Assembly: GCF_020497125.1 (NCBI RefSeq)
Contig: NC_059081.1
Location: 58,796,768-58,860,767, forward strand
Reading direction: 5' to 3'
Length of the DNA: 64,000 bases
From: Mauremys mutica
Lineage: Eukaryota > Chordata > Testudines > Geoemydidae
Shown here: piece by piece, positions 1-64,000 of the stretch
Layout: every line of letters starts with the position of its first letter
How positions within the stretch are numbered: the first letter of the stretch is position 1
Notes under the pieces: model-generated
What the model saw: only the letters and a program-made list of their open reading frames with translations
Database searches by the model: none
What the model was told of the DNA's origin: nothing
Position numbers and translations under genes: made by a program

Positions 1-640
1 TGGGGCACTTTGGGTGTAGGAGGGGGCTCAGGGTTGGGGTGCAGGGTGGCACTTACTTGGGGGGCTCCATGGAAGTGGCCGGCATGACCCTGCAGCTCCT
101 AGATGGAGGGGCCAGGGGACTCTGCAGCCGCGCGCTGCCTGCACCCACAGGCGCTGCCCTCGTAGCTCCCATTGGCTGCGGTTCCTGGCCAATGGGAGCT
201 GCAGAGCCAGAGTTCGTGGCAGGGGCAGTACAGGGAGCTCCCTGGCATTTCTTCTCCCTTGGAGCTGCAGGGATATGCTGTCGGAGCCGAGTAGGGAGCC
301 TGCCAGCCCAGTCAACCCTCCCCCTCCCCAGCACTAGTAGCGGTCCTGAGCTGCATGCTGCCACCTGCTCTCCCCCCCCCTTCCCCAGCACCAGTGGGGA
401 TCCTAGGCTGTGTGCCACTTGCCCCCCGCAGCACCAGCACCACCCCTGGACTGCTCCCCTAGAAAACCCACAGACCCCAGCCCAAGTTTTAGTTAGGGGA
501 ATATAGTACAAATCATGGAACGGTCATGGGCCATGAATTTTTGTTTACTGCCTTTGACCTGTCCATGACTTTTACTAAAAATACCTGGGACTAAAACATT
601 GCCTTAGCGATGGTCAGACTAGCTAAAGAAATTGACTAGC
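1..640. repeat. GC-rich interspersed repeat, family not identified
   Basis: The first ~500 bases are C/G-rich and resemble the block at 14045-14775 in style (repeated 'CCCATTGGCTG' and 'CCAATGGGAGCTGC' type stretches). From about 490 to 610 there is an AT-richer tail with 'CATGGA', 'CATGGGCCATGAA' and 'TGTCCATGACTTTTACT' stretches, similar to the hAT-like family at 48667. The short open frames on both strands here show no known domain and are by-products of the base composition. The stretch lies in ICA1L intron 2. Confidence 0.45.
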
Positions 641-3618
641 TACAAGCGTGTGTCAAGATGTTTTAAATGAAGCTTCACAAATGTTTGAAAAATGGTGTTT
701 TTTCCAGTTTGTTGCATTATTATGATGCATGCTTGAAAGAATAGACAGTGATAACCTAAAAATTCTTCTGTTTTTATGTATTAAGGAGATCTGTTTTAAC
801 CAAAGATTATCCTTCATGAGAGAACCTATGTAGTAAAGGAAAGGCTACTGAAATGATGTGGATAAAAGTTAATGACTGTAATTTGAAACTCACTTATTTC
901 AATAGTTCATATTGCAGTCAAATAGCTTTCATACCACAAATGTTATTGTTGTGTCTTACATCTAAGCAAAGGTCTGGAGATGCTCCAGAAATTCAGAAGA
1001 ATGGATAGTAGAGAAATGTCTGGGTTGTAAGAGGCTTTCCTTGCAAAAATTAATGCCTCCATTTAGCACGCAAAAAACAGGATTTGGACATTTAATTTGT
1101 AGCAGATTAGAGATTGCTTAAAATGGCTGGCATCTACATCTCAGACTATTTTTCTTAATAAGACATCTGTTGCTCTGATTTCCTTGCTTGGATAGACTGG
1201 ATTAGAAGAGGAGAATTGACCATATTTTTTCTAAAAATTCAAGTTACTACAGAGAAATCATTTTGTAATTTCTTTCCTCCAAGAGAAGGCTTTTTTAATA
1301 ACACATCATCTGATTTTTTCAAAGGGATTCTAAGTCTTATCAATTTTAAACTAGATTGATTAAGGCTGTAGGAGGTCAAATTAATTACCTCAAGTCATAC
1401 AATCAGTGAGTTAGATCTGGATTTCAATTACTGCCATGTAAATCTGGATTAACACCATTGATTTTGCTAGAGCTGACTGAATGGCACCATTGTTTTTAAT
1501 AGAATTACTCCAGATTTACAATTGTCTAAATGAAGTCAGAATCTGGCTCAGTGGAGTTTAGATCTAGGATTCCTTCTGATTTTCTCATCCTCTTATTCTA
1601 TTGTAACCTTGTTAAAAAATAACTGTCCACTGCTGGAGGCAGGTTAATAGTTTTACTTTGTGTTCCTATCAGCAAGAGGGCAATTATTTAATTTGCTTAT
1701 AAATCTTGTAGCTACATCAAGAGGACCACTGATCTCTTGATCTAAGAAACGGGAAATGTTTTGTGCAGTGCAAAGACAGAGACCGCACTCTGTTCAGTCC
1801 AGAGTATAAAAGTAGGCAGCCAGCAAATTCCCAAATCGCTAAACAGATTGGGCACTGATGGTGTCTGTCCAAAAATAATGAAATAAGAACATGGTACCTG
1901 CTGAAATGTAAAAGTGCTAACGAAAATATTGTTATGCTGAGAGGTACTTGGGACTGACTGGATCACAAACCTCTTTGAGACTGGGTGTAAAGGCATCTTT
2001 CAGTTGACATAACTGTCAGGATAAGTTAATCAGAAGTCCCCCACCTAAGACAAAAGCATGTTGTGAACCGACTCAGGAAATTTGGACTGAATGAGTGGAG
2101 GGATTTTGCTAAATGGAGAGGGTGGGAAGGAAGGCAGACCACATAGAAACTAAACAGACAAGAACCGAGGGAGGCAGAGACAAACAGAAAAAGGCCAAGC
2201 AGCAGCTGGTAAACACAGTGTGACCTGGAAAAAGCTAGAGAGAGAGAGAGCGTGCACTTTTGGGAATGTTGGCTAAAGAGGCTTGGAGTTGTAAGCTAAG
2301 AAACTGCTCCTTTTGTTCTTGGATCCTCCTGCGTTAGGAGAAGCAGGACTTTGTACATTCCTTGTAAATAAACAAGATTTCATCAAATAAAATACCAGAC
2401 TCCATCAATTTCTACTTCCAATTAGAACATCCTCAGGGCCCCAAACTTTGACTCACCACTCGGGTCAAACAGGGGCAACAATGTGATATTTAAAGAAGTA
2501 CAACGAGTGGAAGAGAGAGAGTATGCAGTGTTATTGTAGCTGCATTGGTCCCAGGATATTAGAGACACAAGGTGGGTGATGCAATATCTTTTATTGGATC
2601 GACTTCTGTTGGTGAGAGACACAAGCTTTCGGACAATTAGATTCCAGAGGGGAACTAGGTCCTGGGAGTGGGGCTAGTATAAAAACCTAGATAGTGGAGA
2701 TTCAGATCTTAGTGAAAGTCAAATACATTACACCAAATTTAGGCTGCAGTAAAAGAGATCAGAATTGGGTCTAAAGTCTCCACTAACCAACCAAAGAAGA
2801 TTCAAATTGAAGATTATGAACAACCCAGGAATAGCCAAGGGTGTGGGAATGAGTCAGAAAGTTGTGCCTTTTAAATTGGAGGCTAACCTACTGTATGTGT
2901 TATCAGGTGTTAAGAATGTAAAAGACACAGTCTATTGTGAACCAAAAACATATCATATTACACATAAACCTACATTACACCAGTGCACCCCTAATCCCAG
3001 CACCCCAAGCCCCAGACATTTGTTCAGAACACACACTGTCAGAAAATGACTTAAGGCATCCATATACCCTAGTTCATGGGCAGTGTGCCGTCAGTTATCA
3101 AATCAGACACATGGAGGAGTTACATCACCCAGTAGCCTTTAATGCTGCATCTGTTCAAAACTGAACAGAAAAGCATATTCCAAAATCCTTTCATAAATAT
3201 ATCCTTAGAGTCATCAATCTAGCTGGCAGAGCCTACATGCTACACTTAAGTTAATGCAGTAAACAGCTAAATTAGCCCACTATTGTTTGTTAAAAATATG
3301 CAGTGATTTATGTGTAGACGTACTAATGACAATACAGTTAACTATAAAATATTTTATTGTGATAACTCCTTTTGCTTCTGAAAAAAATTGGTAAGAAATT
3401 AAGGCCATTCTTACATTACAATCCACGTGAGCTTCAAGTACACAAGTTAGTGTGAATTGCCCAGTCTACTGCAAGCAAATAGTACTTGTCAATATACCAT
3501 TAAGTCACTGGTAGTAAATGCTAAGAAAAGTTAATGTATTCACTAGACTTCTGCAGTGTGCTATGGATACTTTTTCCACCGCTTTGCCAGACACCAATTC
3601 TGTTGCTTCAATGTGCAC
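641..3618. other. ICA1L intron 2, mostly unassigned sequence
   Basis: AT-rich sequence without a recognisable exon. A short interspersed repeat of unknown class is likely at about 2525-2665; its 'ATATCTTTTATTGGA' and 'GAGACACAAGCTTTCGG' stretches look like a family common in turtle DNA. Nothing else can be supported. Confidence 0.4.
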
Positions 3619-3965
3619 AGGCCTAGTCTACGCTAACGTTAAGTCAATTTAAATTGCCAGCTGTCGACCTACTTGTGCTTAAATTTATCTCTAAGTAAGT
3701 GCCCCATTACAGTGAGCCAGTAAAACCACCTCCATAAATAGCATGGAGCCATGGTTGACCTATCTAGGTCAATGCAGTGCAAGTGTAGACATGCATGTAG
3801 TGCATGACCTGTGTCAACCCTAACAGTCCTCCAGAAGCTGTCCCACAATGCCCCATTCCCTGCAACAATGACTGCTCTGGTCACAACTGCAAACTCCACC
3901 GCCCAGGAGTCACAGAAACCAGAAGACAGCCCTTCCTTTTAAAGTGCCTCACATATTTTTGAAAT

Positions 3966-4058
3966 AAGGTGACCAGATGTCCCGATTTTGGCATCTTTTT
4001 CTTATATAGGCTCCTATTACCCCCCTGATTTTTCACACTTGCTGTCTGGTCACCCTAT
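3966..4058. mobile_element. 93-bp hAT-type MITE with perfect 8-bp target duplication
   Basis: The element is bounded by inverted ends (AAGGTGACCAGA and TCTGGTCACCCTAT) and flanked by identical 8-bp direct repeats TTTGAAAT at 3958-3965 and 4059-4066. An 8-bp duplication is the hAT signature. It is nested inside the Harbinger element, so it is younger than that insertion. Confidence 0.85.
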
Positions 4059-4079
4059 TTTGAAATGCCTTTTCATGAT

Positions 4080-5830
4080 TGCCTGCCTTGGTGAGTACAG
4101 CTAGCAGTTCTACCTTGTTGTATGCATCTGCCCAACCAACCATGCTGGCTCCATGGAGTAGACAGGAGATATTGGATCTCCTGGGCCTGTGGGGAGAAGA
4201 GGCTGTGCAAGCATAGTTATGGACCAGCTCTAGAAACATGGACATCTGCAAACAGAATGCATGGAGGATGCAGGCAGAGGGGAATAACAGGGATCAGTAG
4301 CAGTGCCACACAGAAACTAAGGAACTGCACCAGGTATACCAAAAGGCCAGGGAGTGCAGCAATCAATCTGGTGCTGAGCCACAGATGTGCTACTTTTACA
4401 AAGGCCTGCATGCCATACTTGGTGGAGATCCTACCAGTACCCTTCAGGAAACCTTAGAGAAGCCTGAGACAGAAAGCCCTGCCATGAACAGTGATGAAGA
4501 GAAAGAGGAGGGGACAGTTGGGGGGCTTCAGCTGTCCCATGAACCAGAACCTATTCAAGACCCCACCACAGTCCTGGCAGCTGAGCATGGACAAGCCTAA
4601 TGAAGGGGAAGGGACCTTGGGTAAGTGTGCACATATTTTTTTTTCTTACAATGTTTAAATTTAAAGAGGTAGCAGTACAACAAGCAGAGGTAGCGTTGGC
4701 ATCTGTTTTTCATTCCCCTGTTGAGTTAAATGGTGAGGGGAAGACAGGGGAGGCCATGTGGAGCAGTTTGTGTATATACATAGGGAGATGTCCCTTGTAT
4801 CCTCCAGCGAGATCTTGAGGAAACTTTAATGAAAATACTCTGCAATAATCTCTAAAGGGTGATAAGGCTGGCTGCATTATTTCATCCTTCTTGGTAGGAC
4901 ACTTTCCCACAGCACTCTGTGATGAGTTTGGTTGGCACCACTGCAGTAAACAGACTAGAGGCATATGGACCCAGGTGGTTTCAGAACACCAGTAGCAGCT
5001 GTGCGCTCTGTGCCTATGTTGCCTTCAGGAATGAGATATGATCTTAAAACCACCACTGCCTGTGGATAGAATCATAGAAACCAATTTTTTTCAATCTTCC
5101 CTCATAGGTCATGTTTTCTAGACCTTTAATCATTTTTGTTGCTCTTCTCTGGACTTTATCCAATTTGTCCACATCCTTCCCAAAATGTGGTGCCCAGAAC
5201 TGGACACAATACTCCAGTTGAGGCCTAATCAGCACAGAGTAGAGTGGAAGAATTGTGCCATTGCCTCATACTCATATCCATGGAATAAGAGCTGAATGTT
5301 TATTGTTTCATGCAACTGAAGTTCCCTCCCCCATACTCATCCCTAGCGGGCAATAGTTATTATGGCTGGGGTTGTGGAGCGGTGCTGTGCAGAAGCGCTC
5401 CACAGCCAAAGTGTCAATAAACATGTCTTATTAAAAGTTTTTATGGGAATAAGGGAAGGGAGTTTTGAAAATTTTCTTTCTCTTTCTGTTATGACTGTAA
5501 ATCCAATGATATATCTGTCTGTTTTTATCAGCAGCAGTTGCTGCCGTTGCAGCTTTGAGGGATGCCCCCTCCATACCTGCAGTAGAGCTATCCCTGATGA
5601 AGAGAAAAAAGAGGATGAGGGAGAACATGTTCAGTGAGATTGTGCAAACCAGTGCTGCATTGGACCACAAACACCAGGCATGTCAGACAGCATGGAGAAG
5701 GAAAGAGGGGACAGGAGACAGGCCCAGGAATCCCAGCAGGAAAAGGAGAGGAAGATGCATCAGGACATTATGGGTCTTGTCAGGCAGCAAACCCAAATGA
5801 TGCAGACCCTGATTGACCTACATGTCCAAA
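4080..5830 (+). pseudogene. Relic of Harbinger Myb/SANT-like DNA-binding ORF
   Basis: Frames in this stretch read in pieces like the trihelix/Myb-SANT protein of vertebrate Harbinger elements. The piece 4385-4600 gives a 'CYFYKGLHAILGG' motif followed by an acidic linker. The piece 5555-5800 gives 'MRENMFSEIVQTSAALD' followed by a basic, Gln-rich tail ending near 5830. In intact relatives this protein binds the transposon ends and helps import the transposase. Frameshifts, stops and the CR1 insertion at 5065-5240 break it, so no full protein can be made. The family assignment comes from recalled homologues. Confidence 0.65.
5065..5240 (-). mobile_element. CR1 LINE fragment (reverse transcriptase C-terminal part)
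   Basis: Minus-strand translation of 5044-5235 contains 'RPQLEYCVQFWAPHFGKD' followed by 'VQRRATKMI', the conserved segment downstream of the RT palm in CR1 ORF2. The same segment occurs in the longer CR1 at 19742-20041. It is a truncated insertion within the Harbinger element. Confidence 0.85.
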
Positions 5831-6224
5831 AATCTTAGCCTCACCACTTTTTCCTGTCCTTGGAGAACTCCACAGTAGCAACTCCCTACGCCCCCCCACC
5901 CACATTCCATGTGGCATCATAGGCCACCTCCTTACCCCCACCATTCCATATGGGGGAACAGCAAGGAAAACCACAGCTTCACAATTATGTGAGAGCCACA
6001 GCTAGTGTATGCATCACCACAGTGGACTACATTTGTGCAATGAAATGGAAAGAAATTATTGCTGCCTTTCCAATTTCAAAGTCCCATTTCCAGGCCCAAA
6101 GAACAGTCCATCACAGAACACTACTATGGCTGACTGTTAAAGTGTGGTTTCAAAGCCTCCTTCAGCTGCATAGCTGTACATTGGGCTCCTGTAATAGCCC
6201 GTGACTGGCTGTTCAAAGCCAGCA

Positions 6225-7090
6225 GACAGCTTCTCCACCTCTTCCTAGTCAGCAGCTTTTCCCCCTTTGCCTGACAGATGTTACGCAGGACACATCAGGC
6301 AGTTACAACCATTGGGATATTTTTCTCACTGAGTGAGTAAGCACTGCCGGAATCCCTTCAATCTACCAAAAGCGCATTCAACAGTCATTCTACACCTGAT
6401 GAGTCAGTTGCTGAATCTTTCCTTGATGCTATTGAGGCTTGGGGCTCATGTATAGCTTCATCAGCAAGGGGTAAACTGGGTCCCTCAGAATCACTATTGG
6501 CATTTCAATATCCCCAAAGGTAATCTGCTGGTCAGGAAACAACGTGCCTGTTTGCAGCTTTCTCAACGGTCCTGTGTTCTTGAAGATATGACCATCATTC
6601 ACCTTCCTTGACCAGCCCACATCAATATCAGTGAAGCATCCCCAGTGATCCACCAATGCTTGGATAACTATAGAAAAGTAGCCCTTTCTGTTAAAGAAAG
6701 GCAAAGTGGGCTGGTGCCAAAAAAGCAATGTGCATGCCATCTATTGCCCTCAGTCCAATTCAGGAACTTCACTACTATAAATCCATCCACTATGTCCTGA
6801 ATATTGCAAATAATCACAGTCCTGCATACCGGGAGACAAATAATGGCCCTACACACTTGCATGATGACAGCCCCCACTGTGGATTTTCCAACTCTAAAAT
6901 GATTTCCCACTGACTGGTAGCAATCCAGTGTTGCAGGCTCCCAGAGCGTGGTCACATTTCACTTCTCCACTGTCAGTGCAACTCTCATTCTGGTGCCCCT
7001 GCGCTAGAGGGTTGAGGTGAGCTCAGAACACAGATCCAGGAATGTGGCCTTTCACATCAGAAAATGCTGCAGCCATTGCTCATTGTCCTG
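6225..7090 (-). pseudogene. Harbinger DDE transposase relic (HARBI1-like)
   Basis: Two overlapping minus-strand frames make up the transposase. The piece 6668-6955 has the helix-turn-helix region ('CYQSVGNHFRVGKSTVGAV', then 'MQVCRAI'). The piece 6429-6740 has 'GYFSIVIQALVDHWGCFTDI' and then 'VILRDPVYPLL', which carries one of the catalytic aspartates of the nuclease domain. The frame changes near 6720 and the usual first catalytic motif (AIDGTHI in relatives) is garbled. The gene is therefore dead. In living relatives the protein cuts and pastes the element at 3-bp AT-rich targets. Confidence 0.8.
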
Positions 7091-7741
7091 AGCCTGCATT
7101 ATATGATATGATCCCACCAGTCAGTGCTCAGTTCATGGATCCAAAAACAGTACTCCACTGCCTGCAGCTGCTCCATGAACATCATCACCAACCTTGAATT
7201 ATTTTCTGAGATTTTCCTCTGCGAAATGTCCAAGAAGAAACTGTCATGTCCCCTGTGTTCTTGTGGTACTTCCCGAGTGTCTGAAAATACAGGAGAATCA
7301 TGTGTCCTGTATTTGCAACATTCATGAGAATAGTGCAAAGCACTGTGGGATCCCTGCTTCTGTCTGAGAATGGTGGACAGCAAAATGTGCTGCACAGGTT
7401 TGTGGGATTAAAAAAAAAAGGCCCAAAAATTATGGGATGGAGTAAGTTGCATTCTGGGGACCTGACCCCTAGCTCCCAGAGATTCCTTGGCAAGTCATTT
7501 CCATCCCACAACACATTGTGAAAAGTTCCCAAAAGATATTGTGTCAAACAGCAGCATGAGGCACACTGAAATATCTACCCGTGGTGCACCGTATTTTACA
7601 TCAACACAATTACACCTAGAGAATATGTGCAGTGCTGACGCAAGCAGCCAAGTATGCATGCACATGAGCAATGCACAAACTTTGGTGGCAATACAGCAAT
7701 GTAACTTGCATCAACCAAAGTTTGTAGTATAGACATAGTCA

Positions 7742-7951
<210 letters not shown>

Positions 7952-8950
7952 TCAAAGAATTGTTTCAACAATTTACTATGTATACAACAAAGCAAGAAAT
8001 TAATAAAATATTACCAATGCAAAACAATTTAGCCAATCAGTGCTGACATAGTACTTTCTGAATGCTCTTTGAAATCTATTTGCACGTTATGTCTAGTTGG
8101 TATGAAAGCCCCATAGTCCATCATAATGATGTCTGAATGGGTACTTACATATTTTTAATCATTAGGACTATTTACTGCAGCATAGCTTGAAAGTGATTAG
8201 TACAATTAGAGCTATATGGAAAAAGGAATTTTGATATTTTAATATTTGTTTTCATCCCAAACTGGGATGGGAACTCAAATTTTCACAAAACAAAAAGGTC
8301 TAAAAAATTAACATCTTGACAATGTTATTATGCAAAAATTATTTAAAGAATTTTATTTTATTTTTAAGAAATAATTATTTTTAAAATTGTCAAAATATCA
8401 ATTTGTAATACTCTTTACTTTTAAATAGACAGTTAAAATATTTTTCTTTTGGAGCTGACATTTCACTTTTCTCAAAAGAAAATGTTTTGATTTCTGAAAG
8501 AAAGGAAAAAAATTGCAGAAATCAACTTTCCCACAGGAAAGTTCAATTTTGACAAACCCATATTTTCCAATGGGAGAAATAGGTTCATTTAAAAAAAAAT
8601 GCAACCAGCTGTATATACAATGTTGCCAGGTATCTGTAACTTCCAATTTTCTACCCCACACATAGCTACTTCACTGGACATGGTGCTTCCGCTTATGGCC
8701 ACTGACTAAACAAAGATCAGAATTCCTAGCTACTTTAAAATGTGTAGAATATAGGCACTGGAAAGACTAAATGGGGGAACTTTTTGGCTCAACAGCTCAG
8801 ATAACTGATTTTCATTCAATAGAAATTATGTCAGTGTTTTGTCTATATAGCTGTTAGATATATTGAATGTTAGCATGCTTTCAAAGGTTTAAAGGTAATT
8901 TCCAACTGACTCAACAAAAACCACATCTGTTCATGAAATATATACTGAAT

Positions 8951-9241
8951 GCCAGAGGCGCCAACTTTGTGATTTCCTGAGGGATGCTGGACCCCTGCTC
9001 TGCCCCAGGCCCCACCCGCACTCCACCCCTTTGCACAAGCCCCCGTTCCTGACCCATTATGCCCCTTTCCCCTGCTTTTTTCTGTCCCTGCTTCCCCCTC
9101 CTCCCCAAAGCCTCTTGCACACCGCTGAACAGCTGATCGCAGTGGATGGGAGGCATTGATAGGGAGGGGGAGGAGCTGATTTGCAGGGCTGCCAGTTCCG
9201 TGGTGCTCCAGTCCCAGAGCATCCACAGAGTCAGCACCTAT
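8951..9241 (-). mobile_element. GC-rich MITE, minus copy of an inverted pair
   Basis: Reading the minus strand gives a 'TAGGTGCTGACTCTGTGGATG' type start and an 'AAAGTTGGCGCCTCTGG' end. These are the same ends as the plus-strand copy at 10108-10436. The interior is C-rich on the plus strand with a 'GCCCCACC' block. I do not know the family name. The 149- and 108-residue frames over it are composition artefacts. Confidence 0.7.
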
Positions 9242-10107
9242 CATGACTGCCCTAAATAACAAAGTCAAAGGGACATAACTTGTCTCAAAATTTTTATCTT
9301 TCAGGTTCTCCCAAGTCACACCAGTTCAGATCTCATGTGAAGACCCGACAAGTATTGGTTGACTTTCACTAAAGAGTCCATTGGAAGACATTTCACAGGT
9401 TTGCAACGTTTACATATTTTAATTTTGTATAAAAATAATCTAATTGCCAAACTGACACTACACACAAAAAGAACAAAGCTAAATAAAATTTGTCATAGTT
9501 TATGATTTCTTCAGCATTCTTTAGTATAACTCACTTAATTGGGACAATCTGGTAGATTCCAATTCATTCTGATTAAGCATCTGTCTCATTTAAACAAAGT
9601 TCATCTAACTTTACAATGTTGTAACTGTATACGGCTGCACCTCTCTTTGTAATTCACAGGACAATTAACACTTGTCTTCACTGCTGAGTTAGAGAAGTTA
9701 GAATTATACCTCAATTGGTGCCCCAATTCAAGTCCCATCCACCCACAAAAAAACCTTGAGTGTGGGGGTGCTCGTAACTGGAGTTTCCTGGCCTGTTGGG
9801 GTACAGGCTACAGCTGCAGTTAGTACAACTTGTCAGCTACTAACATGACCACTCTACAGCTCAAATGTTATTTCAGAGTGCGGCCACTCTCACTCCATGT
9901 AGGCTAATTTAAGAAAACTTGAGGCTAAATAACCTGATTAACTCTACAGTGAAGACATATCCTTAGACCAAAATAATCCCAGCTTGGCAACTGGAGCAAT
10001 TTTGATCATCCTATTAAAACAACATAACACTCATTCTGTTTTATCAGGGATAGAGGAAAGAAATCTGACTGGTTAATTTCTGTTCTTCAAAAGGGGGTGT
10101 GCGTCAC

Positions 10108-10436
10108 ATAGGCACCGACTCTGTGGGTGCTCCGGGGCTGGAGCACCCAGGGGGGGGAAATGACCACCCACCAGCAGCACCCCAATCAGTACCCACCTGC
10201 TGGCGGCCCCGCCAATCAGTGCCTCCCCCTCCCTTCCGCCATGATCAGTTGTTCTGCAGTGTGCATGAGGTGGTGGGGGGTGATGGTGGGGTATGCTCAG
10301 GGGAGGGGGCAGAGCGGGGGGTCAGGAAGAGCCAGGGCTGGGGTGGGGCTTTGGGGAAGGGGTGGAGTGGGGGCAGGGCCTGGGGCAGAGCAGAGATCGA
10401 ACTCCCCCGGCACATTAGAAAGTTGGCGCCTCTGGT
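10108..10436 (+). mobile_element. GC-rich MITE, plus copy of an inverted pair
   Basis: Starts 'ATAGGCACCGACTCTGTGGG' and ends 'AAAGTTGGCGCCTCTGG', the same family as 8951-9241 in the opposite direction. Open frames of about 125 residues across it have no known domain and come from the G-rich composition. Confidence 0.7.
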
Positions 10437-13282
10437 CCATCATGAATGTCCATTCTCCACAGCAATACAGAAGTAGTTGTACAGAGGTGCAATGGGGATA
10501 GTGTAACGGAAGGGCCACCCCTTCTAGAGGCCATCACAATTATGTATTCCAAGGCTGTAATAACTAACTACATATTTTATATAAATTCTAGTTAGTATAT
10601 TTTTTGTCAAGGTTTAAATGAAATGGCATAGTAAATCATGAAAGAAACTATACTATAGATCCCTCAGCTCCTGTATTGTGACAAAAACGATCAGATTTGC
10701 AGGCATGTCCTTTCAAAGAACAGAAATGAAATAGTGAGCATCAATTTTTTACTCTTTGTCAAACATTTCCACCTCTTGACTTGTTTAAATATTTATGTGA
10801 CACAGCCCCTAATATCTTAAACCACATCTAGAACATGCCAGGATAGATAGGAACACTAGCAAGAGTGGGACTAAAAAAAAAAAAAAAGCTATAATAGGAT
10901 TATTAAACTTCCATAGAATAGTCCCAGATATTTTACAACTATTTAGATATGTGGACAGTTCATTGTACTGTTTGGAACTGGTAACAACAACAAATGCTAA
11001 ACATGTCTATATAATAAAGAAGATACTGTAATTTTTAATGAAGAAATTAAAGCCTGTGGACATGCACATATGTTAGGTGGCTCTAGAGGATCCGGGCTAA
11101 CCATCTGTCATTGCTATATCATTTTTCAGTATATTTATCTTAAATAAAGAAGAGAAAGTCTAAACAGCTTCACAACTTTAAGATCCTGTCAGATAGTGTA
11201 TTAGAAGAAAGTTATTTGAAACCTTGCAATTCTAGAAGCCTTGTAAAATGATGCCAGACACAACATCTCCATTTGATACATGCAAGCTTGATTTAGAAAC
11301 TGGATCAGATGCGCTTTGCATTGCAGATTAGCACTATTGGATACTATTGCTCTTGAGGCCTGATCCTGCAGGTTATTAGGTGTGACTGATTTGGAACTGC
11401 TCTGTAATTTATGAATACTGCATGTTGACCTGGTTATTGGGATGTTTAAAGTATAAGTATATTGATTTAGTTTTAATAGGATGAGAAAAACGAGCAGGAT
11501 AGGAAAGAATGGCTCAGAATAAGTCACTTCTCAGCAAACATTTGAGAGTTAAGTAACAATGCCCAGAAAGGAAAAGCCTGAGAACACAGGAGATCAAAAG
11601 AGATGTGGCAAGTTTAACTAGGACTACTCTTTCAAAAGAAGGGAGAGAGAGTTGTTTGGGGGAACCACACTGAGACACAGGGACCTACTGAGAGTGTTGG
11701 AAGAAGTTAGGTCTGCCTAGTTTACAACCAGGTGACGATAAGACTTTAGGTAAGAGAAATGTGTAGACTGTTTTAAATTTCTTTTTCTCTAAATGCATTG
11801 TTCTTACTGTTAAAATAAACAATACTTATGTTTTAAGATGACAGGTTTATCACGGCATGGCATTGGTCAAAGACTCCCAGAGAAGAACTGCAGGTGTTTG
11901 AACTCAGTTGGTCCTGCAGAGTAAGAACAGTTGATACACAGGGTATTGTAGCTAATAACTTGGTCTATTTATAAGAGATTTCCATCCCAGGGTTGACCAG
12001 ATACTTGAGGGCATGCACTTAGAGAGACCAGAAAGGGGACAGAGGTGCCCAGTAACCAGGATACTGAGCATCTCTTTGTTTCTCAAATGAAGTTCATGAA
12101 GACCTAACGGGCTATTTCTACCAAAAAGTAATGGTCACTTTTATTAAAGACCCTATCCTGCAAACTACTCTGTGCAGTTTTCTATCAGCTTCAGCAAGAC
12201 TCCACATGGGCATAGGGGTCGATCTGCACAGATCATCTTGCAGGATTAGTGCTTGCAGCCCCAATCCTGCAAACAGTTATGTATATGCTTAACATTGCAT
12301 AACTTTCAATGGGATCATTCATGCGTTTGTATGTTTGCAGGACTGGGGTCTAACTATGTAAACAGTGTATGCAGCCATATAGAATAGATGAATTCCTAGG
12401 AGGCAAACATGGGGGGGGGGGAAATCTCCTTCAAGAACATAAATGCAGAATGTTAAAATAAACATTTAGGTTGACAAAACTAAATAAAAAGGGAATATCA
12501 AAGCTAAGGCTGACACACTAGAACAGATTGTGCCTGTGGAACCCAGGCTGCAAGTACTGATAGTGTAAGTCTACCTGGAGTGTTGCTTCCTGCCACATCA
12601 GCAAGGCAAATTACTTCAATACCAGTTGAGAGGGGGTCCAGGGGATTAGTTTTTTTATACAGTGTGGACTCAACCTAGGAGAACTTTCATACGGAAGACT
12701 GTTTAAACAAGAGAAAGGTGGCTGGGTACTGAAGGAGAGGAACATCAGATAAGATGGGAAAGAAAGAGTATTTGTGCCCTAGCCAAAACTGGCTTTTACA
12801 TTTTTTTCAAAAAGCAATCTTGAAAACCATTACAGGAAATAATTTTGTAGCCTGTCTTAATCTAAGGTGACCTTTTAAAAATATATATAATTTTCAAGCC
12901 TATGTTATTCCTTTGGCTCAAAAACAGTGTGAAGCTTTCCTCTTTTCCACATGGCTGTGCTACCTGAAACACTTTTCAGGTCACTTCTTGTAAACCACTT
13001 CAGGGTCAGGGAACACTCATGTTGTGGAGGAGTCACGAAGAAAACAAATTCAATGCATAGGACAGGAGATAGAGGGATAGTAGGAAAAGAAATTAGTCAA
13101 ATGAAACATTTTTTAAAAGATTATTTTGTTTCTTTTAACATTATAAACCATGTGCAATCTTTTTACAGCCTTTTTTCCCCAGGAAGGATAATGCTAAATT
13201 TTTTCAATAGGCTCTCTTTTTTCAGCAATATTTTTCTTCTGGGTATTATATGTTGCTATAAAGTAACACACTCCTGACTCAC

Positions 13283-13321
13283 CTAGGATGGGTATCCATT
13301 CTGCTGTGGCTCTTGTTACAC
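13283..13321 (-). CDS. ICA1L: ICA1L first coding exon (ATG plus 17 coding bases)
   Basis: On the minus strand an ATG at 13299-13297 is followed by ACC-containing codons reading M-D-T-H-P and two bases (AG), then a consensus donor GTGAGT at 13282-13277. Joining the two leftover bases to the first base of the exon at 7925 completes a serine codon and leads straight into the conserved ICA1L frame. Mammalian ICA1L also starts with M-D. A pyrimidine-containing acceptor (TATTTCCATAG) just above 13321 would make the exon about 39 bases. The phase fit and splice sites support it, but so short an exon needs RNA proof. Confidence 0.6.
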
Positions 13322-13617
13322 CTATGGAAATAGACCAAAACATTTTTTTCTACTTCCACCACATCATTCTAGAAAAAGCACACTTAGTACAGAGAAGGAA
13401 CAGCAACTGAAAGCTGAATCATAAAAGAGCAATAAAAAGAAATTTATTATATGTTGGGCAGGATACCATGGTCAGGGGCATGGTTACAGGAGGGAAGAAG
13501 GGGACTTGACCTAAAACAATATTTCAAAAGAGAGAGACAAAAAACCTCAGACTTATCTAAAGTTGCTGAGAACTTGGAGAAATCAAGCTTCAGGGTTGTG
13601 TGAGTAAGAAATTAAAA

Positions 13618-13995
13618 CTAGAGTTGGTTGGGAATTTTTCTATTAATTGTTTTTTTGTTGGAAAATGACAATTCATCAAAACCAAAACTGTTCACAGGAA
13701 AAGGTCAGTTTCAGTGAATTTCCCAGGTTGAAATTAATTTCAAATTGTTGAAATGGGATGTTTCAACATTTTCTAAACCAAAAAGTTCTTTTTTTTTTAA
13801 ACTACTTTCTGTTTCAAAATGTAAGTTAATTTATAGGGGGGGGGAAAGGTGGAATAAAAGGTCAGAATGAAACATTTAAATTGATCCAATCTAGATTATT
13901 GGTTCACAACTATTTGAGATTTTGACTTTGTCCCAATTTGGGATGGGAAAATTTCTGAAATCTCATATTCTTTTGGGTTGGGAAACTAGTTTCCT
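13618..13995. mobile_element. AT-rich MITE-like repeat
   Basis: The ends read roughly 'ACTAGAGTTGGTTGGGAATT' and, inverted, 'CAACTAGGTAGG'. The interior has 'TTGGAAAATGACAATTCATC' and 'TTTCAACATTTTCTAAACC' stretches typical of a repeat that also appears around 8235-8615. It is non-coding and the family is not identified. Confidence 0.45.
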
Positions 13996-14044
13996 ACCTA
14001 GTTGTAATGAAAACAAAACCTACTTTTTCAATCCCCAGAATAGC

Positions 14045-14775
14045 ACTGGGCATTAATAGGGTGACCATGTGTCTGTTTTTTGACCGGAACACCTGGTCAA
14101 AAAGGGATCCTGGCAGCTCCAGTCACCACTGCTAACTGGGCCATTGACTGTCCGGTTGGTGGGGCTGGCAGGCTCCCTGCTAGCCTCCGCGCCACGCGGC
14201 TCCCGGGAAGCAGCCGGCATGTCCCCCCTCCGGCTCCTACGTGTAGGGGCACCCAGGAGGTGCTGCATGCTGCCCCCAGCCCAAGCACACCCCTGTGCAA
14301 CTCCCATTGGCTGGGAACTGCGGCCAGTGGGAGATGTGGGGGCAGCACCAGCAGACAGGGAAGAGCACAGCAGCCTGGCTGCCCCTACATGCAGGAGCCG
14401 GAGGGGGGACATGCTGGCTGCTTCAGGTAAGCGCCGCCTGGAGCCTGCACCCCTGGCCCCATCCCACACCTCAATCCCCTGCCCCAGCCCTGATCTTCCT
14501 CCCACCCTCCAAACCCCTCAATCCCAGCCTGGAACACCCTCCTGCACCCCAAGCCCCTCATCCCACACCCCCAGACAGAGCCCTCACCCCTTCCCGCACC
14601 CCAGCCCCCTGAGCCAGCCCAGTTAAAATGAGCCAGTAAGTGAAGGTAGGGAAAGAGAGCGACAGAGGGACGGGGAAATTGAGTGAGTGGGGGCAGGGCC
14701 TCGGAAAAGGGGTCAGGGGGCGGGCAAGGGTGTTTGGTTTTGTGCGAGTAGGAAGTTGGCAACTCTACATTAGTG
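14045..14775. repeat. GC-rich interspersed repeat, family not identified
   Basis: An abrupt GC-rich island within AT-rich intron, beginning 'AGGGTGACCATGTG' and rich in CCC runs, 'CTCCCATTGGCTGGGAACTG' and 'CCAGTGGGAG' stretches. It resembles the block at 1-490. Frames of up to 160 residues on both strands overlap one another and have no domains, so I do not call a gene. Confidence 0.5.
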
Positions 14776-14929
14776 TCCATTTCCCACTCCTCTTATTTCC
14801 TACTAAGATGTTACTCTGACCAAACATCATCTGCTCCTGTTTTTTCATTTGTTGTCTCCTGTAGTCAGTTGATGCTTAGGTCAAGTCGTTCCTCCCTCTC
14901 AATAGAGGGGGAGGGTCTTTAGTTTTGGG

Positions 14930-16330
14930 TGGGTATAGGCTTCAAACAGCACAAATCAGTCTGGGTCCTAGGACACTAGGGGTGTGGGTTAGAGCCCAAG
15001 TCCCACTGTGACTCGGGTCCAAGCCCTGCCATTTTGCAGAGTGAATGCAGTCAAACCGCAGAGCTGAGACAGAAGGTCTGAGTAGTGCAGTACGGACATG
15101 TTAACATGGCTGTGAGACCTGGGTCCAACAATTGTAAACCCAGGCTTACAGTGCAGTGTGGATGCTCAAGCTGGCTAGGAAACATCAAGTCCACAAGCCT
15201 GTATCTCGCAGACCTGGGCTTAGTGTGCACTATAGGCATATTCAAGGAGGCTCTGTAGGGTACAGAACCCACTTGCACTGATCCAATTGCAAGATAAGGG
15301 ACCACCGTGGGACCCCCTGAAAGAATTTAGCACCTAAGTCCTGTTTTTAAGTGCCACTGCAATCCACAAAACTCCTGTTCAGCTGCTGCCTAACCCTGTA
15401 GGCACTTAAACACATACTGTACCTAAGTTTTTATGCTGGGCATGTGCACTGCAGCCTGACTTTAGGTGCCCGGATGCGTATCTCCTGCCTGAGCATGCAC
15501 ACTACTGTCTGATGATAGGAAACCAGAACCTGTCTCCCATCAAAGCCCCAAAGCAATTCACAAACTAGCAAAGATAGGCTGCCCAAGTAATGTGCAGGGA
15601 CCTGATCTGGGATGCAGACTCTCAGGCAAGTTCACACAGAACAGCTGGGGGAGAGGAGGACCTAACCACTAGGCTACAGGGATATTCTAACTCTTTCTCT
15701 TGCTCAAGTAATATTTAAATATTCCAGTATTTAATTAAAGTTGAACAACTTTAATAGGAGAAATTGAGGGAGACCCACTTAATAATAATCCACTGCCTAG
15801 TGGTTAGGGCACTAACCTGAGAGGTGGCAGATCCCTGTTTAAATCCCTTCTTTCCCTGAGAAGGAGGGAGACTTGACTGGTGGTCTCCCAAATCCTGGGT
15901 GACTACCCTAAGCCACTACGCTAAAGATTATAACAGGGGTCCTCCTTCCCTCTCTCCCCAGGCTGTTTTGTTTCAAGTCCCACACACAATTTAGGCAATC
16001 ATGCACCTTTCTTCGGTCAGTGCATGGATCACTACTATAGCTAGGTTCCTCCCTGCAGCACACACATAAGTGCATATCACTGAGAGGGGAGCAGGGCTTA
16101 ACACACCCCCCTCTGGTCAGCATCTCTTACTGGTTAGCTTAGGCAGCTCACTGCCTGGCATACTGGTTTTGTGAATTGTATTCTAAGGCACCTTTCTCTC
16201 CTCATTCATTGTATAGGGAGCCTAGGTACCTAACTCAACTTTTTGGGTTGCAATGTCGTTCCTGTGATTTTCTAGGAGTCTAAAAGTAAAGCATCATGAT
16301 GCTCAGCATTGCTATGCCTAGTCCCTTTGT
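14930..16330. repeat. Cluster of decayed interspersed repeats
   Basis: The stretch has two parts. At 14930-15300 'GACCTGGGTCC', 'CAGTGTGGATGCTCAAGC' and 'AGACCTGGGCTTA' words repeat. At 15300-16330 'GCACCTAAGT', 'TAGGTGCCCGGATGCG' and a tRNA-like 'CTAGTGGTTAGGGCACTAAC' / 'CCTGTTTAAATCCC' pair near 15796-15850 occur. The last pair resembles the A and B boxes of a tRNA-derived SINE, but too weakly to name it. Confidence 0.4.
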
Positions 16331-16798
16331 AGATCCCACTTTAGATGACTAATGTGTGGAGGCAAGGCCTAGGGAAAACGGATAGGGCCCAGTGGAAATA
16401 AAGCTCTGAAGGTACATCAAAAAGTGCATCAACTGTACTTGGCCCTTTTCTACATATGTAGTATTTTATGGCATAAGAGACTCCACAGAGGCTTTGGCAA
16501 TGAACAGCGAAACAGCTTGTGTACACTGCGAATAGGTGGATTAGCAGGTGCTTGATTGATGAATGATGATGATTCTGAGGCAGTTGATTTATGGGCAGGC
16601 AATATAAGACAGCAGGGAACTTGTTCCAAGAGAATTAAGAAAACAAAAGGAGAATTAGAGGGCATGTGTGTTGTTGTTTTCTACTTCATGATTGCTAAAA
16701 AAAGATATATTTTATACTATATACCTGGCAGAAGAAAACATATTCTTACTTTTTTATTTGAGCTGTAGCTGCATGAAATCTCATCTTTGTATCTAGGT

Positions 16799-16910
16799 TG
16801 AGATTTTCAAAGCAGCCCAAAGGTTTTAGATGCCTTTCCCATACAAATTAATGGAAGATGTGTGTCTAAAAACTCCTATGCTACTTTGAAAAAATCTCAA
16901 CTCTGAGGTT
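16799..16910. mobile_element. Short palindromic MITE
   Basis: Inverted ends 'TTGAGATTTTCAAAGCAGC' and 'GCTACTTTGAAAAAATCTCAA' enclose about 70 bases. It could fold into one hairpin. It is non-coding and the family is unknown. Confidence 0.55.
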
Positions 16911-19375
16911 TTAAATGGGAAGAATGTATGTTGATAGTGACTGGTCTTTTAAATAAATAGTACCTCAGAGGTGCTCAAACTCTAAGATAGTTATGCACAG
17001 TTTCTTGGACAATCTACCACTGTTCTGATCAGCCTGTCATAATTCTTGACTTCTGTAGATATTAACTGTAATGTATGCCATGTGGCTGAATTATAAGTGA
17101 CAGGACAATCTGACTGACTATTCTCCTCTGGTGATTAAAGTCCACATAATGTTACATTAAGTCTTCTGCCTTGAAATATAATTCCCCTCCCCCCCTTTTT
17201 CCCCTCAGGGAAAGAAAACTGTAGCAGCCCCATTCTTCCTAACCATTTATTTAAGTGTCTTGCTTGTTTCTAATCTGTATTAACTATATATTAGCTTTCT
17301 GTTATTTGGTTTGGACTGAAGCCTTACTGAAGCATCTCTGGAATTCCAGATGCCCTGAACCCTTTTTGTGTATTTCCGTATCTCCTCTTATTTTGATAAA
17401 TTCTAAGAGAAACTAATAGAATTAGTATAGCTAGTCCATGTTCAATAAAAGAGCTGGTCAAACAGCATGGGAAAAAAGTATTCAAATGTATTTCTATTTC
17501 ACCAATAGATATTTAATATTTGCCAAATATTCAGACAGCTATAGAACGGGTTGAATACTGAAAAGTATATCCAGTAAATAAATCATTTAATGAAAAACAG
17601 TGAAACTTGTTTGATATCAATGTCTGTCAGATGCCAAATTATATTCAACCTGCTCTGTTTAACAGGATAAAGGGTACCTATCCCACTATTTTGCAGTATA
17701 ATCCCGTGCAGTGATAATCCTTACTAGATTATCCTGGAGTCCTCCTCACTTGTATCTAGTTGGGAGGCCGAATCCTTATCTCAGAAAATGTCTTCCCTTG
17801 AGGTATTGCTTCCTTGGTTACATTATTAATGCCACCATTTCTCTTTCTCAAATTCTTTCCTAATTGATAATGCAATTTGTTTTGGATACAGTATTAGCAT
17901 TAAATCAGAGGGATATTCATGATGCATAACTCCAGTTTTCTTTTCTCACACCATCCACTCTTTCTCAAGGATCAAAATATGCTACCAACATGACACTGCT
18001 TATGCAGTCAGCTCTGACTCTCCTTAAGAGCAGCCAGAAACATCATCCAAGCCAACAGATTTTCTGGTAAATTAAAAAAAAAAGGTGAATTATCTGTCTG
18101 GTTTATTGATTATCATTCCTAATGTTCCTGGATTTATCTACATCTAGTTTTCTAGTGCTTTGACTTTTTTTAAAGAAAAAAGTCTATGTGGGAAGTGGTT
18201 GATTTAAAAGCTTTACATCCAGCATTGTGACACTCCAGGCTTCATAATTTGCCACTTCTAACCTATCTTCATTTTTTCTTACCATTTCTTTCAAGTTGTT
18301 TACTTGCCAATGTCATCAATCTTCCCTGCAATCTTTTTTGATCAGCTGTGTCAAGTTTCTTGCCACACAAGAGTAAGTTTCTTATTCTTCATGCTACGGA
18401 GTTAGTACCAGAGAGGAGGAAGCTTGTGTGACTGAGCAAGTGGTGCTTGCTGATTCATGAAACTTAGAACAGCATGAGAGGTTTAAAATAAGTGTTTGTT
18501 CTTTACTTTTTGGAAAACTTTTTTCTCATCCTTGATAACTTTCTACAACAAAATTATCCACAGAAAAATCATGTAGAAAAAAACTCTAGCCCTTAGGAGC
18601 GTTCATTAAATGTCTCACCTGTTCTGTAGATAGGCTTACCACATACATCTTCTCTGGGCCTTTTTTTATTTTTAAAAGAGAAAACAGATTGCATGCTGAA
18701 ATGAAGCAAATCTAATGAATGGAGTCAGTGCGGTATTATACAAATACATATTGATATTTACCCAATATGCATCTATTTTCTCAATATTTAGGACTTGTCT
18801 AAATTTAAAAAGTTGTACAGTTTTAACTAAATTAATTTGAAATCTGTGTAGTTAAACAAATGATGCTCCCTAATGCAGATGCACTTAAACTCATTTAATC
18901 CTTGTTTAGTATGTACTAGTAAATTACTAAATTAAACTAAACTTCCCAAAGATGTGATAGCAGAGCGCTGTAATAGGGTCTTCAGTTATTAAGAATAATA
19001 TGCAGGGATATTACCAGTACATTATACAGTACTAATTAAACTATAACTGACAAAAACAGATGATGCATCATGAATGTTTTTATTTTTGTTCACTTGATAG
19101 TTTGCAAAATTCAGTAACTTGCAATAGGTCTCTTTGTCATTGGTACAATTTAACAAGGTTCATTTAGCTGGCAAGGAAATGTGCAATAAAGCTACAATCA
19201 AGTTTTTAAAACCCAGTTGTCAGATTTCAGTGTCATAGCTTGAAAAAGTTAATTACAATTGATGAGCTTTAAAGTAACTTTGCTCTGTAAAAAGCTAGAT
19301 TTTAGAAGATAAATTGTCTGAGCAATAGCCCTGTTCCAAAATAGGACTGGTGTCATAACTGCCTTGATTACATTT
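16911..19375. other. ICA1L intron, nothing recognised
   Basis: AT-rich sequence; I see no exon, RNA gene or clear repeat boundary here. Confidence 0.5.
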
Positions 19376-22300
19376 ATAGAATCATAGAATAGAATATCAG
19401 GGTTGGAAGGGACCTCAGGAGGTCATCTAGTCCAACCTCCTGCTCAAAGCAGGACCAATTCCCAACTAAATCATCCCAGCCAGGGCTTTGTCAAGCCTGA
19501 CCTTTAAAACCTCTAAGGAAGGAGATTCCACCACCTCCCTAGGTAACCCATTCCAGTGCTTCACCACTCTCCTAGTGAAAAAGTTTTTCCTAATATCCAA
19601 CCTAAACCTCCCACACTGCAACTTGAGACCATTACTCCTTGTTCTGTCTTCTGGTACCACTGAGAACAGTCTAGATCCATCCTCTTTGGAACCCCCTTTC
19701 AGGTAGTTGAAAGCAGCTATCAAATTCCCCCTCATTCTTCTCTACTGCAAACTAAACAATCCCAGTTCCTTCAGCCTCTCCTCATAAGTCGTGTGCTCCA
19801 GCCTCCTAATCATTTTTGTTGCCCTCCGCTGGACTCTTTTCAATTTTTCCACATCCTTCTTGTAGTGTGGGGCCCAAAACTGGACATAGTACTCCAGATG
19901 AGGCCTCACCAATGTCGAATAGAGGGGAATGATCACGTCCCTCGATCTGCTGGCAATGCCCCTACTTATACAGCCCAAAATGCCATTAGCCTTCTTGGCA
20001 ACAAGGGCACACTGTCGACTCGTATCCAGCTTCTCATCCACTGTAACTCCTAGGTCCTTTTCTGCAGAACTGCTGCCTAGTCATTCAGTCCCTAGTCTGT
20101 AGCAGTGCATGGGATTCTTCAATCCTAAATGCAGGACTCTGCACTTGTCCTTGTTGAACCTCATCAGGTTTCTTTTGGCCCAATTCTCTAATTTTGTCTA
20201 GGTCCCTCTGTATCCTATCCCTACCTCTAGCATATCTACCACTCCTCCCAGTTTAGTGTCATCGGCAAACTTGCTGAGAGTGCAGTCCATGCCATCCTCT
20301 GGATCATTAATGAAGATATTGAACAAAACCGGCCCCAGGACCGACCATTGGAGCACTCCGCTTGATACCGGCTGCCAACTAGACATGGAGCCATTGATCA
20401 CTACCCGTTAAGCCCAACAATCCAGACAGCTTTCTATCCACCTTATAGTCCATTCATCCAGCCCATACTTCTTTAACTTGCCGGAAAGAATACTGTGGGA
20501 GATCATATCAAAAGCTTTGCTGAAGTCATGGAATAACATATCCACTGCTTTCCCCTCATCCACAGACCCAGTTATCTCTCCATAGAAAGCAGTTAGGTTA
20601 GTCAGGCATGACTTACCCCCTTAGTGAATCCATGCTGACTGTTTCTGATCACTTTCCTCTCCTCTAAGGGCTTCAGAATTGATTCCTTGAGGACCTGCTC
20701 CATGATTTTTCCAGGGACTGAGGTGAGGCTGACTGGCCTGTAGTTCCCTGGATCCTCCTCCTTCGCTGTTTTAAAGATGGGCACTACATTAGCCTTTTTC
20801 CTGTCATCCAGGACCTCCCCCGATCACTACGAGTTTTCAAAGATAATGGCCAATGGCTCTGCAATCACATCCGCCAACTCCTTTAGCACCCTCAGATGCA
20901 GTGCATCCAGCCCCATGGATTTGTGCTCCTCCAGCTTTACTAAATAGTCCCGAACCACTTCTTTCTCCACAGAGGGCTGGTCATCTCCTCCCCATTCTGT
21001 GCTGCCCAGTGCAGCAGTCTGGGAGCTGATCTTGTTTGTCAAGACAGAGGCAAAAAAAAGCATTGAGTACATTAACTTTTTCCACATCCTCTGTCACTAG
21101 GATGCCTCCCTCATTCAGTAAGGGGCCCACACTTTCCTTGACTTTCTTCTTGTTGCTAACATACCTGAAGAAACCCTTCTTGTTACTCTTAACATCTCTT
21201 GCTAGCTGCAACTCCAAGTGTGATTTGGCCTTCCTGATTTCACTCCTGAATGCCTGAGCAATATCTTTATACTCTTCCCTGGTCATTTGTCCAATCTTCC
21301 ACTTCTTGTAAGCTTCTTTTTTGTGTTTAAGATCAGCAAGGATTTCATTGTTAAGCCAAGCTGGTCATCTGCTTTTTCTATTTTTACTACGCATTGGGAT
21401 GGTTTGTTCATGCAACCTCAATAAGGATTCTTTAAAATACAGCCAGCTCTCCTGGACTCCTTTCCCCTTCATGTTATTCTCCCAGGGCATCCTGGCCATC
21501 AGTTCCCTCAGGGAGTCAAAGTCTGCTTTTCTGAAGTCCAGGGTCCGTATTCTGCTGCTCTCCTTTCTTCCTTGTGTCAGGATCCTGAACTCGACTATCT
21601 CATGGTCACTGCCTCCCAGGTTCCCATCCACTTTTGCTTCCCCTACTAATTCTTCCTGGTTTGTGCGCAGCAGGTCAAGAGGAGCTCTGGCCCTAGTTGG
21701 TTCCTCCAACACTTGCACCAGGAAATTGTCCCCTACGCTTTCCAAAAACTTCCTGGATTATCTGTGCACCACTGTATTGCTCTCCCAGCAGGTATCAGGG
21801 TGATTAAAGTCTCCCAAGAGAACCAGGGCCTGCGATCTAGTAACTTCTGTTAGTTGCCGGAACAAAGCCTCGTACACCTCATCCCCCTAGTCTGGTGGTC
21901 TATAGCAGACTCCCACCACGACATCACCCTTGTTGCTCACACTTCTAAACTTAATCCAGAGACTCTCCGGTTTTTCTGCAGCTTCATACCAGAGCTCTGA
22001 GCAGTCATACTGCTCTCTTACGTACAATGCAACTCCCCCAGCTCTTCTGCCCTGCCTGTCTTTCCTGAACAGTTTATATACATCCAGGGTTTTTGCTACC
22101 CCAATCAGCCAGGGAAGGGGGGGGAAAAAAAAGTTGTGATCGGTGGCACTTCCACCGCGCTGCTTTCTTCTTCGGCGGCAATTCCGCAGCAGGTCCTTCC
22201 CTCCGAGAGGGACCGGGGGACCTGCCGCCGAAGAGCCCAATGTGCCGCCCCTTCCCTTTGGCCGCCCCAAGCACCTGCTTGCTCAGTTGGTGCCTGGAGC

Positions 22301-22635
22301 CGGCCCTGTATCCATCCATGACAGTACTCCAGTCATGTGAGTTATCCCACCACGTCTCTGTTATTCCAATCACATCATAGTTCCTTGACTGTGCCAGGAC
22401 TTCCAGTTCTCCCTGCTTGTTTCCCAGGCTTCTTGCATTTGTGTATAGGCACTTAAGATAACTCACTGATCGTCCTGCTTTCTCAGAATGAGACAGGAGT
22501 CTTCCCCTCTTGCGCTCTCCTGCTCGTGCTTCCTCCCAGTATCCCATTTCCTCACTTACCTCAGGGCTTTGGTTTCCTTCCCCCAGTGAACCTAGTTTAA
22601 AGCCCTCCTCACTAGGATTATCAGTCTGGATTATT
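19376..22635 (-). pseudogene. CR1 LINE, 5'-truncated and frameshifted ORF2
   Basis: The minus strand reads a CR1 ORF2 in broken pieces, in the correct order. The endonuclease start is at 22547-22270 ('TNARSLGNKQGELEVLAQ', 'ITETWWD', then 'GVALYVREQYDCSELWY'), the 'SDHEIVEF' motif at about 21610 and a lysine-rich linker at 21286-20981. RT follows with 'YRPVSLTSVPGKIMEQVL' (20784-20602) and 'FADDTKLGG' (20401-20198), and the C-terminal '[20 protein letters not shown]' and '[10 protein letters not shown]' segments run to 19466. The 3' end near 19376 has the 'AATCATAGAAT' style tail. Stops and frameshifts separate the pieces and a MITE sits at 22086-22309. It is not active. Confidence 0.93.
22086..22309. 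mobile_element. Non-autonomous DNA element inserted in the CR1
   Basis: A GC-rich block interrupts the CR1 endonuclease region. CR1-like sequence resumes on either side, and the flanks carry near-duplicate words (TATACATCCA before, TATCCATCCA after). The right end reads 'GGAGCCGGCCCTG', which inverted gives a CAGGGCCGGCTCC start. Family unknown; possibly hAT-like. Confidence 0.6.
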
Positions 22636-22639
22636 TTTC

Positions 22640-24665
22640 ATTTGGTGATGGATGAATGAATGTTTGAGGAACTGGCTTTGTTGTGTTAAGGGTTTTCTCA
22701 TTAGTTATTTTTATAGGAGTTTTATATTGAATTTTCTGATAACTGGTGACTTTTTAAGACATTTGACTCTGATAAGACCATGCCAGCTTCCTCAAAAGTG
22801 GGTTTTATGTGTCATAATTTTTCATATTTTGGGGGAACTACAGACCAGTAGTTACTGTGATATTGAAAATACCAAATATTTTTTTAAAACTGCTTGCTTA
22901 AAAAGGCCTTTTCCAAGCTGACACTTGCTAATAATGGCTTAATTCAAACTTAACTAGATTGAGTTGTATGGCTTCATAATAAGCCTTGCACCTGATCTGT
23001 CCAAAGACCTTGGAGGAAGGAAATGCAAGGTGGACCAAGGGAAACTTGCAAATCATAAGAATCAGAGTAAGGCTGAGAGACCTCACCTTTCAGGTCAACA
23101 AGCTATTTGATGGAAGACTGATGTTCCAGAATCATCAAGACTGATCACCCTAGAGAGAGGAAGTAACATCAATTAACAGTCTATGCCAATATTTGACCAG
23201 TCTTTCCATGCCCCCAAATAAGGCCTGCTAACTAGAAGCACTGTGCCAGCAGAACATCACAGTCTAGCTCCCTGACTGCAGTTCCAGACCTACTCCATGA
23301 GAGTCCAGAAAACTGTGAGAACTGAAGAATTTGTGAACTCCTACAAATTTTAAGTATCTTATTTTTCCATTTTCTATTTTTCATTATCTGTGAGATATAA
23401 CAGCCTTCTTACTTTAGTTTTAGGATGTGAAAGCAATTGTGTGCATCCATGTGTGTGAAAACACCCAAAAGCTCACATAGGGAATGCACCAGAAAGAAAA
23501 TTTCCCTGGGTTTTAATAGCCCCAAACATTGTATCAAAGACAATCAAAAGTGCTTAAAAGTCCTGAGAAACTTGAGATTGTCATCTATAACTTTTGGCAA
23601 ACTTCTGTTTTAAGAGTGTTCTGTTAGACTTTAAATTATATCTCTGGTGGAGTGGGAGGAGAGTGAACTACCACATAAGAACTGAAGTTTGAAAAGGAAG
23701 CTTTATTATTGCATTTAGACATTAAATAAAGTGGTTTTGCTTAAGTAATTTAATACTAAATTCACATAATAGATTTGATTGATTTGGGTCAAACTCTTTA
23801 GTTGGGACTCTTAATCAAATGGGCAGTCACCTTTTTAGAATTTCTATGAGGATTGATTATAATTGTATTTATTTGAGGATTTAACTCCAGTACACTATTG
23901 AGACTAACTTGACATTTTATTTGTTGCTTTTGATGCAATGTTTTGTTTTTAGTCTAGTATTATTAATAGCTTAGCTTTAGTGATAAGTTTTCTTGATTTT
24001 ATTTTAGTTTGTTTAAGAAGCAAACAGAAACTAAAACTGAGTCTCATTTCTTTCAATAAGCACCTTTTAGAACCTGGGATCGACATCAGCTGATTAAACT
24101 AAAAGCTCGACCAGCTCTCTCTAATAATAAGGCTATGGTTCTCACAAAACCACCTTTGACATCTATATATTTTAACAAGTCTTAGATATTTTTGTCCTGA
24201 AATTCTTTTCAAGAATTTCAAAGAAAATACTCTCTATAAAGAATGGCTTTTTATATGGTGAAATTTGTGAATATCTGCATTAGTGCTGTTGTGTGTAACT
24301 TGGTGTCCTTTTCAACTTTCTGATTAAAGGTAACTTTTATTTTGTACATTACAAAGCCTACTCCTATTCTTCTGAAACTACACAGCCACATAGAAACCTT
24401 GTTTCTCCTCCCATGCCCAGAAATCAGGTTCATAGGGCCTAGAGATAGTGTACTAACATTCCTACTTGCTGCCTTTTTAAATGCGACTAACCACCACAGG
24501 TGGTTGTATAAATGAGAGAATTCAATGCTCCTGAGCTGCTGTTAACATCACTACCCCTATGGGATTTAATTAAACAAAACACCTGCCCCAGCATCTTTTC
24601 CACAACAGATGCTATTCCTCTTCTAATCCCAAAATCCTCATATGGGACAAAGATAGAAATGGATT
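22640..24665. other. ICA1L intron, nothing recognised
   Basis: No exon or clear repeat can be supported in this AT-rich stretch. Confidence 0.5.
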
Positions 24666-24669
24666 CAGA

Positions 24670-24800
24670 ACACAGGAGTAGGAGACACTTTGCTTCTGAT
24701 GTTGGCTCTAACAGACTTCCTCTGTGGCCATGAGCAAGTCACTGAACCCCTGTGCTTCCATTTCCTTACCTATGAAATGGGGATAATGCTGCAGGAGCTA
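24670..24800 (+). repeat. MIR-type SINE remnant
   Basis: Contains 'GAGCAAGTCACTGAACCCC' and 'CCTTACCTATGAAATGGGG', which match the core of the amniote MIR/CORE-SINE family ('caagtcactTAACC...cctcatctgtaaaatggg'). It is an ancient decayed insertion. Confidence 0.75.
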
Positions 24801-25110
24801 ACTTGCCTACGTGGAGGAAACTGAAAAGCCTGAGCTTGTCTTCTCTTTTAATCTCACCCGCTTCCCTTCTGCCCCAAACCTTGGGTTTCTCTTTGCTGTT
24901 TAAAAAATGATCGACACCAAACTTAACTTTAAAAGTGAAGCTGGACATTAGCAGGAATGAAGAACTGTCTTGCCAAAGCACTTCCACTAATTGTGAGATT
25001 TTGGAAGCAGGCCTTAGAAATCCAAATCTGAGATTAGTCTAAAAGCCTATTTGGGCACCTATGCCTCTGAGCTGGGCTAATTAGGTTGTAAAGGCTGGAG
25101 GAGAGGGACA

Positions 25111-25433
25111 GGGTATATCTACACTGAATGTAAGCTGAGGGTTGTTAGAACTTGAGTTAGCAGTCCTAGGGCTTGAGCATTGACAGTCATTTGTAGCTGC
25201 ACGTTAGGAATTGTTGAATGCTGTGCCCCAACGTGGGGTTCCAGTGTCTACATGGTATTATGCAAGCCTGAGTCCAGCCACCCATACCCCAGATTTCTTA
25301 GTGTACTCCCAAAATGTGGCTGCTTAGCTTTGGATTAGCATGATTTGTGTGTAGATGCATGGTGCGGGGGGGGGAAGGCTAGGCTTAAGTCTGAGTCCAA
25401 ACCTGGGGTTTATACTGCAGTGTAGACATACCC
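25111..25433. mobile_element. MITE with 'GTCTACACTG' inverted ends
   Basis: Left end 'GGGTATATCTACACTG' and right end 'CAGTGTAGACATACCC' are inverted repeats about 320 bases apart. It is non-coding, probably hAT-related. Confidence 0.65.
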
Positions 25434-25934
25434 ACAATGTCTTCATACCTGTTAGTACAGACCCCAGCACACTGGGTCTCCAGTTTGATTGGGATCTGAA
25501 GATGCTGTAGAAATGTTAGTAGCAGTAGTTGATATCTGATCAGTATGTTAAATGTTGTTCAAATGAGAGGGATGCCAAGTAGCAACCCCAGGAGTCAATG
25601 GAAATGAAATCCCATTTTAAGCCCTGCAATAAGGGCCCCCATGGAAATTTGGGGTGGAAAGGCCCTGGTAGCCAGGAGAAGAAGAAAAAGTTGCTGAGAA
25701 CAGTGAGAGGCATGCGTGGCAGTAACTGGCAATGATGTGGTGCTGTGTGTTGGGGGAGCAGTAACTGGTAGTGATGAGGTGCCAGGATGCCAGGGGCATG
25801 AACTGGCATTGAGGGGGAACGCTGTGGGGCTACTAAGATTTTGGGGGGTGCAGTAAGTGTCATTGAGGGAGATGGGGGAGCAGTAACTGGCATTCATGGG
25901 GCAGGCAGTGGGTGGGGGAGGCGGTAACGGGTGG

Positions 25935-26625
25935 GGAGCGCGTGCTCTGAGTGTGTGGAGGATAACGGGGCGGGGGCACGCATGCGCTGAGTGTGTGGAG
26001 GATGACAGGCAGCGTGGGGGATGTGTGCGTGCTTTGAGTGTGTGGAGGATAACGGGGGGCGTGGGCACGTGTGCTCTGAGTGTGTGGAGGATAACAGGCG
26101 GCGAGGGGGGCGCGTGCCCTGAGTGTGTGGAGGATAACGGGCGGCGAGGGGGGCGCGTGCCCTGAGTGTGTGGAGGATAACGGGCGGCGAGGGGGGCGCG
26201 TGCCCTGAGTGTGTGGAGGATAACGGGCGGCGAGGGGGGCGCGTGCCCTGAGTGTGTGGAGGATAACGGGCGGCGAGGGGGGCGCGTGCCCTGAGTGTGT
26301 GGAGGATAACGGGCGGCGAGGGGGGCGTGTGCTCTGAGTGTGTGGAGGATAAAGGGGGGCGAGGGGGGCGCGTGCCCTGAGTGTGTGGAGGATAACGGGT
26401 GGCGAGGGGGGCGCGTGCCCTGAGTGTGTGGAGGATAACGGGCGGCGAGGGGGGCGCGTGCCCTGAGTGTGTGGAGGATAACGGGGCGTGAGGGGGGCGC
26501 GTGCTCTGAGTGTGTGGAGGATAACGGGCGGCGAGGGGGGCGCGTGCCCTGAGTGTGTGGAGGATAACGGGCGGCGAGGGGGGCGCGTGCCCTGAGTGTG
26601 TGGAGGATAACGGGCAGCGTGGGGG
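25935..26625 (+). repeat. 43-bp G-rich minisatellite, 16 copies
   Basis: A unit with GTGTGTGGAGGATAACGGG followed by a CGAGGGGGGCGCGTGC-like half recurs at 25951, 25991, 26038, 26080, 26122 and then every 43 bases to 26595. The last 12 copies are in exact register; the first four are irregular. The repeat lies about 140 bases inside ICA1L intron 1. Because 43 is not a multiple of 3 and the minus strand of the unit has no stop in any frame, frames of up to 387 residues run across it. These are artefacts. Confidence 0.95.
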
Positions 26626-27130
26626 AGGGGCGCGCTGAGGTGCGGGGCGGCGGGGCCCGGGAGCCCTGCGGAGGGGCAGTAGGTTTACGGTCAGGTGCCG
26701 TGAGGGGCAGGGATCCGTCTCCACCTCCCCAACCCGGCGTACGGCCACGGCCAGTCACTCACCGCCATGCAGCCTGCGGGGGCCGGTGCCGCTGACGGTT
26801 CCGGCCCGTTGGCCCCCACCCAGCGTTGTAGGGAGCCGCGGGCCGCCCTGGACCGGGTGCCGGCTGTGGAGCGTCCCTGGGACCAGGCGAGCCGCCCCGC
26901 CTCCGAGCACTCGAGACCGGTAGGGACTGTCTGTCACGGCGGGGCGGTTCAGGTGGCGGCTGGGGGTTGTACTGCCGTCCTGCCCCGCCCCGCCCCGCGA
27001 ACTGACACGGGCTAGTAGGGAACGGGGGGCATCCGTGACCCCAACCTGCAGAGCACCTGGCTCTGCCCCGGGGCCAGCAGGCCCACATCCCATTCCTCAG
27101 GCACCCCCTCCGCACCCCACTTTGTGCTGT
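26626..27130 (-). promoter_or_regulatory. ICA1L: CpG-island promoter and non-coding exon 1 of ICA1L
   Basis: The stretch is dense in CpG, with GC-box runs (CCCCGCCCCGCCCCGCG near 26983-27000), and is the only such island left of WDR12. On the minus strand a strong splice donor GCATGGCG|GTGAGT ends at 26763. This suits a non-coding first exon running from somewhere near 27000 down to 26763, spliced to the exon at 13321. The ATG next to the donor would then open only a three-codon upstream frame. The transcription start is not determined. Confidence 0.65.
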
Positions 27131-30100
27131 CTGGTTGCTGCCCTGACACCCAGAGGTGGCTGCATTTCAGTGGTACCTTTATAAATAATGGGTGTGTCAC
27201 CTACTGTGGGGTGAAAGGGTGCATGTGCCCTCAAATATTTAATCCAGCCTTACCTGGTGTCATGTTCTCTTCTGGTGGTGGTGGTTTGCCCAAGGGTACA
27301 GGGAGCTTTACAGGCAAGTAAGAAGACATGGGCTCTGCCCTTTTTAAACTTCCACTCTAAACTAGACATGACATTGCCTAATAGTGTCAACCAGCCAAGG
27401 ATGGGGATGGGGATGGGGATGATACAGGTTTTCTCCTTGTCTCGTATATAGGCATAAAAGTGAGAGCTAATCGCACAGGCCAGAGCAGCAATGTCTGATG
27501 GAAAGCTAACCTGGAAGTAATTTTGTTCTGAGAAAGTCATCTCTACTGTCATTCCAAATCCTATGGACTACTTATGCCCCATTTAATTCTGAAGATGGTG
27601 ACCAGCTCCAAAGGTAATAGGTGCATGCAGATTTTACTGCGTATTCCAGTGACATTTAAAATTTCACGTTTTTTCCCAAATATTTAATTGTGTTCCAGTT
27701 GAGGGAGCCCTGAAAACAAAACATTTAAAATGGGGTGGGGAGAGGGAGGAAATCCTGCTGAGACTACTGTTCTTGCATTCAACAAAAATCATCCAGAGTG
27801 AAAGATGTACCTCTGAGGTAAAAAGAGAAACGAGGAAAGTCAAGTGGAAAAAAAAATGAACACAAAACTTAAGTATTGCTTTGTGCCAAAAACTAAATAG
27901 GCAGCCTCTTGTCTTAAATAACCGCTTTAAAATATTGCTCTATACTGTCCAGTACAGTATTATTTGATGTATACTAAGAGACAGCTTCTGCTAGCAAACC
28001 TTTGCTAATTGCTTAAAGTTTTCAATGTAAGTAAAAGAAAAATGAAAAACAATTGTTAAGACTTTTCAGTTAAGATTGACCAAAATTGTGATTCTTAGAG
28101 CACAAGACTGGTGAAAGAATAGTTAGCTATACAATTCTGTCCTCACAGCAGTGAAACATAGTTGAATATCTTTGTGGAATTGTCATAAATCCAGTCCAGT
28201 ATTCTCAAACTATTGATTTATTCCACACTACAGCCCCAATCCTGCAAGTTTCCATGGCCAGACCCTGTGCTTATGTACAATAACATGCAGGATCAGGGCT
28301 TAAAAGGGAATCAGCACTAGAATTCTCCTTTCTTTTTTTTTAATGCCAACTTCAAAAAAGAAACTCACAAGCAGGATATTGATTAGACAAGGTGTAGAAG
28401 AAAAGAAATTATTTTTAACTTAAACAGGAACAAAGTAAAAATCTGACATGGCACTTCTTTCCTATCCAAAAGTTAAAAGGCACTTTTAATTGCAAATCCT
28501 ACAGTCCTCACTTAGGCAAAAATGAGTAAATGCTACAATATGATCACTTGTCATTCATCTTATTGTTAAAGAAACAAACTATTTCCCAGTCTATTTATAT
28601 AGTTCCTTGGTCTGCGTGTATAGTTAGGACACACAAAACTGTAGAAGAAAAATATACACAAATATATTGGTAAGAAGTAGAATCATCTTCAGATGGGATA
28701 CTCAAGCATTCTTGGTTCTAGAGAATTTTCATTGTGTTCCAAGAATTGATTCACTATTTGTCCCCTATTTTAAAATCAGCTCATACTGACCATTCAAATT
28801 GGTATGATGAGAGGTAAACACACATACTCTTGGAAAAACTGCTTCATTAAGACCTTTGTAAATTAGAGCATAGGACCCGAACAGAATCTATAAAACATTT
28901 TCAAGGCCAGTTAAACAATTTTCCTTAATCTCTAGATAGACTCTGAATGTAAACTGAGTAGAGAGCAGGGGCGATACTGATGTAATCTTGTATTGTGTAA
29001 CATCTGGTATCATTTTATAATGTTGGGCAAGTTATAGTGCTTTTCTAAATTTAAAAAAAAAAAAGTGAACCTTTTGAACTACAACCTGTGTGTAATCCAA
29101 AGGTGACCACTTACAGTAAACACAATGGATCATAATACAGTACTGTAATTTCAAGTGGGCTTTTTTTGATTGATACAATATTTGATAATTACTTAAAACT
29201 TCAGCTGGTCACTTCAGTGATGCAACTGTAGCAGACACAAGATTTTGACTCATTGCCTGAAACATGTCACAATTCTCTTATGCTGGAAGAATGCAGAGCT
29301 TGCAATTATGGATATGGTTCTACCAGTACTAGCTGTTGGATTTCTTTTAGTTTGTTTCTTTAAACATCAGCCTTGATACCTGCTCCCAGGGAAATTTGTA
29401 GGCAGAGCAGAATTCTGAAGATGCATTTACAGTAGCCTCATACTGTTCTGAATAGAGGACAAGTTTGGCAACAGGGATAACTAGAAAGAAATACGAAAGT
29501 GGTGTATCAGCAGCTCACTCTGAGTTCTGGTATTAAAGGGGAAATCCAACAGCAGAAACAATTAGAAAGGTGCCCAGGCCTATGAGACTGAGTGTTAAAA
29601 CATGAGTTCTCTTGGGGGATGGGGGAGAGGAAGGCAAGATTATGTATTTATTTATGTACATCCATTAATCTTAAAAGAACAACTCATGTGTATAACCTGT
29701 ACTACTTATTTTGTCTGTCAAAGCTACAAAAATAAGTGGAAACTAGAACTATAGGTCATTCATGCACTGGTAATTCAGAGAAATAATACTCACTGACTGA
29801 TGTATCCATTTTTTTTAATTGGCTGCTGGTGGAGAACACAGCTAAGCAGCAGTATATTTGATTAAAACACAGTAACAATGGTTGTGTGCATGAGATTTTT
29901 TTTCTTTACAATTAAAATGTATATTTTAACCTTTGGAACATTATTTACTTCTAATCATGCATATCAGAATGCAAGTTTAGATGTCCTTGCACTATACATT
30001 CAAACCACAGACCCTTTTTTCTTCCAAGTTAAAAATAAATAAATCAGAAAATAGAATTTTTCCCTCAGTTACTTTTTATAAAGACTAGGCAAGAATGTAA

Positions 30101-32066
30101 ATTACAAACCTAGAAATGGCCTTTGGAATACTCTAAAAGGATAAGGAGAGCAAACTGATCTCTGAACCCCCTCCATCAACTAAAAGGCCACTCCATCAGT
30201 CTTTATTCAGTCAAGACCCCCTCTACAAGGCAGTTTTGCCTAAGGATTACATGTCTAGGCACAAAAATACCACATTTTTACATTTAAAAAAAAATTAAAC
30301 CAACAATACTAAATTCTAGCCCCTTTTAATAATTCATAAATGGTTTTTGCTTCATTATTTTAATGTCTTTTATTGCTGTCAAAGAATCTTGGAACAAATC
30401 TAAAGTCTTTCTTTACATGGGTACCACCTGAAGCACACACCATCAGATTTTTGCAGTCCTCAGTGAAGAATAATATGGGGACCTCTATTCTTAGCCTGTG
30501 ACTTAACTATGTTGTAAAAATATTAATCTTATTGAAAACCAAGACCTATATCATTTTAAAAAAAATGCAAAAACACTCAGACTTTAAATGTTTGGGGTTG
30601 GTTTATAACAAGAATGTGTAGTTTAGGAATGATTAGTTCCTTTGATACCCTGAACTATTTGTATACTATTTAATGAGGCAGAGCTCTTCCACTAGAGCTT
30701 GTAATTAAAACAGTACCACCAGGGGAGGAAGTGAGCCCCCATGGATGTCTAACTATTTTGATACAAGACTGAAGCTTTGTGACATTTCTATTTTCTCTTC
30801 TCCCCAGAAAACAGGTGAATTGTTGATCTACATCCTCTAAAATAAAGCTGATTGTGCATTAAATGCCACATCCTCAACCCAGCTAAATGCACAGATTGCT
30901 TCTACTAAATTGTAAAGAAAGTTCTCTAATGCAAGTTATTTACTGATGTGAAAATATACCGAGAGAGATCTGAGCATTTAACTTGCTCTTTGTTAAAGAA
31001 TGTGTTCTAGTACTGAGATTCTCAGGCAACTGTCACACATGTTGAACCCTTATTATTTAATAGGAAATATTACTCAGAAGACCCCAGATTAAGATGATTT
31101 AGTAATTTCATGTGGGGGAGGGTAAGAGAAAAAAAATCATATACACAACTCCTTGGGGTATACAGCTCAGAATAGACAGTTACAATAAATGGATCTGATA
31201 AAACATTGCTTTGTCTGCAGTCTTTTTGCCAATGGGTACTTAGTTTGTTTGGACTGGGCACCCTATATTGCACAATAAGGGTTTCCTTAGCAGTTGGATA
31301 TTCCATTAATGCATTACTGTTTAGTATGTTAATCTGGCTAATGAATTGAGCATTTTTTCAATATCAGCCAGTAATTTTTTTTTAAAGTGTACATTTACAC
31401 CACTTTAACTTATGAATGACAGGAATCAAAATATTCCATTTGCCAATAAAATCAAGAGAGAACACCTTGAAACTATAATGGTGACATAATTTGCATCACA
31501 ACCCTATTAAGAACCTTATCTTAATTCCATTTCTTTCAGTGGAAGCAGGATCAGACATTGTTCAGGGGTGAGGGGTGAATCTTGAGCTAATAAGCACCTC
31601 CAGCCCCCACTGAAGCAACTGAAAATTGTGTAACTCAAGTACCTACTTGAGCTCAGACCATAATATACTGAACTTTATAGATAAAAGCTTTATAAAAAAA
31701 CGTGAATTAATACAAAATAATTTAGTCTAGTGAGTAATTTGTCTAGCAATCTCAGTAACACTATTAAAAGTAAACTCCAATGTTCTTTATATAGTCCTTA
31801 TGAGAGAAAAGGGGACAATTGTTTGATTTCAGTATCAGACCAGATAAGTGTGAGGTTGCTTGGTGGTTCTGTCTTTCTGTTATAAATACATATACATGTT
31901 GCTATAATACAAAAACCAGAAAGGGCTGCTTTCTGGTACAAAGTAGAAGCAGACATTTTTTCTAGGAGGCTGTTTTCTTCAGATGCTGAACTGTACGTTA
32001 TCTAAAAACTTCCAACAGGTTAGGGCTACTGGAAAGTAACCTCTAAAATCTTCTTGCCATTCATTT
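27131..32066. other. ICA1L-WDR12 spacer including WDR12 3' UTR
   Basis: No coding exon is visible. WDR12 transcription (minus strand) must end in this stretch. Candidate minus-strand poly(A) signals are ATTAAA at about 31054-31059 and AATAAA at 30369-30374 and 30202-30207; I cannot choose between them. A short GGGGAT hexamer run is at 27400-27420. Unlike the rest of the window, the part 27600-32000 shows no clear transposon apart from a weak repeat near 28230-28305. Confidence 0.5.
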
Positions 32067-45990
<13,924 letters not shown>

Positions 45991-46365
45991 TGGGTCGGAG
46001 AGGGCGAGGCTGGGCCGGGGCTGTGTGTGCGTCTGTGCCCAGCTGAGGACTGACACGGAATGCAGGACAGAAGGCTGGACGCGGCCCTGAGCGCTCTCCC
46101 CCCAGCCAGCGAAGCAGAGCGAGCACGTGTCTCGGAGCCGCAGTCAATCAGCCCGGAGCAGCGGCGCAGATCGAGCATTCCGCCAGCGATTAGTGGGGGC
46201 TGCTCTTAAGGGCCCGGAGCCGCTCCCCCGGTCAAGCCACTCTGGGCGCCCCGCCCACCAGTTCCTGGCTGGGTGAGAATGGGAGCTACTCGCGCACGCA
46301 CCCACGCTGCAGCCTGTGAGGCAAACGCAGAGACGCCACCCTTCATTACGGCAGGCTCCATGGAA

Positions 46366-46390
46366 ACTACCAGTCCCAGCATGCAGCGCG
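46366..46390 (+). promoter_or_regulatory. ZNF143/STAF-type motif 1
   Basis: ACTACCAGTCCCAGCATGC followed by AGCGCG. It matches the long ZNF143 (SBS) consensus ACTACAA-TCCCAGCATGC-nn-GCG with one change. Confidence 0.8.
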
Positions 46391-46425
46391 GCCCACGGGG
46401 ATGGCAGTCGACGAGGTGTCCCGGG

Positions 46426-46451
46426 ACTACAAATCCCAGCATGCATAGCGC
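46426..46451 (+). promoter_or_regulatory. ZNF143/STAF-type motif 2
   Basis: ACTACAAATCCCAGCATGC followed by ATAGCGC. A near-perfect ZNF143 consensus in the same orientation, exactly 60 bases after motif 1. Confidence 0.88.
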
Positions 46452-46457
46452 AAGAGG

Positions 46458-46483
46458 CCACAACTCCCAATGTGCCATGCGCC
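46458..46483 (+). promoter_or_regulatory. ZNF143-like motif 3 (degenerate)
   Basis: CCACAACTCCCAATGTGCC followed by ATGCGCC. It keeps the TCCCA core and GCGC tail but has several changes, so it is probably a weak site. Confidence 0.45.
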
Positions 46484-47059
46484 GCCTCACAGCAGGGTAG
46501 CGATTTCTTCTCCGTGCAACCTGTAAGCTTCAGTAAGGGCATTTGGGGGCCATTATTTCCGGGTTGTACGGTGGCCCGTGGGGACCAGATCACACGGTAG
46601 GGAGTGCGTTGCTGCGCCTGCGCTGTACGGCTGTCTCCATGGTGGTGCCTGCGAGAGCCAAGACGAGGTTGAGTAGACTCGTTCTGAATTTTCTCTCCGC
46701 TTCCCTGACTCCCCTGCAGGGTTCGCGGCAGCTGAGGCGGGAGGAGCCGCGCCCAGTCTGCCCTCCCCACCCCCACCGCGCGCGGGGCGTTCTGGCTCCC
46801 AGACCTGCCGGGGGCTGTGGGGCGGCGCCGCCGCGGAGGGGGGGGCAGCCCCCCGGGGCTATTGTTCTGCGGGGCCAACATGGCGGGGGCCCGGCTCTGC
46901 CGCCGGGAGGTCCTGGCAGCGCGGCCGCCGGCGCTGCTCGCCGCCCGGCGTGAGGAGAGGTAGAGCCGCTGCCCTGCCTCGCCCCCGCCGCGGGGAGTGG
47001 ACCCGGCCCGCAGCCCCTCAGTGCGGGGACGGACAGGGGAGGGCAGAGGGGACCGCTGC

Positions 47060-47440
47060 CATCAATGTGGGGGAGGGAGGGTCAGGACAGGACCCGCTGC
47101 CCCCCCCCAATGTGGGGAGGGGGGATCAGGACAGGACCCGCTGCCCCCCCCAGTGTGGGGAGGGAGGGTCAGGGCAGAACCCGCTGCCCCCCCCCAATGT
47201 GGGGAGGGAGGGTCAGGGCAGAACCCGCTGCCCCCCCCCCAATGTGGGGAGGGGGGATCAGGACAGGACCCGCTGCCCCCCAGTGGAGGGAGGGGGGATC
47301 AGGACAGGACCCGCTGCCCCCCAGTGGAGGGAGGGGGGATCAGGACAGGACCCGCTGCCCCCCAGTGGAGGGAGGGGGGATCAGGACAGGACCCGCTGCC
47401 CGCCAGTGAGGAGACGGGAGAGGGGTAGTTAGGACAGGAC
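47060..47440 (+). repeat. ~41-bp G/C-rich minisatellite in CARF intron 1
   Basis: Tandem units combining 'GGATCAGGACAGGACCCGCTG' type sequence with CCCCCC and GGAGGGAGGGG runs, about eight or nine copies. The last units repeat at 41-base spacing (47298, 47339); earlier ones vary to about 48. All three plus frames stay open (114-160 residues) and give different peptides. This marks a non-coding repeat. Confidence 0.92.
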
Positions 47441-47699
47441 CCGCTGCCTGTCGGGGGGGTGGGGGGGTGCTCTGGACAGGACCGGCTGTGCCTCCTGGAG
47501 TCAGGTCGTGACCTACTGTACCCTTGGTGCTGGGGAGAGAGATTAAGGGTTCAGGTTAAGGCCCATGGGGAGATGGAAGAGTGGTTATCAAGCCTAGATC
47601 CCACTGTCTTCTTCCTTTTGAAGCGGAGGGCTTTTGCTGTATATGTCAATGAGACATTTACAGGTCCATCATTGTTTGACATTTCCCTCTACAAATTAT

Positions 47700-48658
47700 G
47701 CTGGTAGAGTTGGGGACATAGCCCCTGGGATGTATGCGTATAACATGTATGCACACATCCTGTACAGTTCTCTATGAGATACCCAAATCTTATACACCAG
47801 TAACTCTGTATGTTTCATGTACTTGTTCACTATTGATGATTTACTGATGTGATTTGGTGAACCTTAATGTTCATGTAACACAACATCTAAAAATAAAGTT
47901 TTATTAAAATCAAATTTGGTGGATTTTAAAAAAGTACTGTACTTATAAGTGAATTCAGTATTTTGGAGAAAGATGTTTACCTTGCATCTGTTTGATTCCT
48001 TAGTTATGGCTTCGCTATAAGTGAGTAGCTGTATCTGTCTAAAATGTGTGGTGGTTCTGTGGGTAACCTGATAGAGAAGGAAGGGTTGTCTTGATGTTTT
48101 AAATTAGTAAGATTTATATGCTTTCTTCAGAAACACATTTTTAAAAAAATCAATGTCTTGCAAGTGTAATTGATGTAAATGCTTTTTTGTTGGTTTTTTA
48201 TATCTGTAATATGTACACCTAGTTAATAATTGCAGAAAGACACTAAGCAATAGCTTTTCCACAATTTTTTAAAAAGCCTACTGAATAATTTCTATAGTTT
48301 ATAGAAATAAAATGAAAGGCACTATATAAGTGGATCAGCAGTTTCTCTGAGTCTTTCTTAGCTCCCCTCACAACAAAGATTAAGAAAATTTAGGTCATAT
48401 GTTACAAATATGTGTGTGGCCAGTGTAATTCATTTTCATTCAAGAAGCCATGACTATTGAATATGCTCAATTACTTTACTCTCACCGGTACCCATTATTA
48501 ATGATTTAGTTGATGTAGAAATGTCTCATAAAACACACTTCGTTTGAAGGGGCTTTTAATTGCATCAAGGCTGTGTGACTGTCTCAAACTGTTTCTCATA
48601 ACTCAGCACTATTTTCATGGAAAATTGGGGACAATATTGCTATTGATTCCTTGAGTAT
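47700..48658. other. CARF intron 1, nothing recognised
   Basis: AT-rich intron without a clear exon or repeat boundary. Confidence 0.5.
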
Positions 48659-48666
48659 GACATAAC

Positions 48667-49379
48667 TAGGGCCCTACCAAATTCATGGTCCATTTTGGTC
48701 AATTTCACAGTCATGGGATTCTAAAAATCATAAATTTCATGATTTCAGTTATTTAAATCTGAAATTTCACAATGTTGTAATTGTAGAGGGTCCTGATCCA
48801 AAAAGATTTTTTTGGTGGGGGTGTTGCAGTACTACTACACTTGCTTCTGCACTGCTGCTCGTCGAGGCACTGCTTTCAGAGCTGAGCAGCTGGAGAGCGG
48901 CAGCTGCTGGCCAGGAGCCCAGCTCTGAAGGCAGAGCTGCCACCAGCAGCAACACAGAAGTAAGGATGGCGGAGTATGGTATTGCCACCCTTACTTCTGT
49001 GCTGCTGCCTGCAGATCTGGGCCCTCAATCAGTAGCTGCCACTGTCTGGCCACCCAGCTCTGAAGGCAGCAGCAAGAGTGGCAGGGTATGGTATTGCCAC
49101 TCATACTTCTGCACTACTGCTGGTGGGGCGCTGCCTTCAGAGCTGTGTGCCTGGCCAGCAGCCAGTGCTCTCTGGCTGTTCAGCTCTGAAGTCAGCGCAG
49201 AAGTAAGGGAGGCAATACCATTACCTCCCTAAAATAACCTAGTGACCCCCCCGCAACTCCCTTTTGGGTCTGGACCCCAAATTTGCAAAACACTGGTCTC
49301 CCCTGTGAAATCTGCATAGTATAGGGTAAAAACACACAAAAGACCAGATTTTCATGGCTGTGAATTTGGTAGGTCCCTA
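48667..49379. mobile_element. 713-bp hAT element, non-autonomous, perfect 8-bp target duplication
   Basis: Inverted ends TAGGGCCCTACCAAATTCA (48667) and TGAATTTGGTAGGTCCCTA (to 49379) bound the element. Identical 8-mers GACATAAC lie directly outside (48659-48666 and 49380-49387). The interior has internal GC-rich repeats built on 'CTTACTTCTGTGCTGCTG' and 'CAGAGCTG' words. No transposase is present. Sequence of this style also appears around 490-610. Confidence 0.92.
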
Positions 49380-49389
49380 GACATAACTA

Positions 49390-52300
49390 ACTTCTTTAAA
49401 ACTTTTTTTTTCTATCATAAGATGGAAATAAGATCAACAGTAAGGTATTTACTCATCATAACTTCTCTTACTGGTACCAGAAAATATGAAATTGCACATA
49501 TCAAATTTGATTGTACCTTTGTATTACTCCAGGTACAGATTTCAAGAAGTGTCTTTGTATTTTTCCAAATCCCTCTCTGTTTTTTCAGTGTATGCTTCTT
49601 ATGCAAAGCATGCTTATCTGCTAGAGCAGTGGAATAACCTGTCCCTTTTGCGACTTAGTTTTCTTCTATAACTAAAATACTGTAGTCATGAGAATAATTA
49701 GAAGTTCAGTTCTAAATCTTAGTGCTCTCATCTGTATTTAGGGACCACTCTTTCACTGCCTTCAGTAGGAGGCCTCACAATAATAGATCTATGGAAAACA
49801 GGAGCAAGACTTGGTAAGAGAACTTAAAGTCACTTCAGTCTGGAACTGCCACTCATTGGGAACCACTGCTTGCTATGCCCAGGTTACTGTTTCTATTAAT
49901 TGATACCTAAAAATGTCATATAAATTTCTAAAGTGTTGGAAAAAAGAAAATACACAAAATAAATTTAAAAATATTCTGGTTGAAAAAAATCAATAAACCT
50001 ATACAATTTTTAAAAATAGTGTTCTGACTACAGTAAGAGCTTCTTATAAAAATATTGGATAGTGTGTCACAATACTGGTCTCACAGCTGTAGTTTGCTGA
50101 GGGTTAACTGGGCTGTAAAGAGCAAAAAATTCATCTCCATCTTGCTGGTTCCCAGTCCCTCTCTAGAGTTTGGTGTCCTACGCAATATAAGTTTGCTGAT
50201 CTCAAAGTAGTTGGCAAGAACATACAGCACATTACTAAAAGAACCACTGCTATTGGTGACCATAGTCTCATCAGAGTAATAAAGGACTGAATGGGCATTG
50301 TCTCTGTGTACCCTAGGCTTTTTTTCCCCTTCACTAAAAAGTCTCATCAAAGCTACAGTGGTTCAGCTTCACTGCCAACTGGGAGAACTAGCATACAACT
50401 GGATTCTAGGTGGTAGCTATTATTTTAAGTCTTATGTTGTGTAACCCTTCTCAGAACAGGTATATATTTCTCAGTGTTTAAAACGCTGATGCCAGTCAAC
50501 ACCTTGCCTATGCTCGCACTTCCACTTGCCAGTATTTGTATCTATACAACTGAACCAGTGATAGCAAGTGGTACATTTTAAATTTCATACTGTAGACAGA
50601 GCCATTGGCTATAAACTTTTACCCCTACAAGGTGGAGCTGAGGCCTGTTGGCAGGGTACAGCAAATGTTTGTGCAGTACCTATCTGACACACCTGCAGAG
50701 AGCTCTACTTTCAATCCAGCACTACAGAAACATTAAATTCATTCATACTCACACAAAAAGGCCGATAGAGGAACCAATATGAAAATAGAACTTCATTCTC
50801 AACATTCTGTACAATTTATAATATAAAATAAATGTATGTATTAAATAATCCAGATATATTTTAAAGAATCCAGATATTTGATAGCTTTACTCCAGATTTG
50901 TAAATGCTGCATCAAAGGGAGAGGGAGTTATTTGGGTATACTAGTTGACCCAGACAAAATCTTCAACATGTGTATAACTGAACTGTCTGATTTGAAGAAC
51001 ATAATAGCAACTATTATTTTGTAATCTATTATTAAATATTTATTTACTCCTAAATGAGATTAAAATTACATCTGTGGAAAGCCATTTTGCAGACAGTGCA
51101 CTTAATTTTTTTCAAAAGACTAAATTCTATTGCTTAGACTAAAATACCTTATTTTACTATTTTTATTAGAGAGATTAATAATACATTTAATAATAAAATT
51201 CAATTTACATTGAATGTTTTCTATTGCTCTTGACATCCTTAGTATCTGTGGCTGACTTTCCATATTTGGTCTCAGTCCCATAAGTGAAATTATTTTGAAA
51301 GTTTAAGCTAACTGTTTTCAAATATTTTGGAGGTATGGGAGTGTTGAGGGGGAAAAATGCTTTCCCTCTGTGACCTGGTTTAAACATGGCAGATACTAGA
51401 AATTAGGAACCTGTCACTTTGTATAGTAATTGAGAATTTAAAAAAAATCCAAGTTTGATGAAGATAGGTTAAATAAATTTAAAGATGAATGTTTGAAGTT
51501 GAAATGTTGTTCAAATGCATTGGAAGAATTTATCTCTGAAGGATGATTCACTTAGCTCCAAAAGCCAAATAGGTCAGGCTTTCCTTTTCCATCCATCTCG
51601 TGTGGCTTAGCCAAATGAACTTGTGTGCTCAACAGGCTGAATGTTTATGTTCAAAAAATTTACCAGCTAACCTGATGGAACTTGGAAGCTCTGCTGATGA
51701 AGGAAATAGAGGCTGAAAGGCAAAGCCAAATAGGTCCAGTTACAGCAATTTATCAGCCGCACTGGTGAAACTGATCGAATGTGTAAAGTTTGTACAATAT
51801 GCAAGCTAAATAACCGTGGAATACTTTTTCTTATTAAAAGAAAATTATTTGAGGAAAAAACTCTTGGAAAAAATCAGGATACCAAAATTAAAATGTCTTC
51901 TACAAAGATGGTCTTGTTTTATGCCATGTATATTTCATGGTGTGTGGTACACTTTAACATATGTAATGAATTAACTCACTTGGTGTTCTATCGATCATTG
52001 TATAAGATAAAAAGTGCTCAATCCAGGCAAAACGTAGGTCCTGCAGAAAGTGGTAGGTATCGCTTCTCTTTGTATGCTTGAATGTTGTGTTCTGGGAAAC
52101 TGCTGCTGGGGGTGCCTTCTGTGGAATTAGAGGTACAACTGAAGTTCTAAAAGCCTCTGGCACTTTTTCTGTTCATCCCATGGTCCTGGCCAAATTCCAG
52201 TTTGGGTAACTGCACTCTTCCTGCCAAAAATGCCCCTGGTAAATTAACAGAATAGATGTTTGCCTTCATTCTGACACTGTTGTTAAGTATTACTTTAAAA

Positions 52301-52812
52301 TAGTTGTTTCACTTCAGAGTTGGCTGCATGTCAGAGATGGGTGAAGCAATTCTTGTGTGTTCATTATAAAAATTTCACTAATGGATTTTTTACAGAGTGC
52401 TTTCGTGATCCCTCTGGATGAAAGACACTAATTATATAAATGTATATGGTCACTTTTTGTATAAAACTACATATATGCACAAACAATGGATCAAAATCTC
52501 CCAGACTTACTAAAGCAAAACTTTTTGAGGTAAGAGCCTATCCATGATCCTGTAGAAATCAATTGACATTTTTCTTGGGTGAGAACTGAATAAAGATATG
52601 TCAGGTTTTGGCACTTTATGAAGCAGGGGCTATATCCCAGTCTCATGGAAGTCAATGGGAGGTTTGCCATTTATTTAAAATGGAATGAGGCTTTGCCGAA
52701 GTTCATAAGCTCTACATTTTAAAATAATACAAAATAAATGCGGTGACCTATAGGATGAGGTAAAAGTACATCCTGGATGGGAGGCTGGATTAAAGTACTG
52801 TGACTTTTCCAG
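49390..52812. other. CARF intron; one unassigned frame
   Basis: Mostly AT-rich sequence with no exon. On the minus strand, 50350-50081 reads an 89-residue frame with 'NSSGSFSNVLYVLANYFEIS' and 'SREGLGTSKMEMNFLLF'. An overlapping frame at 50334-50131 suggests decay. The peptide looks protein-like, but I do not recognise it; it could be a retrocopy or repeat relic. Confidence 0.35.
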
Positions 52813-52934
52813 GCTGCCCTGTAATGGAAGAAAATGGAGTTGACCATGACGTCAGCCTGGAAACATCTAATGACTTACTGGTAGTCAACTGTAATAGTAC
52901 AGGAGAGTCAGAAACAGATGGCCAAGTGTTTCAG
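52813..52934 (+). CDS. CARF: CARF coding exon with probable start codon
   Basis: Acceptor TTTTCCAG before 52813 and donor GTGAGA after 52934. The likely start ATG is 52824, followed by 36 further codons that include 'SNDLLVVNCNSTGESETDGQ' and end VFQ at a codon boundary. Human CARF begins with a comparable 'ME.SNDSL' stretch ending '.AQVFE', which supports this start, although the exon is also open upstream of the ATG. CARF (calcium-response factor, ALS2CR8) is a nuclear transcription factor that binds the CaRE1 element of BDNF promoter III. Its DNA-binding part is not in the window. Confidence 0.88.
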
Positions 52935-54656
52935 GTGAGAGAATAGTTGGGACATGACTGTGTTTGAAGCTGGTTTCTTTCCATCCTCGGTGAAGAGTCT
53001 ACAACATCATAATCTGTTTACCTTGCACATCAATAAGCAATCTGTTTTTCTCTCATTATTTCACAATGGCTTTACACAACATATACTACTGTCTTTATAT
53101 TGATTTCTAATACAGATTAATTTGGAATGAGTGAATATCTGGTGTGATTCTCATCAGTTTGCATTCTGTTAGCAAAGCTAGAAAATCACATAAAAACACT
53201 TCGTTTCTTTCAATGGATGTATTTGTATGAACTTTTTTAATTTTAAACATTACTGAAAGATTTCAGTGAAGGAAATACCCATTGAAATGAGTGGGAGCTT
53301 CAGGTATTCAGCACTTATGAACATTAGGCTGCATATATTTGTGCACATTTTGATGTAGGAGTCTAACTTTAGGTACTGAGGTGTGAGAATTTTGGCTGTA
53401 GTTATATATTTCTAATCAAAATGTCTTTAATCCAGACAACATACATATGTGTTTCTTAGTTAATTCTACAATTTAAAATAATTATTTTGGCAATGTGATC
53501 ATACACCGTATGGTACAGGGTACATCTTAAAACAAATAGTCCATGCATTCATTGCCGTTACTCTAATTTATTTATAGGCCCCAAGCCACAAATCTTTTGT
53601 CTACTGAAAGTACAACAATGGGTACTAGATTTTTCATGCTATGTGGCCAGTTTCTGACCTGCATATAGAACTTAGAAACATTTTTCCAGTTATTAGAATT
53701 CGTCATTAACAAACTTTCTGTTGTACTAGTGATTAGGTCATAAAGGTTCAGAAAATAATGAATGTGTGATTTCTGGAAGAAGTTAAGCAAATTCCACTCT
53801 TCTTTTTAGGTTGCTCAGATGACATTAAAACACCCCATCATATGAGTTTCTTACAAGAAAGCTGTCTACTTTGGAGTTCTTATACATATTTTTCCTTCAG
53901 TCTAGTATTGTTTCTGAGTGTACCCAGATTGCTAATAGTGCAGAAGCTTCCTAGCTTCAGTTGATAGCTGCCAAACGAAAATGGAATGCGCTATAACCCT
54001 AGATCAAGTTTGACAGGTTTGGTGAGATCATAAGTATAGATTTTTAAGAGATGTTTACATAGCCCATTGATTCTCAGTCTTGCCATATGGAGCTTATGCA
54101 TTGTATTACTTTTTTGTACTGCCTCCATGCTTCATATTTGTATAAAAAAATTTGACAAAGATACTGTGTCAATTTCTATGTTGTGGTTCTATTGACAGCC
54201 AAAAATGAAAAAGTATTGATTTGAGACTCAAGTAGCATATTTACAGATTTTTAAGAAATTTGAATTAGAGATTTTAAAAATTATATTAGCTCATTTTCCC
54301 CTCCCCCCTTCCTTTTAAACCTTTGCCCTCTTGGTTTTAAGTCTTCTGGGTGGATCCAAGCATTTTATTTTGAAATGTAACTATTTTTGGAAGCAAGTCT
54401 TGGGTACAAGTGGTTTTGCTTCACCGTAGCAGAGAGTGATTATTTTAGGAGGCAGAATATAATATTTTCATCATGGAAGCAGGAACAGAAAATAAAATCA
54501 CTAGCCAATAGACACTTGAACACTTGGGGGGAAAGTTCCCTATGAGAATGAAACGTAGCAAGATATGTATAAAATATATTTAAATTATTATTTAAAATAG
54601 AAATAACAAGTTGATACTAAGATTAAGGTATATTTCACTGTTTTTCCCTGTAAAAG
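52935..54656. other. CARF intron, nothing recognised
   Basis: AT-rich intron between two coding exons; no repeat with clear ends. Confidence 0.55.
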
Positions 54657-54881
54657 CATCTAACCTGCATGGATTCCAGGGATCCATCCTTTGAACAGAA
54701 TGACTCTCCAGCAGTCTTGCCCATCACAGTGCATGTTTCAGACAATTCGTCTGTGTCATCGAATACACCAGTGCAGCTATCCCAGGCGCAACCTCTTTCC
54801 ACAGAAGAGTTCCATCTGGTAGACCAGAATGGCCAGCCTCTATATGAACTACAGTCACTAGGGGATTCCAGTACACAGATG
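54657..54881 (+). CDS. CARF: CARF second coding exon
   Basis: Exactly 75 codons, acceptor ...GTAAAAG before 54657 and donor GTGAGT after 54881, phase 0 at both ends. The translation begins HLTCMDSRDPSFEQNDSP and later has EEFHLVDQNGQPLYELQSLG, close to the human CARF N-terminus ('MDSRDSSFGQNDSP', 'FHLVDQNGQ', 'YELQSLGE') as recalled. The region is Ser/Thr/Gln-rich, as expected for an unstructured N-terminal part of this transcription factor. It joins in frame to the exon beginning at 63974, across an intron filled by a DIRS and an LTR element. Confidence 0.95.
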
Positions 54882-55042
54882 GTGAGTACATATAAAACCA
54901 CACACCTGCTGAGCTCACAAAAGAGGAACAGTGTTTAGGACAATGTCCTGAAGTGGTTTAGAGTTTCTATATAAAAATGTTTCAGACTCTGGGAACAAGA
55001 TGATGCTTCTCAGAGTGGTTTATTTAGTTCTTCTTTGAGTGA

Positions 55043-55208
55043 TTGCTCCAATGCATTCCAGTTAGGTGTGCGCGCCGCGCGTGCACGGCTCTTCGGAAGA
55101 TTTTTACCCTAGCAACTCCGGCGGGCCGGCTGGGCGCCCCCTGGAGTGGCGCCGCTATAGTGCAGAATATATACCCCAGCCGGCCCGTCCGCTCCTCAGT
55201 TCCTTCTT
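55043..55208 (+). repeat. DIRS left inverted terminal repeat
   Basis: 166 bases, inverted copy of 60878-61043 with only about three mismatches by eye (near 55052, and TGCAG against CGTAG near 55160). It carries a TATA-like GAATATATACCCC near 55166. The 79-residue frame inside is mirrored in the right repeat and is not a gene. Confidence 0.95.
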
Positions 55209-55388
55209 CCCGCCCGTGACGGCAGTCGGAACTGTGGAGTGCTCAGTAGTCCTCCACATCCCTAGCTCTCTCTACTTATTGTTGTATATAGTTCTTTACT
55301 GTTAGTATAGTTAGTTTTAGTAGTTAGTTAGCGTTTTAGATAAGGATAGGGGGAGTACTTCCTCCCTCCCCCTCCCCGGTGCGGGCTC

Positions 55389-57737
55389 ATGCCCAAGGCA
55401 CCGGGCTTTAAGCCCTGTGCAGCGTGCCAGAGGCCTATGCCAGTGGGTGACCCTCACGGCTCCTGCCTCCGTTGCCTGGGCGAGGCACACCGCACAGACA
55501 AGTGTGCCATTTGTTCGGCTTTTAAGCCGCGGACCCGTAAGGACAGAGACAGTCGCCTCAAACAGCTCCTTATGGAAGCGTCCCTCCAGCCCGCGGCACC
55601 GTCAGCGCCGGCGCCGAGGGCTTCTTCGGTGCAGAGTGCACCCGCGGCACCGACCGGCTCCGGCACCGTGCCCACGGTACCCAAACCGCCACCTAAGACG
55701 ACCCGGCACCGCTCGCTCTCGCCTTCACGCAAGCAGAAACTGGCGAAGGCTGTAGCGAAGGCACGCACAGAGTCCGCCACGAGAGTGGCTGCGGCAGTGC
55801 GTAAAGCGGGCCCTGAGCCCTCGACTCCGGCTCCGCAAGCGTCGTCGAGTCCACCGCCCCGCTCCCCGGCACCGACCGAGGTTGAGCCAAGGCTGCCTTC
55901 GACGCCGGAGACATTCTCCTCCGCGAGAGACCTGATCAGGTTCATAGAGGTTCCGAGCCTCCGGCCCCCGGCACCGCCGGTGCGGGCTGTTGTCTCTCTG
56001 GGCAAGCCAGCCAGGATGACAAGACCGCCCTCTATCGACGAGCGGCATGGATGACGGTCCCGGTCCTGGCGCAGGTCCCCGTCCCGCCGTTCGGGATCTC
56101 GTCGCCGCTCCTCTTCACGGCACCGAGCGCCATCCCGACGCCGGTCTGAGTCCCGGTACCGCTCTCGATCTCGGTACCGGTCGCACTCCCGGCACCGATC
56201 CAGGTCACCGTACCGTCGGTACCGTCGGAGGTCGTCTCGGCACTGCGACTCTCGGAGTCACTCCCGGCACCGCGGATCCCGGTCCCGGTCGAGCTCCCGG
56301 CACCGCCGAAGCCCACGCTCACGTTCACCGTCCCGTCGGCGCTCTGCGTATCGACCCTCGGTGCCGTCGGTGCAGGGCCTCCCGCCTTCAGCGGTTCAGT
56401 CCGTCGGCACCACAGCACCGCCTTGGCCATCCCGCACAGCGTCCGTGGCCTCCAGTGCCGATGATACTACCCACCGGTGGCCGACCCCACAAGGACTCCC
56501 TCATGAGCAGTGGGGCTACTGGGTCCCATGGGGACAGCATGAAGGGCAGGGTATCCCGTTTCCCAGAAGGGATGTGACCACCGGCACCAGGGTCCCTGAA
56601 GCGACTGTTAGCCGGCCGCCTCCCTCTCCTCCGCACGAGCCCTCTGCTCATCCGGCCTGCCAATCACCCATGCCTCACGATTCGGAGGAGGCTCAGCCAC
56701 CGGCCGTAGAGCCTGAGCCTGTTCTGCAGGGTGCATCTTCATCATCCTCGCCGGACGAGGCGGTGGCAGGTGCTGCGGCCAGCGAACCCCCGCCCATTGA
56801 CCTCTGGGCCTTCCAAGACCTGCTTCGCAGGGTGGCGGCGTCCATGAATCTTCCCGTCGAGGAGGTCCAAGAGGACGAGGATCCAATCACCAATGTGGTG
56901 GGTGCGGACGCTCCCGTCCGCGTGGCGTTACCCTTTGTCCGGACCATTCAAAAAAACGCCACTACGCTCTGGCAGACCCCCGCTTCCATTCCACCCACAG
57001 CACGCGGGGTCGAGCGGAAGTACTCAGCCCCACCATCAGGCTATGAGTACCTTTACTCCCACCCAACCCCGGACTCCCTCGTAGTCCAATCTGTTAACGA
57101 CCGCGAGAGGCACGGCCAACCTGCCGCTGCGCCTAAGTCCAAGGACGCCAAGCGCATGGACTTGCTCGGCCGTAAGATCTACTCCGCAGGGGGTTTGCAG
57201 CTGAGGATCGCAAACATCATGGTCCTCCTCGCCAGGTACGTCTTTGACATTCTGATGTCCCTGGCGAAGTTCACGGAGCTCCTGCCTTCCACATCACGCC
57301 AGGAGTTCTCCGCCTTGCTGGACGAGGGAAAGAAGTCCTCCCGGTCATCTATTACGGCCGCCCTCGACGCCGCGGACTCCGGGGCTCGGACCTTGGCATC
57401 CGGCGTGACAATGAGGCGCATCTCCTGGCTGCAGTCCTCCACCCTGCCGCCGGAGGTGCAGTATACCCTCCAGGACCTTCCCTTCGACACCCAGGGTCTG
57501 TTTTCCGAAAAGACAGATTCTCGGATCCAGACCATGAAGGACGGGCGCATTGCCATCCGCACGCTAGGCATGCATACGCCGGCGACGCAGCGCAGGCCCT
57601 TCCGGCCGCAGCCCTCCCGCTACCAACAGCGCTATCGCCCCTATGTCAGCCGACGACTGGCCCAAAATTGCCGTCCGTCCGTCCGGCAACCGCCGCAACC
57701 AGGGCCAGGCCGCTTCCAAGGCCCCTCAGGGGGCTAA
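55389..57737 (+). pseudogene. DIRS Gag frame with one premature stop
   Basis: A single frame of 783 codon positions from ATG 55389 to the stop at 57735-57737, interrupted only by TGA at 56052-56054 (codon 222). Residues 10-42 hold a Cys/His cluster C-x2-C-x12-C-x2-C-x4-H-x4-C-x2-C, likely zinc-binding. A Pro/Ala/Ser-rich stretch follows. Codons 223-322 form an arginine/serine (RS) region with many RS, RSR and SRH repeats. From about residue 510 comes a conserved capsid-like segment ('PFVRTIQKNATTLWQTP', 'GRKIYSAGGLQLRIAN', 'WLQSSTLPPEVQYTLQDLPF') that resembles LAP2-alpha, a known co-opted DIRS Gag. Gag proteins package the element RNA. The stop adjoins a CpG-rich Arg-codon run, so CGA-to-TGA decay is plausible. 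Confidence 0.88.
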
Positions 57738-59674
57738 GCAGGCCTTTTGATGGGGCGATCGAGGACGGCCCATCACTCTCCCTACCGGATCCTTCCCCTT
57801 TATTTTACAACCGCCTTTCCCATTTCTTTTCGGCGTGGTCCCGCTTAACATCGGACAACTGGGTGCTTCAAACAGTCCAGTCGGGATACCGCCTTCAATT
57901 TGTTTCACCCCCGCCTTCCCACCCACCCTCCCTGTCCCTCTTCAGGGACCCCTCTCACGAGCAAGTCCTCTTACAAGAGGTTCAGACTCTGTTGAGCGTG
58001 GGTGCCATAGAAGCAGTGCCTCAAGACAGGCGGGGCAGGGGATTCTACTCCCGTTATTTTCTCATCCCCAAGGCGAAAGGCGGGCTACGTCCTATCCTGG
58101 ACCTTCGCGAGCTGAACAAATACCTGCTCAAGCCCAAGTTTCGTATGGTCACCCTGGGGACCATTATTCCCTCCCTGGATCCGGGAGACTGGTTTGCCGC
58201 CCTCGACATGAAGGACACCTACTTCCATGTCGCGATCTATCCTCCTCATCGGCGTTACCTTCGGTTTGTGGTCAACAACGCCCACTACCAGTTCGCCGTG
58301 TTGCCATTCGGACTCTCCACGGCACCGAGGGTATTTACAAAATGCATGGCAGTCGTAGCAGCAGCCCTCCGCCGTCGTCAGATGCACGTCTACCCGTATC
58401 TCGACGACTGGCTGGTCCGAGCTCAGTCCCGTCAGCTCGTGATAGAACAGATGGCAGAAATTCTGTCTCTCTTTCAGCGGCTGGGTCTTCTCATCAACAC
58501 CGAGAAGTCCACTTTGTTCCCAACGCAGCGGCTGGAGTTCATCGGAGCGGTTCTCGACTCCACGGTTGCCAGGGCCTCTCTTCCTCGCGCCCGGCACCAG
58601 ACGATGGCCTCCATCATCCGGGATCTCGTCGCCTTCCCGACCACAACAGTGCGCTCCTGCCTACGCCTTCTGGGTCACATGGCCTCCTGCACATATGTCA
58701 CCGCATATGCGCGGCTCCATCTTCGCCCCTTCCAGTCCTGGCTCGCGACGGTGTACCGGCCTCATCGAGACCCCATCGACATGGTGGTCACGGTCAACAG
58801 GACGGCCCTCGACTCCCTCCGCTGGTGGCTCACCCCGGAGGTCGTGTGTGCGGGAGTCCCGTTCCATCCTCCTCGCCCATCCGTCACGCTGACCACGGAT
58901 GCCTCAGCGCTCGGTTGGGGGGCCCACCTGGGCGAGCTTCACACCCAAGGCCTTTGGTCGCCCCAGGAACTCGCGCTACACATCAATGTCCGCGAGCTCC
59001 GTGCCATCCGCCTCGCCTGCCGAACCTTCTGCTCCCACCTACAACGCCGTTGTGTAACAGTACTCACGGACAACACCGCTGCGATGTACTATGTAAACAA
59101 GCAGGGCGGAGCCCGCTCTTCCCCCCTCTGCGAGGAAGCGATCCTCCTGTGGGACTTCTGCGTGACCCACTCCATTCACCTAGAAGCGTCTTTTCTTCCG
59201 GGAGTGCAGAACACGCTGGCCGACCATCTCAGCAGGTCGTTTCTCTCCCACGAGTGGTCCCTTCGTCCCGACGTTGCACATACGATTTTCCAGAGGTGGG
59301 GGTTTCCCCGGGTCGACCTCTTCGCCTCCAAGGCGAACAGGAAGTGTCTCCACTTTTGCTCGTTCCGAGGTCACTCGCCGGGCTCTCTGTCGGACGCCTT
59401 CCTGTATCCCTGGCAGACTCACCTCCTCTATGCCTTCCCTCCTTTTCCGCTCGTGCACAGAGTGCTCCAGAAGCTGCGGAGGGATCGAGCCACCGTCATA
59501 CTCGTGGCTCCGGCCTGGCCGAGACAGCATTGGTACACCCTGCTGCTCGAGCTCTCCGTTCGGGATCCCATCCCCCTCCCGTTATGGCCGGACCTCATCA
59601 CGCAGGACTTCGGCAGACTCCACCATCCGAACCTGCAGTCCCTCCATCTTACAGCCTGCTACCTGCGTGGTTGA
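57668..59674 (+). CDS. DIRS reverse transcriptase - RNase H (668 aa, open)
   Basis: Starts at ATG 57668, overlapping the Gag end by about 70 bases in another frame. RT motifs include 'KGGLRPILDLRELNKYL', 'FAALDMKDTYFHVAI', 'QFAVLPFGLSTAPRVF' and the catalytic YLDD box at 58397-58408 (residues 244-247). RNase H follows with its acidic residues present: D411 (LTTDAS), E443 (NVREL), D468 (VLTDNT) and D519 (LADHLS). The C-terminal segment ('RVDLFASKANRKC', 'DAFLYPWQ', 'LLYAFPPFPLVHRVLQK', 'VILVAPAWPRQHW') is the conserved DIRS domain often described as methyltransferase-like. The frame is uninterrupted. It makes and degrades the RNA/DNA hybrid during element replication. Confidence 0.93.
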   Translation: MPSVRPATAATRARPLPRPLRGLSRPFDGAIEDGPSLSLPDPSPLFYNRLSHFFSAWSRLTSDNWVLQTVQSGYRLQFVSPPPSHPPSLSLFRDPSHEQVLLQEVQTLLSVGAIEAVPQDRRGRGFYSRYFLIPKAKGGLRPILDLRELNKYLLKPKFRMVTLGTIIPSLDPGDWFAALDMKDTYFHVAIYPPHRRYLRFVVNNAHYQFAVLPFGLSTAPRVFTKCMAVVAAALRRRQMHVYPYLDDWLVRAQSRQLVIEQMAEILSLFQRLGLLINTEKSTLFPTQRLEFIGAVLDSTVARASLPRARHQTMASIIRDLVAFPTTTVRSCLRLLGHMASCTYVTAYARLHLRPFQSWLATVYRPHRDPIDMVVTVNRTALDSLRWWLTPEVVCAGVPFHPPRPSVTLTTDASALGWGAHLGELHTQGLWSPQELALHINVRELRAIRLACRTFCSHLQRRCVTVLTDNTAAMYYVNKQGGARSSPLCEEAILLWDFCVTHSIHLEASFLPGVQNTLADHLSRSFLSHEWSLRPDVAHTIFQRWGFPRVDLFASKANRKCLHFCSFRGHSPGSLSDAFLYPWQTHLLYAFPPFPLVHRVLQKLRRDRATVILVAPAWPRQHWYTLLLELSVRDPIPLPLWPDLITQDFGRLHHPNLQSLHLTACYLRG

Positions 59675-60723
59675 CCCACGCAGAGAGGGACTGTTCAGCG
59701 GCCGTGCAGCAAATCCTGCTTGAGAGCAGAAAGCCTTCCACTCGCTCCACCTACCTGGCGAAATGGAAGAGGTTCGCGCTCTGGTGTGACCAACAAGGGC
59801 TCAACCCTTTCGTCGTACCCGTCCCTACCATCTTGGACTACCTTTGGTACCTTAAGGAGCAAGGTCTGGCGGTCTCCTCCTTGCGGGTACACCTGGCAGC
59901 GGTGTCCGCTTTTCGTCCTTCTCTGGAAGGTCGCTCCATCTTTTCCAATCCGATGGTCTCCCGCTTCCTGAAAGGCCTGGACCGATTGTACCCGCCGGTG
60001 CGGCGTCCGGCCCCAACCTGGGATTTGAACCTCGTCCTGTCCAAACTCATGGGTCCGCCATTCGAACCGATGGCCACGTGTTCTCTTCTTTACCTCTCCT
60101 GGAAGACGGCCTTCCTCGTCGCCATAACATCGGCCAGACGAGTCTCGGAGCTCCGGGCGCTGACGGTAGGTCCGCCATACACCGTCTTCCACACAGACAA
60201 GGTGCAGCTTCGTCCGCATCCGGCCTTCCTGCCAAAAGTGGTCTCGGCTTTCCACCTCAATCAGGACATCTTTCTCCCGGTCTTCTTCCCGAAGCCCCAT
60301 GCCTCGCCTCGGGAACAACAGCTCCACACCCTCGACGTCCGTAGAGCGCTCGCTTTTTACATCGAGCGGACGAAACCTTTTCGGCGTTCTACACAGCTCT
60401 TCATAGCAGTCGCCGATCGCATGAAAGGCGAGCCGGTCTCTTCCCAACGCATCTCCTCCTGGGTAACTCAATGCATCAGAGCATGCTACGAGCTGGCTCG
60501 CGTGCCCCCGGGCCGCTTCACCGCTCATTCCACGAGGGCGCAAGCCTCGTCTGCCGCCTTCCTGAGCCATGTCCCCATCCAGGACATCTGTAGAGCGGCC
60601 ACATGGTCTTCGGTCCACACCTTCGCCTCCCACTACGCGTTGGTGCAGCAGTCTCGAGACGACGCAGCCTTCGGCTCAGCTGTTTTACACTCTGCCACGT
60701 CTCACTCCGACCCCACCGCCTAG
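57835..60723 (+). CDS. DIRS tyrosine recombinase frame (YR domain ~59650-60660)
   Basis: An open frame of 962 codons in the +2 register relative to RT. The first ~1.8 kb overlaps the RT frame and reads as a Pro/Ser/Arg-rich string without domains; the true start is unknown. The recombinase begins near 59650 ('LTHAERDCSAAVQQILLESR', 'STRSTYLAKWKRFALWC') with a SAM-like N-terminal part. Catalytic residues are visible: Arg in ARRVSEL (60139), His and Arg in HSTR (60526 and 60535), Trp in ATWSS (60604), His in ASHY (60631), and the nucleophile Tyr at 60634. All are intact. The enzyme joins the circular DNA copy to the target and replaces the integrase of other retroelements. Confidence 0.92.
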   Translation: MVPLNIGQLGASNSPVGIPPSICFTPAFPPTLPVPLQGPLSRASPLTRGSDSVERGCHRSSASRQAGQGILLPLFSHPQGERRATSYPGPSRAEQIPAQAQVSYGHPGDHYSLPGSGRLVCRPRHEGHLLPCRDLSSSSALPSVCGQQRPLPVRRVAIRTLHGTEGIYKMHGSRSSSPPPSSDARLPVSRRLAGPSSVPSARDRTDGRNSVSLSAAGSSHQHREVHFVPNAAAGVHRSGSRLHGCQGLSSSRPAPDDGLHHPGSRRLPDHNSALLPTPSGSHGLLHICHRICAAPSSPLPVLARDGVPASSRPHRHGGHGQQDGPRLPPLVAHPGGRVCGSPVPSSSPIRHADHGCLSARLGGPPGRASHPRPLVAPGTRATHQCPRAPCHPPRLPNLLLPPTTPLCNSTHGQHRCDVLCKQAGRSPLFPPLRGSDPPVGLLRDPLHSPRSVFSSGSAEHAGRPSQQVVSLPRVVPSSRRCTYDFPEVGVSPGRPLRLQGEQEVSPLLLVPRSLAGLSVGRLPVSLADSPPLCLPSFSARAQSAPEAAEGSSHRHTRGSGLAETALVHPAARALRSGSHPPPVMAGPHHAGLRQTPPSEPAVPPSYSLLPAWLTHAERDCSAAVQQILLESRKPSTRSTYLAKWKRFALWCDQQGLNPFVVPVPTILDYLWYLKEQGLAVSSLRVHLAAVSAFRPSLEGRSIFSNPMVSRFLKGLDRLYPPVRRPAPTWDLNLVLSKLMGPPFEPMATCSLLYLSWKTAFLVAITSARRVSELRALTVGPPYTVFHTDKVQLRPHPAFLPKVVSAFHLNQDIFLPVFFPKPHASPREQQLHTLDVRRALAFYIERTKPFRRSTQLFIAVADRMKGEPVSSQRISSWVTQCIRACYELARVPPGRFTAHSTRAQASSAAFLSHVPIQDICRAATWSSVHTFASHYALVQQSRDDAAFGSAVLHSATSHSDPTA

Positions 60724-60738
60724 GTAAGGCTTGGGAAT

Positions 60739-60842
60739 CACCTAACTGGAATGCATTGGAGCAATCACTCGAAGAAGAAAAGACGGTTACTCACCTGTAG
60801 TAACTGTTGTTCTTCGAGATGTGTTGCTCCAATCCATTCCAG
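60739..60842 (+). repeat. DIRS internal complementary region (terminal-junction copy)
   Basis: Positions 60739-60779 are complementary to the left tip (55028-55068), and 60776-60842 are complementary to the right tip (61025-61091). The two halves overlap at AGAA. The left half carries the left-specific AATGCATTGG and the right half the right-specific CCAATCCATTCC. The region thus equals the inverted sequence of the joined ends, the template expected for circularisation. Confidence 0.93.
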
Positions 60843-60877
60843 ACCCGCCCTCCTTCCCCACTGTCGGAGTAGCCGGC

Positions 60878-61043
60878 AAGAAGGAACTGAGGAGCGGACG
60901 GGCCGGCTGGGGTATATATTCTACGCTATAGCGGCGCCACTCCAGGGGGCGCCCAGCCGGCCCGCCGGAGTTGCTAGGGTAAAAATCTTCCGAAGAGCCG
61001 TGCACGCGCGGCGCGCACACCTAACTGGAATGGATTGGAGCAA
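60878..61043 (-). repeat. DIRS right inverted terminal repeat
   Basis: Inverted counterpart of 55043-55208. Beyond it, 61044-61091 is the unique right tip ('CACATCTCGAAGAACAACAG' onward to CCGTCTTTTCT). Confidence 0.95.
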
Positions 61044-62105
61044 CACATCTCGAAGAACAACAGTTACTACAGGTGAGTAACCGTCTTTTCTCAGTTGCCT
61101 CTGCTCAGGTCTCCAGATCCTGAGTTAAGCCATTACTGACTTTAATTCATAAAAATCTAATGTGCTTCCATCATATTCTCAAACTGTATAGAAGACCATC
61201 TCACAGTGGGAACAGTCCTCAAAGCTCCCATTCTTCTTTCTCCCCTTTACTGCTTACTCTTTCCTCCTCGTCTCTCTACTGCTACCCTATGAGCCACTTT
61301 TGCTGAATGTTGGGAATTGTGAACACAATAGATTTGTAAGGTATCATTACAAAGTTTATAGAGACCTTTTGCATGAAGCATATTCCAGTTACATTATATT
61401 CACATTCTAAGCATATTTTCAGAAAGCATATGGAGTGCAATGTCACACCTTCCTCCTGAACTTACTGCCAGCGACATTGTCCATGGCGGAGGTAGTACAT
61501 CTAAAATTTCTTTTTTTTTGGATAGGGCATTTGCTACCCAGTTCTCTTTTCTTCTCCTCCTGAGCATCTTTCTGTGCTTCAGTCTTTTTGTGTTTTAAGT
61601 CCCAGTGCTTGCTGGTGTGCAGCCCTTTGTTTGGCTGCTTCTGCCTTTATGGCAGCCTTTTCCCGTGCATATTGCGCATCAATTTCCATTTGCTCGATGA
61701 GCTGGGATACCACAGAGAACAACCCTCCTGCCAGAACAGGCATCCCTCCACTCCTGTCTTGCTGAATTAGACACTCCAGTCAGCTACAGCACAGACCCAG
61801 AGGTTGGGCCACGCCTCACTGCAGTTCACTGAAACTGAAATCCACTCAGCTCAGGGGCTTCTTAGTTAACAGGGACTTTCCCAGCGCCCAGTGTTCAGCC
61901 TTCATGGGCAATTTGCAACCTGTGTAGTTCTAGCTTCTCGTCTTCACTCTTACTTATTTGCTTACTTTTCTGTCCCTATTTCTCTTACCCAAAATAAGCA
62001 AACAGAAAATAACAAACCAGTAATCACTTTGTCTGTTCTCCAGCCAGCACACTTAAGATTCACTTAAAATCACTACCAGTGTCTCAAAGCAATCAACTGT
62101 GCACA

Positions 62106-62125
62106 GATCCTGGTCGACTACGCCA
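62106..62125 (-). promoter_or_regulatory. Primer-binding site, tRNA-Ser type
   Basis: On the minus strand, one base after the LTR, TGGCGTAGTCG is followed by ACCAGGATC. The first 11 bases are complementary to the 3' CCA end and acceptor stem of tRNA-Ser (CGACTACGCCA). One extra or changed base follows. Confidence 0.75.
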
Positions 62126-62126
62126 C

Positions 62127-63228
62127 TGTGACAGGTTCGGTCACAGAGACCCCCTTGGGACTGTTACCTGATGTGCTGAAACTACCACTGAGCCTGTTTT
62201 TCACTGCCAGCTTGGGGCTTAGAACCCTGCCTAGTTGAGCCAGACACGCTAGTCTGCTGCAACACAGACCCAGGTCTGGTCCATGCCCCCAAAGCTGAAG
62301 ACTTTTTAACCAAAAACTACTTAGCTGTATAAAGCTTATACAAGGTAAACTCATAAATTGTCTGCCCTCTATAACACTGATAGAGATGCACAGCTGTTTG
62401 CTCCCCCAAATATTAATCACTTACTCTGGGTTAATTAATAAACAAAAGTGATTTTATTAAGTATAAAAAGTAGGATTTAAGTGGTTTCAAGTAATGACAG
62501 AACAGAGTAAGTTACCAAACAAAATAAAACAAAACACGCAAGTCTAAGCCTAATACATTTAAGAAACTACCGTAAATACAGGGTAAATCTCATGCGCAGA
62601 GATGTTCCAGTAAGCTTCTTTCACAGAATAGACTTCTCCTTAGTCTGGGCCCAATCCTTTCCTCTGGTACAGTTCTTGTTAATTCCAGCTCAGGTGGTAA
62701 CTAAGGGTTTTCTCATGACTTCACCCCCCTTTGTTCTGTTCCACTCCCTTTTATATCTTTGGCACAAGGTGGAAATCCTTTGTCTCTCTCTGGGTTCCCA
62801 CCCTTCCTTCTAAATGGAAAAGCACCAGTTTTAAGATGGATTCCAGTACCAGGTGACATGGTCACATGTCCTGTGAGACCCCAAACCTCCATTCTTTCTG
62901 GCCTGACTCACAGGAACACAGGCAGGCTTACAAGTAAACAGAGCCATTTACAACCAATTGTCCTGGTCAATGGAAGCCATCCAGATTCTAAACCACCATT
63001 AATGGCCCACACTCTGCATAATTACAATAGAATTTCAGAATAATACTTCATATTTCTAGCTTCAGATACAAGAATGATACATTCACACAAATAGGATGAA
63101 TATACTCAGTAGATTATAAGCTTTGTATTGATACCTTACAAGAAAACTTTTGCATGAAGTATATTCCAGTTACATTATATTCACATTCCAAGCATATTTT
63201 CAGAAAGCATATGGAGTGCAATGTCACA
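62127..63228 (-). repeat. Complete 1102-bp LTR
   Basis: Bounded by TGTGACAGG (62127) and AATGTCACA (63228); TGTGAC...GTCACA inverted termini are typical of LTRs. The last ~80 bases recur at 61365-61447 in the same direction with few changes. Contains short AATAAA-like and TATA-like words; promoter position not assigned. Confidence 0.82.
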
Positions 63229-63673
63229 TATGGCATCAGCGGTAAGTCAGCCAATAATATACCCCTTCTACCTTTCTCCCCTGATTAATTTGCATATAAC
63301 AATGCCTCACAAGTGACTCTAACTTTAATGTAGGGAAACAGCAATGATTTTCTGTTTCAGATAGTGAATAGACTTTTTTAAAAATCTTTTTCAGTAGAGC
63401 TGGTTGCGGTGTTCAAAGTTTCAAACAAGGCTGTTTGGATGTCAGAACAAAATCACAATTGCTTCTCTCTATTTTTAGCTTAATGTTAAGTTTTTTAAAG
63501 GGTTTGAGCAGTTAGAAATCAATGATACATACTGTATTTTAGAGTGTTAAAGTGGACTGTCAAATTTTAAGATTCAGCTCTTCTCTTTAGCCTATAATTC
63601 CTAATAAACAACCTCTCAAATTTCTCATACTGTAAAATCAAATTACTCTGCAAATGTAAAACAATTTCAAAGG

Positions 63674-63864
63674 TACACCTCTACCTCAATATAACGCTGT
63701 CCTTGGGAGCCAAAAAATCTTACTGTGTTGCAGGTGAAACTGTGCTATATTGAACTTGCTTTGATCCACTGGAGTGCACAGCCCCGCCCCACAGAGCACT
63801 GCTTTACCATGTTATTTCCAAATTCATGTTATATCGGGTAGCGTTATATCGAGGTAGCAGTGTA
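63674..63864. mobile_element. 191-bp MITE with 'TACACCTCTACCTC' ends
   Basis: Left end TACACCTCTACCTCAATATAAC; right end inverted, GTTATATCGAGGTAGCAGTGTA. Interior 'GCGTTATATCG'-type words suggest a Tigger/mariner-like family with a TA target. It lies about 110 bases before the last CARF exon of the window. Confidence 0.75.
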
Positions 63865-63973
63865 GTTATTATTCTGGTAGTAACCAAAACATGCTAATGC
63901 CACTGAAAACTGGTTAACCAGATCATGCTATATAGTTAGTATTACAAAGTATTTTTAATTCTTATTTTAATAG

Positions 63974-64000
63974 ATGATTGTTGCTAGCCAGTCAGAACAT
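63974..64000 (+). CDS. CARF: CARF third coding exon (cut by window end)
   Basis: After the acceptor TTTAATAG, the final 27 bases read M-I-V-A-S-Q-S-E-H. Joined in phase 0 to the exon ending at 54881 (...STQM) they give an 'MMIVAS' junction, as in human CARF ('QMMIVAS'). This confirms the intron across the DIRS and LTR insertions. The exon continues beyond the window. Confidence 0.9.

What the first reader, a model, noticed from the sequence alone, without database searches (positions are those of the whole stretch)
55028..61091. Nearly intact DIRS retrotransposon inside a CARF intron
The element keeps inverted terminal repeats, the internal complementary region, open RT-RNase H and tyrosine-recombinase frames with all catalytic residues, and only one stop codon (in Gag). 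The two terminal repeats differ at about three of 166 positions. DIRS elements are patchily distributed, so a copy this complete in a turtle suggests recent activity.
Basis: partly seen in the sequence, partly recalled or inferred. Interest (0 to 1): 0.75.

Follow-up and report, generated by a model that had tools for sequence, protein, structure and literature searches.

The report
Young, complete turtle DIRS retrotransposon copy
A nearly complete, recently inserted copy of a known kind of jumping gene (DIRS, which pastes itself in with a phage-like recombinase) sits in an intron of a turtle gene; the element type is ordinary for turtles, though its Gag protein has an unusual splicing-factor-like stretch worth a test.

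Summary
Window 55028-61091 is a DIRS1-like tyrosine-recombinase retrotransposon in sense orientation, 146 nt downstream of a CARF exon. It has both inverted repeats, the two-part internal complementary region, open RT/RNase H and recombinase frames (Cre-like predicted fold), and one in-frame TGA in Gag without frameshifts. The conserved inverted repeats differ at 2 of 155 positions; other tip differences are element design, because the internal region copies each tip. CpG observed/expected is 0.92, against 0.37 in the left 10-kb flank; a neutral-decay estimate makes more than 0.5-1% divergence since insertion unlikely. So the insertion is young; present activity is untested, because the own-genome search did not complete (6 tries).

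"Patchily distributed" is not supported: relatives occur in many turtles, lizards, newts, frogs and coelacanth, and a recombinase tree broadly follows the hosts. Turtle DIRS elements with LAP2alpha-like Gag were published in 2015.

Less expected: Gag joins a zinc-type motif, a strong RS (arginine-serine) tract and a LAP2alpha-like domain, and the first kilobase of gag carries many CGGCACCG copies, read in three frames. Three literature searches showed no report of the RS tract. Function and conservation of the array are untested.

The parts
54654..54881 (+). CARF coding exon upstream of the insertion (3' end from the GTGAGT donor; 5' end approximate)
   Evidence: tblastn with recalled human CARF, 64% over 78 aa, E 3.5e-21; donor sequence
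55028..61091 (+). whole DIRS1-like element (55027-61089 by the trinucleotide convention)
55028..55208 (+). left ITR: divergent tip 55028-55053, conserved part 55054-55208; TATATA at 55168
55378..55402 (+). predicted hairpin enclosing the gag ATG
   Evidence: fold of 55195-55420, z -3.61, 0 of 200 shuffles as good (the z-score is for the whole leader, not the hairpin alone)
55389..57737 (+). gag frame from ATG 55389; interrupted by TGA at 56052-56054
55416..55514 (+). Gag N-terminal C/H zinc-type motif (CxxC-HxxCxxC-H-CxxC)
   Evidence: motif scan; same pattern in 3 of 36 gag-search proteins
55389..56369 (+). many copies of CGGCACCG / CGGTACCG, in three reading frames
56055..56369 (+). RS (arginine-serine) tract, best 100 aa 75% R+S, 18-nt periodicity
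56787..57599 (+). LAP2alpha-like Gag domain (stretch that was modelled)
   Evidence: PF11560 E 0.0014, under cut-off; 2v0x E 0.086; Foldseek ranks 1 and 2 = 2v0x
57248..59674 (+). RT-RNase H-MT frame; Pfam RVT_1 E 3.5e-20; weak Dam match E 0.025; no ATG before 58145
57751..60723 (+). tyrosine recombinase frame, recombinase proper about 59665-60723, ATG at 59584; long overlap with RT
60739..60842 (+). internal complementary region (left part 60739-60779, right part 60776-60842)
60878..61091 (+). right ITR (conserved part 60878-61032) and right extension; CAG|GTGAGT donor at 61070-61078

Best explanation
It is a young, nearly complete member of a turtle DIRS1-like family. Inferred cycle, by established DIRS biology: transcription starts in the left ITR; Gag packages the RNA; RT-RNase H copies it; the internal complementary region bridges and restores both tips and gives a circle; the Cre-like recombinase crosses the circle into a short target without target-site duplication. 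Here the circle went in behind a CARF exon, leaving only short junction identity (TTCT). Shown: anatomy, open enzyme frames, Gag stop, youth. Inferred: the cycle, and that this copy now needs full-length Gag from another copy or is inactive. Proposed, untested: the RS tract and LAP2alpha-like domain of Gag bring the complex into the nucleus and onto chromatin.
For: Tip-specific differences are mirrored by the internal region. Conserved ITR 2/155. CpG o/e 0.92 against 0.37 in the left 10-kb flank and 0.20 in the right flank; TpG not raised (0.88 against 1.18). P of at most 1 stop and no frameshift is 0.04-0.06 at 0.5% and 0.001-0.003 at 1% divergence. Recombinase model matches Cre and its derivative Tre (best E 6.9e-10) and lambda integrase (E 1.2e-5). 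Pfam RVT_1 E 3.5e-20. Recombinase groups with two Gopherus proteins, support 99/98, end branch 0.17 against 0.17 and 0.21. Anatomy agrees with Anolis and Xenopus DIRS in Piednoel 2011 section 10.
Against: No other copy of the family was seen as DNA; the nearest proteins are 70-87% identical, so activity in this species is not shown. One stop in Gag and two RT-frame changes at otherwise uniform columns suggest that this copy is not autonomous. The decay estimate takes the present sequence as the start and assumes indels at 12% of substitutions, 80% frame-shifting. Conversion by younger copies could make an older copy look young. Pfam hits for recombinase and MT are under their cut-offs.
Confidence: 0.9

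Rival explanations
1. The insertion is old, and its frames are kept by selection because the host uses Gag or recombinase, perhaps as a CARF isoform like TMPO/LAP2alpha and ZNF451 in mammals.
For: Sense orientation behind a CARF exon with a perfect splice donor at the right end; published precedent for DIRS Gag domains captured by splicing.
Against: Gag holds a stop; the non-coding conserved ITRs differ at only 2 of 155 positions; CpG o/e is high in left ITR (1.02) and in all coding parts alike (0.88-0.96).
Confidence: 0.04
2. An older insertion looks young because other copies converted it or because the assembly merged copies.
For: The group is repetitive in turtles (Abascal 2015); not tested here.
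Against: No N in the window; end branch of the recombinase is like those of two Gopherus proteins. The right flank was not verified as CARF intron.
Confidence: 0.06
3. The family came into this turtle lately by horizontal transfer.
For: No copy very close to it in the protein collection: best full-length recombinase match 80%.
Against: The recombinase tree puts it inside a turtle clade (98/97) beside Gopherus, in an order that broadly follows the hosts.
Confidence: 0.02

Closest known systems
DIRS1-like elements of Western painted and Chinese soft-shell turtle (Abascal et al. 2015, PMC4495291)
   Same: LAP2alpha-homologous Gag followed by DIRS RT, RNase H and recombinase domains; ITRs
   Different: The two parts of the text read give no single insertion, no RS tract and no nucleotide array; best painted turtle RT relative is 70% identical over 80%
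AcDIRS2 of Anolis carolinensis (Piednoel et al. 2011, PMC3266345, table 3)
   Same: 5997 bp, start TTT, AAA junction, right extension 28, divergent ITR 26, conserved ITR 136, ICR 39-60, long ORF overlap
   Different: Here 6064 bp, start GTT by the same convention, conserved ITR 155, ICR 41 and 67
Gopherus flavomarginatus recombinase proteins P0157/P0158
   Same: 79-80% identical over 100%; sister in the tree
   Different: Annotated as uncharacterized proteins; DNA not available here
TMPO LAP2alpha (PDB 2v0x)
   Same: Predicted long helical hairpin; ranks 1 and 2 in Foldseek, E 0.019 and 0.065, probability 1.00 and 0.98
   Different: 11-20% identity; host protein, not element-borne
SR proteins / SRRM2
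   Same: RS tract; 5 of 36 gag-search proteins are named 'serine/arginine repetitive matrix protein 2-like' by annotators
   Different: No RRM found by Pfam; zinc-type motif and LAP2alpha-like domain instead

Membership tests
DIRS1-like (YR) retrotransposon | inverted terminal repeats | tested here: met
   187-nt arms, 94%; conserved part 2 mismatches in 155
DIRS1-like (YR) retrotransposon | internal complementary regions overlapping at a circular junction, right extension | tested here: met
   41 nt 98% and 67 nt 100%, overlapping by 4 nt
DIRS1-like (YR) retrotransposon | RT with YLDD and RNase H | tested here: met
   RVT_1 E 3.5e-20; RT_RNaseH E 0.00011, just under its cut-off; YLDD and RNase H acidic residues invariant in 10 sequences
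DIRS1-like (YR) retrotransposon | methyltransferase-like (MT/DAM) domain | tested here: inconclusive
   PF05869 E 0.025, under the cut-off, downstream of RNase H as expected
DIRS1-like (YR) retrotransposon | tyrosine recombinase with HSTR motif, no DDE integrase | tested here: met
   AHSTR and Tyr present; Cre-like fold; no integrase-core Pfam hit at E up to 1 in the four pieces scanned; Phage_integrase E 0.0043, under cut-off
DIRS1-like (YR) retrotransposon | no target-site duplication | tested here: met
   by eye only TTCT is shared at the junctions; the empty site itself was not seen
LAP2alpha domain (PF11560) | curated Pfam score | tested here: inconclusive
   18.6 bits against cut-off 25; relatives P0016 and P0041 carry PF11560
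LAP2alpha domain (PF11560) | fold of the LAP2alpha dimerization domain | tested here: inconclusive
SR protein family | RS domain | tested here: met
   75% R+S in best 100 aa, 37 RS/SR dipeptides
SR protein family | RRM | tested here: not met
   none found by Pfam at E up to 1 in the two Gag pieces; so not a member, at most SR-like

The most novel reading that the evidence does not exclude
Turtle DIRS Gag is an SR-like protein: a zinc-type motif, an RS tract and a LAP2alpha-like domain together take the reverse-transcription complex into the nucleus by the host SR-protein kinase and import route and tether it to chromatin, while the CGGCACCG/CGGTACCG array and the hairpin at the gag start are the RNA signal that Gag recognises for packaging or dimerisation.
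Probability: 0.2. Interest if true: 0.6.

Novelty: new member of a known kind. Interest (0 to 1): 0.3.

Why it matters
As a single locus it is an ordinary, well-kept young copy of a group known in turtles since 2015. It matters as a readable example of how DIRS termini are kept (tip differences locked by the internal region, ITR interiors nearly identical), and because its Gag points to a testable idea about how DIRS elements, whose ORF1 shows no clear homology to retroviral Gag (Abascal 2015), handle RNA and reach chromatin, and why such Gag domains were captured by TMPO and ZNF451 in mammals.

Tried and rejected
Own-genome copies: the genome search with the 118-nt stretch 60739-60856 gave 'busy or cannot be reached' six times. 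Other DNA: the RT protein and RT alignment A1 found no relative in viral contigs (3 and 36 stretches matched a pattern, none confirmed). The 18-base tip pattern gave 1 viral and 4 bacterial contigs, taken as chance and not read. No other copy of the element lies in the rest of the window by blastn, E up to 1e-3. 'All ITR differences are mutations since insertion' was rejected, because the internal region carries both tip versions. The first YR query was in the wrong frame. The CCCAAAA heptamer at 57661 is out of phase for -1 slippage; GGGAAAG at 57326 and CCCTTTA at 57796 are in phase but unproven. VIA-align ranks unrelated helical proteins level with LAP2alpha, so the fold match rests on Foldseek rank together with weak sequence similarity. 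The gag search scored only the 7980 candidates sharing most words, so Gags outside turtles may be missed. Against the array as a signal: see the controls in the full report.
Full report
What is there. The element runs from 55028 to 61091. Its outer parts are inverted repeats; between the recombinase stop (60721-60723) and the right repeat lies a two-part region complementary to the left tip (60739-60779, 98%) and to the right tip (60776-60842, 100%). This is the arrangement lITR-lICR-rICR-rITR-rE described for DIRS1-like elements (PMC3266345, section 10 read). The two tips differ from each other, and the internal region copies each tip. Piednoel calls this the 'divergent ITR', so these differences are design and not age. 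In the conserved part, 55054-55208 against 60878-61032, 2 of 155 positions differ.

Coding. Gag: frame 55350-57737, ATG at 55389, one TGA at 56052-56054, same frame on both sides. RT-RNase H-MT: 57248-59674, no ATG before 58145, RVT_1 E 3.5e-20. Recombinase: frame 57751-60723, with an ATG at 59584; it matches Pfam integrase models only under their cut-offs (E 0.0043 and 0.0046), but has 325 relatives at E up to 0.001 (120 listed) and a model (pLDDT 79.8) whose best Foldseek matches are Cre and its derivative Tre (E 6.9e-10). In an alignment of this copy with 9 RT proteins, which I picked from 120 listed, the residues taken as catalytic (labels recalled) are invariant; this copy departs at 2 of 531 gap-free columns where the nine others agree, against 0 to 19 for the others; among 16 recombinases (this copy and 15 picked from 120 listed) it departs at 0 of 296, against 0 to 5 (alignments).

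Where. The nearest upstream host exon matches CARF at 64% over 78 aa (human sequence recalled). Its donor begins at 54882, so the insertion is 146 nt downstream, in sense. The next exon was not detected in the window. The host is a turtle by its closest proteins: all 29 named proteins of the 36 found with Gag are from turtles (7 are unnamed). The species is not identified.

How old. CpG observed/expected is 0.92 in the element, 0.37 in the left 10 kb and 0.20 in the right flank; TpG is not raised in the element (0.88 against 1.18 in the left flank), as it would be had CpGs decayed. Under neutral decay, starting from the present sequence and with my assumption of indels at 12% of substitutions and 80% of them frame-shifting, the chance of at most one stop and no frameshift over 5373 nt of frame is 0.22-0.26 at 0.25% divergence, 0.04-0.06 at 0.5% and 0.001-0.003 at 1% (three CpG settings). 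The ITR count agrees: P of at most 2 differences is 0.40 at 1% per arm and 0.05 at 2% (without CpG weighting). The insertion is therefore young, on the order of a few million years or less if turtle rates near 1e-9 per site and year apply (recalled). Whether the family still moves was not testable: the genome search did not complete.

Is it remarkable in a turtle? No. Abascal et al. 2015 (parts 1 and 2 of 3 of the text read) took 792 regions from painted turtle and report RT_DIRS1 in 642 and RNase_HI_RT_DIRS1 in 594. The recombinase search lists relatives in Gopherus, Chelydra, Eretmochelys, Chrysemys, Chelonia, Pelodiscus, Carettochelys, Dermochelys, newts, coelacanth, lizards and frogs. A tree of the window and 22 proteins, hand-picked from the 120 listed, groups the turtles (98/97), splits Pelodiscus and Carettochelys from other turtles, and puts the window with two Gopherus proteins (99/98); 12 of 20 inner branches are well supported and 5 are open. 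This fits long vertical residence. The Xenopus paper (PMC9210276, passages) reports a LAP2alpha domain in ORF1 of all its DIRS-like families.

What is less expected. (1) Gag begins with a C/H zinc-type motif, found also in 3 of 36 gag-search proteins; of the 10 proteins printed, 7 begin downstream of it and 1 inside it. (2) An RS tract follows: 75% R+S in the best 100 residues and 37 RS/SR dipeptides; 13 of 36 gag-search proteins exceed 40% R+S in 100 residues, against 3 of the 240 listed from the RT and recombinase searches. That contrast is weak as a control, because few of those carry Gag: 8 of the 120 listed RT hits show PF11560. Two newt proteins with Gag reach only 41-43% with 8 RS/SR dipeptides. 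The DNA of the tract has an 18-nt period (0 of 1000 codon shuffles reach the observed value at 18 or at 36 nt). Annotators named 5 of 36 relatives 'serine/arginine repetitive matrix protein 2-like'. (3) A LAP2alpha-like domain: weak by sequence, Foldseek ranks 1 and 2 are 2v0x though none of 191 matches is under E 0.001, model confidence only moderate (pLDDT 62.8). I saw no report of an RS domain in DIRS Gag in three searches: 20 of 189 papers listed, none listed with both DIRS and 'serine arginine'; 0 papers; 9 papers, listing only.

(4) The first kilobase of gag is strewn with CGGCACCG and CGGTACCG: 14 GGYACCG in gag against a mean of 0.5 and maximum of 3 in 300 dinucleotide shuffles, and 1 in pol plus recombinase. 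Shuffling synonymous codons, which keeps the protein, gives mean 3.2, maximum 9 (1000 shuffles). The motif was picked after the fact, so I compared the commonest 8-mer: 10 copies observed in 55389-56369, at most 5 in 500 synonymous shuffles. The 14 sites are read as RHR/RYR (8), AP (5) and GTV (1), in three frames. The number of sites outside the commonest frame exceeds all of 300 synonymous shuffles for 55389-56369, but within the N-terminal part alone it does not stand out clearly (66 of 300 for 7-mers, 8 of 300 for 8-mers). Against a special function: third-order Markov sequences reach the observed counts in 14 of 500 (N-terminal part) and 39 of 500 (RS part), and flanking similarity (families D7, D8) fits spread by duplication. 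No DNA of relatives was at hand to test conservation.

(5) Of 3 perfect MAG|GTRAGT donors in 64 kb on both strands, two belong to the element: 61070 (+, right tip) and 60797 (-, internal region). Because the internal region copies the tip, any copy with this tip should carry both (inference). This might help exonization of sense insertions; Abascal inferred that the captured sequence brought an acceptor and a polyadenylation signal. I did not look for acceptors, and there is no AATAAA or ATTAAA on the + strand of the element. No transcript was examined.

Verdict. Confirmed observation, ordinary kind, young copy; the 'recent activity' reading is reasonable for the insertion but not shown for the family, and the 'patchy' argument fails.

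Noticed in passing
window 55389-56369: Many CGGCACCG/CGGTACCG copies in gag, used in three reading frames, above synonymous-shuffle controls; could be a cis RNA signal or out-of-frame duplication.
   Followed up: partly
window 61070-61078 (+) and 60797-60789 (-): Two of the three perfect 9/9 splice-donor matches in the 64 kb belong to the element's right tip and its internal copy.
   Followed up: partly
window 55378-55402: Predicted hairpin enclosing the gag ATG; leader 55195-55420 folds with z -3.61 (0 of 200 shuffles as good).
   Followed up: partly
window 57326 and 57796: In-phase slippery-type heptamers GGGAAAG (gag to RT) and CCCTTTA (RT to recombinase), each a possible -1 site; unproven.
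   Followed up: no
window 25860-26758 (-): Long minisatellite-like stretch, open in several frames with a repeated peptide.
   Followed up: no
window 46954-47432 (+): GC-rich tandem-repeat-like stretch, open in three frames, upstream of the CARF exons.
   Followed up: no
window 19742-22637 (-) and 40999-41427 (+): Frames that look like CR1 LINE polyprotein fragments (resemblance recalled, not searched).
   Followed up: no
window 35289-40391 (-): WD-repeat-like exons that look like WDR12, the neighbour of CARF in other vertebrates (recalled, not searched).
   Followed up: no
P0004, P0014, P0022, P0026, P0028 (Mauremys): Annotated turtle proteins that match Gag are named as calcium channel, GIMAP, venom factor, zinc-finger and golgin proteins; may be gene-model artefacts or real splice capture.
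   Followed up: no
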